A stretch of 64,000 nucleotides of DNA. Source: Candidatus Enterovibrio altilux (GTDB lineage: Bacteria > Pseudomonadota > Gammaproteobacteria > Enterobacterales > Vibrionaceae). The first letter of the stretch is position 1, and each line of letters starts with the position of its first letter. The position numbers and the translations under genes were made by a program. This document shows, one piece after another, positions 1 to 64,000 of the stretch. The notes below the pieces were generated by a model. The model was given only the letters and a program-made list of their open reading frames with translations. It had not been told where the DNA came from and made no database searches. The DNA is taken from contig NZ_CP020660.1 of assembly GCF_002381345.1 (NCBI RefSeq), positions 186,001 to 250,000 on the forward strand, read 5' to 3'.

Positions 1-435
1 CACCGAGATTTAGCTCTGAACTTCGTTGTGCAAGAGTTAAATCTCTGGAAAATGGCTCGATTTGATATTCGTTCATTAGAAAAAATGATGGATGGAGGGT
101 TTAATCATTTTGAGCTTGAGCGTCATGGTAAGCATTTGATATCACTGGCTATTGAAGTTGATAATATGCCAGATTCGCGTTACCCAAAACCTATCGAAAG
201 GTTGATAAATTTTCCATATTATAAGCAAACAGTAAAGAACATTAAAGTTCAAACGAATGCGGTGGCTAAATCGCTAGGTATTGTTCCTGAATTCATAAGC
301 TCAAAAAGACAGGTCCACCAAATGTTAAAGTGGGCGTGGATACATGAGCAAAATCCAGATAAAATACCCGATTTACTTTCTGGTTGGCGTAAAAATTATT
401 TTGAGGAAATATCGCTGCCGCTTCTGAAGAAATAA
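1..435 (+). CDS. rnd: Ribonuclease D, C-terminal part (cut by window edge)
   Basis: The frame is open from the first base and ends at a TAA at 433-435. The 144 visible residues match the C-terminal part of RNase D, a 3'-5' exoribonuclease that trims tRNA 3' ends. Visible landmarks are the end of the catalytic domain (HRDLALNFVVQELNLWKMAR) and the HRDC-type helical region, with FELERHGKHL, an IERLINFPYYKQ helix and SSKRQVHQMLKWAW, followed by a PDLLSGWR ending typical of the family. The catalytic DEDD residues lie upstream of the window, so activity cannot be judged. An IS5 remnant begins about 90 bases after the stop. Identification is firm for the family. Confidence 0.9.
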   Translation, partial: HRDLALNFVVQELNLWKMARFDIRSLEKMMDGGFNHFELERHGKHLISLAIEVDNMPDSRYPKPIERLINFPYYKQTVKNIKVQTNAVAKSLGIVPEFISSKRQVHQMLKWAWIHEQNPDKIPDLLSGWRKNYFEEISLPLLKK

Positions 436-528
436 GCAGTCTCAGTTAGGTGCTTCAATAAAAGCTAGTTAATAAGCTAAGACCATTCGCTTAAGAACAA
501 ATAATGTTTTATTCTTTGTCTTTGAAGG

Positions 529-1454
529 GGCTTTGTTTCCTAACCTGAGCATTATGATCGCTTAGGCTCAATGCTTCTCCTAGTAACTTTTTAAATCGGA
601 ACATTACCGTTTTTGATAGAGAATGTTTATGGTAACTAGACCTTATTTTTCAATGTCATTCTAACTTTATAACGTTGGGCAACTGACCGCTAAATTACAC
701 AAATAACCTCAGTTTTTAAAAGTTACCTTCTTTTAGAGGGATGAGTGGAACCGCTCGTTTAATGCGAACAGTTTCGTAATATTGTCTAGTGCCGTAAGTC
801 CCATCGGATGATATTTTATTGACTCTTCGGTGGATCTGTTTAAACAAATTAGATAGCATTTTACCGTCAGTTACATTTAATGCGTTTAATTCAGCAGCAA
901 TGATTTCATGCGTATTTATATTTATTGCTAAATGTAACTTGCGTCAGACTAGCCGTTTCCCATGAGTGCCATGCTTTTTTACTTACCACTCGCCTTCATT
1001 GTAGATTTTTAGCCCTGGAGAATCAATGGCTAAGTGCTAAATGGTTCCTTTAGTCCTCCGTCTCGAACTCAATGCCAACCGTTTTCGCTCGCTTACTAAC
1101 GCATTAATAGTAGAGGTATGACACGGCAGTGGAGTAAGTTTATAAACAAAGTTAATGAGTCCTTTCAGACCTCTTAATGGCATTAAAAATATACGTTTAA
1201 CCACGTCGTTGTAATGGCTAATTTATTAAAAAATGAGGTCTTCTATTATTATTTTGCTTAGTTTAATGCCATAGCTGAATAACTTTTTTATTAATTCAGA
1301 ATATTAGTAAGCCACAATTGATTAAAGCTTGATTATACTATTTTCAGTTAGTTACTTTATAATAAAATTTGTTCATAAACCTAACTATTTAAGTGAACCT
1401 AGCTGTTTGGAGTGTAGATAAATCATTGAGTTCTCTAATTTAAGAAATAAAGCC
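529..1454 (-). mobile_element. Decayed IS5-family copy
   Basis: Minus-strand remnant. The right terminal repeat (GGCTTTGTTTCC, 529-540) is followed at once by a deletion of about 100 bases. The left end closes with AAATAAAGCC at 1445-1454. Reverse translation gives broken pieces of an IS5-type DDE transposase, for example a stretch like HEIIAAELNALNVTDGK, with stops and frameshifts. No reading frame survives. Confidence 0.85.
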
Positions 1455-1455
1455 T

Positions 1456-1590
1456 CAGTTTATGGTCAACTTGCTGGTTGGGCTTATCGCGTACTTATTT
1501 CCACCAAAGAAACCGAGCATTAATGTTACTAGGCTGGATAAACAAAAGTTTTATGCTAACCTGAGGTTAATTAATATCTATCTACAGTGA
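1456..1590 (+). pseudogene. Relic of the C-terminus of an unidentified membrane protein
   Basis: Directly after the left end of the IS5 remnant, 44 codons stay open to a TGA at 1588-1590. The peptide begins QFMVNLLVGLIAYLFPPKKP, a hydrophobic segment followed by a basic proline-rich turn. This looks like the last transmembrane helix and cytoplasmic tail of an inner-membrane protein whose front was removed by the IS. I do not recognise the family. It could also be chance. Confidence 0.3.
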
Positions 1591-1834
1591 GCTTATCTAG
1601 AACGGAGTAATAATTTCATTGACATTATAGTACAGACTTTTATTTCAGGTATAAAATAATATGAGTTTAAAGAGGTTACCAGAAAAATAAATAAAAAATA
1701 TAATTTTTAATGCAAAGTTATTACATATATAAAGGTTTGTGGGCTGAGAAAGCAATGTTCTCTTTTAATCGATGAACCCATCAAGTAAAATTACCTGTTT
1801 GGATTTTACCAAGCGCTGTCGGTAACTCTTTTGA
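1591..1834. other. Upstream region of hemA, no gene seen
   Basis: AT-rich spacer. In many vibrios lolB lies divergently upstream of hemA; I find no trace of it here. A TTGACA hexamer occurs at 1619-1624, but no well spaced -10 element follows it, so I do not call a promoter. Confidence 0.4.
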
Positions 1835-3094
1835 ATGAATTTGTTAGTTCTCGGAATTAATCACAAAACCGCTACGATCGATTTGCGTGAAAAAATTGCT
1901 TTTTCACCGCAACAACTTAGGGATGCGCTTCTCCAGCTGAAAGAACAGCAGGTTGCGCAGAATGGAGTTATTGTGTCTACATGTAACCGAACTGAAATTT
2001 ATTGCGAGTTAGAACACCCTAGTTCAGGTGTTGTCGTTGATTGGCTGCAGCAATTCCACAAATTAGATAGTGAAACGCTATTTTCTTGCCTGTATACTCA
2101 CCATGATCAAGCTGCCGTTCAACACCTTATGCGTGTAGCAAGTGGCTTAGATTCCTTAGTGCTTGGAGAACCGCAAATTTTAGGACAAGTAAAACAAGCG
2201 TATGCTAAATCTGTTGATCTTGATGCTATTAATGGGCTATTAGAGCGTTTATTTCATAAAACATTCACTGTCGCAAAACGTATTCGTACAGAAACTGATA
2301 TTGGTGGTAACGCTGTGTCTGTGGCGTTTGCTGCATGTTCTCTGGCTCGACAGATATTTGAATCTCTAGAATTTTCTACTGTACTGCTGGTGGGGGCTGG
2401 GGAAACGATCGAACTTGTTGCTAAGCATCTTTATGAACATAATTGCCGAAAAATAATCGTCGCTAATCGCACGAAAGAAAGAGCAAAGCTATTTGCTGAC
2501 GCATTTGGTGCAGATATTATTTCTCTTGAAGAAATCCCGGAGCACATACACCGTGCTGATATCGTAATCAGCTCTACTGCTGCGTCTTTGCTAATTATTG
2601 GTAAGAGCATGGTTGAAAAAGCTTTAAACAAGCGACGTCATCAACCAATGTTATTGATAGACATTGCAGTGCCACGAGATATTGAAGAAGAAGTAGGTGA
2701 ACTGAATAATGCTTACCTTTATACAGTTGACGATCTTCACTCTATTATTGAACAAAATCGTGAGCAGCGAAAAATTGCGGCTGTTCGAGCCGAAACTATT
2801 GTTGATGAAGAAAGCATGGAGTTTATGACCTGGATACGTTCCCGTGACGCAGTAAACAGCATTAAACAATACCGGGCTCACTCTGAATTACTAAAAAATG
2901 AAGTGCTTAATCGAAGCATACAAGCTCTTGCCAGTGGTACAGACCCAGAAAAGGTACTTAAAGAGTTAAGTAATAAATTAACCAATAAACTGATCCATGC
3001 GCCAACGCAGGCTATGCAAGAAGCTGCCAGAAATGGTGACGAACGTACATTAGATGTGCTTCGTCAGAGTTTAGGTCTGGATCCTCAAAAGTAG
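1835..3094 (+). CDS. hemA: Glutamyl-tRNA reductase
   Basis: First committed enzyme of C5-pathway tetrapyrrole synthesis; it reduces glutamyl-tRNA(Glu) to glutamate-1-semialdehyde with NADPH. The protein is 419 aa, the usual length. The catalytic cysteine is Cys50 in VSTCNRTE, the family signature [11 protein letters not shown] follows near residue 110, a Rossmann segment (VLLVGAGET) starts near 182, and the C-terminal dimerisation helix is complete. It is followed after 15 bases by prfA and then prmC, the standard hemA-prfA-prmC operon. Codon use and length look intact, unlike the IS-filled sequence on both sides. Confidence 0.97.
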
Positions 3095-3109
3095 TTTAAA
3101 AGATGCCCT

Positions 3110-4198
3110 ATGAAACCATCTATTATGTCTAAACTTGAAGCACTGAGCGAGCGCTACGAAGAAATACAAAATTTGCTGAGCGATCCTAGCATAATTGGTG
3201 AACAACATAAATTTCGGCTTTTATCAAAAGAATACAGCCAACTGGAAGAAGTCACAAAATGCTTTGGCTTCTATAAACAAGCTATTGATAATCTAGAAAT
3301 CGTGCTAGAAATGGCACAAGAAAATGACGCGCAAATGCGTGAAATGGCGCAAGAAGAAATAAAAATCACAAAAGGTGAAATTGAACGTTTGACAGAAGAG
3401 CTTCAGGTTCTGTTGATTCCCAAAGACCCTAATGACGAGCGTAATTGCTATGTTGAACTTCGTGCGGGTGCTGGAGGTGATGAAGCAGGTCTTTTTGTAG
3501 GTGATTTGTTCCGCATGTACAGCCGTTTTGCTGAATCAAAAGGGTGGTGTATTGAAGTAATTAGTGCAAATAGTTCTGAGCAGGGTGGTTACAAAGAAAT
3601 GATAGCAAGAATATCTGGTGATGGTGCTTACGGTGCATTGAAGTTTGAGTCTGGCGGTCACCGTGTTCAACGGGTACCTGTGACCGAATCTCAAGGTCGC
3701 GTGCATACATCAGCTTGTACGATTGCAATACTTCCAGAAATCCCAGAAGCTGAAATCCCTGATATTAATCCGGTTGATTTGAAGATTGATACTTTCCGTT
3801 CATCGGGCGCAGGAGGACAGCACGTGAACACTACTGACTCAGCAATTCGTATTACTCACTTGCCTACAGGTACTGTGGTTGAGTGTCAGGAAGAGCGTTC
3901 ACAGCACAAAAATAAAGCAAAAGCGATGTCAGTACTGGCGGCACGCTTGATCAAAGCGCAAGAAGAAAAACGCACCGCTGACCAAGCAAGGACACGTCGT
4001 AATTTGCTTGGTTCTGGCGATCGTTCTGACCGTATCCGGACTTACAACTACCCACAAGGGCGTGTGTCTGACCACAGAATTAACCTTACGGTTTATTGCT
4101 TAGATGACGTAATGGCAGGAAATTTAAACTGCCTGATTGAGCCAATAATGCAAGAATTTCAAGCTGATCAGTTGGCAGCACTGGCTGTACAACACTAA
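3110..4198 (+). CDS. prfA: Peptide chain release factor 1
   Basis: RF1 reads UAA and UAG in the ribosomal A site and triggers peptide release. The protein is 362 aa, family length. The GGQ motif that enters the peptidyl transferase centre is visible in [15 protein letters not shown]. The stop-codon-reading PxT tripeptide reads PVT ([10 protein letters not shown]) where E. coli has PAT; valine is an accepted middle residue of the motif. The N-terminus [12 protein letters not shown] aligns with E. coli MKPSIVAKLEAL, which fixes the start. The stop overlaps the ATG of prmC by one base (TAATG), which implies translational coupling to the enzyme that methylates the GGQ glutamine. Confidence 0.97.
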
Positions 4199-5043
4199 TG
4201 TCAATAAACATTGCAAATACACTGTATGATACAGTACATTTACTGACAAAAAATAAAATATCATCTCCGCAAATTGATGTAGCAATATTGCTTTGTCATG
4301 TTTTAAAAAAGCCTAGTAGCTATTTATATACTTGGTCTGACAAACTTTTATCCGATGAAGAAGTAAACGAATTCAGTATGTTGATTGCACGTCGTGTAAA
4401 AGGCGAGCCAGTGGCTTATATCATCGGACACCGTGATTTTTGGTCGCTACAGTTGAATGTAGAACCTAATACATTAATTCCACGTCCTGATACGGAACGC
4501 TTAGTGGAGCTTGCTTTAGAGCGTTTACCACAAAGGATGGGTCATGTGCTTGATTTGGGTACAGGCACAGGAGCGATTGCTCTGTCCATTGCGAAAGAGA
4601 GACTAGATATGCATGTTATTGGTGTTGATATTCGACCAGAAGTGGTTTTACTGGCAGCACGTAATCAGCGGAAAAATGCGATCACTAACGCTGAATTCTT
4701 GCAAAGTAATTGGTTTGATGCCCTGCCAGAACGTACTTTCACAATGATCGTCAGTAACCCGCCTTATGTTGATTCTGAAGACTTACATCTCTCGCAAGGT
4801 GACGTGCGGTTTGAGCCTAGAACTGCATTGGTAGCTGGTGATCATGGATTGGCAAACATTAGGCATATCTGTAAACACACCCCGTACTATCTTCAAGATG
4901 GTGGCTGGCTATTGATTGAACATGGTCATAATCAAAGTCACGCTGTAAAAATATTTTTTGCAAGTGCTGGATTTCGGAATGTGCAAACGGTTCAGGATTA
5001 TGGAGGGCAAGATCGTGTTACTTTAGGATGTTTTTCGATTTAA
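4198..5043 (+). CDS. prmC: Release factor glutamine N5-methyltransferase
   Basis: Methylates the glutamine of the GGQ motif in RF1 and RF2 with S-adenosylmethionine. The protein is 281 aa. The SAM-binding loop DLGTGTG is at residues 119-125 and the glutamine-binding NPPY motif at 187-190. The start codon overlaps the prfA stop. In related genomes sirB2, sirB1 and kdsA follow; here the operon is cut about 130 bases after prmC by an IS5 remnant, and those genes lie 10-12 kb away on the other strand (see findings). Confidence 0.96.
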   Translation: MSINIANTLYDTVHLLTKNKISSPQIDVAILLCHVLKKPSSYLYTWSDKLLSDEEVNEFSMLIARRVKGEPVAYIIGHRDFWSLQLNVEPNTLIPRPDTERLVELALERLPQRMGHVLDLGTGTGAIALSIAKERLDMHVIGVDIRPEVVLLAARNQRKNAITNAEFLQSNWFDALPERTFTMIVSNPPYVDSEDLHLSQGDVRFEPRTALVAGDHGLANIRHICKHTPYYLQDGGWLLIEHGHNQSHAVKIFFASAGFRNVQTVQDYGGQDRVTLGCFSI

Positions 5044-5086
5044 TTTGATATTATCTGATAATGAAGGATACTTGACTTTTCAATAA

Positions 5087-5160
5087 ATTAGAATTAAATT
5101 TGAAATTCAACACGATAAGATTCGTGATAATTGAAGGTATAACCACATAAAAGTAGGTTT
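5087..5160 (+). repeat. Degenerate direct repeat, copy 1 of 2
   Basis: About 70 bases resemble 18331-18400 in the same orientation. Shared cores include TTCAAC.(C/T)GATAAGA.TCGTG and ACATAAAA.T..(A/G).TTTATTT. The sequence does not belong to the IS5 consensus that I could reconstruct. Origin unknown. Confidence 0.4.
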
Positions 5161-5170
5161 ATTTTTATAT

Positions 5171-6120
5171 AAAGGAACTCAATTATCAATTTACGATCGA
5201 AACAGCTAGACTCACTAACATTATAAATTGATGAAGAAGCCACTCATCTATGGAATCAAATTAAGCTGAGTAATCATGGAAGACCTCATTACTTATAGAC
5301 TTAACCATTACGGCTGTTCCCATGATTAAACGTGTATTTTTAATGGCATTGAAAGGTCTGCAAAAATTTATTAATTTTATTTTTTCAACTTGTTCAACTG
5401 CCCTTGTCATATCCTTACTATTCATGCATTAGTAAGCGAATCCAAATGGTTAACACCATGTTCAAGACGACGACTAAAGGAATTATCTATCACTTAGTCA
5501 TTAAATTTATAGAGCTCAAAGTTTACGGTGAAAGAGAATGAAAAATAAAAAAGCATGGTACTGATGAAAAACGGCAAATCTAGCGTAAGTTACATTTAGC
5601 AGTAAATATAAATACACATGAAATTATTATTGCTAAGTTAAGTACATCAAGTAGAACTAACGGTGCAGTGCTACCTAATTTTTTTAAACAGACCCCCCCT
5701 GAAGAAACAAGGAAATATCAGGTAATAATGCTTACGGCACCAGACAATGTTACGAAACCGTCCGTATTAAACGAACAGTTCCACTTACCCTATTAAGAAA
5801 AAAAGCAATTTGTTGGAAACGAGGCCATCCGAGTAATGTAGTGGTCAGTTATCAAAAGTTATACGGCTTAAATCGGCATTGTAAAATAAGGTATGGTTAT
5901 CATAAACGTTTCCTAGCAGAGACAACAAGGTTTTGAGTCAATAAACTACCAGGGGGGACATTAAGTTTAAAAAAATACAATGTTAATTGTAATAAAATCT
6001 ACGCAATAATAAAAGCGTTAAATAAACTAACAGAGATAGGTACGCCTGAAACAAAAGCGATTGACTAATAGTCAATTATATTAAGATCTACTATCTGAAC
6101 TTGAATCAAAAAATAAAGCC
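5171..6120 (+). mobile_element. Decayed IS5-family copy
   Basis: Plus-strand remnant. The left terminal repeat is worn away and the initial coding part is deleted. The right end AAATAAAGCC is at 6111-6120. Transposase frames are broken throughout. It contains a run of seven C at 5693-5699 where other copies have CCCGCC. Confidence 0.85.
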
Positions 6121-6443
6121 ACATGACAACTATTAATCCAATGAAGGTATGGATATTTTGACATGATATAGTCAGTATGGAATACAAAAAGAGGTTTATA
6201 GTCTACATTATATTTAGAATAGTTTGAGGCACCTTAATTATTAAAAAATCAGTTAACAAAGTACTATTTATGTATAAGAAAAGTATTGAATATAGCATAG
6301 TTACGGTTGCTAGAACACAATCAATAAATTATATTTTAAGTATCAGTGCGTTTCTTTTGTATGGTATAATACAATAAATAATATATCGATAAATAATTGT
6401 TTTATAAAGAACATTTGAGTTATCTTAAAAATTATAAGCAATT
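6121..6443. other. Upstream region of clpS
   Basis: AT-rich spacer of about 320 bases. In relatives cspD lies divergently here; no cold-shock motif (KGFGFI or VFVHF) is readable on the minus strand. Apart from a possible promoter near 6362, I see nothing. Confidence 0.4.
6362..6370 (+). promoter_or_regulatory. Possible extended -10 promoter element of clpS
   Basis: The sequence TGGTATAAT is an exact extended -10 element (TGN-TATAAT). It lies about 75-90 bases upstream of the clpS start candidates. No convincing -35 box is present, which is acceptable for extended -10 promoters. Assignment by motif only. Confidence 0.4.
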
Positions 6444-6460
6444 ATGAGTAAAATGGGCGA

Positions 6461-6763
6461 ATGGATAGTTCGGATTTTTACGTTAAAGAAGCGGAAAAAA
6501 CGAAAGCAAAATTGCCATCATTGTACAAAGTACTTTTGTATAATGATGATTATACTCCCATGGGCTTTGTAGTGGAGATCTTACAGCGATTATTTTTCAT
6601 GGATTTAGAAAAAGCAACACAGCTGATGTTAACGGTGCACTATAAAGGAAAGACTATTTGTGGCATTTATACGTCGGAAGTTGCCGAAATGAAAGTTGCA
6701 CAGGTAATGATGTATGCAAAAGAACACCAATACCCATTACTATGCACAATGGAGAAAGCCTAA
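6461..6763 (+). CDS. clpS: ClpS adaptor for ClpA, N-terminus altered by frameshift
   Basis: Adaptor that delivers N-degron substrates to ClpAP. The 100-residue frame carries the conserved core [16 protein letters not shown] and ends [10 protein letters not shown] as in other ClpS proteins. The N-terminus is odd. An upstream ATG at 6444 opens MSKMGEWI, which matches the usual vibrio start (MSKNFEWIS), but that frame is one base out of register with the core. A one-base deletion near 6465 explains this. Translation from ATG 6461 would give a protein lacking about seven native N-terminal residues. The N-terminal tail of ClpS is known to affect ClpA, so function may be changed. clpA follows after 56 bases. 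Confidence 0.9.
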
Positions 6764-6819
6764 ATAAACTAAAAAAATTTTCCGGCCTGCTAGAATGTGG
6801 TTTTTGAGAGAGGTGCCTT

Positions 6820-9081
6820 ATGCTAAATAAAGAACTTGAAGCTAGCCTTAATATGGCTTTTACAAGAGCGCGCGAGAAGTGTTACGAATTTATAACGGTG
6901 GAACACTTGTTGTTAGTGCTATTAGAAAACATAGCCGCTCGAGAAGCACTGCTCACTTGTCATGCCGATCTTGATGCCTTACGTAAAGAATTAGAAGTAT
7001 TCATTGAACAAACAACACCGTTAATTCCTGTTGATGACGAAAATCGAGAAACTCAGCCAACATTAAGTTTTCAGCGCGTACTGCAGCGTGCTGTATTCCA
7101 TGTTCAATCTTCTGGACGCAGTGATGTTAGTGGCGCAAATGTTTTAGTGGCTATTTTTAGCGAGCAAGAGTCGCATGCGGTATATTTGCTTAATAAAAAT
7201 GATATTAGCCGCCTTGACGTTGTTAATCATATTTCTCATGGTACAATCAAATCTGTTAATTGCGATGAAAAATTATCTGGAGTCGATCTGTCTCCTGAAG
7301 AGGCGACTGTTGAAGGTGATGCAGAACATTTGACAAACTTTGCAACCAATCTAAATCAACTAGCTCAAGTGGGTGGTATTGATCCACTTATAGGACGAGA
7401 CAAAGAACTTGAGCGTACAATTCAAGTCTTATGTCGTCGCCGTAAAAATAATCCCTTATTAGTTGGTGAAGCTGGTGTGGGTAAGACGGCAATAGCAGAA
7501 GGTTTAGCTTGGCTTATTGTTGAAGGTGAGGTTCCTGAAATCATTCATGACTGTGTAATTTACTCGCTTGATATTGGCTCACTGCTCGCAGGTACTAAAT
7601 ATCGTGGTGATTTTGAAAAGCGTTTTAAGAACATACTTAAACAACTCGAGAAAGAAAAACATGCGGTATTGTTCATCGATGAAATCCACACTATCATTGG
7701 TGCAGGAGCTGCATCAGGTGGCCAAGTTGATGCTGCGAATTTAATAAAGCCATTACTATCTAGTGGAACGCTACGATGTATTGGTTCAACCACTTATCAA
7801 GAGTACAGAAGTATTTTTGAAAAAGAACGTGCTTTGGCTCGTCGTTTTCAAAAAATTGATGTTATTGAACCTTCTCTAGATGACACAACGAAGATTTTGT
7901 TAGGATTAAAACCTAAATATGAAGCTCACCATGAAATTCGTTACACCAATAAAGCAATTCGCGCTGCAGTTGAACTCTCTGCTAAATATATTAATGATCG
8001 TCATCTGCCGGATAAGGCAATTGATGTGATTGATGAAGCAGGAGCTCATTGTCGTTTAGTACCAGCTAATAAACGTAAAAAAACAGTGGGAGTTGGTGAT
8101 ATTGAGACATTAATAGCTAAAATGGCTCGTATCCCTGAAAAATCAGTATCTTCAACAGACCGTGAAGTGCTTAAATCGCTTGATCAGAAACTGAAAATAT
8201 TAGTTTTTGGGCAAGATGATGCAATAGGCGTATTGTGTGAAGCTATTAAACTTAGCCGTGCTGGACTAGGTGCAGAAAATCAACCTGTGGGTTCATTCTT
8301 GTTTGCTGGGCCCACTGGCGTAGGTAAAACCGAAGTAACGGTTCAATTAGCGCGTGCTATGGATATCGAACTCCAGCGGTTTGATATGTCTGAGTATATG
8401 GAACGTCATACGGTTAGCCGTTTGATTGGTGCACCTCCGGGTTATGCCGGCTATGACCAAGGTGGTCTATTAACGGATGCCGTTATTAAACATCCTCATA
8501 GTGTCGTGCTTCTCGATGAAATTGAAAAAGCCCACCCTGATGTCTTTAATCTGCTGTTGCAAGTTATGGATCATGGTACGCTAACGGACAATAATGGGCG
8601 TAAAGCTGATTTTAGAAATATTATTTTAGTCATGACTACCAATGCTGGTGTTACTGAGACAATCCGTAAGTCTATTGGTTTAATTCAACAAGATAATAGT
8701 CATGACGCAATGTTAGAGATCAAGAAGGTGTTTTCACCAGAGTTTAGAAACCGATTGGATGATATTATTTGGTTTAATCATCTGGATAAAAGCATTATTC
8801 TTCAAGTTGTTGATAAGTTTATTGTGGAACTTCAGGCTCAGTTGGATGTACGCGGTGTGTCTCTTGAAGTGACAGATGAAGCAAAATTATGGTTAGCTGA
8901 AAAAGGGTATGACAAATCAATGGGTGCACGTCCGATGGCACGTGTCATGCAGGAGCACATGAAGAAACACCTAGCAAATGAATTATTATTCGGTTGTTTA
9001 ATTAATGGTGGTACGGTGAAAGTAGATGTGAAAAAGGATGAACTTATTTTTAGCTTTAGTGATGAAATGGAACCTGCGTAA
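6820..9081 (+). CDS. clpA: ATP-dependent Clp protease ATP-binding subunit ClpA
   Basis: AAA+ unfoldase that feeds substrates to the ClpP peptidase. The protein is 753 aa (E. coli 758). In order: the N-terminal Clp repeat domain that binds ClpS (1-145), the first AAA module with Walker [10 protein letters not shown] and Walker [10 protein letters not shown], and the second with GPTGVGKTE and [15 protein letters not shown]. The ClpP-docking IGL loop is present in [10 protein letters not shown]. The gene appears intact and lies directly behind clpS. infA, which normally follows with a tRNA-Ser gene, was not found; the tRNA-Ser gene lies 2.4 kb downstream behind an IS5 remnant. Confidence 0.97.
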
Positions 9082-9660
9082 GAATTCCACAAAGCAGGGT
9101 AATTTTACTCAATGTTACTTAGAACAATATTCCAGTAATGTATCCCATGGTACTACACATGTTCAATGAATGAACCAATCACTTTATTACATTATTTTAT
9201 TAATTTTAAAAATAGACCGCTGTTCTATTAGGTTGTTTCAAATTCATCTAAAAATTAAATTCGCTTTTATGTGAGGCTGCGTATAAAATTTACCAATAAT
9301 ATGTGTATATTCTTTAACAAGATCGTGTACATTCAAATTATCTGTATACTAAAATTAACGTGGGGTGTCCTTGGTTGCTACCCACGGAATAAAACCAATA
9401 CGCATTCACTTTGCAGATAAACATGATTTCCTGTACATTAAGAAGGAACTGCATAGTTATGTAATATGGTTCCAGTTTTTAAAAACACGAACTACCATAT
9501 TAATACTGATGCATAGCACTCAAGCTAAATCATCAATATCGATATTATTCATAGTAAATTTAAGTATGTACTCTTTTATGCCTGTCTGACAAGCAATATA
9601 TACTCAACCAACCTGAATATACAAACTCGAGTACCGAAATTAATCATTAATTCAGAACGT
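9082..9660. other. Spacer downstream of clpA, no recognisable gene
   Basis: About 580 bases. A 74-codon open stretch at 9365-9589 (including IHFADKHDFLYIKKELHSY) matches no family I know and may be chance or a relic. I searched by eye for infA and aat, expected here in relatives, on both strands and saw neither. Confidence 0.35.
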
Positions 9661-10669
9661 TGCTTTGTTTCCTAAATCAGGAAATTTAATCATCAATATA
9701 CGCTCTAAACTGCTAGGCCACTTAAATATTCAAGTCTCTGGAATAAACTTAGCGACAGAACAACCAACTGAAAGCAGTATAATTTAGGTTTTATTAATTG
9801 TGACTCACTAATGTTTTGGATTGATAAAAAAAATTATTTGGTTATAGAATTAAACTAAGCAGAATAATTGGAAGAGACCTTATTTAACGACTTAATCATT
9901 ATGATGCTTTTCATGGTTAAACGAGTATTTTTAATATCGTTGAGACGTTTGCAAAGATTCATTAATGCTCTTTTTAAATTTGCTCAACTACCGTTATCAT
10001 ACCCTTACTATTTATGCATTAGCAAGCAAATCAAAATGATTAATTTTGTGTTAAGCACGTTGATTTCATGGGACTTGACATCTATCACAACGAAAAAATA
10101 GAAAATAAAAAAGCATGGTACTCACGGGAAATAGTAAACATGGCGCAAGTTTATTTAGCAATAGACATAAATATGTTTAAAATAATCACTGCTGAATTAA
10201 GTTCATTGCATATGACTAACGGAGTAAGTACTACTCAATTTATTCAAACAGACTCGCCTAAAAATTCACGAGATATCAGGTAACGGCGTTTACGACACAA
10301 AATAATGTTATAAAACCGTTCATATTAAATGGGCGGTTTCACTCATTGCACTTAAACAGCCCACTAGTTTTGGGGAATGAAGACATCAGCATAATGTAAC
10401 GGTATAGTTTCTAGGAGTTATACGATTCCAGTCAGCAGAGATGAATAGAGCACAGTTCCATTGCTATCAAAAACGGCAATGTTCCAAGTCAAAAACTGCT
10501 CGAAGAGATATTGAGCTTAAAAGATCACAATGCCTAGATTAGTAAAATCTTCACAATGATAAATGCGTACAATAAGTAAACAGAGCTAAATATACCTGTA
10601 ACAAAAACACTCACCTAATAGTTAATCATATTAGTATTTGCTATCCGAGCTCACATTAGGAAACAAAAC
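9661..10669 (+). mobile_element. Decayed IS5-family copy, near full length
   Basis: Starts GCTTTGTTTCCTAAATCAG at the left end and finishes ATTAGGAAACAAAAC at the right end, about 1.0 kb. Transposase pieces are in several frames with many stops. No target duplication is visible. Confidence 0.88.
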
Positions 10670-10691
10670 TGCTGATTTACGAAGCGAATGA

Positions 10692-10874
10692 ATGATCATA
10701 CTTCATGGTGATGACAATACTTTACGCTGGCTATGCTTAGGTGGAACCGTTCGAGTAAAGACAATTATTGCAAATGAATTTGGTTCTTTATGTGATATCT
10801 TATCTGATAATAGGCCTTATATTAATAAATTTTATACGCAACATATTGAAAAAAGTTTAAATATGTATTCATAA
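10692..10874 (+). pseudogene. Possible C-terminal relic of a LysR-type regulator
   Basis: A 60-codon stretch follows the IS5 right end. The peptide around GDDNTLRWLCLGGTVRVKTI and the later LCDILSD fits the spacing of LysR effector domains near their C-terminus (G-D..LR..L.G.G....., then G.L..IL.D). The front half is absent, cut by the IS. The resemblance is weak and the call is tentative. Confidence 0.3.
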
Positions 10875-11483
10875 TAGACAATTATAACTTAAAGTTAATC
10901 CTCAAAGTAAACAGTAGCCACAGCAATCATTTAAAAAATACGATGTATTATGCTAGGTGTAGTTCAATAAATACATAGTTTTTTCATTATTGCTTGAAGC
11001 TACTTAAAATAGAAATAATTTGATACTCAAAATTAACAGGTATATATACTAAAGAGATTAATGCATTCATTGAACGTAAGTAGTACCTTATGAATCATAA
11101 GCAATACATTGAAGGCATGATCTAATGGATCACTATGATGCATAGAAAGCGCTTGTTCTAAGGATGCATCAATTTTAGTGATATTCCAGTACTGTAGTTC
11201 ACTGGTATGAGACAATAAAAAGCATAGATATTACTTGTTTTCCAGCATACTACGATAAAGTTACCCACCAACTTGCCAGTTCACTATTTTGCTCAATGAA
11301 ACGGGATATCATCGAAGTAATTGTATTAAAGAGGCTATTGAATAATTTTTGACTGTAATTATTTAAAAAAATGTAGACTTATTGGTGTTCAATATAAATG
11401 ATAAATTTCAAATTTTTACGCTTATCTTTTCAAGTTGATTTAATATAATAACTCAAAATAAATCTTTTACTTAAGCTTACAGA
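10875..11483. other. Decayed sequence, possible minus-strand relic
   Basis: The minus strand of about 11030-11360 holds two open pieces in different frames, one including ISRFIEQNSELASWW and one beginning MSHTSELQYWNITKIDASLE. They may belong to one broken gene. I do not recognise it. Confidence 0.25.
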
Positions 11484-11571
11484 TGGCGGTGAGCAAGAGA
11501 TTCGAACTCTCGATACGTTATCGTATACACACTTTCCAGGCGTGCTCCTTAAGCCACTCGGACAACTCACC
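11484..11571 (-). tRNA. serW: tRNA-Ser (GGA)
   Basis: An 88-base cloverleaf with encoded CCA. The acceptor strand GGTGAGT pairs with GCTCACC, the long variable arm typical of serine tRNAs is present, the T-loop reads TTCGAAT, and the anticodon loop CTGGAAA gives anticodon GGA (codons UCC and UCU). In E. coli the equivalent gene serW lies between clpA and infA, and its location downstream of clpA here fits. Confidence 0.95.
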
Positions 11572-12320
11572 ACTGTACTACTGAGTTTTCAATTGTATAC
11601 TTATACCATAAAATACTTTATTTTAACAAGATGAAACTACATACGTAATCATTACAAATAGTTGATTTATTAATAATTTGGAATTATGTTATGATTACAA
11701 GAATTGATGTGACTGATAGTTAAGGATACAGACTTTAAAATATAAAATGATCAGTGTTGTGATGGTCGAGTGCATAATTATATATAAAATGTATAACCCT
11801 GATTTTGCAAGCTCTCTGTATTCATAAATAATATTTTTCATCACTCTATCTAAAGACTATACAGAGCTTAATGCACTAAAAAATAATAATAGTGTCTCAA
11901 ATTACTATTTTTTCCGTAAAAACTACTATTTTACTAAAAATTGCAGAATATTCACTTACCCCAGACCTATTAAAATGAATAAACAAATAGCTTCACTATA
12001 TTGCGCTCAGTTATAAGATACCAAAAAATATTTTGTACACATTTGATCAAAAAGCAATATGATTTAACTTATCAGTATGATGCTACTCACTGTAGTAGTA
12101 CATCTAGCATAAATAGTTATATAATGGTCAAGATATAGTTTTCAAGACAACGGGTAGCTGTAGCTATCTTAATCTTATTTGCACCTCAATTATTATCAAT
12201 ATTCTGGATACTACGCTACGCGTATGAAACGATAAAGTTCAATAATATTGTACTTTTATTTCTGTAAACTGAGCAGTTTATCTAAAAATTCACAAGTCTC
12301 ATATTATTTTTGATAAAATA
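11572..12320. other. AT-rich spacer with no recognisable gene
   Basis: About 750 bases between the tRNA-Ser gene and an IS5 remnant. No open frame of note and no family signature on either strand. Confidence 0.4.
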
Positions 12321-13321
12321 CCTCATGCGAGTTCAGATCATAAATAATGCCCCCCCACGATTCACTATGAGATAATTACTTTTATTTTAGGTATACCTAG
12401 CCCTATTAACTTATTTAACACTTTTATCATGGCGTAAATTGTACTAACCTGAATATTATTCTATCTTAAATTCAACGTCCCTTAAAATAATTTTTTATTT
12501 AAAAATTATTCTTTATAATAGTGTATAGTAACCGAAGTTTGTTCGCCACTGCTGACTTGAATCGTATAATTTCTGGCAACTGGCCACTAAATTATGCTGA
12601 TGTTTTAGTTCCCAAACCGCGCTCCCTTTTTCAGTGCAATGAATGAACCCACTCGTTTAATACGAACGGTTTCATAACATTGTCTGGTATCGTAAGCTCC
12701 ATCGCCTGATACTGCATTGATTCTTCGGAGAGTTTGTTAAAGCAAGTTAGGTACACTTCACTGTTAACCGCATTGAATGCACTTAACTCAGCAACAATTA
12801 TTTTAAGTGTATTTATATCCGTCACTAAATGTAACTTGCATCAGACTAGAAGTTCCTCATCACCTCCATGCTTTTTCACTTTCTGTTCACCTTTATCGTA
12901 GACTTTAAGCCCCGTAGAATCCATGGGTAAGTACTGGATGGCTCCTTTATTTTTTATTATAAACGTGACGTTAATCGTTTGGGTTCGCTTGCTAATGTAT
13001 TAATAGTGAGGGAATGACAACGGCAGTTGAGCAAGTTTGTACATAGAATAAATAAATCTGTGCAGACCTACCAATGATATTAAAAATAAGCGTTCAACCA
13101 CAATAGCCGTTGCCATGGTGAAGTCATTAAATACACGAAATCTCCTAGGATTATTCTCCTTAGTTTGATTACATAGCTGAATGACTTCTTCATCAATTCA
13201 AAATGTAAATGGGCCATTATTGATTAAAACTTAATGGTACTGCTTCCCGTTGATTGTTTTATAGCGAAGTTTACCTATAGGTCTAAATATTGATTAGTTC
13301 CTTAGCTTAGGAAATAAAGTC
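12321..13321 (-). mobile_element. Decayed IS5-family copy
   Basis: Minus-strand copy of about 1.0 kb. The right end is worn (12321-12345) and carries a run of seven C at 12350-12356. The left end closes with GGAAATAAAGTC at 13310-13321. Broken transposase pieces include HSLNEW and a PNLL-like segment. Confidence 0.85.
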
Positions 13322-13596
13322 GGTCGCCTGAAATTATACGGCTCAGATCAAAAGTGGAAAAACAAGGTATGGTTACCATAAATGTACCCTATCAGAGACG
13401 GCAATGTTCTAAATCAGCAAACTTCCTAGGAGGGCATTGAGCCTAAAGGATTACACAGCTCAAATTAGCAAAATCTTCGCCATGATAAAAGCATTAAATA
13501 AGCTGACCGAGTTAGGTATGCCTAACGTGAAAGCGATTGTCTAATAGTTCATCATGTGGAGATCTGTTATCTGAACTTCAATTAAGAAACCAAGCC
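13322..13596 (+). mobile_element. IS5 3' fragment abutting an inverted copy
   Basis: Plus-strand last quarter of the element, running from the GLY-rich SYQKLYGSNQH region to the right end at 13596. It directly abuts the left end of the preceding minus-strand copy, so the combined unit has right-type ends on both outer sides. Confidence 0.8.
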
Positions 13597-13612
13597 TATT
13601 TCATGTCAGACA

Positions 13613-14464
13613 TTATGCTTCTTCTTGTGCCATCAACTTCGCAATTGCATCACGGTTATTAAACCACATGGCACCACTTTCACGACTATATTGTTTAATA
13701 CACTCAGCAACATCACCATGGCGATTTGCAATCGTTAGCTCTAATAAATCGCGATAAAATTGCAGAGCAGCTTCACATGCGCGAGTATCCATGAAGTAAT
13801 AGCCACCCACTCGTGAATAAATTTTACGCATACCATTCATGGTCAATACATATATCTTATTGCCAGAACGCTGCGCCATGCCTTGAAACAACATGTAATC
13901 AAAATAGTTGAAAGCACGGCCTCGACAAACAGCTTCACACAATTTAGTATCTTGCTTGCCAAATGTGTCAAAAATTTTCTTCACGTCTTGCTGAATCGCA
14001 ATTTTTTCTTCTACAGCGTCAACAAATACACTGAAGCTATCGCTCGCAAGCAAGTTTTCACAACGGCCAATGATTCTCGTAATCAAAGCTGAACATGACG
14101 GTGCATCACCTTTAATTGCATAGCACATAAAAATGCTACTAATATCGGTCCTGGATGCAAGCAAGTTTTCAAGAACTCCATGAACGTCTTCACCTTCAAG
14201 TGTCACGAGGGTATCTAGAATGCTCAAACTAGACGTATTCATATAATCATTTACCCGCGTGGGTTTACCGTGCTGAATAGTTAACCAACCATCTCGCGCT
14301 AAACGCTGAAGTACTTCACGTAGTGTGGTTCGAGTCACGCCGATAAGTTCTGACAACTCTCGCTCTGCAGGCAAAATAGAACCTTTAGGAAAGTGATTAT
14401 TCCAGATGCTTTCAATTATGTATTTCTCAGCAAATGTTGCCGGACTATCAGCTTTAATAACCAT
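13613..14464 (-). CDS. fadR: Fatty acid metabolism regulator FadR
   Basis: GntR-family regulator that binds long-chain acyl-CoA, represses fad genes and activates fatty acid synthesis genes. The protein is 283 aa. The N-terminal winged helix shows PAERELSELIGVTRTTLREV (about residues 38-57) and QHGKPTRVND. The C-terminal acyl-CoA domain is longer than the 239-residue E. coli protein because of an insertion near residues 135-175, a known feature of Vibrio FadR. The start MVIKADSPATFAEKYI aligns with E. coli. In vibrios nhaB lies divergently next to fadR; here only a spacer and an IS tip are present. Confidence 0.95.
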   Translation of the reverse strand: MVIKADSPATFAEKYIIESIWNNHFPKGSILPAERELSELIGVTRTTLREVLQRLARDGWLTIQHGKPTRVNDYMNTSSLSILDTLVTLEGEDVHGVLENLLASRTDISSIFMCYAIKGDAPSCSALITRIIGRCENLLASDSFSVFVDAVEEKIAIQQDVKKIFDTFGKQDTKLCEAVCRGRAFNYFDYMLFQGMAQRSGNKIYVLTMNGMRKIYSRVGGYYFMDTRACEAALQFYRDLLELTIANRHGDVAECIKQYSRESGAMWFNNRDAIAKLMAQEEA

Positions 14465-14635
14465 TTGATATTGTACCCAAGTTGTTTCTTATCTTGATTA
14501 GGAACTCATCATACCACTTCTAACGGCAACCAAGAAATCTTCTAGTGACATCATTTAACCCTGTACTGTAAGATTAGTTGACATACAGAAGCAATGTTTT
14601 CCTAGCGCTACAACTAACGTTACAACAAAACCGAT

Positions 14636-14693
14636 TCTAGCTATTTAGAGCATAGACTGATAATGTAGTTCCCTGATTTAGGAAATAAAGTCC
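14636..14693 (-). mobile_element. Solo IS5 left end
   Basis: A 58-base relic equal to the reverse complement of the IS5 left end, closing GATTTAGGAAATAAAGTCC. The rest of the element is absent. Confidence 0.75.
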
Positions 14694-14789
14694 AAATAGT
14701 CCTGAATCAACTTTACGATAGAAACGATATGCATAATAAAAAATCGTCTTCATATCTGTCGACGTTCTGAGTTTTTATCACGTGATCAT

Positions 14790-15653
<864 letters not shown>

Positions 15654-15657
15654 CTAA

Positions 15658-16467
15658 TTAGTGAAAAATTGGGGTTTCTGCCATCAATGCTTTAACTTGT
15701 AACTTTAGTAATTCAGCCGAAGGATCATCCGGACATTGAGCAATAAAATATTCATAGTCTTCCGCCGCTATCCAGTCGCATTTTAGCTGTTGGAGAATAT
15801 AGCCACGGTCACGAATTTCATAGGGGTCATCAGGGTTAAATGTCAAAGCAAGTTCACTACAGCGTAATGCCATAGAGTAATTTTCTTCACGAAGAAGTGC
15901 GCTTTTTACGACTGCGAGCCAACGGCCAATCAGCGTAGCATTGTTTGATGCTTTTAAATATTCAATTTTTACTTCTGCGTTTGGTCCTTCTTTGCCCACC
16001 AACCAACCCCGCAAAATACGCTGCGATAAATACTCGCCATCAAACGGATTTATGTATCGTGCTTCTTTATCTAGCCCATTTACTTTCAATATCATTTGTG
16101 TGGGATACCCCACAGGCTGCAATGGTAGATCTAATCGATGTGCCAAGTAGAGAAAGAGTGTACCTAAACTTACAGGAATACCTTTTCGACGTCTCAATAC
16201 TTTTTCTATAAAGACATTATCAGATGAAAAGTCTTGCTCAAAATCACCTTTAAACTTCCATTCTTTATAAAACAAACGGAGTAGACCATCCAATCGAAAT
16301 TCAGCATTAGTTTCACCTGCTAGTAAATGGTCGGTTTCTTGAGCAAGGTGCTCAAGTTCAGTACTCACCCAATGCAAGGACATCGTTGGATCAATGGCTA
16401 CATTCAGTGCCAGAGCACCTTCAACTAATGTTAGTTTATCTAATTTTTGATCCGCAAACGCCATCAT
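15658..16467 (-). CDS. sirB1: SirB1 family protein (transglutaminase-like plus TPR)
   Basis: The protein is 269 aa, the length of YchA/SirB1 (UPF0162). The N-terminal half is transglutaminase-like (EKVLRRRKGIPVSLGTLFLY, LPLQPVGYPTQMIL), and the C-terminal half contains TPR-like helices (ALRCSELALTFNPDDPYEIR, DWIAAEDYEYFIAQCPDD). The molecular role of the family is not established. In relatives the gene lies between sirB2 and kdsA behind hemA-prfA-prmC, which matches the local order once an inversion is undone. Confidence 0.92.
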   Translation of the reverse strand: MMAFADQKLDKLTLVEGALALNVAIDPTMSLHWVSTELEHLAQETDHLLAGETNAEFRLDGLLRLFYKEWKFKGDFEQDFSSDNVFIEKVLRRRKGIPVSLGTLFLYLAHRLDLPLQPVGYPTQMILKVNGLDKEARYINPFDGEYLSQRILRGWLVGKEGPNAEVKIEYLKASNNATLIGRWLAVVKSALLREENYSMALRCSELALTFNPDDPYEIRDRGYILQQLKCDWIAAEDYEYFIAQCPDDPSAELLKLQVKALMAETPIFH

Positions 16468-16491
16468 TTTTACCTCAATAACTACGATGTT

Positions 16492-17705
16492 TTGATTATT
16501 ATCAAATTAGCAGCTGCATAAACCCAACTTAAAGTACCGAAGAAAGCAAACAGACAAAATAAGATACTTTGGTTCTAATTGAGTGCAAAAAAACTAAGAG
16601 CAATGTTAACAGTCTCAGAAGTTAATTTTTTCGTCATCCATTCCGCTTAAAACTCCAATAGTGTGAAACTAATGACAAAAACCAAAAAATATACCAGGGA
16701 GAAACAGTCCTATATTAGCTTTGTTTCCTAATTCATGTTTCGATAGAAAATGGCAACATGATTCACTATTAGACAATCGCTTTTATTTTAAGCATACTTG
16801 ACCCTGTCAGCTTATGTAACGCTTTTATCATGGTGTAGATTACACTAATCTGAACATTATGCTCCCTTAGGCACAATGTTCCTCCCAGTAAATTTTTTAA
16901 CTCGAAGCATTGCAATCGCTGATAGGGAACGTTTATGGTAACCATACCTCACCTTGCAACGCTGAGTTTAACCGTATAACTTCTGGTAACCGACCGCTAA
17001 ATTACTCTGATGATCTCGTTTTCAAAAAAATCTCTTTTTTGGTGAGATAAGTAAAATCACTCGTTTAATACGAATGGTGTCGTAAGCATCATTACCTGAT
17101 ATTTCATTAATTTTTCAGCAGATCTGTTGTAACAAGTTAGATAGTATTCCACAGTTAGTCACATGTGATGCATTTAACTCAGCAGCAATTATTTTATGCG
17201 TATTTATGTTGACGACTACATATAATTTACACAAAACTAAACAGTTTTCGTCTGTATCATGCTTTTTTGTACTTGCTATTATTCTGCACCGTAGACTGTA
17301 AGCTCTGCAGAATCAATGGCTAAATACTGGATGGTTCCTTTAATATTCGTCTTGAGCTTGATACTAATCGTTTTGGCTTGCTTACTAATGCATGAATAGT
17401 GAACTACTCTTCATTAAAATTTGATTATACTGCTTCCAGTTAGTTATTTTGTAGCGAATCTTGTTCGTAGACCTGAATATTGTAAGTTAACCTAGCTGTT
17501 TAGAGTGTAGATTGATAGTTTAATTCCTTGATTTAGGAAATAAAGCCTGCCATATCGATAATATGAGGTACGATTTTCACCCACTTTTATTCAAGCATTT
17601 TGCCACTTATCATTCGATAAACGAATACGACAATGAACAAGGATACGTTGAGCACAGTAATTAGAGGGTGTATGTGCCCAATGCTATGCACCTAATCTGC
17701 CAATC
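16492..17705 (-). pseudogene. sirB2: sirB2, interrupted by an IS5 copy
   Basis: Two pieces of a SirB2-type membrane protein flank an IS5 copy. The N-terminal piece (about 17551-17705) reads LNVSLFIVVFVYRMISGKML, then E, a stop and KWVKIVPHIIDM, which is the SirB2 signature around KWVKIVPH. The C-terminal piece just upstream of sirB1 ends FAFFGTLSWVYAAANLIIIK and a TAG at 16492-16494, 24 bases before the sirB1 start. The IS occupies 16718-17547. Both the insertion and the internal stop abolish the gene. Confidence 0.72.
16718..17547 (-). mobile_element. Decayed IS5-family copy inside sirB2
   Basis: Minus-strand copy with both terminal repeats (GCTTTGTTTCCTAATTC near 16718 and GATTTAGGAAATAAAGCC ending 17547). 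It lacks about 280 bases between the mid part and the left end (near 17400-17410). Transposase frames are broken. Confidence 0.87.
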
Positions 17706-18016
17706 ACTTTATAATTTATTGTGTTGCACCAGATCAACCTTAATGTACTTATTCATTCCGCTTTATTATTGACTAAGCTCAATCAATTTGAAAATGTTTA
17801 TTGGAGCATCTGAAACTTGTCATTTATTCTTGACGTTTAAAAAATTTGTAATCTCTGACAGAGTCATCGTGAAAAACTATTCAATAATTTTTTTAAAACA
17901 ACATGTACTGCAAAAGTAAACGTTGTTACTTGCTTGTTTTTTCGTCACCTTTCATAGCCGCTCTATCTAGTATAATATTGTGCCAGTAAGTTGATTGATA
18001 ATTTTAGTTCAATTTG
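17706..18016. other. Spacer upstream of the sirB2 relic
   Basis: About 310 AT-rich bases. No gene signature on either strand. Under the inversion model this is close to the former junction with prmC. Confidence 0.35.
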
Positions 18017-18242
18017 GGCTTTGTTTCATAAATCAGGGAACTAAATTATCAACCTATGTTCTAAACGGCTAGGTTCACGTAATGATTCAGGTTTATAAAC
18101 AAGCTTCGTTACAAAACAATCCACTGGAAGCAATATTACCCAATTATAATCAATTAGTTGTTCACTGATATTTGAATTTACTGAAGAAAATATTCAGTTA
18201 TACGATCAAATCGAACAAAATAATCGTAGGAAGCCTAGTTAA
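18017..18242 (+). mobile_element. IS5 5' fragment
   Basis: Plus-strand first fifth of the element, beginning GGCTTTGTTTCATAAATCAG. It fades out near 18242. Confidence 0.8.
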
Positions 18243-18330
18243 TGCTTGTAAGCATTGAAGGGACTAAATTACGTAATACTTAAGAGCCATACTGTAAACT
18301 ATGCAAGTTTTTCTCACCAATAACCAAAAA

Positions 18331-18400
18331 TAACATTTAAACTTCAACATGATAAGACTCGTGTTAGTCGAGTATGTGGCTACATAAAAATGAATTTATT
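18331..18400 (+). repeat. Degenerate direct repeat, copy 2 of 2
   Basis: Resembles 5087-5160 (see that entry). It lies between an IS5 5' fragment and a minus-strand IS5 copy. Confidence 0.4.
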
Positions 18401-18403
18401 TCA

Positions 18404-19088
18404 CCCTTTTATCATTGAAGCAGTTTCACTAATTTGGGCATTGTGATCCCATAGATGTAATATTCCTCCGAGTAGTTTTTGGTTCAAAAAATTATCGTTT
18501 TTAAGCAAGAACGTTTAGGGTAATCATACCTCGTTTTTTTATGATGCTTTGATCCATCTAACTTCAAGCCACTAACCACTAAATTGCGCGGATAATATCA
18601 TTTTTTTAAAATATTTTTTTGATAAAATGATGCTAACCGCTCGTTTCATGCGAACGGCTTCAGAATACTAGTTTGTGTCGTAAGCACCATCTTCTAATAT
18701 TTATAAAAAATACTTTACCGACAGTCACATTTCATGAACTTAACACAGCAACAGTGATTTCATGCGTATTTATATCGATCGTTAAATGTCATTTACGTAA
18801 AACTCAACGTTTTCCATCAGGTTCATATTGTTTTACTTACAATTTACCTTCAACATAAATTTTTAGTTTCTTAAAATCCATTGCAAGTGCTGGATGGTTC
18901 CTTTAGTCTGCGTCTTGAATATGATATTAACCACTGTAGTTTGCTTGAAATAGTATTTAATGAATCTGTACAGGCCTCTAAATAGCATTACAAATACTCA
19001 TTTGACCATGAAAATAGTTGTACTGGTTAAGTTGTTAAATAACCAAGGCCTCTCACGATTACCCTGCTTAGATTGATTCCATAGCTTA
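18404..19088 (-). mobile_element. Decayed IS5-family copy, both tips missing
   Basis: Minus-strand internal part of the element. It contains an in-frame TGA at the codon between KR and V in the conserved KR-x-VWRKLH block (revcomp of 18800-18815). Confidence 0.8.
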
Positions 19089-19142
19089 GGCTTTATTTCC
19101 TGATTCAGGGAGCTAAACGAGCAATCTATGTTCTAAACAGGA
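19089..19142 (+). mobile_element. IS5 left tip
   Basis: A 54-base plus-strand tip starting GGCTTTATTTCCTGATTCAG, directly joined to the preceding inverted copy and ending 15 bases before yjfM. Confidence 0.75.
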
Positions 19143-19156
19143 TATAGATGGTAACG

Positions 19157-19747
19157 TTAACCGCCCCAACCTTTACTACTAGAGCGGCTCCAGCTAGACT
19201 TTGCTGCAACTTTAGAGCCAAAGCCTCCCCGAGAAATAGTTTTGGTTACTGCGGGTTTCTGCTTCAGGTGATCCTTGGGAACATAAACTTTGGAATATCG
19301 CCCTTTCTTACCGTAAGAGTATCCGTCAGAAGAGATCCAACTGCCATAATAAGAACTCCCAGGGTAGGTAGAGCTGAATATAGGTTGCTGGTAGTAAGGT
19401 TGATTATTTATAGCTCGACCAAACATGAATCCGGCCATTGCTGGCATAAACCAATCATTTTGAGGGGCACGAATACAACTATTGTAGCCAAATTCATGGC
19501 TGCAATCATCGCGAGAGTCGTATTTCGGCGCCGTACTCGCTGCGCTATCCACAGCATCTTGATAAGCCGCACGGCATACGTTACTGTATCCAGGATTATC
19601 ATCGATACAATCAGGAACATTAGCATAGATGTTCATCGTTTTGCCGTTATCACTGCAACCAGATACCAAAATAATGGCCATAATGGTTACCGTTGGTTTC
19701 CAGCTTTTACGCATTTGAGCTCTTATGACCTGTTGGCTTCTTTTCAT
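19157..19747 (-). CDS. yjfM: DUF1190 lipoprotein, YjfM type
   Basis: Last gene of the six-gene minus-strand operon. I choose the ATG at 19747 (MKRSQQVIRAQMRKSWKP) because an AAAGGAA ribosome site precedes it and DUF1190 proteins begin MKRS; the protein is 196 aa. A hydrophobic segment ends in a lipobox (ILVSGC, Cys near 35), so it is probably a lipoprotein. The middle is rich in Tyr, Ser and Gly, and the C-terminus ends in a basic Ser/Gly tail (SRGGFG... GWGG) typical of the family. It lies 11 bases behind yjfL. Function unknown; related YgiB-type proteins accompany ATP-grasp ligases of the YgiC/YjfC group, whose local member is at 28223. Confidence 0.85.
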   Translation of the reverse strand: MKRSQQVIRAQMRKSWKPTVTIMAIILVSGCSDNGKTMNIYANVPDCIDDNPGYSNVCRAAYQDAVDSAASTAPKYDSRDDCSHEFGYNSCIRAPQNDWFMPAMAGFMFGRAINNQPYYQQPIFSSTYPGSSYYGSWISSDGYSYGKKGRYSKVYVPKDHLKQKPAVTKTISRGGFGSKVAAKSSWSRSSSKGWGG

Positions 19748-19758
19748 GTCAATTCCTT

Positions 19759-20175
19759 TTAATACGTCATGCAAGCCGCATTAAGCTGACCAATGGCGAT
19801 AGACATCGAACCCATAATAATACCCGCTGAGATCTCATTGTTTTGAATACGTTCAACTAATTTTGGCATGAAACCATATCTGACAATTAAGAAAGCTAGA
19901 ATTTGAGTGATAAGTGCAATAATGCCCCAAATGACAAAATCTAAGATGTTCACTGAGTTACTGGCTGCACTTGCGATGGTTACGCTATATCCAATAAAAG
20001 CACCAGATAGTGTGAGGGCAGCTGCAATATTATGTTCTTCTTTTAATAGATGCCATTCATCATAAGGTGTAATGCGTATATAAACGAATTTAAAAATTAT
20101 TAAAAATAAAAGCGATAAACCTAGATAAAGAGCGAATGAACCAAGGTTTACCAATGAAAGTGCGAGTTGAGACAT
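19759..20175 (-). CDS. yjfL: DUF350 inner-membrane protein, YjfL type
   Basis: The protein is 138 aa with four predicted transmembrane helices (about residues 10-31, 49-70, 80-101 and 115-135). It carries the DUF350 pattern of two repeated helical pairs (NIAAALTLSGAFIGYSVTIA, NEISAGIIMGSMSIAIGQLN). Biochemical function unknown. In E. coli yjfL sits between yjfK and yjfM, as here. Spacing to the neighbours is 37 and 11 bases, consistent with one transcript. Confidence 0.87.
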   Translation of the reverse strand: MSQLALSLVNLGSFALYLGLSLLFLIIFKFVYIRITPYDEWHLLKEEHNIAAALTLSGAFIGYSVTIASAASNSVNILDFVIWGIIALITQILAFLIVRYGFMPKLVERIQNNEISAGIIMGSMSIAIGQLNAACMTY

Positions 20176-20212
20176 AAGAGTTCCTTTCTACATTTGATGT
20201 TTGGCGACGGGT

Positions 20213-20842
20213 TTAGCCCGTACTGGTAAAGTCAGTGAAAGATAGTGGTATACCTGTGCTTAGTACAATTACATGTTCGGTATGATACTCTGATATAATT
20301 TCTTCACCAGAGACTAATAATGATTCGAAGATATCTTCACCAGCTTTTCGTTCGTAAACCATGATGAATTGGTCGGTTGTTGATGTGCTCCCATCTTCGG
20401 CCCAGGTCTTTTCGGTCATTGCAACTGGTTGTGTGTTGTCCCAAACTTTTTCGTAAGTTATGCCATTTAGATTCCAATAGGGTTGGACAATCTTGTTGGT
20501 TATCCAATCATTCCACACGGCGTCCGTATTGACAGGCTTGGACTCGTAAAAATAAAATAAATGCACTTCATTCACATCCAAATCATTAATGCCGGACTGT
20601 AATACTTGAAAATACCCATCATCATCGGTATAGAATCTGATTAACCGAGTTTGAGCATCTAGTCTAACTTCACCAACTGCTTTGATTATTTGAATTCTGG
20701 ATACTTGATCTATTGTTAAAATTGGCTCTATCAGTCGAAACTTCAGATCGTCTAGTTCTATCGCTCCTCCTAATCGCAGTCCAAGCACCTCAGGAGCGCT
20801 GGCTTCTAGTGCGGGAGTGCGTTTTTTTAACCAATTAAACAT
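20213..20842 (-). CDS. yjfK: DUF2491 family protein, YjfK type
   Basis: The protein is 209 aa. The N-terminus MFNWLKKRTP followed by PEVLGLRLGGAIELDDLKFR is characteristic of YjfK (DUF2491). No transmembrane segment or signal peptide is seen, so it is probably cytosolic. The function is not established. In E. coli the gene follows yjfJ directly; here a potassium channel gene lies between them. Confidence 0.85.
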   Translation of the reverse strand: MFNWLKKRTPALEASAPEVLGLRLGGAIELDDLKFRLIEPILTIDQVSRIQIIKAVGEVRLDAQTRLIRFYTDDDGYFQVLQSGINDLDVNEVHLFYFYESKPVNTDAVWNDWITNKIVQPYWNLNGITYEKVWDNTQPVAMTEKTWAEDGSTSTTDQFIMVYERKAGEDIFESLLVSGEEIISEYHTEHVIVLSTGIPLSFTDFTSTG

Positions 20843-20908
20843 ATAAAGCTCCGATAATCAGGGTTCACAAATACGACAACATATCATGAATTCAGTGATT
20901 GTATATTA

Positions 20909-21952
20909 TTACGCTGCGCTGCGGGGCCACTGAAATTTATTTACTCGTTCATCAGCAATATAAAAAAGTCGAGTACCTTCTTTAATGTGAGTATCGAATG
21001 AGGGATTTAAGGCTAATCCTCTCCCAGTATCTATGCCGATGAGCGTGGCATCGTGTATATTTTTGAAATAAATGAATAAATCTTTAACTGTTAATGTCGG
21101 TGATTCTGGCGGATATTTTACAGAATATTGCGTCATTCCTTTTTGACTGTGAAGTAGCTCGTGATGTAGTTCACTAGAACCAGGGTCAACAGCTTCTTTT
21201 GCCAACATTGCAACAGATAATGATGGTATACACTCCACATTAGGACAATGTTGTTTGAGAAGATCACATAGTACTGCTTCATTGAAATAAGCCAGTATAT
21301 GAGCGTTAGGATTTTTATTTGAACAAAATAAGGCAGCAGAAAGGGTAATGTCATCTTGTTCATTGTCGATGATGATACAATCTGCTTCTGCTACTCCCGC
21401 TCTTTCCATCCCTACAGTATCAGTGAAGCTAGCCAGTTGAACAAAATCTATGTCTTCTGGTAATGGATTTTCCATTTCTGGTCTGATACATAATAAAATG
21501 CGACGGCGTTTTTTCTCTTCATGTAATAGCATTTGGATAAGGTACAATGTGCGTTGTCCATTCCAACCTAAAATTAAAATATGCCCAGACACGTTGACTC
21601 TTCTTTTCCCCATTATGCTGCTTTTCCAGAGTTGCATCGTCATAGCGGCAAGCCGACCGATTGTGAGACCAAACAAACTCAATCCAGCAGGAATGACAAA
21701 AAGTACAACAATCCATTTACCTGCAACAGTCTGCGGATACATATCCCCATAACCGACAGTCGAAGTGGTGACTAATAGGTAGTAAATAAAATCAGTAATG
21801 TTTAATGTGAGTGCTTGTTCCCCAACAATACGCAGCATCAACCAACAAATGACACTGTAGACTATCCACGCAAATAATATATTTCTACCAGAGAGGTAAC
21901 TGAACTGTGTAAACAGCCATCGGCGCATAAGTAGCCAAAAATACATAACCAT
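20909..21952 (-). CDS. Potassium channel with RCK-type domain
   Basis: The protein is 347 aa. A two-helix channel module is visible: TM1 about 26-44, pore helix 53-63, selectivity filter TVGYGD at 65-70, TM2 about 79-100. From residue 121 a Rossmann-type RCK/TrkA-N domain follows (VSGHILILGWNGQRT), with a weaker TrkA-C-like tail (THIKEGTRLFYIADE). The second and third glycines of the usual nucleotide loop are not clear, so ligand preference is unknown. The gene lies 6 bases after yjfJ and 66 before yjfK. E. coli yjfIJKLMC lacks this channel. Likely role: membrane potential or K+ flux linked to the PspA-like neighbour (inference). Confidence 0.88.
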   Translation of the reverse strand: MVMYFWLLMRRWLFTQFSYLSGRNILFAWIVYSVICWLMLRIVGEQALTLNITDFIYYLLVTTSTVGYGDMYPQTVAGKWIVVLFVIPAGLSLFGLTIGRLAAMTMQLWKSSIMGKRRVNVSGHILILGWNGQRTLYLIQMLLHEEKKRRRILLCIRPEMENPLPEDIDFVQLASFTDTVGMERAGVAEADCIIIDNEQDDITLSAALFCSNKNPNAHILAYFNEAVLCDLLKQHCPNVECIPSLSVAMLAKEAVDPGSSELHHELLHSQKGMTQYSVKYPPESPTLTVKDLFIYFKNIHDATLIGIDTGRGLALNPSFDTHIKEGTRLFYIADERVNKFQWPRSAA

Positions 21953-21958
21953 CCTCTA

Positions 21959-22654
21959 TTAAAGGTATTTTTTCCCTAAAATACGGGCAAGTTCGTCTTC
22001 AGCAGATGCACTTTGATTGCCTATGATGCCTGCTTCGTGCAGTTTTTTATCGAAGCTACTACCGGATAGTTCGTGTTCTAGCTCTGTGGCGGCTTCGAAT
22101 TGTGCTTGGCGGTCTTGCTGACGATTTTTAATTCGCTCCAAAGATTCAATAGCAGTATGCATTTTTGCGTTAGCACCTAAATTAGTATTCGATACCGCAA
22201 TTTGGGCTCGTTGTACTGATTCGTTGGCCTTGACCACATCAACTTGTTGCTCAAGTTGGCGCAGCTTGTCTTTAGCTTGTGCAATGTTGGTTTTGAGAGA
22301 CCCTTCTGACTGAATGAATTGTTGGAGGTAGGTGTTTTCTGTATCTTGTTCATTACGAAGTGTGGTTACGCGGGTTGCACACTCTAACGCGAGTTCTTGC
22401 TGACCCTTTTCCATTGCAGTGCGGGCGTGCCCTTCATATTCAGTAACACTGCTATTAAAACTAGCTACTTTTTGAGCTGAAAGTTTGCGCTTAGCGATAA
22501 TGCCCACTAAAGCGTTATCCGAGCGTCTAAGTTCTTCTTTCGCATCTCGAATTTCTTGATCTAAAATCCGTAATGCTTGATTGTCTGCGATTGCTTCAGC
22601 TGCTTCAGTTGCGCCACCTTTCATGGCCATAAATAATTTTTTCCATATGTTCAT
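21959..22654 (-). CDS. yjfJ: PspA/IM30 family protein, YjfJ type
   Basis: The protein is 231 aa, almost entirely predicted coiled coil, with the PspA/IM30 arrangement of long charged helices (LRILDQEIRDAKEELRRSDN, KLSAQKVASFNSSVTEYEGH, LRQLEQQVDVVKANESVQRA). PspA/Vipp1 proteins are ESCRT-III-like and coat damaged inner membrane. The N-terminus MNIWKKLFMAMKG could form the membrane-binding amphipathic helix. It lies 12 bases behind yjfI and 6 before the K+ channel gene. Confidence 0.9.
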   Translation of the reverse strand: MNIWKKLFMAMKGGATEAAEAIADNQALRILDQEIRDAKEELRRSDNALVGIIAKRKLSAQKVASFNSSVTEYEGHARTAMEKGQQELALECATRVTTLRNEQDTENTYLQQFIQSEGSLKTNIAQAKDKLRQLEQQVDVVKANESVQRAQIAVSNTNLGANAKMHTAIESLERIKNRQQDRQAQFEAATELEHELSGSSFDKKLHEAGIIGNQSASAEDELARILGKKYL

Positions 22655-22666
22655 CGTGCGGTTTCC

Positions 22667-23053
22667 TTATAGATAATCTTGGTACAATTCAAGAAAAGTT
22701 TCAACACTACGAAACAGAGTAGCCACCTCAATTATAATGGTTTCCGCTTTTGATTGCGATGAAAGCGAGCCAAATGCAGCATAATAACTGTGTCCGTCAA
22801 TTTCGTTTATGCAGATAGTGCTGAGTGGGAATAGTTTATGGGTACGCAGTATGGTATCATTCAAACGTGGAACATCTTTAACTACATTGTGGGAAAAAAG
22901 GAGTACTTCAACAAGAATTTGTTCTCCTGCAACCGCCAAAAATGCTTCGATGCCATCTTCATTGGTTAGACACAAAGACTTTTCTGCTTCAGCAACACTC
23001 CAACCTTGATGTTCCGTCAATAGTGTTTGCAAATCTTTTAGTTGCCAGGTCAT
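22667..23053 (-). CDS. yjfI: DUF2170 family protein, YjfI type
   Basis: The protein is 128 aa, beginning MTWQLKDLQTLLTEHQGW, with the central block EAFLAVAGEQILVEVLLFS and NDTILRTHKLFPLSTICINE typical of DUF2170 (YjfI). Function unknown. It is the first gene of the operon; a GAGGGA ribosome site precedes the ATG. The family resembles secretion-chaperone folds in shape, but I would not infer a role from that. Confidence 0.87.
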   Translation of the reverse strand: MTWQLKDLQTLLTEHQGWSVAEAEKSLCLTNEDGIEAFLAVAGEQILVEVLLFSHNVVKDVPRLNDTILRTHKLFPLSTICINEIDGHSYYAAFGSLSSQSKAETIIIEVATLFRSVETFLELYQDYL

Positions 23054-23417
23054 AGTGTTCCCTCTTATTGTCTCAACTCATTACGTCAAAATAATAATAC
23101 AAGCTCAACTTTTAGTCAGCAAGCTTTGTTTTTTTGTATTTAGTTACTATTTTATTTTATCTAAATCATTTGTTAACTATTAATATTAAATTGATCTGGA
23201 ATATCAACAAAAATTAGTATAAAGAGTGCCGCATCGAGCTATGTATCAATAAGTTAATTGTGATTTAAGGTAATACTTGCGTTCAATAAATGCACCCATA
23301 ACTTTACCATGCATTTACGTTAATTATGGTATTCAATTATTTGCCTATTTCTGCATTTGAAACGAATGTAAAGGTTCAAGTTCTCCCTCTTAATGCTGTT
23401 TTATGTTCTGAAGTAAA
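23054..23417. other. Upstream region of the yjf operon
   Basis: About 360 AT-rich bases that must hold the operon promoter on the minus strand. I see no clear sigma-54 or sigma-70 pair. No gene is recognisable. Confidence 0.4.
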
Positions 23418-24105
23418 AAACTAATCAATGAGTTACGTTATAAAGCATTAAGCTTACACCAATATTTAAATCTATGGGTAATTTCACTACAAACCACTAA
23501 CTGGAAGTAATTTAATCAAAATTAATCGATCGTGGCTCACTAATATTCTGGATTAATGAAGAAGCTATTTAGCTATGGAATCAAACTAAGCGAGCTAATG
23601 AATGGCAAGTAAAAAATATAGAATTGGTGGGGAGCGGTGTGTTTGATGCAAGCGATATTTAGTGGTAAATATTAAAGACGCATGAAATCATTGTGGCTGA
23701 GTTAAGTGCATCAAATGTGACTGACGGTGAAGTGCTACCTAGCTTACTCAAAGTGATCTGCCTAAAAATTAGTGAAATATAAGCCGATGGTGCTTACGGC
23801 ACCCGACAATGTTACGAAACCATTCGTATTAAATGAGCGGTTTCAATCAACACAAAAAAATGAGGTATGGTTACCAAAAACCTTCCCTATTAAAGGCGTC
23901 AATATTTCGAGTTAGCAAACTACTTAGAGGGACATTGAGCTTAAGAGAGCATAATGCTCAGATTAGCGGGAGATTAGCGAGACTTACGCCATGATAAAAG
24001 CGGCAAATAAACTGATCTGACTAAGTATGCCTAAAACAAAAGTAATTGTTTAATCGTTAATCATGTTGGGATTTGCTATCTGAACTCGAATTAAGAGACA
24101 AAGTC
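23418..24105 (+). mobile_element. Decayed IS5-family copy with internal deletion
   Basis: Plus strand; lacks the first terminal repeat and about 250 internal bases. The right end AAGAGACAAAGTCC closes near 24105. Confidence 0.83.
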
Positions 24106-24659
24106 CACTTTACCGCCAGTTACATTTGATGTACTTGACCCAACAGCAATAATTTCATATGTATTTATATCTACCACTAAATATTACTTGCATTAAACAC
24201 CGCTGTTTTCCATCAACTCCATATTTTTTACTTGCTATTCACCCCTACAGTAGACTTTGAGCTCCATCGAATTAAAGGTTAAGTGCTGGAAGGTTCCTTT
24301 ATTTTGCGTTTTGAGCGCAACGTTAACCGTTTTGGTTCGCTTGCTAATGCATAAATAGTGAAGGCATTACAATGGAAGTTAAGCAAGTTTGAAAACAAAA
24401 TTAATGAATTCTTGCAGACTGCTCGATGGCATTAAAAATATATATTTAATCATGAGATCCGTCGCAATAGCTAAGTCGCTGAATTCATGAAATTTCCCAT
24501 TCATTAATTCGCTTAGTTTGATTGCATAGCTGAATGATGGCCTCTTCATCAACCCAAAGTATTAGCAAGCGACGATTGATTAAAACTTGATTATACTGCT
24601 TCCAGTTAGCTATTTAGAACATAGATTTATCATTTTGTTCCCTTATTTAGGAGACTAAG
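24106..24659 (-). mobile_element. IS5 5' half, inverted
   Basis: Minus-strand fragment running from the mid-transposase region (SAxNVTDG block) to a worn left end near 24659. It abuts right ends of plus-strand material on one side and an internal GTTACC position on the other. Confidence 0.8.
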
Positions 24660-24866
24660 TTACCATAAACAGCAATGGTTTGGATCAAAAAAATGACTCA
24701 GAGAGACATTGATCCTAAGGGATTAGAATGCTCAAATTGGAGCAACTTATGCAACAATAAAAGCATGCAATAAGCTGACAGGGCTAGCTATATCTACAAC
24801 GAGAGTGATTGTCTAATAGTGAATCATGTTGGGATTTGCTATTTGAACCAAAATTAGGGAACAAAG
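24660..24866 (+). mobile_element. IS5 3' fragment starting at the internal GGTTACC site
   Basis: Plus-strand last fifth, beginning TTACCATAAAC and ending at the right end near 24866. The junction with the preceding left end equals the junction at 29737, 35554 and 41999. Confidence 0.8.
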
Positions 24867-24970
24867 TTAGATTTGGTTTAAAATGCACTCAAACCTGTTA
24901 GTTATTCACAGACAGCTACCTACATAAATATCAAACACGAGACTTTATTTTTTTAAACGGATCGTTAATT

Positions 24971-25492
24971 ATGTTAGCTTTTTTCAATGGAATCTCAAAA
25001 ATCCAAGGTCCATGGTTCCTCCTTCTTCTCATTATTATGGGATGTGAATTTTGTGCACTTTACTTTCAGTACGTAATGAAATTAGCACCTTGCGTCATGT
25101 GTATCTACGAACGTGTTGCTATGTTAGGTCTTTTTGTCTCGGTGCTGATAGCTAGCTTCATGCCACAAAACGGACTTTTCCGTTGGTTAGGTTTGATTGG
25201 GTGGGGTCTGTCTTCAGGCTGGGGCTTGAAACTCGCAGTTGAACATGTTAGCTACCAATTTCAGGATCTTTATGGCTTTTTGGGCACAACATGTGATATA
25301 TTTGTGTCATTTCCCTCTTGGGTACCACTAAATAAATGGGCACCATGGATATTTGAAGCAAATGGAAATTGCAGCAAAATTGTATGGAATTTTCTCGATC
25401 TTTCCATGCCACAGTGGTTGGTGATTATTTTTACTGAAATACTCATTTTAAATGTACTTGTAATACTATCACAGTTTTATGGTAAGCATTAA
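24971..25492 (+). CDS. dsbB: Disulfide bond formation protein B
   Basis: Inner-membrane quinone reductase that reoxidises DsbA. The protein is 173 aa with four transmembrane helices. All four catalytic cysteines are present: Cys41-Cys44 (CVMC) in the first periplasmic loop and Cys108 and Cys134 in the second. Arg48 of the YER motif, known to contact quinone, is also there. In vibrios dsbB usually follows nhaB next to fadR; here it stands alone between IS5 remnants, and nhaB is not in the window. Confidence 0.95.
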   Translation: MLAFFNGISKIQGPWFLLLLIIMGCEFCALYFQYVMKLAPCVMCIYERVAMLGLFVSVLIASFMPQNGLFRWLGLIGWGLSSGWGLKLAVEHVSYQFQDLYGFLGTTCDIFVSFPSWVPLNKWAPWIFEANGNCSKIVWNFLDLSMPQWLVIIFTEILILNVLVILSQFYGKH

Positions 25493-25517
25493 CATTGTTT
25501 TCTTTAACACGAAGACT

Positions 25518-26453
25518 TTCTTTGTTTCCTAATTGGCGTGCAGGTAGCCGAGCCTAATATGATTAATTATTAGTCGCTTATTTCGTTTTAGGCATATGAG
25601 ACTTGTCAGCTTATTGAATTTTTTATCATTGTGTAGGTTTCGCCAATCTACGCTGTAAACAGCTAAATTTATTTAATATTCAGGCCTATGGATAAGCTTC
25701 GCTACAAAAAAACTAACTGGAGCAGTATAATAAAGTTTTAATCAATCGTGACTAGCTAACATTGTGATTGATTAAAAAAATTATTCAGTTATGAAATTAA
25801 ACTAAGCAGAGTTGTCATAGAAACCCTCGTTTTTTAATGGCTTAGCCATTACGGTAGTTCTCATGGCCAAACGTGTATTTTCAATGCCATTGAAAAATTT
25901 GTAAGGATTCATTAATGCTGTTTTTAAACTTGCTCAAACAAACCCGCTAAAAAATTAATAAAGATTAGGCAGCGACTTTTACGATACCAGATAATATAAC
26001 AAAACTATTCATATTAAATAAGTGGTTCCAGTCATCCCCCCCCAAAAAATAATTTTTAAAAAGCGAAGTGATACGCGTAATAAAGTAGTTAGTTACAACA
26101 CAGTTAAAATATGTATTAAAAAATGAGTTATGATTACCATACAGATTCCCTATAAGAGATGGCAATATTTCGGAGTTTTGAGCACAAAAACTACTGGGAG
26201 AGACCTTGAGCCTAAGGGAAACACAATATTCAGATTAATGAAATTTCCACAATAATATAAGTGTTAAATACGGTTACCCATGATTATCACTGCTCAGTTA
26301 GCTCGATAATTAAAGAGTTTTTTCATTAATTTAAAATGTACGTGAGATATGATTGATTAAAGTTTGATTATATTGTTTCCTGTGGGTTATTTTGTAGCGA
26401 ACTTGTTTGTAGAGCTGAATATTTAAGTGAACCTAATTTAGAAGATAAAGCCA
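25518..26453 (-). mobile_element. IS5 copy with inverted core
   Basis: Mosaic. 25518-25645 is a minus-strand right end, 25646-26272 is plus-strand core, and 26273-26453 is a minus-strand left end. The first junction lies at AATCT, present in both parental sequences. The core has a large deletion and a run of eight C at 26036-26043. Confidence 0.78.
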
Positions 26454-26534
26454 CTATATAGATAGCTCAAAAAATATATAGTACGATAAATAATATTTCA
26501 GCAGTCAATATCTAAAGTAGAAGCTAGCATTAAA

Positions 26535-26574
26535 TAAAAAAAGTGGCGTACAAAACAGGAGCCTTCTACGCCAT
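26535..26574 (-). terminator. Terminator of the cold-shock gene
   Basis: On the minus strand TGGCGTA (26567-26573) pairs with TACGCCA (26544-26550) and is followed by a run of T (26535-26542). It lies just behind the csp stop codon. Confidence 0.8.
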
Positions 26575-26584
26575 CTTTTAAAAA

Positions 26585-26794
26585 TTATAGAGCCACAACG
26601 TTAGCAGCTTGTGGGCCTTTTTGACCTTGCTCAACTTCGAAAGATACTTTCTGGCCTTCCGCTAAAGTTTTAAAACCTTCTGATGCAATGGCGCGGAAGT
26701 GAACAAATACATCAGCACCACCGTTATCTTGAGTGATGAAACCAAAACCTTTTTCTTCGTTGAACCATTTAACGATACCAGTTGTCTTAGACAT
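26585..26794 (-). CDS. CspA-family cold-shock protein
   Basis: A 69-residue single OB-fold that binds single-stranded RNA and DNA and melts mRNA structure. RNP1 is KGFGFI and RNP2 is VFVHF. It begins [20 protein letters not shown] and ends AANVVAL, as in CspA/CspE paralogues; I cannot tell which paralogue it is. A rho-independent terminator follows. The long spacer upstream (26795 to about 26990) may be the structured leader common in cold-induced csp genes. It is flanked by IS5 remnants on both sides but intact. Confidence 0.95.
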
Positions 26795-27120
26795 TTTGTG
26801 TCCCTTATATATAGAATTAATAATAAATTTTCACGATAATGCGAGGCACTGGCGCTTGAATTATTGAATGTGACGATGAAGCTAAGGGAAACACTAAGGA
26901 TAACGTCGTAACGAAGAAATCTTTGGGTTTTACTTTGGCTTGAAGTTTCATTAATAAATCTGAACATACAGAGCAAAGTATATATTACTCTAACCGAACG
27001 CTTAGTAAAGCATTATTTGTATTTTTTTCAAATACTTTTATTACTTTTTCAAATTTAGTGATTACTAACTCATATTTTGAATATTTCATAACCATATTTT
27101 TCAGAACTATCTATAAAATT
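26795..27120 (-). other. Upstream/leader region of the cold-shock gene
   Basis: About 325 bases. Long leaders of roughly 150 bases are known for cspA-type genes and this space would allow one, but I did not identify a cold box or a promoter with confidence. Confidence 0.35.
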
Positions 27121-28145
27121 AGCTTTGTTTTCTAAATAAGGGAACTCAATTATTAATCTACGCTCTAAACAATTAAATTCATTTAAATATTCAAGTGTAT
27201 GAACAAATTTCGCTACAAAACAACCAATTTGGAGCAGTATAATCACACTTTAATTAATCGTGGCTCAATAATGCTTTGCATTGGTACAGAAAGTATTCAA
27301 CTATGGAATTAAACTAAGCATGGTAATCGTGGAAGACCTCGTTTTTTAGTAACCTTCCATAGCGACGGCTCTCATGGTCAAACGAGTATTCTCAATTTTA
27401 TTGATAAGCCTGTAAAGATTCATTAATTCTATTTTTAAACTGACTTAACTACTATTGTCATATCCTCACTATCTGTGCATTATCATACGAATCAAGATGG
27501 TTAACGTCGTGTTCAAGACGAAAAATAAAGGGACCATTCAGCACTTGGTATTGATTCTACGAAAGCAAAAGTCTTCAGTGAGGGCGAATAGTAGTCAAAA
27601 GTATAGTACTGACGCAAAACGTTGAGTCTAACGCGAGTCACATTGAGTTATAGATATAAATACGTATAAAATTATTGTTACTAATGCTAAGTACTGACTA
27701 AAGTGCTCAAATAGATTCGCCGAAGTATTAATTAGATATCGGGCGATAGTGCTTACGACTCCAAACCATGTTGCGAATCCCATCATATTAAACGAGCGGT
27801 TCCACGCAGACCACCAAGAAAGCAAACAGTTTTTTGAAAACGAGATCATCCACACAATTTTACGGTTAGTTGCCAGAAGTTATACGGTTCAAATCAGTAT
27901 TGAGAAACAAGATATAGTTGTTATAAATAAACGTTCTCTATTAGAGATAGCAATATTTAAAGTCAAAAATTGCTTGACAGAATATAAATTTTTTCATGGA
28001 TCACATTGCTCATATTGGCAAAATTTGCACCATGATAAGAGCGTTAAATCAGCCATCAAGGCTGGTATGTCTAAGCCGCAAGCAATCATTTAATAGTTAA
28101 TCATGTTGGGACTTACTATCTGAACGTGAATTAGGAAACAAAACC
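27121..28145 (+). mobile_element. Decayed IS5-family copy, near full length
   Basis: Plus strand, 1.02 kb. Left end AGCTTTGTTTTCTAAATAAG, right end ATTAGGAAACAAAACC. An in-frame TGA follows KR in the KR-x-V block near 27625. The longest open piece is about 114 codons. Confidence 0.88.
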
Positions 28146-28222
28146 CTATTTTTCGTTACTTTTTCCTTTCATTTTTTCACATTTACGTATTAACCAGCGC
28201 TAATAACTTATGGGTCTAGTTG

Positions 28223-29389
28223 ATGTTTAGAGTTAACAGTACTCCTCGACAAAATTGGAAAAAACTAGCAGATGAATATGGATTTGGCTTCCACACCATG
28301 TATGGCGAGCCATATTGGGATGAATCCGCCTACTACCAGTTTACTTTAAAACAAATTGAACAACATATTGAAACTCCAACAGAAGAGCTTTATCAAATGT
28401 GCTTGGAAGTCGTCAATCATGTTGTCAAAGACGAGTACTGGTTAAAACGGTTCCAAATTCCACAAACTCGCTGGCAAGGCATATTAGACTCTTGGACTAA
28501 ATGCGAACCTTCACTCTATTCAAGGCTCGATTTAGCTTACAACGGCAGCGATAACGCCAAACTATACGAAAATAATGCGGACACCCCAACATCTGTATTT
28601 GAAACAGGTTTTTGGCAATGGGTTTGGTTAGAAGAAATGGTTAACAATGGTAAGATCCGGCAAGATGCAGATCAGTTCAACTTACTACAAGACCTATTGA
28701 TCAATCGGTTTAAAGAATTGGGCCATCGATTTTCAGGCAAAATGCTATATTTTTCTTGCTGTCAGGATACGGAGGAAGATCGAGGAACCGTACAATATAT
28801 GGAAGATTGTGCAAAAGAGGCGGGCCTTCTGTCATCTTTCGTTTTTATTGAAGATATTGGTGTCGATGCCCAAGGTCAGTTTACTGATCGTCAAAATAGA
28901 GTCATCAACTGGATATTCAAACTGTATCCTTGGGAGTTTATGTTTGACGAAGAGTATGAAAAATGCTTAGATACTGCTAATATTAACTGGATGGAACCCA
29001 TGTGGAAGAGCATGATGTCTAACAAAGCGCTTTTGCCCATGCTCTGGAAATTATTTCCCCATCATCCTAACCTACTCGCATCTTATTTTGCTGATGATCC
29101 TGCAAGCAAAAATTTAAATAATTTTGTGGTTAAACCACTCTTTTCTCGTGAAGGTGCCAACATCTCAATCTTTTTGGATGGTAAAGAAACAATGGTAGTC
29201 GATGGTCCATACGGTGAAGAAGGTATGATTATTCAAGCATATCATCCGTTACCAAAATTTAGTGACAACTATACTCTAATTGGAAGTTGGCTAGTTAATG
29301 ACAAAGCTGCCGGTATCTCGATACGGGAAGATACCTCGCTCATCACTCAAAATTTATCACGTTATTTGCCACATATAATTCTTGAATAG
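28223..29389 (+). CDS. yjfC: Glutathionylspermidine synthase-like ATP-grasp ligase, YjfC type
   Basis: The protein is 388 aa from the ATG at 28223 (an in-frame TTG lies one codon earlier). It matches the synthetase half of glutathionylspermidine synthase without the amidase half: GFHTMYGEPYWDESAYY, ENNADTPTSVFE, FKLYPWEFMFDE, EPMWKSMMSNKALLP and the C-terminal GSWLVNDKAAGISIRED. These proteins are ATP-grasp amide ligases; the substrate of YjfC is not known. In E. coli yjfC is the last gene of yjfIJKLMC, directly behind yjfM. Here it lies on the opposite strand, 9 kb from yjfM, which fits an inversion of the segment in between. Confidence 0.88.
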   Translation: MFRVNSTPRQNWKKLADEYGFGFHTMYGEPYWDESAYYQFTLKQIEQHIETPTEELYQMCLEVVNHVVKDEYWLKRFQIPQTRWQGILDSWTKCEPSLYSRLDLAYNGSDNAKLYENNADTPTSVFETGFWQWVWLEEMVNNGKIRQDADQFNLLQDLLINRFKELGHRFSGKMLYFSCCQDTEEDRGTVQYMEDCAKEAGLLSSFVFIEDIGVDAQGQFTDRQNRVINWIFKLYPWEFMFDEEYEKCLDTANINWMEPMWKSMMSNKALLPMLWKLFPHHPNLLASYFADDPASKNLNNFVVKPLFSREGANISIFLDGKETMVVDGPYGEEGMIIQAYHPLPKFSDNYTLIGSWLVNDKAAGISIREDTSLITQNLSRYLPHIILE

Positions 29390-29512
29390 ATAACTGAACA
29401 AGGCTACCGTATTGATCATGTATTCAATACGTTATTATCCGTATAAACTGCTGTATTTTATGGTTATTATTATATCTATAATTGATATCATATGTTATTT
29501 TTACCAACATAT

Positions 29513-29737
29513 GGCTGTGTTCTCTAATTTGAATTCAAATAGCCAATCCCAACATGGTTCACTGTTAGACAATCTCTTTCGTGTCAGGCATACTTAGTCC
29601 TGTCAGCTTATTTAACGCTTCTATCATGACGTTGGTTTCTCTAATCTTAGTTATGTGGTTCCTTAGACTCAATGTCCCTATCAGTAGTTTTTGACTCTAA
29701 CCATTGCTGACTCTGCTAGAGAATGTTTCTCGTAACC
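29513..29737 (-). mobile_element. IS5 3' fragment, inverted
   Basis: Minus-strand right end (GGCTGTGTTCTCTAATTTG) through to the internal GTAACC position at 29732-29737, where it joins the left end of the next copy. Confidence 0.8.
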
Positions 29738-30760
29738 TGCTTGATTTCCTAAATAAGAGAACTAAATTTTTAAGCAACACTGTAAATAGCTAGGCTCACT
29801 TAAATATTCAGGTCTATGAACAATCTTCGCTATAAAATAATTAACTGAAAACAGTATAATAAAGCTTTAATTAATCGTGACTCACTAACATTTTGGATTG
29901 ATGAAGAAGCGATTTAGCTATGAAGTCAAATTAAGTAAGGCAATCATGAGAGACCTCTTTTATTTAGTTACTTAACCATTACGATAACCCTTATGGTTAA
30001 ATATGTATTTTAAATGTTATTGAGAGGTCTGCAAGAATCCGTGGACTCTGTTTTGAAATTTATTAACTTCCATTGTCATACCTTCATTATCCATGGATCA
30101 GCAAGCGAACCCAAACGATTTACGTTACATTCAAGACAAAAAATAAAGGAAGCATACAGTATTTAGCCCTTGATTTTACGGGGCTTAAAATTTACGGTGA
30201 AGGAAAATGGAAAGTAAACAAACATGGTGCTGGTGAGAAACGGTGAGTTTGATGTAAGTTACATTTAGCGGCAGATATAAATACGCATGAAATCGTTACT
30301 GCTGAGTTAAGTGCTAGCCAGTGTGCTCAAATAGACCCGTCGCAGAATCAATGAAATATCAGCCGCTGGTGTTTACGGCACCAGCAATACTACTAAACCG
30401 GCTGTATTAAACAAGCGGCTCCACTCATACCACCAAGAAAAGGAGCAACTTTTGGGGAACTAGGTCATCCGTGTAATTTAGCGATAAGTTACCAGAAGTT
30501 ATACGGTTCCAATCAGCGTTGGAAAGCGGGGGTATAGTTACCATAAATATTCCCTATCAAAGACGGCAATCTATAGAGTCACAAATTACTGGTAGGGGCT
30601 TTGAGTCTAAGGAATCACACAACTCAGATTAGCGAAACTGTTTTCATGATAAAAGCGTTACATAAGCTGACAGGGTCAAGTATGCCTAAAATAAAAATGA
30701 TTATTTAATAGTGAATGATATTGGGATTTGCTATCTAAACTCGCATTAGGAAACAAAGCC
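29738..30760 (+). mobile_element. Decayed IS5-family copy, near full length
   Basis: Plus strand, 1.02 kb, right end ATTAGGAAACAAAGCC. It carries an in-frame TGA after KR near 30243. Together with 29513-29737 it forms a unit with right ends on both sides. Confidence 0.88.
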
Positions 30761-30916
30761 TGTTTTTATTGTTAACTTGGAAAAAATGGTTACATGCAGA
30801 TATACATGCATTGATCAAGCCTGAGTTTCCGACTAAGTTAATCTATTTGATACCTGCAAGCCGAGGTGGATTAGGATAGTATAGAACTTTTATGTAACAA
30901 GAGAATACAAACAGAA

Positions 30917-32584
30917 ATGGTTGAGTACGTTTACACTATGTCGCGCGTTAGCAAATTTGTGCCACCGAAGCACCAAATCTTGAAAAATATCTCCCTATGC
31001 TTTCTCTCTGGCGCCAAAATTGGCGTATTGGGTCTGAACGGAGCAGGTAAATCAACGCTTCTTCGCATTATGGCGAGTATAGACACTGATATCGAAGGTG
31101 AAGCTCGTGTTCAACCTGGTATCAAAGTCGGTTACCTTCCACAGGAACCAAAACTAGACGAAGAGAAAACCGTTCGCGAAACTGTAGAAGAAGCGGTTGC
31201 CGATGTAACTGACGCGCTTTCACGTCTTAATGCAGTTTATGCAGCATATGCTGAACCAGATGCTGATTTTGATGCACTAGCAAAAGAGCAAGGTAATCTG
31301 GAAGCGCTGATTCAAATAAAAGAAGGTCATAACCTTAAAAACGTTCTTAACCGCGCCGCAGATGCACTTCGCCTGCCAGAATGGGGCGTAAAAATTAAGC
31401 ATCTGTCTGGTGGTGAGCGTCGTCGTGTTGCTATCTGTCGGTTATTGTTAGAACAGCCTGATATGCTGCTTCTAGACGAACCAACTAACCACTTGGATGC
31501 TGAATCTGTAGGCTGGTTAGAACGTTTTTTAGTGGATTACAAGGGTACTGTTATAGCGATTACGCATGATCGTTATTTCTTGGATAATGCTGCTAACTGG
31601 ATTTTAGAGCTTGACCGTGGTGAAGGTATTCCATGGGAAGGTAACTACACCTCTTGGCTTGAGCAGAAAGATGCTCGTTTACAACAAGAATCATCACAAG
31701 ACAGCGCTCGCAAAAAGACCATTGAAAAAGAGCTTGAGTGGATTCATCATAATCCTAAGGGTCGTCAAGCTAAATCTAAAGCACGTATGACGCGTTTTGA
31801 AGAATTGAATAACACTGAACATCAAAGACGTAATGAAACCAACGAGTTATTCATCCCTCCCGGCTTGCGTCTGGGTAATAAAGTTATTGAAATTAATAAC
31901 CTAACTAAATCGTTTGGTGAACGCATATTGATTGATGATTTATCGTTTAGCGTACCTAAAGGCGCAATAGTAGGCATCATTGGTGCTAATGGTGCGGGTA
32001 AATCAACCCTGTTCAAAATGCTAAGTGGCACAGAGCAACCTGACAGTGGCACGATTGAACTGGGTGAAACTGTGCAATTGGCGTCAGTTGAACAGTTTCG
32101 TGATAGCATGATTGACTCGAATACGGTTTATCAAGAAATATCTGAAGGTGCGGAAATTATCCGTATTCATAACTTTGAGCTATTGGCTCGTGCTTATTGC
32201 TCCCGTTTTAACTTTAAAGGCAACGATCAACAGAAACATATAGGCGATTTATCAGGTGGTGAGCGTAACCGTGTGCACCTTGCGAAACTGCTAAAATCTG
32301 GTGGTAACGTATTGCTCCTGGATGAACCAACCAATGACTTGGATATAGAAACCCTGCGTGCGTTGGAGGAAGCGTTGCTAGAATTCCCAGGCTGCGTGCT
32401 GGTTATCTCGCACGATCGTTGGTTCCTTGATCGTATTGCGACTCACATTCTGGATTATCGTGATGAAGGTAAAGTACACTTCTTCGAAGGTAACTACAAC
32501 GAATACAATAATTGGCTGAAGATGAAGTTGGGCGCGCAAGCGATACAACCTCATCGCATGAAGTACAAGCGCGTTACCAAGTAA
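30917..32584 (+). CDS. ettA: Energy-dependent translational throttle protein EttA
   Basis: ABC-F ATPase that binds the ribosomal E site and gates entry into elongation according to the ATP/ADP ratio. The protein is 555 aa. It has two ATP-binding cassettes: Walker A GLNGAGKST (about 38-46) and GANGAGKST (about 355-363), signatures LSGGERRRVA and LSGGERNRVH, and Walker B blocks MLLLDEPTNHLD and VLLLDEPTNDLD. The arm between the second helices (AAYAEPDADFDALAKEQG) and the linker (ELEWIHHNPKGRQAKSKAR) are typical of EttA. The C-terminus PHRMKYKRVTK matches E. coli. A terminator follows. Confidence 0.96.
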   Translation: MVEYVYTMSRVSKFVPPKHQILKNISLCFLSGAKIGVLGLNGAGKSTLLRIMASIDTDIEGEARVQPGIKVGYLPQEPKLDEEKTVRETVEEAVADVTDALSRLNAVYAAYAEPDADFDALAKEQGNLEALIQIKEGHNLKNVLNRAADALRLPEWGVKIKHLSGGERRRVAICRLLLEQPDMLLLDEPTNHLDAESVGWLERFLVDYKGTVIAITHDRYFLDNAANWILELDRGEGIPWEGNYTSWLEQKDARLQQESSQDSARKKTIEKELEWIHHNPKGRQAKSKARMTRFEELNNTEHQRRNETNELFIPPGLRLGNKVIEINNLTKSFGERILIDDLSFSVPKGAIVGIIGANGAGKSTLFKMLSGTEQPDSGTIELGETVQLASVEQFRDSMIDSNTVYQEISEGAEIIRIHNFELLARAYCSRFNFKGNDQQKHIGDLSGGERNRVHLAKLLKSGGNVLLLDEPTNDLDIETLRALEEALLEFPGCVLVISHDRWFLDRIATHILDYRDEGKVHFFEGNYNEYNNWLKMKLGAQAIQPHRMKYKRVTK

Positions 32585-32616
32585 CTCGGTTTGTGTCATA
32601 GTAAATACATCAATGT

Positions 32617-32643
32617 AAAAGGGCCATATTATGGCCCTTTTTT
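32617..32643 (+). terminator. Rho-independent terminator after ettA
   Basis: Perfect hairpin GGGCCAT-ATT-ATGGCCC (32621-32637), preceded by A4 and followed by T6. Confidence 0.9.
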
Positions 32644-32711
32644 AAGCTTTGTCGCATAATTTACAAAAGCAACATCTATATTATTCTTTAGATACAATTC
32701 AGCAATTAAGG

Positions 32712-33245
32712 AGCTTTGTTTTTTACTTCAAATTTAGATAACAAATTTTAACATGATGGACGATTAGACAATCATTTTTATGTTAGGCATACTTAGTCCT
32801 GTCTGCTTGTTCAAACAGACTCGCAGAAGAATAAATGAAAGATTAGACAGTGATGCTTATAACCACAGATAATGTTACAAAATTGTTTATATTACATGAA
32901 TAATTTCACTCATTTCACCAAAAAAGAACAATTTAGGAGAAAACTAAGTCATCCGTATAATTTAAAGGTTTGTTACCAGAAGTTATATGGTTAAAACAAG
33001 CATTATAAAACGAGAGGTTAGCTACCATAAATATTTTTTATTAAAAACGACAATGTTTCGAGTTAAAAAATTCCTCAGAGAAACGTTGAGCTTAAAAAAT
33101 CATAATGCTTAGATTAGCGAAACCTGCATCAGGATACAAGGGTTAAGTAAGCTGACCGAGCTTGGTTTGCATAGAACAAAAGCAATTGTTTAATCGTTAA
33201 TCATGTTGAAATTTGCTATTTAAACCCGCATTAGGAAACAAAGCC
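32712..33245 (+). mobile_element. IS5 fragment with right ends on both sides
   Basis: 32712-32810 is a minus-strand right tip; 32811-33245 is the plus-strand 3' half ending ATTAGGAAACAAAGCC. The left half of the element is absent. Its junction differs from the GGTTACC group. Confidence 0.8.
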
Positions 33246-33592
33246 AATAAATAAGTATACGACCCACATTTCTCGTCTTCCTTTTTTGAAAATTTATCAT
33301 GATACAACCATGCAATTGATCATATATTACATAGCTTGTATTTTATACTATATATTTATTTTTTGAAATGATTATTATGGTTATTATTGGTATTTTTGTT
33401 GATAAATAAGGACTTTGTTCCTTGATTTAGGAAACAAAGCTCTGTGAATGCATTACCTTGTGAATTTTAGCTATATTTTATTCTCGATAGAGATATTATC
33501 ATACTTAAAATAGCAAAGCATTGAACACATGACCGGAAAACAGAAACATTATGCGGGGTTCAATCTTATGTGTACATAAATAGAATTACTGC
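33246..33592. other. Spacer upstream of motY
   Basis: No gene recognised. It contains only the 31-base terminal-repeat relic at 33410-33440 and leads to the sigma-28 promoter. Confidence 0.4.
33410..33440. repeat. Palindromic relic of IS5 terminal repeats
   Basis: A GGACTTTGTTC-like tip is followed directly by TTGATTTAGGAAACAAAGCT, so two opposed terminal repeats meet with no element between them. It could be the scar of a deletion inside an IS5 copy. Confidence 0.6.
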
Positions 33593-33619
33593 TAAAGATG
33601 TACCTTTCTTTTCCGATAT
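33593..33619 (+). promoter_or_regulatory. Sigma-28 (FliA) promoter of motY
   Basis: TAAA at 33593-33596, a spacer of exactly 15 bases, and TCCGATAT at 33612-33619 match the sigma-28 consensus TAAA-N15-GCCGATAA at all four -35 bases and six of eight -10 bases. It lies about 47 bases upstream of the motY ATG. motY is known to be a late flagellar gene in vibrios. Confidence 0.72.
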
Positions 33620-33665
33620 ACTCAGTAATCATGCAACCTAATCAGGCACAGGACATCTCCCTGCT

Positions 33666-34553
33666 ATGATGCTAGCCAAGCATTTAACTCTGTTATCGGT
33701 CAGTATTGCAGTCAGCATACTGCCTTCAACTGCAAATACGACGAAGTTGTACGGTACCAAACCAACAGAGTCGGTGTGGCAAGTGACAATTGATACGCCT
33801 GTTAAGTGTCGAGTTGAGCATATGATCCTAAACTTTGGTAATGCGATGTTCACATCGCGAGCGAATAAAAAAATTAATCTTGATCTTGAATTAGAAATGC
33901 AGCGTCCTATGGGTCAAATAGAAGATGTCGCGTTACTTTCTATGCCTGCTGCTTGGATGCCGGGTGAATCTGCTGAATACATTGATCGCTTGCACTTTTA
34001 TAAGCAATTTAATGGTTATGTTGATGGCCAAACAGCTTGGAGCATACTTGCTGTATTAGAAGATGGACGCTTTCCAACGTTCAGTTTTCGAGAATGGCAA
34101 AATAGAGAGAAGCGTTTAAATGTGGCCCTCTCTCCTGTTTCGTTTCAACAGTCTTATAATGAATTTAACAGCTGCATAAATCGTTTATTAAAGTACTCTT
34201 TTGAAGACATTGCTTTTACTACGCTCCATTATAATAAAAATGGGGATACGCTAAACCAATCGTCAATAATTAAATTGGCTCAAATTGCCGAGTTTATTCG
34301 GTATAGTCCTGATATTAATTTGGTATTTTTTGCAACTTATACAGATAATCATGGTGCGAAAGCAGACAATCAACGCATTTCGGAAAGACGAGCGGAAGAA
34401 CTTAAAGACTATTTTGTGGAACTTGGCTTACCTAAGGATAGGATTGGCGTCGAAGCATTTGGGGAGCGCCGTCCTATTGCAGAAAACGAAAGCCCAATTG
34501 GGCGCAATAAAAACCGACGGATTGTGATTTCTCTTGGCCGTTCTATTACCTAA
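33666..34553 (+). CDS. motY: Sodium-type flagellar motor protein MotY
   Basis: Forms the T ring with MotX beneath the LP ring and anchors the PomA-PomB stator of the polar flagellum. The protein is 295 aa. An N-terminal signal peptide (about 1-24) is followed by the MotY-N domain (residues 25-170: QRPMGQ, SMPAAWMPG, FKQFNGY-like HFYKQFNGYVDGQTAW). The C-terminal OmpA-like peptidoglycan-binding domain follows (LAQIAEFIR, ISERRAEELKDYFVELGLP, FGERRPIA, GRNKNRRIVISL). All key blocks are present. Two consecutive ATGs make the exact start uncertain by one codon. The intact gene with its promoter suggests that motility has been kept at some stage of life. Confidence 0.95.
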   Translation: MMLAKHLTLLSVSIAVSILPSTANTTKLYGTKPTESVWQVTIDTPVKCRVEHMILNFGNAMFTSRANKKINLDLELEMQRPMGQIEDVALLSMPAAWMPGESAEYIDRLHFYKQFNGYVDGQTAWSILAVLEDGRFPTFSFREWQNREKRLNVALSPVSFQQSYNEFNSCINRLLKYSFEDIAFTTLHYNKNGDTLNQSSIIKLAQIAEFIRYSPDINLVFFATYTDNHGAKADNQRISERRAEELKDYFVELGLPKDRIGVEAFGERRPIAENESPIGRNKNRRIVISLGRSIT

Positions 34554-34568
34554 AGTTACATTACATGA

Positions 34569-35554
34569 AGCTTTGTTTCCTAATTCGAGTTAAGATAACA
34601 CATCTCAACATGATTAACGACTAAATAATCGCTTTTATCATGCCGTAGACTTCGTTAATTTAAGCATTATGATTTTTTAAGCTCAATGTCTCTTTTAGTA
34701 GCCTTTTGATCCTAAATATTGCCATCTCTGGTAAGGAATATTTATGGTAAGCATATCTCGTTTTTCAATGCTGATTGGAATCGTATAACTTCTGATAACT
34801 GACCGCTAAATTACGCGTATGACTTCGTTCCCAAAAAGTTACTCCTTTTCTTAGTGGTATAAGTGGAACTGCTAGTTTAATACGAATGGTGTTGTAAGCA
34901 TCATCAGCTGATATTGCATTGATTTTTCCGCAGGTCTGTTTGAGTAAGTCAGGTAGAACTTCACAGTCAGTCACATTTGATGCGCTTAACTTAGCAGCCA
35001 TAATTTCATGCGTATTTATATCTCCAGCTAAATTTAATTGGCGCCAGACTCTTCGTTTCTCACCAGTACCATGTATTTTTACTTTTCCTTCACTATAGGT
35101 TTTTGAGCCCAGTAGAATCAATGGCTAAGTGCTGTATGCTTCCTTTATTCTTCTTCTTGAATGTGACGTTAACCGTTTTGGCTCGCTTGCTAATGCATGA
35201 ATAATGAGGCATGACAACGGCAGTTGCGCAAGTTTGAAAACAAAATTAATGAATCCTCGCAGACCTCTCAATAGCATTGAAAATACGCACTTAACCATGA
35301 GGGCCATCGTAATGGCTAAGTCGCTAAATAAACGAGATCTTCCATGATGACTCTACTTATCTATGATTCCATAGCTGAATATCTTCTTTATCAATCCAAA
35401 ATGTTAGTGAGCCACGATTAATTAAAGCTTGATGATAGTGCTTCCAGTTAGTTGTCTTGTGGCGAATATTGTTCATAGACCTGAATATTTAAGTGAGCCT
35501 AACTGTTTAAAGTGTTGATTGGAAATTGAGTTCCTTTATTTAGAAAATAAATCC
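34569..35554 (-). mobile_element. Decayed IS5-family copy
   Basis: Minus strand with both ends (GCTTTGTTTCCTAATTCGAG and TTTAGAAAATAAATCC). This copy keeps AGA at the codon that is TGA in several others (KRRVWRQLN). It has the longest surviving transposase piece, 118 codons, but is still broken. Confidence 0.88.
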
Positions 35555-35778
35555 AATTCTCACAAATATTCCCTAGCAGAGACAGCAATGCTTCGAGTCA
35601 AAAAATTGCTGGTAGGAAAATTGAGCCTAATGAATCACACAAATCAGATTAGTGAAACCTATGCCATAATAAAAGCATTCAATAAGCTGATAGGGTTAGG
35701 TATGCCTAAAACAAAAGCGATTGCTTAATCGTTAATTATGTTACGATTTGCTATCTGCATTCAAATGAGGAAACAAAG
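35555..35778 (+). mobile_element. IS5 3' fragment starting at the internal GGTTACC site
   Basis: Plus-strand last fifth, joined to the left end of the preceding inverted copy at the same internal position as at 29737 and 41999 (here mutated to AATTCTC). The right end ATGAGGAAACAAAG closes at 35778. Confidence 0.8.
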
Positions 35779-35850
35779 TATTTTACGATGACAAATATTT
35801 GAATCACAGTATACTATGTTGAGTTTGATTAATGAAAATAGAGATCATTG

Positions 35851-36006
35851 ATGAATAATATACCAACGCTAACACACAGTGAGCAACAGGAGGCCACTGA
35901 TCGCATCCATGCATTAATGGCAAAAGGTATGAGTAGTGGTGAAGCGATAATGATCGTTGCAAATGACATTCGTCTGCGTGAAGCGCCAAAAAACAATGCT
36001 TCATGA
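35851..36006 (+). CDS. yoaH: UPF0181 family protein YoaH
   Basis: A 51-residue open frame begins MNNIPTLTHSEQQEATDRIH and continues with ALMAKGMSSGEAIMIVANDI. This is the YoaH/UPF0181 pattern (LTHEQQQ.A..RI..LM..GMSSG.AI..VA..IR). Function unknown. Length is normal for the vibrio members. The gene is wedged between two IS5 right ends that share a 27-base identical stretch in direct orientation (35749-35776 region and 36009-36036 region). The stop codon lies directly at the start of the second copy, so the native C-terminus may have been changed by the insertion. Confidence 0.78.
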   Translation: MNNIPTLTHSEQQEATDRIHALMAKGMSSGEAIMIVANDIRLREAPKNNAS

Positions 36007-36613
36007 ATTTTGCTATCTGCATTCAAATGAGGAAACAGAACCCATTGTTAATCACATTTTATGAACTTCACGCAGTAGCAATGATTTCATGCGTATTTAT
36101 ATCTGCCGTTAAATATAAATTGCGCCAAATTCAACGTATACTGTCAGGATCGTACTTTTTACTTTTTAATAGAATCAATAGCTAAGTACTGGATGGGGCT
36201 CCTTTAGTCTTCGTATTAAACGCACTGTAACCGCTTTAGTTCGCTTGCTAATGCATGAATAGTAAGGGCATGACAACGGCAGTTGAATAAATTTAAAAAT
36301 AAAATTTATGAATTATTGCAGATCCCTTCAGTACCATTGCAAATGCGCATTTTACAATGCTACCGATTGTAAAGGCTAAGTCACTAAATAAACTAGGTTT
36401 CCTACGATTACCCTGTGTAATTTAATTCCATAACTGAATGACTTTTTTATCACTCCGGAATGTTAGTAAGCCACGATTCATTAAAGCTTTATTATACTGC
36501 TTCCCATTGGTTGTTTTGTCGCGTCGTTTGTCTATAGGCTTGAATATGCAAATGAATCTAGCTGTTTAAAACGTAGATTAATAATTGAGCTCCCTGATTT
36601 AAGAAACAAAACC
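36007..36613 (-). mobile_element. IS5 right tip joined to an inverted 5' half
   Basis: 36007-36042 is a plus-strand right tip; 36043-36613 is a minus-strand 5' half ending GATTTAAGAAACAAAACC. An in-frame TGA follows the KR-equivalent codon near 36105. Confidence 0.8.
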
Positions 36614-36841
36614 ATTTTTATCTATGCATTAACAGCTATCACATGAGTGTTGGCAGTTATGATTCATGAATCTCCAGTGTGCATCCAAAATTTGTATTGT
36701 TTAAATACATTCACCAATATTCGCTAACATTAATACTGAAACACAGTGAATCATGCAAGACTACATTTTACCTTTCTTCATCAAACTGTTACTCTGAAAC
36801 ACTACTTCAATGAGTTTTGGCTTTGTTTAAGGAGAATCAAG

Positions 36842-37564
36842 ATGTCTACAGCTTACCTTTATCCGCACTCTTTAAAATGTCTTCTGATCACCGGCGCTAA
36901 TCGAGGCATTGGTTTAGCGCTGACTCAGTTATATTTAAATGCAGGCTGGCAGGTAGATGCATGTTGTCGCAGCCCAGAAAAAGCATCCGATCTTAATGCC
37001 TTAACCACGCAATTCAAGACCCTCAATATCTATGATCTAGATATCACAGATTATACTGCGGTGAATGTGCTTTCAGCCAAACTCTTCTCACGAAAGTTTA
37101 ACCTTATTATCAGCAACGCTGGATATCATGGGCCAAAAAGCTATAAATTTGGTAATGTAAGCGTAAGTGAATGGCGGAAGGTGCTGGAAATTAATACCAT
37201 CGCACCGCTTAAAATAGCTGAAGCTTTTTATTCTCAATTGCTGGCCGGTACACCCAGCATTTATGTCGCGCTATCATCGAAAGTTGGTAGCATAACTGAT
37301 AATATCTCAGGCGGAGGTTACATTTACCGATCATCAAAAGCTGCGTTAAATGCCATAGTCAAAAGTCTCTCCATCGACCTTGCTCCACAAGGTGTTATCT
37401 CGGTCGTCCTACACCCTGGCTGGGTCAAAACAGAGATGGGTGGTCCACATGCCTTAATATCAACGAGCACAAGCGCACGAGGCTTGTTTGATGTAATAGC
37501 AACATTGAAGCAAGAGGATAGCGGAAAATTTTTGAACTATGATGGACAGATGTTGCCTTGGTAA
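36842..37564 (+). CDS. Short-chain dehydrogenase/reductase
   Basis: The protein is 240 aa from ATG 36842, chosen because AAGGAG lies 8-13 bases upstream and an in-frame extension to 36746 lacks homology-like features. The cofactor loop is TGANRGIG (about residues 18-25), the structural motif NAG is present in ISNAGYHGP, and the catalytic residues are Ser of ALSSKVGS and Tyr/Lys of YRSSK. It resembles CsgA/sniffer-type SDRs that favour NADP. Substrate unknown. The Shine-Dalgarno site follows GGCTTTGTTT, equal to an IS5 terminal repeat tip, so an IS end may have donated part of the leader. The stop lies only four bases before IS6 copy A. Confidence 0.85.
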   Translation: MSTAYLYPHSLKCLLITGANRGIGLALTQLYLNAGWQVDACCRSPEKASDLNALTTQFKTLNIYDLDITDYTAVNVLSAKLFSRKFNLIISNAGYHGPKSYKFGNVSVSEWRKVLEINTIAPLKIAEAFYSQLLAGTPSIYVALSSKVGSITDNISGGGYIYRSSKAALNAIVKSLSIDLAPQGVISVVLHPGWVKTEMGGPHALISTSTSARGLFDVIATLKQEDSGKFLNYDGQMLPW

Positions 37565-37567
37565 CAA

Positions 37568-38428
37568 GGGGCTGCTGCAACTAATTATAGGATGCAGATC
37601 TACCCAGTAATGGGCTTAACGATTACTGATAAATCACCTCAACATTGAAGAGACGATTCATGAAGGCGGATCTCTCCCGAATAAGAGTTTTACCCTCATC
37701 ATGACGTAACCAGAAATCAAACTGGCCTTTGTTCAACATACGCAGTGATTCGAATCCCTCGATGGTTGACCAGGCTCATTTTCGTATTTTAAAACCGCCG
37801 GAGCTGACAACGAGCTTCTTGATGGGGCGTGATCGGACTCGATACCATTATTGAGATACTTCACTTGCCGTTGCTCGACATCCGCTTGCAGTCGTCCCTC
37901 CTTCTTCAGGCGCGAGATAGCATGAGCATACGAGGAATGCTTGTCTGTGTTCAAGGTCTTAGGCGGAGTGTCTACATCATAGTATCTTAGACACCGTTTC
38001 AAGAACTGATAAGCCGTGCTTTTATTACATTTTGGGGGAAAAATAGCAGCCCAGTGTCTCACCTTGCTTATTGATAGCTCGATACAGATAATGCCATTTC
38101 CCTTTCACTTTGACGTAGGTTTCATCGAGCTGCCACGCAAAATCTGCTCGGATGAATTGATGGCGACGTAACTTCTTGCGCAATGCTGGGGCATATTCCA
38201 TGAACCAACGATAAATGGTCGAGCGGTTAACCGAAACCCCTCGCTCTGTCAGCATGTCGCTGCAGTTGGCGTAGCTCATTGGGGTCGAACCATACCAGCG
38301 CGGGCACCAAAGAATGATTTCAGGAGCAAAATATTTCCATTTGACTGCGAGATTGATCATTGAGTCACTAGATCAGAAAAGACAGAACTAAATTCTGTGT
38401 CTTGGTTGATTTTTTTGCAACAAAGCCC
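37568..38428 (-). mobile_element. IS6-family element, copy A
   Basis: About 860 bases with terminal repeats GGGGCTGCTGCAA (left) and TTGCAACAAAGCCC (right). It holds one broken IS6-type transposase on the minus strand. Inverted relative to copy B at 38907-39779. No 8-base target duplication is visible. Confidence 0.87.
37624..38360 (-). pseudogene. IS6-family transposase, frameshifted (copy A)
   Basis: IS26-like DDE transposase. The first piece carries the helix-turn-helix (GVSVNRSTIYRWFMEYAPAL) and first Asp (WQLDETYVKVKGKWHYLYRA). The second piece carries LNTDKHSSYAHAI and NGIESDH. Frame is lost at a run of five C in the block CYFSPK (about 38032-38036), again at a one-base deletion near 37826, and a stop follows near 37787. 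Confidence 0.9.
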
Positions 38429-38578
38429 TCTAAACAACTAAAGTCACTTGAATATTTAAGTTTATAAACAAGTTTCACTACAAAACTATTAACTGGAAGC
38501 AGTATAATCAAGCTTTAATCAATTATGGTTCACTGACTTACTGGATTAATGAAGAAGCCATCCAGTTAGGGGCTGTTA
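38429..38578 (+). mobile_element. IS5 5' part, split by the IS6 pair
   Basis: Begins inside the left end (TCTAAACAACTAAAGTCAC) at the IS6 border and runs about 150 bases. The matching 3' part is at 39780-40099. Confidence 0.8.
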
Positions 38579-38906
38579 ATAGGAGACGGGTGAACAGTTA
38601 CCTTGGGGTATCAAGAAAAACTTTCTATCGTTATCATGAGTTAGTTTAAACTGGTTGGTGGTATTCATGCGCTGATTAATCAGACCTGCAGTGAACTACA
38701 TTTGCAAGATCACAACCTTTTGGGGGGTATATACTTTAATAAAGATCAAAGCATTTTATACATGTGGTAATTGGTCAGCACCTAACCTTTTCTGGTGGTT
38801 TTATTAACCAGCTTTATTTTAAAGCCCCATACTTTAAAAATTGGCATGGCCACTTTTGATGCATCTATACTTAATTGTAACAGTTTTTTCTGGTGAGCTA
38901 GTTCAA
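38579..38906 (+). mobile_element. Probable relic of another transposase gene (IS481-like)
   Basis: About 330 bases between the IS6 copies. One frame reads RRRVNSYLGVSRKTFYRYHE and a shifted frame GGIHALINQT. This fits the start of IS481-type transposases (a VSR-TFYRY helix-turn-helix followed by GG..ALI..). Too decayed for certainty; the remaining 200 bases match nothing I know. Confidence 0.4.
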
Positions 38907-39779
38907 GGGCTTTGTTGCAAAAAAATCAACCAAAACTCAGAATTTAATTCTGTCTTTTCTGATCTAGTGACTCAATGACCAATCTCGCAGTCAAATGGAA
39001 ACATTTTGCTCCTGAAATCATTCTTTGGTGCCTGCGCTGGTATGGTTCGACCCCAATGAGCTACGCCAACTGCAGCGACATGCTGACAGAGCGAGGGGTT
39101 TCGGTTAACCGCTCGACCATTTATCGTTGGTTCATGGAATATGCCCCCAGCATTACGCAAGAAGTTACGTCGCCATCAATTCATCCGAGCAAATTTTGCG
39201 TGGTAGCTCGATGAAACCTACGTCAAAGTGAAAGGGATATGGCATTATCTGTATCGAGCTATCAATAAGCAAGGTGAGACACTGGGCTGCTATTTCTCCC
39301 CCAAAATGTAATAAAAGCACGGCTTATCAGTTCTTGAAACGGTGTCTAAGATACTATGATGTAGACACTCCGCCTAAGACCTTGAACACAGACAAGCATT
39401 CCTCGTATGCTCATGCTATCTCGCGTCTGAAGAAGGAGGGACGACTGCAAGCGGATGTCGAGCAACGGCAAGTGAAGTATCTCAATAATGGTATCGAGTC
39501 CGATCACACTCCTATCAAGAAGCTCGTTGTCAGCTTCGGCAATTTTAAAATACGAAAGCGAGCCTGGTCAACCATCGAGGGATTCAAATCACTGCGAATG
39601 TTGAACAAAGGCCAGTTTGATTTCTGGTTACGTCATGATGAGGGTAAAACTCTTGTTCGGGAGAGATCCGCCTTCATGAATCGTCTCTTCAATGTTGAGG
39701 TGAGTTATCAGTAATCGTTAAGCCCATTACTGGGTAGATCTGCATCCTATAATTAGTTATAACAACCCCGAATTAAGTG
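38907..39779 (+). mobile_element. IS6-family element, copy B
   Basis: About 870 bases, beginning GGGCTTTGTTGCAAAA and ending TTATAACAACCCC. Nearly identical to copy A but inverted. The two copies bracket 478 bases. Confidence 0.87.
38975..39714 (+). pseudogene. IS6-family transposase, frameshifted (copy B)
   Basis: Same gene as in copy A. An extra C in the run after ATATG (39144-39149) shifts the frame just after WFMEYAP. The run of five C at about 39299-39303 shifts it again, as in copy A. The last third (MRHWAAISPPKCNKSTAYQF to the end, NVEVSYQ) is open and keeps the second Asp and the Glu. Confidence 0.9.
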
Positions 39780-40099
39780 CATTAGATGTGACTGACAGTA
39801 AAATGCAACTAACTTACTCAAGCAGACCCGTCTAAAAATCAGTGAAATATTCGGTACTAGTGCTTACGACACAAGACAATGTTACGAAACCATTCGTATT
39901 AAACGAGCGGTTCCAATAATCCCACCCAGAATAGGAGCAACTCTTTATCAAAGTCGGCAATATATCGATTAAAAAAACCAACAATATGAGAGAAAGATTA
40001 AATTAACTGGCAGGGCTAGATATGCCTAAAACAAAAGCTATTATTTAATAGTGAATCATGTTGAGGTTTACTATCTACATTAGAACTAGGAAACAAAGC
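39780..40099 (+). mobile_element. IS5 3' part, continuation of 38429-38578
   Basis: Resumes in the mid-transposase block (ELSALDVTDSK) at the IS6 border and ends CTAGGAAACAAAGC. The sequence missing between the two parts indicates a deletion or separate events at the IS6 insertion. Confidence 0.8.
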
Positions 40100-40228
40100 T
40101 TATTTTAGCTATAAAAATTTACAGATTAACCTAATAGCTTACTTTGTTACTCCTTAAAAATAAGATGGTGCTTTTTCTTCTAATTATACTTTATTTTTTA
40201 CTTGAAAACTCAGGATTAATGGCACTAC

Positions 40229-41125
40229 ATGAACAATAAAAATCAAAGAACAAACATCATAGCTATTGGTGGTGGGCACGGCTTAGGCCGCATGCTTTCT
40301 GCGCTTAATGAATGCGGAGATCAGGTTACAGGTATTGTCACCACAACCGATAATGGTGGTTCAACGGGTCGAATTCGAGCCTGTCAGGATTGTATCGCTT
40401 GGGGGGATACCCGTAACTGTCTTAACCAATTAATAACAGAACCTTCTATCGGTTCAATGATTTTTGAATATCGTTTTAAAGGAAATAGCGAACTAAATGG
40501 CCATAATTTAGGTAATTTAATGTTAACCGCATTAGATAACATGTCTATTCGCCCTCTAGAAGCGATCAACCTGATTCGTAATATGCTTAACGTATCCACA
40601 CATATCATTCCTATGTCTGAATATCCCGCTGATTTAATAGCACAAACTCATGCAGGACAAATAATATCAGGTGAAACTAACATTGATAATCTCAAAGAAC
40701 CTCCAGCACTACTCATGCTAAAACCTATCGTACCCGCGACCAAAGAAGCCATACAAGCAATTAATGATGCAAAATTGGTTATTCTCGGACCAGGCAGTTT
40801 TTTAACCAGCGTAATGCCTCCCCTTTTACTTCCTGAAATCAATCGAGCACTTGAATGCACACCGGCAAGAATAATCTTTGTACGGAATTTAAGTAAAGAA
40901 GCTGGTCCTGCAAAAAAAATGACGCTGAGCACCATATTAAAATGGTGTGAACGTTCCATGGGCGGAAGAAAAATTAACTTAGTTTTAGGGCCAGACAACG
41001 ACGAAACCATCGAAGAAGTCTATCAACAAGTATCTGTGGATTTAGCATCCGTAAGCCACCAGTGGCGGCATGACCGTGATAAGCTTTCGCAAGCAATCAA
41101 AGAGATCCTACTAGGTGATGAATAA
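40229..41125 (+). CDS. yvcK: YvcK/CofD-like gluconeogenesis factor
   Basis: The protein is 298 aa. It shows the nucleotide-type loop IAIGGGHGLGRMLSAL, TTDNGGSTGRIR, WGDTRNCLNQL, FEYRFKGN-ELNGHNLGNLML and LGPGSFLTSVMPPLL, all characteristic of YvcK (YbhK in E. coli). In Bacillus the family is needed for growth on gluconeogenic substrates and for normal cell shape; the reaction is unresolved. In vibrios the gene lies between luxU (convergent) and moaA (divergent). A luxU relic is indeed found converging at 41166, while moaA is absent upstream. Confidence 0.92.
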   Translation: MNNKNQRTNIIAIGGGHGLGRMLSALNECGDQVTGIVTTTDNGGSTGRIRACQDCIAWGDTRNCLNQLITEPSIGSMIFEYRFKGNSELNGHNLGNLMLTALDNMSIRPLEAINLIRNMLNVSTHIIPMSEYPADLIAQTHAGQIISGETNIDNLKEPPALLMLKPIVPATKEAIQAINDAKLVILGPGSFLTSVMPPLLLPEINRALECTPARIIFVRNLSKEAGPAKKMTLSTILKWCERSMGGRKINLVLGPDNDETIEEVYQQVSVDLASVSHQWRHDRDKLSQAIKEILLGDE

Positions 41126-41165
41126 CACTTAACTGTTAGTCACCAATTCATCTTTCGAATTATGT

Positions 41166-41400
41166 TTAATAATTAAATAAATCGCTCTGACTAGTTAACG
41201 CTTTGTATTCAGAAGTCGTACGCTGCTGCATAGACATTAGATATAAAAGTTGCGCATGTACCCATGCTTTTTATCTAAATTTTCCATGTCCCACATTTTT
41301 AAGTCAGTTCTGCCAATTCATCTGTACCAAAATTGGCAATACTATTTTTAATCGCATAACTAATTTCACAAACCTAGCTCGCACTTTGTCTTCCTACGAA
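41166..41400 (-). pseudogene. luxU: Relic of luxU (quorum-sensing phosphotransferase)
   Basis: On the minus strand one frame reads EISYAIKNSIANFG then TDELAEL, which aligns with the HPt site of LuxU (EISHALKSSAASFG then ADRLCER). The phospho-accepting histidine is replaced by tyrosine (TAT). A stop and a frameshift follow; another frame then continues to a TAA at 41166-41168 with QQRTTSEYKAL near the end. The N-terminal half is removed by the IS5 fragment that starts near 41403. The position fits vibrio synteny: luxU converges on the yvcK/ybhK gene. luxO is not in the window. LuxU relays phosphate from quorum-sensing kinases to LuxO. Confidence 0.65.
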
Positions 41401-41402
41401 CT

Positions 41403-41658
41403 GGTCACAATAATAGCTAAACTCCTCACTAAATAAACAAAGTTTTTCGCGATGACCTCGCTTAGTCTAGTTCCATAGATGAATGGCTTCTTCATCACTC
41501 CAGAATGTTAGTTAGCCACGATTGATTAAAGCTTAATCACACTACTCTTCGTTGGTTTTTTCATAGCGAAACTTAAGCATAAATTTGAATATTTAAGCGA
41601 AGCTAACTGTTTAAAACGTAGATTAATAATCTAGTTCCCTTATTTAGGAAACAAAACC
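41403..41658 (-). mobile_element. IS5 5' fragment
   Basis: Minus-strand first quarter, ending TTATTTAGGAAACAAAACC at the left end. It truncates the luxU relic. Confidence 0.8.
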
Positions 41659-41790
41659 TATTTTCTATGGAATGATTATTCTAGTTCTTATCGATGGCAA
41701 GTGTAGTTCTGATCATGTGTTCATTTATTTAACGTAGATTAACTGTTGTGGCTACCATTAACGTTAAGTACCATTTTGTCAGCAGGTAAA

Positions 41791-41999
41791 AGCTTTTTTC
41801 CCTAATGCAAGCTCAGATAGCAAATCTCCACATGATTCACGGTGAAACAATAGCTTTCATGTTAGGCATACCTAGTCTTGTCAGCTTATTTAACGCTTTT
41901 ATCATGGCATAGATTTAGCTAATCTAAGTTGTGTGATTTCTTAAACTCAATGCTCCTACCAGTAGTTTGAGATTCAAAATATTATCGTTTATGGTAACC
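41791..41999 (-). mobile_element. IS5 3' fragment, inverted
   Basis: Right end AGCTTTTTTCCCTAATGC through to the internal position ATGGTAACC at 41991-41999, where it joins the left end of the next copy. The same junction is seen at 29737. Confidence 0.8.
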
Positions 42000-42785
42000 G
42001 GCTTTATTTGTTAATCAGGGAGATAAATTTTCAATCAATATTCTAAATAGCTAGATTAGCTTAAATATTCAAGTCTATGAAGAAGCCTCGCTACAAAATA
42101 ACCAACTTGAAACAGTACAATCAAGTTTTAAGCAATCGTGGCTCACTAACATTCTGGATTAATAAAAAAAACATTCAGTTATGGAACAAAACTAAGCAGG
42201 GTAATAATGAAAAATAAAAAAGTATGGCGCTTATAGGAAACGGTTAGCCGGACGCAAGTTACATTTAGCGGTAGATATAAATATGCATGAAATCATTGCT
42301 GCTCAGTGAAGTGCTTCAAATGTAGCTAACGGTGCAGTGCTACCTAACTGACTCAAATACCCACCGAAAAATTAATGAAATATCAGATGATGGTGCTTAC
42401 GACATCAGACAATATTGCGAACCAGTTCGTATTAAACAAGCGGTTCAACTTATCTCACCAAAAAAAGGAGCACGTTTTAAAAAACGAGGTCATCTGTATA
42501 ATTTAGTGGTTAGTTACCAGAAGGTACACGGTTCAAGTCAGCATTAAAAAATGAGATATGGTTACCATAAACATTCCCTATTAAAGACAGCAATGGTTCG
42601 AATTAAAAAAACTCCTCGGAGGAACATTGAACTTAAAAGCTCACAATACTCAGATTAGCGAAACCTATGCAGTGATAAAAACGTTCAATAAGCTGACCAA
42701 ACTAAGCATGCCTTAAACGACAATGATTGTTTCATAGTTCATCATGCTGAGATTTGTTATCTGCATTCAAACTAGGACACAAAGT
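42000..42785 (+). mobile_element. Decayed IS5-family copy with internal deletion
   Basis: Plus strand, from GGCTTTATTTGTTAATCAGG to CTAGGACACAAAGTC. About 250 bases around the first catalytic Asp are missing. Confidence 0.85.
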
Positions 42786-42871
42786 CTCATTAAACATGCA
42801 TATTACCTTTTAACCAAAAGAAAGTTATTGAAGACATAATCATTTAATTTTTTCCATATACGTTAAGCCTG

Positions 42872-42894
42872 AATAGCTAAACTGCTATTTTTTT
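42872..42894 (+). terminator. Terminator-like hairpin upstream of pheS
   Basis: AATAGC-TAAACT-GCTATT followed by T6. In relatives rplT precedes pheS. No rplT is present here, so this may be the orphan terminator of a lost upstream gene, or a pheST leader attenuator. Confidence 0.45.
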
Positions 42895-43117
42895 AGTTTA
42901 TTACTAACAAAGACGAAAACTAATCATGATAAGCACGTAAACGTATTTTCAGTTTGGCTTTATTACGTTGTTTATTTACTATGTAACATTACGCATATAT
43001 AAATTATCAGGGTAAAACTAGCTGATGCAAATTAAGATTAGTTTGTGTATCTTGTGACGAGAACTGGTATACCTTTTACTCTGTAAGTAATCGCTAGACA
43101 AGATGGGTAAGGAAACG

Positions 43118-44101
43118 ATGCAACAACTAGAAAATATTCTATCCAACGCAACATCGACCATCGAAGCATCTGATTCAATTGTAGCTCTGGATGAAGTGCG
43201 CGTTAAGTACCTAGGTAAGAAAGGTAAGCTGACCACACAGCTTAAGGCTCTTGGTAAACTGCCACTTGATGAACGTCGTGAAGCTGGCTCGAACATTAAC
43301 AAAGCAAAGCGAATGGTTCAGCAAGCGATATCTGAACGCAAAAATGCATTAAAAAGTGCTGAACTTGAAGCCAAGTTAGCTACTAGTGCTATCGATGTAA
43401 CTCTCCCAGGTCGCCGCATGAAGAACGGTGGTCTTCACCCAGTTACGCGTACCATAGAACGCATTGAAAATTTTTTCAGTTACTTGGGCTTTGATGTAAA
43501 AACGGGCCCGGAAATAGAAGATGCATTCCATAACTTTGACGCGCTGAACATTACAGAAGATCATCCATCTCGCACTGGTCATGATACCTTCTTTTTTAGC
43601 CCAGACTTGATGCTACGTACGCACACCTCTGGGGTTCAAATTCGTATATTAGAAGAAAATCAACCACCATTACGATTCATTGTACCTGGACGCGTTTACC
43701 GAAATGATTATGACCAAACGCACACCCCAATGTTCCATCAGGTAGAAGGTATGATGATTGATGAAAATGTTAACTTCGCCCAATTAAAAGGGATCCTTAA
43801 TGACTTCCTATGCAACTTCTTTGAAAAAGATCTTGAAGTACGTTTTCGTCCCTCCTACTTCCCATTTACGGAGCCTTCCGCAGAAGTGGATGTTCGTCAT
43901 AACAATGGTAAATGGTTAGAAATTTTAGGTTGCGGTATGATTTCCCCTAATGTACTGCTCGCTGTTAATCTCGACCCAGAACAATACTCAGGTTTTGCCT
44001 TCGGTATGGGTGTTGAGCGTTTAACCATGCTGCGTTACGGCGTGAACGACCTGCGCGCGTTCTTCGAAAACGATTTGCGTTTTTTGAAACAATTTAAGTA
44101 A
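43118..44101 (+). CDS. pheS: Phenylalanyl-tRNA synthetase alpha subunit
   Basis: Catalytic subunit of the alpha2-beta2 class II synthetase. I choose ATG 43118 ([18 protein letters not shown]) over 43103 because it gives the family length of 327 aa and is preceded by TAAGGAA. The N-terminal coiled coil carries VKYLGKKG. Class II motif 2 is visible in [20 protein letters not shown] and motif 3 in [17 protein letters not shown]. Other conserved blocks are [35 protein letters not shown] and [17 protein letters not shown]. pheT follows after 19 bases. Confidence 0.97.
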
Positions 44102-44120
44102 GCATTGAGGCAATTCATAA

Positions 44121-46508
44121 ATGAAATTCAGTGAATTTTGGCTTCGTGAGTGGGTTAAACTTGCTATAAATAGCGAAGAATTAACACACCAAATTACTAT
44201 GGCTGGTCTAGAAGTGAATGATGTTGCACCCGTGGCGGGTAAGTTTACTGGCGTTGTTGTTGGTGAAGTGGTTGAATGTGGCCTACACCCCGATGCTGAC
44301 AAACTATGCATAACTAAAGTTAATGTTGGCGGTAAAGAGCTACTGGAGATAATTTGTGGGGCATCAAACTGCCGATTGGGTATTAAAGTAGCAGTAGCAA
44401 CCATTGGTGCTGTTCTACCGGGCAATTTTAAAATAAAGGTAGCAAAACTGCGAGGTCAATCTTCTTACGGGATGCTTTGTTCATTTACCGAGTTGGGTAT
44501 CAACGTCGAATCTGACGGTATTATGGAGTTACCTGCAGAAGCCATTCTTGGTACTAACTTCCGTGAATTCCTTTCACTCAATGATGTTACCATTAATGTT
44601 GATGTTACAGCAAACCGTGCGGATTGTTTGAGCATCAAAGGTATGGCACGTGAAGTTGGTATATTGAACCGAGCTGACGTGTCTGTTCCTGCATTTAAAA
44701 ATGTAAAACCATTAATTAATGACAAGATATCTGTTGCTATTGAAGCACCTATTGCGTGTCCACGTTATTTGAACCGTATTGTTAAAAATGTGAATGCAAA
44801 AGCTACATCTCCACTCTGGATGCAAGAAAAACTTCGTCGTAGCAGCATTCGTTCAATCAATCCAATCGTTGATATTACTAACTACGTGATGCTTGAACAA
44901 GGCCAACCGATGCACGCATTCGATCTTATGAAGATTGAAGGCGGCATTGTTGTTCGTATGGCTAAGCAAGGCGAACAGATGACTCTCCTGAATAGCAATG
45001 AAGTTGAATTGAATGATAATACGCTTATTATCACTGACCACAATAAAGTTCTAGCTATTGCAGGCATCTTTGGTGACGAATCCTCAGGTGTGACTGACGA
45101 GACAACTGACGTATTATTAGAAGCTGCATTCTTTGCACCAGATGCAATCCGTGGTCGAGCACGTAGCTACGGTCTGCACACAGATTCATCACATCGATTT
45201 GAACGTGGTGTTGATTCAAATCTGCAGTATCATGCCATGGAACGAGCTACACAGCTGCTAATTGAAATTTGTGGTGGTGAAACGGGAGAAATCGTTAGTA
45301 AAGAATCTGCAGAGCATCTGCCAAAAGCGAAAACTATTTCCTTACGTCGTATTAAGTTAAATCGTTTGCTGGGGCACTGCATTTCATCTGATGATGTTGT
45401 TGAAATCCTAACGCGTCTAGGTTGTGATGTCGAAACCACAGAATCAGGTTGGGTAGCAAAAACTCCTTCATGGCGTTTTGATCTTACTATCGAAGAAGAT
45501 TTGGTAGAGGAGGTTGGGCGTATTTTTGGTTACAACAACATCCCAAACCAAGTACCAAAGGCATGCCTGACTATGAAGAATTGTAAAGAGATGAATCAAC
45601 CTCTGAAACGTGTTCGTGATCTACTGGTTGACCGTGGGTACCATGAAGCAATTACATATAGTTTTGTTGAACCTAAACAACAAGCATTAATCGTGTGTGA
45701 CGTCAAACCATTAATCTTGCAACACCCCATTTCTGCTGAAATGTCATCAATGCGTTTGAGCTTATGGCCAGGTCTATTAAACGTAGTTGCATACAATCAA
45801 AAACGTCAGCAATCACGTATTCGCTTGTTTGAAGCAGGTCTGCGCTTTATTCCTGAAGTGACAGCGGAAAACGGTATGCGTCAAGAGATGATGCTTGCAG
45901 GTGTAATTACGGGTACTAGCTCTGAAGAGCATTGGAACATTGAATCTAACACTGTTGATTTTTTTGATCTAAAAGGAGATTTAGAAGCTATTCTGGAGCT
46001 AACAGCTAACGAGATTGCGTATAGCTTTAAAGCTTCTAAACATAACGCATTGCAGCCAGATCAGAGTGCAGCAATTGAAGTTGGAGGTAAAATTATTGGT
46101 CATATTGGCACTGTCCACCCAAAACTAGAACCTCTATTCGGCCTGAATGGTCGCACTATCGTATTCGAAATTGAGTGGGCTGCGATCAATCAACGCATTA
46201 TCCCTGAAGCAATTATGATATCAAAGTTTCCAGCGAACCGTCGTGATATCGCAGTGATCGTTGCTGATAACGTTGAGTCAGTAGCTGTTGTTCGCGCATG
46301 TTTGGGCACCAGCAATGCACTTATACAAAGTTCACAATTGTTTGACCTTTATACAGGTAAGGGCGTTGAGTATGGAAAGAAAAGCCTCACTATTACACTG
46401 ACGCTTCAATCTGCAGAGCGTACCCTCGAAGAAAATGATATTTCTGAGTCGGTTGCAGAAGTCATTAAACACCTTGGCAATAAATTTAACGCTCATCTTC
46501 GCGACTAA
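44121..46508 (+). CDS. pheT: Phenylalanyl-tRNA synthetase beta subunit
   Basis: The protein is 795 aa, equal to E. coli PheT. In order: the N-terminal tRNA-binding EMAP-like domain (about 39-150, [17 protein letters not shown]), the B3/B4 editing domain ([20 protein letters not shown]), B5 ([29 protein letters not shown]), the core fold, and the C-terminal ferredoxin-like anticodon-binding domain ([18 protein letters not shown]). No disruption is seen. ihfA, which normally follows directly, begins 395 bases downstream. Confidence 0.97.
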
Positions 46509-46903
46509 TATGAAAACCATCCATATAAAATAACCATAGAGTTACTTTTTTATCTAATAATTCTAACACATATAATTTTAATAAATTCTAATTTTATTAA
46601 ATTGATAACAAGTAAGCAAATCAAAATGAATAAAAACAGTTGATAAAAAGCATAGCAATAATATATGTTTCATATTGTATACATAATTTAAAAATGTAAA
46701 CCCCCATAAACAGAGCACTGTTACAATTAATGGTATGGAAAAAATTAGCGCAAATCAGCCGGTTGGCTTACACTATTGATCAGTTACTGGAGAGAAATTA
46801 ATTGCCCTAATGCGGAGCAACTGAATATTTCGATGCAGTGAAATATCATGGTGTGAATACGACGTATTACATTTGTGTTTAATATTTCTTGAGGGAATGA
46901 CCT
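46509..46903. other. Spacer between pheT and ihfA
   Basis: 395 AT-rich bases with no gene signature and no IS5 similarity. It probably holds the ihfA promoter; TTGGCTTACACT near 46762 is a weak candidate. Confidence 0.35.
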
Positions 46904-47200
46904 ATGGCGCTCACGAAGGCTGATTTGGCTGAGAACCTGTTTGAAAGTATCGGAATGAGCAAGCGGGATGCCAAGGAGACTGTCGAAGCTTTTTTTGAAG
47001 AAGTTCGAAAGGCGCTTGAAGTTGGTGAACAAGTAAAATTGTCAGGATTCGGTAATTTTGATCTTCGAGATAAAAATGAACGTCCTGGTCGTAACCCTAA
47101 AACGGGTGAAGACATTCCAATTACTGCTCGACGTGTGGTCACTTTTCGTCCAGGACAAAAACTCAAAGCACGCGTTGAAGATGTCAAGTTGAAAAAGTAA
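46904..47200 (+). CDS. ihfA: Integration host factor alpha subunit
   Basis: DNA-bending protein that acts as an IhfA-IhfB heterodimer in transcription, replication and recombination. The protein is 98 aa, with the start [20 protein letters not shown], the DNA-intercalating loop region [20 protein letters not shown] (Pro at the wedge) and the ending [24 protein letters not shown] precedes the ATG region as a ribosome site. A terminator follows. Confidence 0.97.
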
Positions 47201-47216
47201 CACTCTAGTTTGACAT

Positions 47217-47250
47217 TAAAAAGCCGTGGTGTAACCACTGCGGTTTTTTA
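47217..47250 (+). terminator. Terminator after ihfA
   Basis: CCG-TGGT-GTA-ACCA-(CTG)-CGG hairpin flanked by A5 and T6; a small bulge lies on the 3' side. Confidence 0.75.
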
Positions 47251-47413
47251 TTACTGCTACATTTAATGAGCTCTGTTCTATACTGTTGGATTTTCAAATT
47301 ATCTCCGTAACAAGGTTAAATCATTGTTTTCAATTTATTTATTTTGTGTATTTTTTTAAAAAGACGATAAACTATTTTGATTACAGAATTAGACAGTTAT
47401 TAAGGATAGTATA

Positions 47414-48490
47414 ATGATTGATAGCTATTTGTCGGGCGGTTTTCTGCATCATACGCTATATTCTCCTACTAATTTTCAACCTCAGCATTTTGTTTTAAAT
47501 AATGGGGTAGGTATTAAGCATCATGATGTTGGTGTAGTTGAAATTGTGTCACCTAACTCGCAGATAAACGTTGTCATTTCATCGGGTATCCATGGCGATG
47601 AAACAGCGCCAATTATACTCATTGATGAATTAGTTACTGATATTTTTAACCAAAAGTTTGTTCCAATGCACCGAATTCTTTTTATCATTGCTTATCCAGC
47701 AGCAATACATGCGCATACGCGATTCATTGAAGAAAACTTGAATCAACTTTTTGCAGGGAAAAATGATGACCGAAATGCTGAATGTGCATTGGCGAATCGG
47801 TTACAACGACATGTTTCTACTTTCTTCGCCTCTACATCAGCCAATAGTTTTTCTCAGGATAAGACAAATCGGTGGCATTTTGACCTTCATAGTACAATAC
47901 GTAATTCGAAGCATTATATGTTTGCTGTCATTCCTGCTTCCACTCACGCAATAGACATCCGTCCACTTACGGTGTTTTTAAGTGCAGCAGGAATAGATGC
48001 AATACTATTGAGTAGAACGCCATCCTCAACGTTTAGTTGGTGGACTTGTGAAAATTTTGGTGCTTTAGCAGCAACATTTGAAATGGGCTGTGTTACACTA
48101 TTTCATCAAAATAATATGGAGGCATTTAAGCCACTTAAGCAAGCAATGAAATCGCTTCTCAGTAGTGATGCAGTACTGCAACGCAAAAGCTCGTACGCTC
48201 TCAAAGCGTATAAAGTAAGCCGAACCATCACGAAAATGGATGAAAGTTTTAGGTTGGCATTCGACAAACAAGTAGCGAATTTTACCTTTTTTATTGAAGG
48301 GGAACTTTTGGCGCAAGAAAATAATATTTTCTATACTGCAGGGCTGGGTGGAGAAGCGGTTGTGTTCCCAAATGCCAAAGTTACTATTGGTCAGAGAGCT
48401 TGTTTGTTAGTTCAACCTTTTAAACCAAATTTTTCTCAACCACTTTATGTCAATGTTGAACTCAATCCGGAGTTATTAAACTCTAGCTAG
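47414..48490 (+). CDS. astE: Succinylglutamate desuccinylase
   Basis: Zinc hydrolase of the arginine succinyltransferase pathway; cleaves N-succinylglutamate to glutamate and succinate. The protein is 358 aa. Zinc ligands are in GIHGDETAP (His and Glu, near residue 58) and WHFDLHST (His, near 157). The catalytic Glu is probably in FEMGCVTLFHQNN. Vibrio AstE proteins are of similar length. The other ast genes are not in the window, so pathway completeness is unknown. Both flanks are non-coding or IS-derived. Confidence 0.9.
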   Translation: MIDSYLSGGFLHHTLYSPTNFQPQHFVLNNGVGIKHHDVGVVEIVSPNSQINVVISSGIHGDETAPIILIDELVTDIFNQKFVPMHRILFIIAYPAAIHAHTRFIEENLNQLFAGKNDDRNAECALANRLQRHVSTFFASTSANSFSQDKTNRWHFDLHSTIRNSKHYMFAVIPASTHAIDIRPLTVFLSAAGIDAILLSRTPSSTFSWWTCENFGALAATFEMGCVTLFHQNNMEAFKPLKQAMKSLLSSDAVLQRKSSYALKAYKVSRTITKMDESFRLAFDKQVANFTFFIEGELLAQENNIFYTAGLGGEAVVFPNAKVTIGQRACLLVQPFKPNFSQPLYVNVELNPELLNSS

Positions 48491-48545
48491 TGCTTTTTAT
48501 TTCTATGTCTTTTCAGACATGTATGCCATGAATGAAATGTAATGC

Positions 48546-48800
48546 TAACTTTGTTTTCTAAATAAGGAAACTAAATCATCAATCTACACTTTCAACAGTT
48601 AGGTTCATTTAAATATTAAGGTCTATGAACAAACTTCACTACAAAGCAATTAACTAGAAGCAGTATAATCAAGCTTTAATCAATCTTGGCTCACTAATTT
48701 TTTGAATTGATGAAGAAGCTATTCAACTATGAAATCAAACTAAGCAGGGTAATCATGAAAAATTTTATTTATTTAGTCATTTAGCCATTACGATCTTTTT
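48546..48800 (+). mobile_element. IS5 5' fragment
   Basis: Plus-strand first quarter (ACTTTGTTTTCTAAATAAGG). It joins an inverted copy at TCATGG (48799-48804), a hexamer that both parental sequences contain. Confidence 0.8.
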
Positions 48801-49710
48801 CATGGCACAGACTTCACTAATCTGAAAATTATGCTCCCTTAAGCTCAATGTTCCGCTAAAAAATTCTTTAACTCTAAGCATTGCCGTCTCTGATAGAGAA
48901 CGTTTCTGATAATCATACCTCGTTTTACAATGCTGATTTGAACCGTATAACTGCTAGTAATTAATCGCTAAATTACGCGAATGACATCATTCTCCTAAAG
49001 TTGCTTCTCTTCTTAGTGGGATGAGTGGAACCGCTCGTTTAATACGCACGGTTTCGTAACATTGCCTGATATTTCATTGATTTTTTGGCGGGTCTGTTTA
49101 AGCAAATTAGGTAGCACTTCGCGGGCAGTCACATTAAATGCATTTAACTCAGCAGCAATGATTTCATGCGTATTAACATCTATTATTAAACGTAACTTGC
49201 GCCAAACTCAACGTTTACCGTCAATACTATGCTTTTTTACTTATCATTCACTTTCACTGTAGACTTATCACCCCGTAAAAGACATGGCTAAGTGCTGAAT
49301 GGTTCTTTTATTCTTCGTATTGAACTCGACGTTAATCATTTTAACTCACTTGCAAATGAATGAATAATAAGAGCATAGTAGCAGTTAAACAAGTTGAAAA
49401 ATAAAATTAGTGAATTCTTCCAAATTTTCAATGTCATTGAAAATACGCATTTAACCATGCTAGCCGAAGTAATGATTAATTTGCTAAATAAATGAGGTAT
49501 CCCATGATTGCCCTGTTTCATTTAAGTCCATAGATAGATATTCTTCATCAATCCATAAGGTTAATGCACCCACGATTGATTAAAGCTTGATCATGCTGTT
49601 TGTAATCGATTATTTTGTAGTGCGACTTACCCATAAACTTAAACATTTAAGTGGACTTCGCTGTTTAGAACGTAGATTACTGATTTAATTCTTTTTTTAA
49701 GAAATGAAGC
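48801..49710 (-). mobile_element. Decayed IS5-family copy, right tip missing
   Basis: Minus strand. Together with the preceding fragment it makes a unit with left ends on both sides. An in-frame TGA follows KR near 49215. Confidence 0.85.
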
Positions 49711-49758
49711 AAAAGTGCACTGAAAATGTAGGATCCTAGCCAGTGTCTATATTATAAA

Positions 49759-50730
49759 TTAGTCAGAATTTTTCGCAATAAGAATAGCTCGCTTAGGCGC
49801 AGGGTAACCTTCGACTGTTTTTGCAGGATTGTCTGTGTCAAGGTAATCAGGTAGCGAATGATGAGTCATCCATTTAGTTGTGCGTTGCTCATCAGTGGTT
49901 GTTGCACATTCATCAACAATACGCACATCAATAAATTTCATTTTTTTAAGCCATATTTTCAATGCTTTGGCTGAAGGACAGAAGTAAACGTTGCGCATTT
50001 TAGCATAGCATTCAATTGGCACCAGCACTTCATTTTCACCTCCTTCTATTACTAAGGTTTCCAACACTAATTCACCATCTTTCACTAACTGACTTTTTAA
50101 CTGGATCAGATGATCCAGTGGAGAACGACGGTGATGCAACACACCCATACTGAACACAGTATCAAAGGCTTTTAATTTTGGAAGGCATTCAATACCCAAT
50201 GGCAGTAAGTGTACGTGTTGAGCGTTACCCATCAATCGACGAATAACTTCGAACTGTACCAAGAATAGTTCTGATGGATCGATACCAATGGTAAGTTCTG
50301 CTCCTTCACCTAACATACGCCACATATGGTAGCCATTCCCGCAACCAACATCTAAGACATACCGGCCTTTCAACGGAGAGATGTGCGGCAATACGCGATT
50401 CCATTTCCAATCTGAGCGCCATTCTGTGTCAATGTTAATGCCGTGGACACGGTAAGGACCTTTTCTCCAAGGGTGGAATGAATGAAGCATATTTTTTAGC
50501 TTTATACGTTGTTCTTCTGGCAATTCATCGTCAGTACCAATGGTTATATAATTTTTGAGCTCGGACATAGATGGTGGATCAGTAGAGATTTTCTTCAAAA
50601 CGCGCATCCATTTTAGCATGTCTCTGTGCGGCAAGGATTGCCATTTGGTTAACTGCGCTGGAAGAATATTTAACCAGTTCTGTAGGCGATTTTTGGCGAT
50701 CAGTTGATAAAAATCAGAAAAATCAAACAT
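49759..50730 (-). CDS. cmoB: tRNA U34 carboxymethyltransferase CmoB
   Basis: Transfers the carboxymethyl group from carboxy-S-adenosylmethionine to 5-hydroxyuridine at tRNA position 34, giving cmo5U. The protein is 323 aa, family length. The N-terminal helical part ([12 protein letters not shown]) is followed by the Rossmann domain with [19 protein letters not shown] (about 122-140) and [13 protein letters not shown], then [15 protein letters not shown] and LVLETLVI. It lies 103 bases behind cmoA on the same strand, the normal order. Confidence 0.95.
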
Positions 50731-50833
50731 GAATTATAAATCTGTCCGTTATGTATTTATTAAATACTGTAAGTTAACGTGCTAAGTATTAGTTACGAGG
50801 AAAACAACAAGCTATATCAAATCTTGCATACGG

Positions 50834-51568
<735 letters not shown>

Positions 51569-51724
51569 CTACCTTGAAACTATATCTACCGGTACATTTA
51601 TAAATATTGACATGCGATAAAATAACCTTACATAGTGCGGACAGCAAGCTAACACTAAAAAATATATATTATATAATATTTTATAATATTTGTCTCACAG
51701 TACAACGTTATTCATCTATCTTTA

Positions 51725-52773
51725 GGCTCTATCTCCCAAATCAGAGAACTAAATTATCAACCTACGCTTTAAACAACTAGGATAACTTAAATATCAAGTC
51801 TATGAATAAGCTTCGCTACAAAACAACAAACTGGATACAGCATAATCAAGCTTGAATCACTCGTTGCTCTCTAACGTTCTGGATTACTGAAGAAACTATT
51901 TAGCTATGAAATCAAGCTAAGCAGGGTAATCATGGGTGACCTCGTTTATTGAGCTACTTAGCCATTACGACGACCCTCATGATTAAATGCGTATTTTCAA
52001 TGCCATTGAGAGGTTTGCAAGGATTCATTAATTCTGTTTTCAAACTTACCTAACTGCCATTGTCATGCCCTTACTATTCATGCATTAGCAAGCGAGCCAA
52101 AACGGTTACGTTACGTTCAAGACGAAGAATAAAGGAGCCATCTAGCACTTAGCCATTGATTCTACGGGGATTCACAATTACGGTGAAGACGAATGGACAG
52201 TAAAAAAGCATGTTACTCATGGGAAACGGTGAGTCTGGCACAAATTACATTTAGCGGTAGATATAAATACGAATTAAATCATTGCTGCTGTGTTAAGTAC
52301 ATCCAATGTAACTGGCAGTTAAGTGCTACCTCATTTACTCAAACAGACCCGTCGAAAACGCAATAAAATATTAACCTATGGTGCTTACGACACAAGATAA
52401 TGTTGTAAACATCTTTCATATCAAGTGATCATTTTCACTCATCCCACCACGAAAAGAAACAACTTTTTGAAAACGAAGTCATCCACATAATTTAACGGTC
52501 AGTTGCAGAAGTTATACGGTTCAAATCAGCATTGTAAAATGAGGTACGGTTGCCATAAACGTTCCCTGCCAAAGATAACAATGTTTCGAGTCAAAAAACC
52601 ACTAAGAAGGAAACTGAACTTCAGAGATCATAACGCTCAGATTAGCGAAATTTACGCTATGGTAAAAGCATTAGATGAGTTAACAGAGCTAAGTATGCCT
52701 AAAACAAAAGCAATTATTTAATCATTAATTATGTTAGGATTTACTATCTTAATTCAAATTAGGAAACAAAGCC
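51725..52773 (+). mobile_element. Decayed IS5-family copy, near full length
   Basis: Plus strand, 1.05 kb, GGCTCTATCTCCCAAATCAG to ATTAGGAAACAAAGCC. It is one of the best copies for reconstructing the element, but carries TGA after KR near 52228 and several frameshifts. Confidence 0.88.
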
Positions 52774-53163
52774 AATTAACGAGGATAATCCTCTTGTTCT
52801 TGCATGGCGTTGATTCAGGTAATAATAAAACAGCACTAAAATGTCTTGAGCTTAATCATTCATGCGTAGCTGACTAATTCAGGAAATCAGTTGATAAAGT
52901 AGCAACAAAGAAAGTGTATATAATAGGTTTGAAAGTTATCACTATCATCATTACTGTGCTAATGAAGACGTAATAAAGCTTATTTCATTTTTTAATACTC
53001 ATAAAAATTAAGTACTACTCTCGTGCCAAGAAAAAATTTAGTAGCAGTCATTTACATCAAGGCAAACAATCAAATGTAAACTTTGGTATGTAGTCAATTG
53101 TTTATACGTATTTCAGGTTAACTAGCTAAGCTATGAACGCATAATATTTCCCAATGTAACGTT
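52774..53163. other. Spacer before tRNA-Val, no gene recognised
   Basis: 390 AT-rich bases. A small perfect hairpin GAGGAT-AATCCTC lies near 52789-52801. No family signature on either strand. Confidence 0.35.
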
Positions 53164-53240
53164 TGGTACGTCTAGACAGAATCGAACTGCCGACCCCTGC
53201 CATGTCAAGGCAGTACTCTAACCAACTGAGCTATAGACGC
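53164..53240 (-). tRNA. tRNA-Val (GAC)
   Basis: A 77-base cloverleaf with encoded CCA. Acceptor GCGTCTA pairs with TAGACGT, leaving a G1-U72 wobble at the first pair. The D-loop has AGTTGGTTAGAG, the anticodon stem-loop CTGCC-TTGACAT-GGCAG gives GAC, and the T-loop is TTCGATT. Overall sequence is close to tRNA-Val(GAC) of enteric bacteria. Confidence 0.95.
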
Positions 53241-53254
53241 ATCTTCAATTAAAC

Positions 53255-53332
53255 ATGAAATAACCAAACGGATCATAACCACTGATCTCACTATTCATAA
53301 TGGTATTCTAATCAACTGCACACCAATTATAC
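53255..53332 (-). pseudogene. Decayed tRNA gene, possibly tRNA-Asp
   Basis: About 15 bases upstream of tRNA-Val (in transcription order) the minus strand reads GTGCAGTTGATTAGAATACC, like the D-arm of tRNA-Asp (TTCAGTTGGTTAGAATACC), and later GATCAGTGGTTATGATCC, like a T-arm with a damaged loop. The anticodon stem no longer pairs. Tandem tRNA arrays of this kind are common in vibrios. Identity (Asp or a second Val) is uncertain. Confidence 0.5.
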
Positions 53333-53366
53333 TACATTACTTTTTTAAACGTTTATACTTTGGAAA

Positions 53367-54312
53367 ATTTTATTTCCCAAATTAGAGAACTCAATTATTA
53401 ATCTATGCTCTACACAGCTAGGCTGGCTTAAATATTCAAGTCTATGAAGAAGCTTTGCTACCAGACAACTAACTAGAAGAAGTATAATCAATCTTTAATC
53501 AATCGTGGTTCACTAGCATTTTAAATTAATAAAAAAACATTCAGCTATGAAATCAAACTAAGCAGGGTAATCATGGGAGACTTCGTTTATTTAGCAACTG
53601 AGCCATTACAGCGATTTTCATGGTTAAACGCTTATTTTCAATGCTACTGACAGGTTTGCATGAATTCATTCATTCTGTTTTCAAACTTACTCCACCGTTG
53701 TTGTCATGCCCTCACTATTCATACATTAACAAGCAAGCCAAAACGGTAAACATCGCATTCAAAACGAAAACTAAGGAAACTATCCAACATTGAAGCATTG
53801 ATTATACAGGATTCGAAATTTACAGTAAAGGCGGATGAGTCGTAAAAAAGCATAACACTAAAGTGCTACCTAATTGGCTCAAACAGACCCGACGCAGAGC
53901 CAATAAAATATCAGGCTATAGTCCTTACGACATCAAATAATATTACGAAACAGTTCGTATTAAACGAATGGCTCTACTCAGCCCACCAAGAAAAAGGAGC
54001 AGCTTTTTGGGAATAAGGTCATCTACGTAACTTAACGATCAGTTATCAGCAGTTATACGATTCAAATCAGTATTGAAAAATGGAGTGTGATTACCATAAA
54101 TATTCCTTATCGGGGACGGCGATGTCTAGAATCAAAAAATTTCTCGGAGGACATTGAGCCTAAGGAATCACAATGCTCAAATTAACGAAACCTACGCCAT
54201 GATAAAAACGTTAAATAAGCAGATAGGACTCAACAGGTACAACAAGAAAGCGATTGTCTCATAGTGACTCATATTAAGATTTTTTTATCTGAACTTAAAT
54301 TAAAAACAAAAC
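53367..54312 (+). mobile_element. Decayed IS5-family copy with internal deletion
   Basis: Plus strand, worn left end (TTTATTTCCCAAATTAGAG), right end TTAAAAACAAAAC. About 100 bases are missing around the first catalytic Asp to the HEIIAAE block. Confidence 0.85.
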
Positions 54313-54346
54313 TTCTTGCAAGTGGAATGGATATTAACAAGGCGGG

Positions 54347-54384
54347 TAAATGCATACAAAAAAAGATAAACTTTTGTGCATTTA
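54347..54384. repeat. Inverted repeat hairpin of unknown role
   Basis: TAAATGCATACAAAA pairs with TTTTGTGCATTTA across a ten-base loop, with one two-base bulge. It lies in 90 non-IS bases between IS5 fragments. Confidence 0.55.
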
Positions 54385-54404
54385 TGAGTTCGTTTATTAT
54401 TTTC

Positions 54405-54752
54405 GGGCATGACAACAGCAATTCAGCAAGGTTGAAAATAAAATGAATGAATCCTGTCTGACATCTTAATAGCGTTGAGAATACGCGTTTAACTATGAAA
54501 GCCGTCGTAATAGCTAAATCTCTAAATAAGCGAAGTCTCCCATGATTACTCTGCTTAATTTGATTCCATAGCTGAATCGCTTCATGATCCATGCAAAATG
54601 TTAGTGATCTCCACTCAATTAAAGCTTGATTATACAGCTCCCAGTTAGGTATGTTGTAGTGAAGATTGTTCATAGACTTGAATATTTCAATTAACCTAAT
54701 TGTTTAGAGTGTCAATTAATAATTAAGTTACCTGATTGAAAAAAATAAAGCC
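54405..54752 (-). mobile_element. IS5 5' fragment, inverted
   Basis: Minus-strand first third, ending at a worn left end AAAAATAAAGCC (54741-54752). Confidence 0.8.
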
Positions 54753-55062
54753 GTTTGAACACAAGCTCATCCACGCAATTTCGTGGTCAGTTGCCAGAAA
54801 TTATATGGTCAAATAAGCATTGAAAAGCGAGGTATAGTTACCATAAACATTCCCTATCAGAAGCAGTAATATTCCAAATTAATAAACTGCACAGAGAAAT
54901 ATTGAGCCCTACGGCTTGCAATGGCCAGACTGATAAAATTTGCAAAATGACAAAAATATTAAAGAAATTAACAGACTTAAGTATACTTAAAATAAATGCG
55001 TTCATCTAGTAGTAAATCATATTGGAATTTACTACCTGAACTTGTATTAAAAAATAAAACCA
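54753..55062 (+). mobile_element. IS5 3' fragment
   Basis: Plus-strand last third, starting in the block before the RGHPRNLAV codons and ending TTAAAAAATAAAAC. It directly abuts the left end of the preceding fragment. Confidence 0.8.
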
Positions 55063-55185
55063 CACCAAACCGAAATAAAGCACTCTCTGAACGACCAAAA
55101 CTATTAATAATAGCATAATTCATTAACAATGATTCATCCAAATTTAGTAAGCTTTTTTGTTTTAATCGATCTATGGTAAAATCGT

Positions 55186-56031
55186 ATGCATAAATATAAA
55201 GCAGCACATAAACTTGCAGGCATGACATTAAGGCAAAAAACAGACTACCAGAATCATTATGCTCCAGAATTACTGCAGCCTATCTCACGTAGCCTTAACC
55301 GGGATAATCTCAATTTAAAACAAATACTTCCTTTTACTGGTTATGACGTTTGGACACTATACGAACTGTCTTGGCTCAATATTAAAGGCTTGCCACAAGT
55401 TGGCATTGGTGAAGTACGCATACCCGCCACCAGCCCGAATTTAATCGAATCCAAGTCTTTTAAACTGTATCTTAATAGCCTTAATCAAACCAAATTTGCA
55501 ATATGGCAAGAAGTTGTCAATGTATTAGCAACAGATCTTTCAGCATGTGTGGGGAAAAGTGTTGATGTCACTATTCTTCCTTTGGAAAAATTTACTAATA
55601 CCACCATTGTTGCATTTAGCGGTGAACATATTGATACACAAGATATCTTCATTGACGATTATGAGTTCAATGCAGACTTACTGAAAGGCGCCGCAGATGG
55701 CACTATAGTGACAGAGACCTTACACAGTCACCTGCTTAAATCTAACTGTCTGATTACTAATCAGCCTGATTGGGGCTCAGTGCAAATTACTTATAAAGGT
55801 AAACGTATTAATCGCACAAAACTGCTGCGATATATTGTGTCTTTTCGTCATCACAAAGAATTTCACGAACAATGCGTAGAACGAATCTTCACTGATTTAA
55901 TGAAATACTGTCAACCGAAATTGTTAACCGTGTATGCTCGTTATACGCGGAGGGGTGGTTTGGATATCAACCCATACCGCACTAACATGGGTAACATACC
56001 AAGCGAAAATAACAGACTTGCTCGACAATAA
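55186..56031 (+). CDS. queF: NADPH-dependent 7-cyano-7-deazaguanine reductase
   Basis: Reduces preQ0 to preQ1 in queuosine synthesis. The protein is 281 aa, the two-lobed proteobacterial type. The QueF motif [11 protein letters not shown] starts at residue 88, the catalytic Cys is 188 and the acid Asp 195 ([13 protein letters not shown]), and the [10 protein letters not shown] and [16 protein letters not shown] blocks are complete. It stands alone between IS5 remnants. Retention with cmoAB points to maintained anticodon modification. Confidence 0.96.
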
Positions 56032-56035
56032 TAAT

Positions 56036-56600
56036 GCTCAGATTAGGCGACAAAGCCACCGCTACATGTAGTTTACGCCAAACTCTCCGCATTTCCATCA
56101 ATGGAATATTTTTTTATTTTTCATTTACCTTCACCGTAAATTTTTAATCCTGTAGAATCAATGGCTAAGTGCTGAATGGATCCTTTAGTCTTCGTCTTGA
56201 ACACAATGTTAACCATTCTTGCTCGATTACTAATGCATGAATCATGAGGCATAATAACGACAGTTGAGCAAATTTGAAAATGGAGTTAAGAAATCATTGC
56301 AGACATTTCAATGGTATGGAGAATACACGTTTGACCATGAAAACCGTCATTATGACTAAGTCATTACATAAATGAAGTCTCCCATTATGACCCTTATTAA
56401 TTTAATTCAATAGCTAAATAATTGCTGAATCAATCAAAAATATTAGTGAACCACTATTAATTAAAATTTGACTCTACTACTGCCAGTTGGTCATTTTATA
56501 GCTATGTTTGTCTATAAAACCTAAACACTTAAGTTAACCTACCTGTTTAGAGCATAGGTTGATAATTTAGTTCTCTGATTTAGGAAATTAGGAAATAAAG
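56036..56600 (-). mobile_element. IS5 right tip joined to an inverted 5' half
   Basis: 56036-56057 resembles a plus-strand right tip (GATTAGGCGACAAAGCC); 56058-56600 is a minus-strand 5' half. The left end carries a short tandem duplication (TAGGAAATTAGGAAATAAAG). Confidence 0.78.
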
Positions 56601-56625
56601 AAACTTAGAGGAATAAATTAGTACA

Positions 56626-57855
56626 TTAGTGCAGGATACGTGAACGAAGCGTTCCTTCAATCGCTTTAAGTTTTTTCGATGCAGTCCCTGCATACTTAGT
56701 CTCAACATCAATCACAACATAACCGTATTCAACATTAGTTTGCAGGTACTGACCAACAATATTGATACCTTCTTCTGCAAAGATAGTGTTTATTTTAGTC
56801 AAAATACCAAATCTATTTTCATGGATGTGAAGCAAACGAGAAGTTCCTAAGTGTTCTGGCAGTGACACTTCTGGTAAGTTGACACATGACAACGTTGAAC
56901 CATTGTCTGAATATTTAATCATCTTACCAATCACTTCAATACCAATATTTTTCTGCGCTTCATGCGTAGAACCACCAATATGTGGTGTCAGGATAACATT
57001 ATCAAATGCTTGCAATGGCGACAAAAATGGATCATTATTAGTTTTTGGTTCAGCTGGGAATACATCAACTGCAGCACCGCTAATATGACCACTTTCTAAC
57101 GCGGCACAAAGTGCGTCAATATTCACTGCAGTGCCACGCGCAGCATTGATAAAAATAGCACCAAATTTCATGCAAGCAAACTCTTCTTTACCTATTATAT
57201 TTTGTGTTAAATTTGTTTCTGGAACGTGAAGCGTAATAATATCACTCTTATTCAGCAAATTTGACATAGAAGCCACTTGCGTGGCATTGCCTAAAGATAA
57301 TTTATTCTTAATGTCGTAGTAAAAAACATGCATCCCTAAATTTTCAGCCAAAATACCTAATTGAGTACCAATGTGACCGTAGCCAATGATGCCAAGGCTT
57401 TTACCACGCGCTTCGAACGAACGATCAACAGATTTTATCCAATCACCACGGTGCACCGCTGCATTTTTTGCCGGAATATCACGCAGCAATAATAAAATTT
57501 CACCCAACACAAGCTCAGCAACACTACGTGTATTTGAAAATGGAGCATTGAAAACAGGAATACCACATTTTGCGGCAGCAGCCAGATCGACTTGGTTAGT
57601 ACCAATACAGAAACAACCGACCACAATTAATTTTTGAGCTTTTTGAAAAATATTTTCTGTTAATTGAGTTCGGGAACGAATACCAATTAAATGTACATTT
57701 TTAATGGCTTTTTCAAGTTCTTTGACTGCCAGAGGGCTGTTATAATATTCAATATTACTGTAACCAGCGCTTTGAAGAACTTTTAATGCAGACGGATGAA
57801 CACCTTCAAGAAGCAAAATTTTTATCTTTCCTTTTTTAAAAGATGTTTCAGTCAT
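56626..57855 (-). CDS. serA: D-3-phosphoglycerate dehydrogenase
   Basis: First step of serine synthesis; oxidises 3-phosphoglycerate. I choose the ATG at 57855 (MTETSFKKGKIKILLLEG) because it aligns exactly with E. coli SerA and gives 409 aa; an in-frame extension to 57918 is not conserved. Landmarks are the NAD loop GIIGYGHIGTQLGILAE, the catalytic Arg region NAARGTAVNIDAL, Glu in DVFPAEP and His in TPHIGGSTHEAQ. The C-terminal ACT domain (LLHIHENRFGILTKIN to the end) confers serine feedback inhibition. It lies downstream of rpiA on the same strand, separated by 238 bases. Confidence 0.96.
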   Translation of the reverse strand: MTETSFKKGKIKILLLEGVHPSALKVLQSAGYSNIEYYNSPLAVKELEKAIKNVHLIGIRSRTQLTENIFQKAQKLIVVGCFCIGTNQVDLAAAAKCGIPVFNAPFSNTRSVAELVLGEILLLLRDIPAKNAAVHRGDWIKSVDRSFEARGKSLGIIGYGHIGTQLGILAENLGMHVFYYDIKNKLSLGNATQVASMSNLLNKSDIITLHVPETNLTQNIIGKEEFACMKFGAIFINAARGTAVNIDALCAALESGHISGAAVDVFPAEPKTNNDPFLSPLQAFDNVILTPHIGGSTHEAQKNIGIEVIGKMIKYSDNGSTLSCVNLPEVSLPEHLGTSRLLHIHENRFGILTKINTIFAEEGINIVGQYLQTNVEYGYVVIDVETKYAGTASKKLKAIEGTLRSRILH

Positions 57856-58093
57856 CGAAAATTTCATCCTTAAAAACAAAACTAGAAAATTAATTTTCAC
57901 CATGCAAATTGCATTCAATAATAACTAACATAACACATAGCACATAACATTAAGAGAGAGTAAGAACATTACATTATATATACGAAAAAGCAGTGTCATA
58001 ATAGCACCATTAACTTATTTAATCTTCTACACCAAAACGTTTAGTTAAGCCTTTAAAAAATCAAACGCTAAGGGCTTATGAGCTAAAGAAATT

Positions 58094-58747
58094 TTAACTT
58101 TTTATAACACCATTTAGGGTGCCTTCAAGCACAACATCTGCACCTCGATTTGCAAATAGCCCCACTGTGACCACGCCTGCGATAGCATTAATTTTGTTCT
58201 CTAATGCTTTTGCATCAATGATTTTTAAATTGTGTACATCCAAGATTATATTTCCGTTATCAGTAATACAACCTTCGCGGTAACAAGGATCTCCGCCTAA
58301 TTTCACTAATTCGCGACCCACATAAGAACGCGCCATTGGGATCACCTCAACAGGAAGTGGGAAACTTCCCATTACATCCACTTTCTTACTATCATCAATG
58401 ATACAGATGAATTGTTCAGCAATAGCAGCAACAATTTTTTCCCGCGTCAATGCTGTACCACCGCCTTTTATCATGTCATTAGTTGGGTTAATTTCATCAG
58501 CACCATCAACATAAATGTTTAAATATGCCACTTCATTTGCATTAAATACAGGAATGCCAATTTTTTTAAGACGCTCAGTTGATGCAATAGAACTCGACAC
58601 AACCCCTTTAATTTGCTCCTTCATTGTCTCTAGTGCATTGATGAAATGATTCACGGTTGAACCAGTGCCAATGCCAACAATACTGTCTTTTTTTACGTAT
58701 TTTAATGCAGCCCATCCTGCTGCTTTTTTCATGTCATCTTGAGTCAT
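58094..58747 (-). CDS. rpiA: Ribose-5-phosphate isomerase A
   Basis: Interconverts ribose 5-phosphate and ribulose 5-phosphate. The protein is 217 aa. Motifs are [13 protein letters not shown] (21-33), the catalytic [20 protein letters not shown] block (about 81-100) and Glu in [12 protein letters not shown]. In vibrios rpiA lies between serA and fau, as here. A GGAGACC ribosome-site-like sequence precedes the ATG. Confidence 0.97.
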
Positions 58748-58902
58748 TAGGGTCTCCTGCTAATTTGGATTAATATCATATATGAATGATTTGTCAGTGA
58801 TCGTACAGATCAATACAAAACATGCGTAGCTTTTTAAAAAAATGTTTTTATTAAATATTTTATAGTCTGCAAAATACTGAAGAATTTAATTAATTATTAT
58901 TG

Positions 58903-59497
58903 TTACACGCGAGATGGAGTCAAAATTAATGGTAGTGAAGCGTATCATGCTTCTACTGGCAATGTATCAATTTGCTGACAATCATGCGCAATATCCACAG
59001 GTTGAGGTCCGTCACTTGAAAGCAACCCAAGAGCTAACGTTCGATCATAGTAATTTCTTCCCTTGCTCAAACGTTATCCAGGTTTATCAAACGCAACAAG
59101 GAGTGTGCAAATAACATCCAACATATGAACTGATAGTATATCACGCACATCCAATTTAGGTTCTAATATTCGATACTGGTTTAATACCAGTTCCAATGCT
59201 GGATGTAGTAAAAAAAACAGGAGATTACCTTGGCTAAAAGGATGGGTGACAGAAAGGTACATCGTCTTCTTCTAAATCCCAGCAATATTCAATTGAAGGC
59301 TGAATATTGAGTTCACCGTCGACAACTAGATAAAGAGCAACAGAAGATGCAGCATTCATACTATCAATGTGCTAAAAATGTGACAGTAGGGCCTGCGCAG
59401 CACAATGTTGCTCATTTTTATTAAGAGCATATAGTTTTGAATGAATAAATTTTCTTAGCATAGAGCGCTGTTCTGAAGTGGATGTTTGATTTTGCAT
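58903..59497 (-). pseudogene. fau: 5-formyltetrahydrofolate cyclo-ligase, inactivated
   Basis: The position between rpiA and 6S RNA is that of fau/ygfA. The frame starts MQNQTSTSEQRSMLRKFIHS and stops after about 42 codons. Further family blocks appear in changing frames: ASSVALYLVVDGELNIQPSI, then HPFSQGNLLFFLLHPALELV and EPKLDVRDIL, then YDRTLAL, and finally AHDCQQIDTLPVEA. At least three frameshifts and stops are needed. Loss removes the enzyme that recycles 5-formyl-THF. Confidence 0.85.
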
Positions 59498-59540
59498 CGG
59501 CAATTCTTGCCGTAACGTTATGGTTGTAGAAAAAAGATGA

Positions 59541-59716
59541 CCCCAGAGTACCGTTAGGATAATCAGCCCTTGAACCCTGTGGTTCAAGGCGAATATGAAG
59601 AATAGACTGTAGCTTTCTCGGTACGAACCGAAATTACTCAAAAGTCTAATAACGATATATCCTTAAATTTACTTATCGGCTCAGGGACATAGATCCGCTG
59701 ACGCACACTCCAGGGT
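59541..59716 (-). ncRNA. ssrS: 6S RNA
   Basis: Sits between zapA and fau, the conserved gammaproteobacterial location. The minus strand shows GTCCCTGAGCCGATA in the 5' half and CCTTGAACC...GGTTCAAGG in the 3' half, both hallmark blocks. The ends CTGGAGTGTGC and CGGTACTCTGG can close the terminal stem. Length is about 176 bases. 6S RNA binds sigma-70 RNA polymerase in stationary phase by mimicking an open promoter. It looks structurally intact although the gene behind it has decayed. Confidence 0.9.
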
Positions 59717-59732
59717 CAAGCTGATAAAGCCT

Positions 59733-60041
59733 TTAGGCCTTCGAGACGCTATGCTTCAATAACGCCTCTTCAATTGTTTGTTGCAGAAGCATAAGGCGCT
59801 GTTCCATTTCACGTGTATCACTGATATTTTTCTTTTTTTCTTCATGAAATTCATTGCACATATTCAAGGCCGCAATGATGAGCAGTTGCTCTATATTCAT
59901 TACTTTAGTGCGTTTAGACAATTCATGCAACCGCTGATCAAAGTCATTTGCAGCATTAACCAAAGACTGCTCTTGACCCACAGGGCAAATCACACGAGTG
60001 ATTTTACCAAGAATTTGAATTTCAACAGCCTGCATAGTCAC
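59733..60041 (-). CDS. zapA: Cell division protein ZapA
   Basis: FtsZ-ring-associated protein that bundles FtsZ filaments. The protein is 102 aa. The N-terminal domain starts MTMQAVEIQILGKITRVICP, followed by ANDFDQRLHELSKRTK and LLIIAALNMCNEFH. The C-terminal coiled coil ends MLLQQTIEEALLKH. It lies upstream of 6S RNA on the same strand and divergent from the ygfB relic, the normal arrangement. Confidence 0.94.
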   Translation of the reverse strand: MTMQAVEIQILGKITRVICPVGQEQSLVNAANDFDQRLHELSKRTKVMNIEQLLIIAALNMCNEFHEEKKKNISDTREMEQRLMLLQQTIEEALLKHSVSKA

Positions 60042-60319
60042 AATCGTTTAGAACTCCCTTTAAAGCACAGTATTATCCACTGATACAAAGAACATAAGTT
60101 ATAAAAAATAATAGGTTACCTTAAGTATATTCTATTGAGTAATACTTTTTCGATACACTAAACAGTTCAAAAATTGTACATATAGTGAAAATCAAAGTAC
60201 TTTTTATCTCGTACATACAAATAATACTGCATCATAATGTTTTTTTTACAAAATATTTTCCAAGTTTAAGGATATGGTAATATTTAATAGAGAATTAACT
60301 ATATATAAGGTGATCCAAC

Positions 60320-60875
60320 GTGATCCCAATAACTTTATTCAATTACAGTAAAATTGCAGCCATTCTTTCTACAGATAGTATAGCAGTCAGCACAACGGAA
60401 ATACATGGACTATTATCTGGTACGCTATGTGGCGGATGAAATTTGTCATTGGGTGACTGGATAATCATATTGCACGATTACACGTATGATGAGTAAAACT
60501 GGCCAATTTAATCCAAAGGTCAAGAGGCATCATGTGTACTATGAGCATTAAAGCAATTGACGGGTGAAGCGCTTGATTTAGAACTTCTACTTCCAACAGC
60601 TAACAAAAGTTTACTTGGGCGCGGAGATGCGTTAACCAACTGGATTAGTTGTATCTATTACAAGCATCAACTTAGTTAGCGTAACGTTAGGTACTCTGTC
60701 TGAAGATAGCAATGAAATTCTCGCTAATCTCGCTGAAATTGTACAATTAGGCATTGATGAAAATGCTAACATGGCAGAGCATGAACTACTATTTGAACAA
60801 GTTACAGAGCACATTCGCGTATGTACAATGATTTTGCATATTGAACTAAGTTTAAAGCCATACAATAACGTATAA
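60320..60875 (+). pseudogene. ygfB: YgfB family (UPF0149) gene, inactivated
   Basis: Divergent from zapA as in relatives. Recognisable blocks are TTEIHGLLSGTLCGG, followed at once by a stop; TGEALDLELLLPTANKSLLG and RGDALTNWIS; then, in another frame, NEILANLAEIVQLGIDENAN and EHIRVCTMILHIEL. At least two frameshifts and several stops are present. The usual GTG/ATG start region is near 60320. Normally pepP follows; here ubiH starts 44 bases after the relic. Confidence 0.82.
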
Positions 60876-60919
60876 TTCTAAACCAACATGCACTAATTAT
60901 CATTGGAGAATACGTAAAA

Positions 60920-62152
60920 ATGGAAATAACTAAGCCTTTAATATCAGAGGCAAAAAGTTACTCGCCAACAGTATTGAACTTTGACGTCGTTATTGTAGGT
61001 GGGGCAATGACAGGGGCCACACTGGCACTTGCTATCGAATATTTCACCGACGCAGGCTTGTCCATAGCAGTTGTTGAAGCGGCCATACATGACAACTCTC
61101 ACCCCGGTTATGATGCAAGAAGCATTGCGCTATCCTATAGCAGCTGCAATTTATTAGAGCGCATTGGTATCTGGCGGGCATTATCCCATTTTTCTTCCGC
61201 TATAAAAAGCATTCATGTTTCAGACCAAGGCCATTTCGGTTTAACAGAAATGCACGCTCAACATGACAATTTTCCGTTCTTTGGCAACGTTATAGAACTG
61301 ATTCATGCGGGACAGGTTTTTTTTAGCGCTTTTAAAACTGCAAAAAATATTACTTTTTTTTGCCCTGCTATCGTGTTATCTGTTGAGCGTGAGCAAAAAT
61401 GCATAAAGTTAACGCTAAGCAGTGGTCAAGCACTTCAAGCACAGTTACTTGTCGCAGCAGATGGGACAACATCATCATGTTGTGCAATGGTAGGGATTGG
61501 CCATCATGAACATGATTTCAACCAAGTTGCGGTTGTCGCCAATATTACCACATCCATGCCACATCACGGCCGTGCATTTGAACGCTTTACCAGTTCAGGA
61601 CCTCTCGCCTTACTACCAATGTCAGAAGCTCGAAGCTCTTTAGTTTGGTGCGTTACTCCTTTAGAAGCACCAAAGCTACTAGCGCTTTCCGACAATAATT
61701 TTCTTGATGCGCTTCAATGCGCTTTTGGATGGCGATTAGGACATTTAGTTCACGTCGGGCAACGAAACACGTACCCGCTTATTTTACATCAATCAACCCA
61801 ACTCATCAGCCATCGCTTCGCCGCAGTTGGTAATGCAGCACAAACGCTTCATCCGATTGCAGGGCAAGGGTTTAACCTTGGTTTACGCGATGTAATTGCA
61901 TTAGCAGAAGAGATTGCTTCCGCATATCGAGAAGCAAAAGATTGCGGAGACATAGCGCTTCTACTGCGCTACCAGAAACGCAGAACTCATGATCGAGATA
62001 ACACTATCGCCATGACATCGGGACTAGTTTATGGTTTTTCCAACACCTCAATACCGCTCGTACTTAGCCGGAACCTCGGATTAGCCAGTATGTCTATATT
62101 CCATGAAATAAAAGCACCTTTATTGCAAAAAGCTATGGGATTAATAGAATGA
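60920..62152 (+). CDS. ubiH: 2-octaprenyl-6-methoxyphenol hydroxylase UbiH
   Basis: FAD monooxygenase of ubiquinone synthesis (C1 hydroxylation). The protein is 410 aa. The dinucleotide loop reads VVIVGGAMTGATLAL, so the middle glycine of GxGxxG is Ala29, where E. coli has GGGMAG. Other blocks are intact: YDARSIALSYSSCNLL, LVAADGTTSS (DG motif), AFERFTSSGPLALLPMS and GNAAQTLHPIAGQGFNLGLRD (third FAD motif). It overlaps ubiI by four bases. The N-terminal extension before FDVVIVGG is about 18 residues longer than in E. coli. Confidence 0.93.
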   Translation: MEITKPLISEAKSYSPTVLNFDVVIVGGAMTGATLALAIEYFTDAGLSIAVVEAAIHDNSHPGYDARSIALSYSSCNLLERIGIWRALSHFSSAIKSIHVSDQGHFGLTEMHAQHDNFPFFGNVIELIHAGQVFFSAFKTAKNITFFCPAIVLSVEREQKCIKLTLSSGQALQAQLLVAADGTTSSCCAMVGIGHHEHDFNQVAVVANITTSMPHHGRAFERFTSSGPLALLPMSEARSSLVWCVTPLEAPKLLALSDNNFLDALQCAFGWRLGHLVHVGQRNTYPLILHQSTQLISHRFAAVGNAAQTLHPIAGQGFNLGLRDVIALAEEIASAYREAKDCGDIALLLRYQKRRTHDRDNTIAMTSGLVYGFSNTSIPLVLSRNLGLASMSIFHEIKAPLLQKAMGLIE

Positions 62153-63360
62153 AAATGATAAATATGGATATTGCTATTGTTGGTGGTGGTATGGTGGGTT
62201 TAACACTTGCTGCGGCACTTAAAAGCAGTAATCTGCGTATTGCCATTATTGAAGGTAATGCACCTGACTCTAGATTTAATATTCTACCCGATCTGCGTGT
62301 TTCAGCACTCAATCGTGCGGGCGAAAACATTTTAAAAAATATTGGTGCTTGGAACGGCGTTCTGAGCCGTCGATATAGTCCTTATCAAAAAATAATTGTA
62401 TGGGAGCAAGACAGCTTCGCGTCTATTGAATTTGATGCCATAGATTTAGGGCAACCAAACTTAGGTCATATCGTTGAGAACCGCGTAATCCAACTGTCAC
62501 TGTTTGACAAAGTCAAACACCAACATAATGTGACTATATTTTGCCCCGATAAATGTGCTTCAATAATGTTCAGTGAAACTAAAGCATGGTTAACTCTCGA
62601 CTCTGGAAGAGTTCTCACTACTAAGTTGGTGGTTGGAGCTGACGGCGCAAATTCTTGGGTGCGTACCCAACTATCAATCCCACTTACTCATTGGGATTAT
62701 GGGCACAGCGCACTTGTTGCTAATATTCGTACCACACAGCATCATGCTGGTATTGCACGTCAAATTTTTACACCTGATGGACCTCTGGCATTTTTGCCGT
62801 TATCAGACCCCCATCTTTGCGCTATCGTCTGGTCACAATCGCCAAAATTAGCCGATTTAAACTGCACCATGCCATCAAAAAGCTTCAATAAAGCCCTTAG
62901 CGTAGCATTCGATTTCCGCTTAGGTTTTTGTTCAGTAGAAGGAGAGCGAGCTGTATTCCCACTTAAGATGCGTTATGCACGTGATTTTATTTTAGATCGT
63001 GTCGCATTGATTGGTGATGCTGCACACACTATTCATCCTCTCGCTGGCCAAGGTCTTAATCTCGGCTTGCTAGATGCAACCTCTCTCGCTCAAGAACTTA
63101 TTTACTTACAAGAAGAAGGGAAAGACATTGGTGAAAAATCGAAGCTGCGCCATTTCGAACGTTGGCGTAAAGCTGAAGCTACGCAAATGATCGCTGTAAT
63201 GCAGGGCTTACGAGATCTTTTCGCAGGCAAGAATCCAACGAAAAAATTGATTCGGGGTATTGGTTTGATGGCAGCCGCTACGCTTCCTGGTATTAAGACA
63301 CAGTTTATTAAACGTGCTCTTGGATTAAGTGGGGATTTGCCGGCATTTGCAAAGAAGTAG
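62149..63360 (+). CDS. ubiI: 2-octaprenylphenol hydroxylase UbiI (VisC)
   Basis: FAD monooxygenase that hydroxylates C5 of the ubiquinone ring. The protein is 403 aa. The FAD loop is intact (DIAIVGGGMVGLTLAAAL). Further motifs are DLRVSALNRAG, VVGADGANSWVR, FTPDGPLAFLPLSDPHL and LIGDAAHTIHPLAGQGLNLG. The ATG overlaps the ubiH stop (ATGA), which implies coupling. It ends the pepP-ubiH-ubiI operon of relatives; pepP is absent. Confidence 0.94.
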   Translation: MKMINMDIAIVGGGMVGLTLAAALKSSNLRIAIIEGNAPDSRFNILPDLRVSALNRAGENILKNIGAWNGVLSRRYSPYQKIIVWEQDSFASIEFDAIDLGQPNLGHIVENRVIQLSLFDKVKHQHNVTIFCPDKCASIMFSETKAWLTLDSGRVLTTKLVVGADGANSWVRTQLSIPLTHWDYGHSALVANIRTTQHHAGIARQIFTPDGPLAFLPLSDPHLCAIVWSQSPKLADLNCTMPSKSFNKALSVAFDFRLGFCSVEGERAVFPLKMRYARDFILDRVALIGDAAHTIHPLAGQGLNLGLLDATSLAQELIYLQEEGKDIGEKSKLRHFERWRKAEATQMIAVMQGLRDLFAGKNPTKKLIRGIGLMAAATLPGIKTQFIKRALGLSGDLPAFAKK

Positions 63361-63472
63361 ATTCGACAAGGTCATATCGCGTGGGATAACCAACTTAAAT
63401 TTTTTATTTAATTACTTTTGTTTTTGATTGTAACTAGATTATATTCTTCATTGCATTACTTAGCTTTCTTTC

Positions 63473-64000
63473 CTAGTTCTAGTTCAGATAGTAAATCTCA
63501 ACATGATGCACTATTAAGCCATCGCTTTTGTATGAGGTATACCTAGTTCTGTTAGCTTATTTAACGTTTTTATCCTGGCGTAAATTTCGCTAATCTGAGC
63601 ATTATGATCTCTTAAGTTTCATGTTTCTTCTAGTCGTTTTTTGACTTGAAACATTGCCTTTTTTGATAGGGAATATTGATGGTAACCATACCTCCTGTTC
63701 TAATGCTAATGGGAAATATATAACTTCTAGTCACTGACCGCTAAATTATGAGGATGATCTCGTTTTCAAAAAATTACTCCTTTTCTTGGTAGTATGAGTT
63801 GAAACGCTCGTTTAATACGAGCAGTTTCGTAACGTTATTTGGTGTCGTCAGTACCATCGGATAATATTTCAGTGAGTCTGTTTGAGTAAACTAAGTAGCA
63901 CCTCATCGTCAGTCACATGTGATGTACTTAACTCAGAAGCAATGGCTAAGTCGCTAAATAAATGAGGTCTGCCATAATCATTAACCTTCTTAGTTTGATT
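63473..64000 (-). mobile_element. Decayed IS5-family copy, runs off the window
   Basis: Minus strand, right end GCTTTCTTTCCTAGTTCTAG. An internal deletion near 63942 joins the HEIIAAE region to the region upstream of the first Asp. The left end lies beyond base 64000. Confidence 0.83.

Follow-up and report, generated by a model that had tools for sequence, protein, structure and literature searches.

The 64,000-nucleotide stretch of the Candidatus Enterovibrio luxaltus genome analyzed here (the window) contains a dead luxU gene, which confirms the central observation of an initial annotation made from the sequence alone. From comparison with relatives we consider a wider reading probable, in which transposons broke the gene block that held luxU, the Vibrio-type control of light was lost, and a branch made of SypG and an HPt derived from SypF was kept, presumably fed by a kinase. 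Our literature search found no published account of either the luxU relic or the SypF remnant.

The luxU relic

The features around the relic are as follows.

40229-41125, plus strand: yvcK/ybhK-type gene (CofD family), the conserved convergent neighbor of luxU; open, ORF of 298 aa, Pfam CofD 265.6 bits
41166-41450, minus strand: luxU relic covering LuxU residues ~25-116, with two stops, a 2-base deletion and TAT as the phospho-acceptor His codon
41426-41664, no strand assigned: transposase debris abutting the luxU relic and replacing its 5' end, the last bases overlapping the relic call; repeated three or more times elsewhere in the window, with the copy in locus L004 matching PF13737
41790-42787, no strand assigned: further transposase-family debris where relatives have luxO; likewise with three or more further copies across the window
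43103-44101, plus strand: pheS-type gene (phenylalanyl-tRNA synthetase alpha; ORF and Pfam), the next open gene past the break

The intact LuxU of the sister symbiont E. escacola was used as a query against the whole genome of E. luxaltus CC26 (2,143,356 bases, of which the first contig has 1,604,691). Six first-look candidates were all scored, and the only places matching at E ≤ 10 were the two halves of the relic, with E = 2.5e-8 and 1.2e-5. LuxU residues 25-75 correspond to window positions 41290-41442 and residues 79-116 to 41169-41282, both on the minus strand, where the translation reads ...VCEISYAIKNSIANFGTDELAELT*. A tblastn search over nine sequence stretches returned the identical two pieces (E = 8.6e-15). 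They score 47.0 and 41.6 bits, whereas 200 shuffles of window positions 41126-43102 in two-base blocks gave no single piece above 20.8 bits, and the similarity to LuxU is thus beyond chance. The position agrees. All 12 relatives (G001-G012) have a LuxU match oriented convergently with yvcK. The relic shares this arrangement, as the annotation had supposed. The location it gave (41166-41400) was right, but the relic reaches past 41400 to 41450.

The match with E = 2.5e-8 spans two stops, and that with E = 1.2e-5 spans one, which is either the natural end of luxU or a further stop. The stop codons are TAG and TAA, and the 2-base deletion is seen in the same alignments, in keeping with the stops and frameshift originally described. 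Roughly the first 24 codons are absent. The relic is therefore like the LuxU of Vibrionaceae, the HPt of the quorum phosphorelay, in sequence, in length to the stop codon and in its place beside yvcK. It differs in being dead, with stops, a frameshift, no start and no open frame carrying the phospho-acceptor His.

The annotation had suggested a profile search with the HPt/LuxU family as a check. The Pfam Hpt model gives no match on a 48-residue stretch of the relic, and the relic locus is absent from its matches in the E. luxaltus genome. Detection takes LuxU itself as the query. Even intact LuxU proteins of relatives stay below the NCBIfam LuxU cut-off of 140 bits, with scores of 84.6 and 90.3. 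Because all LuxU, LuxO and HapR reference proteins score below NCBIfam's own cut-offs, we have named these proteins by best model, gene order and identity.

Extent of decay

We counted changes at those first and second codon positions, 143 in number, that the relic covers and that do not vary among ten relatives, several of which are near-identical; the divergent LuxU of the more distant relative G002 (L113) was left out. The relic is changed at 36 of the 143, compared with 6 of 143 in the luxU of E. escacola (Fisher p = 4.7e-7), where the forcing of alignments to the reference columns (--keeplength) may inflate the changes in decayed parts, here as elsewhere; the stops seen by tblastn are independent of it. 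When five third positions are added there are 37 changes in the relic, of which 25 are G>A or C>T. The phospho-acceptor codon is TAT, compared with CAT or CAC in four aligned relatives. The replacement of the His by Tyr noted earlier is thus correct at the level of the codon, but it is a C>T change and one decay change among many, and no replacement of function. Tyr as a working phospho-acceptor substitute is ruled out, since the reading frame is disrupted both before and after it. CC26 was sequenced at a coverage of only 14x, according to the accessible text of the genome paper (PMC6020299), and an error of sequencing or assembly might thus be imagined in an otherwise intact luxU. We regard this as very improbable, given that the damage runs along the whole gene, with 36 of 143 conserved positions changed, and that the 5' end is absent, with copies of a repeat alongside.

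Transposase debris and the broken gene block

The repeated transposase-family DNA that replaces the 5' end of luxU starts at 41426 and, with a gap, ends at 42787. The L004 copy aligned to the segment next to the relic is a piece of DDE transposase (PF13737), which upholds the truncation by an insertion sequence; the label IS5 comes from PMC6020299, as far as its accessible text goes. No luxO fragment was detected within the debris at 41426-42787. The transposases of this genome are said, in the published text accessible to us, to be almost all IS5. In contrast, just before yvcK, at 39274-39714, there is a piece of a transposase from a different family, PF13610 (DDE_Tnp_IS240).

In the relatives examined uvrB, qrr, luxO, luxU and yvcK form one block, and in E. 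luxaltus the two ends of this block are ~71 kb apart. At the uvrB end there is a decayed 3' half of qrr1 (contig C1, about 156377-156432). It was found by blastn from three relatives (E = 5e-9, 5e-9 and 9e-6), the match being partly to uvrB itself. Rfam gives no Qrr match at this remnant even at E ≤ 10, and its search of the uvrB and E. escacola loci returned two matches, both far below cut-off and to animal families. These remains suggest that an ancestral uvrB-qrr1-luxO-luxU-yvcK block was split by a transposon-driven rearrangement. The break would have left luxO gone, luxU as a 5'-truncated pseudogene beside yvcK, and the decayed half of qrr1 beside uvrB ~71 kb away.

Loss of the quorum-sensing arm

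A LuxO query gave 17 matches in E. luxaltus at E ≤ 10, the best 54% identical and the next three 36-45%, and no LuxO ortholog was found among them. Each of the relatives G001-G011 has one ortholog, at 69-89% identity. The best match in E. luxaltus (54%) and that in E. escacola (56%) both lie inside a row of syp genes. Among the matches listed, 11 of the 13 genomes have a further LuxO-like gene with at least 54% identity; in the other two (G006 and G007) the next match is at 42%. The LuxO-like gene of E. luxaltus (C1:178608), 47 kb from the relic, was rejected as luxO, having 54% rather than 69-89% identity and a place in the syp row, and because relatives hold both genes. It scores 622.5 bits with the NCBIfam LuxO model against a cut-off of 800, under which a relative's own LuxO (777.8 bits) also falls. 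An intact luxU-luxO pair elsewhere in the genome, which would tell against the loss, was looked for and none was found. The nearest approach to one is the paralogous HPt-SypG pair 47 kb away.

Qrr RNA scores above the Rfam cut-off in 10 of 13 genomes (144 candidates scored per genome), the exceptions being E. luxaltus, E. escacola and G002. The best Qrr (RF00378) score in E. luxaltus, with 144 of 228 first-look candidates scored, is 21.1 bits against a cut-off of 50. A LitR-type protein is likewise present in 10 of 13 genomes and missing from the same three. The LitR query has no match in E. luxaltus at E ≤ 1, and the single TetR_N protein of this genome was rejected as LitR, being FabR. G002 has luxU and luxO, with no Qrr above cut-off and no LitR match, in an assembly of 330 contigs. 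LuxS was found in none of the 13 genomes, and production of AI-2 by LuxS in this genus is unlikely.

The annotation had proposed loss of the LuxU step. There is indeed no LuxU, but this is too narrow; since LuxO, Qrr and LitR were also not found, an arm has been lost and not one step. Control of light by the Vibrio quorum pathway looks to be lost in E. luxaltus, as the absent genes and the relics indicate. In its accessible text PMC6020299 reports no orthologs of known luminescence regulators, and this is borne out for E. luxaltus; the intact luxU of E. escacola is an exception.

E. luxaltus, an anglerfish symbiont, was correctly taken to be luminous: luxCDABEG are open, with Pfam matches for C, D, A, B and E, and G is of reductase type. 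We infer that these genes must be expressed without control by the Vibrio pathway, and that light is now probably independent of density. Alternatively quorum control was swapped and not lost, the light genes having come under an AHL LuxI/LuxR pair or some other regulator. This is quite unlikely in view of the lack of known luminescence regulators reported in the accessible text of PMC6020299 and of the absence of LuxS from all 13 genomes of the group. As to why LuxU became dispensable, the annotation had pointed to life at permanently high density. Erosion by transposon debris would remove luxU equally, without any benefit from high density, and anglerfish symbionts have been argued, in the published text accessible to us, to be acquired from the environment.

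SypG and the HPt remnant of SypF

The gene at C1:178608, rejected above as luxO, is the LuxO paralog SypG. It is open, has receiver, sigma-54 and HTH_8 domains, and stands after sypA-E-type genes, and is thus a LuxO-like sigma-54 regulator in a syp-type row. We take the genes of this row to be sypA to sypH. The presence of sypF and sypG in E. luxaltus is also in print.

Just before sypG is a 150-codon frame in which Pfam recognizes an Hpt domain, at 32.4 bits and above its cut-off. The frame can be aligned to the C-terminal part of SypF from the relative G004, a protein of 1017 residues. Its phospho-acceptor His is invariant in 10 of 10 aligned sequences. It is modeled as a helix bundle (pLDDT 85, pTM 0.74), whose best match in the PDB is HptB of Pseudomonas (E = 8.4e-4; TM 0.87 by target). 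The frame therefore has both the Hpt domain with its His and the expected fold. A PDB search with its sequence gave one match only, at E = 0.11. The frame has no stops over 113 residues, which is weak support on its own. As we read it, translation would begin at a TTG or at an ATG inside the frame, and an evident ribosome site is lacking.

Changes at conserved first and second codon positions were counted in SypF, SypG and YvcK against seven relatives, with G002 and the incomplete G005 set aside. In E. luxaltus SypF the kinase (ATPase) is changed at 18 of 72 positions and the receiver at 45 of 166, but the HPt at 7 of 116 (p = 3.7e-6 for HPt versus receiver). In E. escacola the corresponding values are 34/107, 12/177 and 6/116. 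Decay thus ends at the receiver-HPt border in E. luxaltus and at the kinase-receiver border in E. escacola. SypF in E. luxaltus has lost its kinase and receiver, leaving a free-standing HPt gene. In the syp locus of V. fischeri an HPt with conserved His is likewise followed by a LuxO-like sigma-54 regulator, but there the HPt belongs to SypF, whereas here it stands alone; in G004 it is the end of the 1017-residue hybrid kinase, and in the sister it is part of a 276-residue receiver-HPt.

We suggest that the cell produces this HPt and that it serves SypG. It could also be a younger relic, all regulators being in erosion and the HPt of SypF dying too, its apparent constraint reflecting recent loss or chance. 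The 785 pseudogenes predicted for this genome in the accessible text of PMC6020299, the decay of kinase and receiver in sypF itself, and the lack of a clear ribosome site at a TTG or internal ATG start would all fit general erosion. Yet the HPt has 7/116 changes compared with 63/238 in the rest of sypF. Its 7 changes lie inside the range of 0 to 11 found when each relative is left out in turn, and its rate is like those of YvcK (32/457) and SypG (31/721) in the same genome. Moreover the sister species has equal constraint on its HPt beside a decayed kinase part. We therefore think general erosion unlikely as the explanation, and favor a maintained HPt.

The sister symbiont

E. escacola MJ02 is like E. 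luxaltus in that no LuxO, Qrr or LitR orthologs were found, SypG is open, and the kinase part of SypF is decayed. Unlike E. luxaltus it has kept the SypF receiver and an intact luxU (117 aa; L013:8884-9237, minus strand), which is constrained (6/143) and lies beside two short luxO fragments. Lacking LuxO, this LuxU therefore needs another partner, perhaps SypG. The 476-residue SypG (L155:8283-9713) and the 276-residue receiver-HPt frame (L155:7289-8119) are together on contig C37. The paring of SypF has reached different end states in the two symbionts, which may nonetheless share its first step.

In print, as far as the accessible text goes, sypF and sypG are given as present in E. luxaltus but as giving no BLAST match in any of the E. 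escacola genomes. One E. escacola assembly with SypG and a receiver-HPt puts this absence in question. Similarly, judging from G. hollisae, the accessible text of PMC10162802 has no SypG in the Grimontia-Enterovibrio group, whereas several relatives examined here possess one.

A candidate relay

SypG of V. fischeri receives input from both LuxU and SypF (accessible text of PMC12369376 and PMC10162802). The E. luxaltus genome has five HisKA kinases, the class on which our listing is based, other kinase types falling outside it. Two are hybrids with their own HPt and two have no receiver. The fifth, a 625-residue hybrid with a 630-residue counterpart in E. escacola, combines kinase and receiver, lacks an HPt and, as the only one so constituted, is our candidate for the donor to the HPt. 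Separately, L004:1013-2913 (C1, about 650650-652550) holds fragments that we tentatively read as a disrupted second gene of cheA type; a 111-codon frame among them matches Hpt.

Upstream of sypA in E. luxaltus there is a sigma-54-like GG-N10-GC pair at -51 and, using the motif given in the accessible text of PMC10162802, a one-mismatch SypG site at -160. The motif is not above shuffles in this region (3 seen, 1.8 expected); what suggests a putative site is its recurrence in one relative, G004, which has the pair at -44 and a SypG-type site at -122. The domain make-up and the constraint are consistent with a relay in which another kinase, most simply the 625-residue hybrid, would pass phosphate to the free-standing HPt, which would hand it on to SypG, and SypG would turn on the syp polysaccharide genes through sigma-54. 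The light arm would then have been lost and the polysaccharide arm kept.

A fuller version can be put forward only tentatively, as possible rather than probable. Both symbionts would each have pared SypF to its output end beside SypG, and in E. luxaltus the HPt would replace LuxU as the branch point, fed by the hybrid kinase that has no HPt. The cascade would thus be split at its fork, with control of light discarded and control of attachment kept, and the LuxU of E. escacola, left without LuxO, would serve SypG.

Implications

What is new here is the domain-wise paring of SypF, with a constrained free-standing HPt beside an open SypG. It offers a case from nature of a hybrid kinase pared to a free-standing phosphotransfer protein, and questions the printed claim that syp regulation (sypF, sypG) separates the two anglerfish symbionts. 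The published absence of luminescence regulators becomes dated wreckage, with relics that show that the pathway existed and how it broke. If our reading is right, it would show which half of a forked signaling cascade a host-bound light symbiont can drop, and which it keeps.
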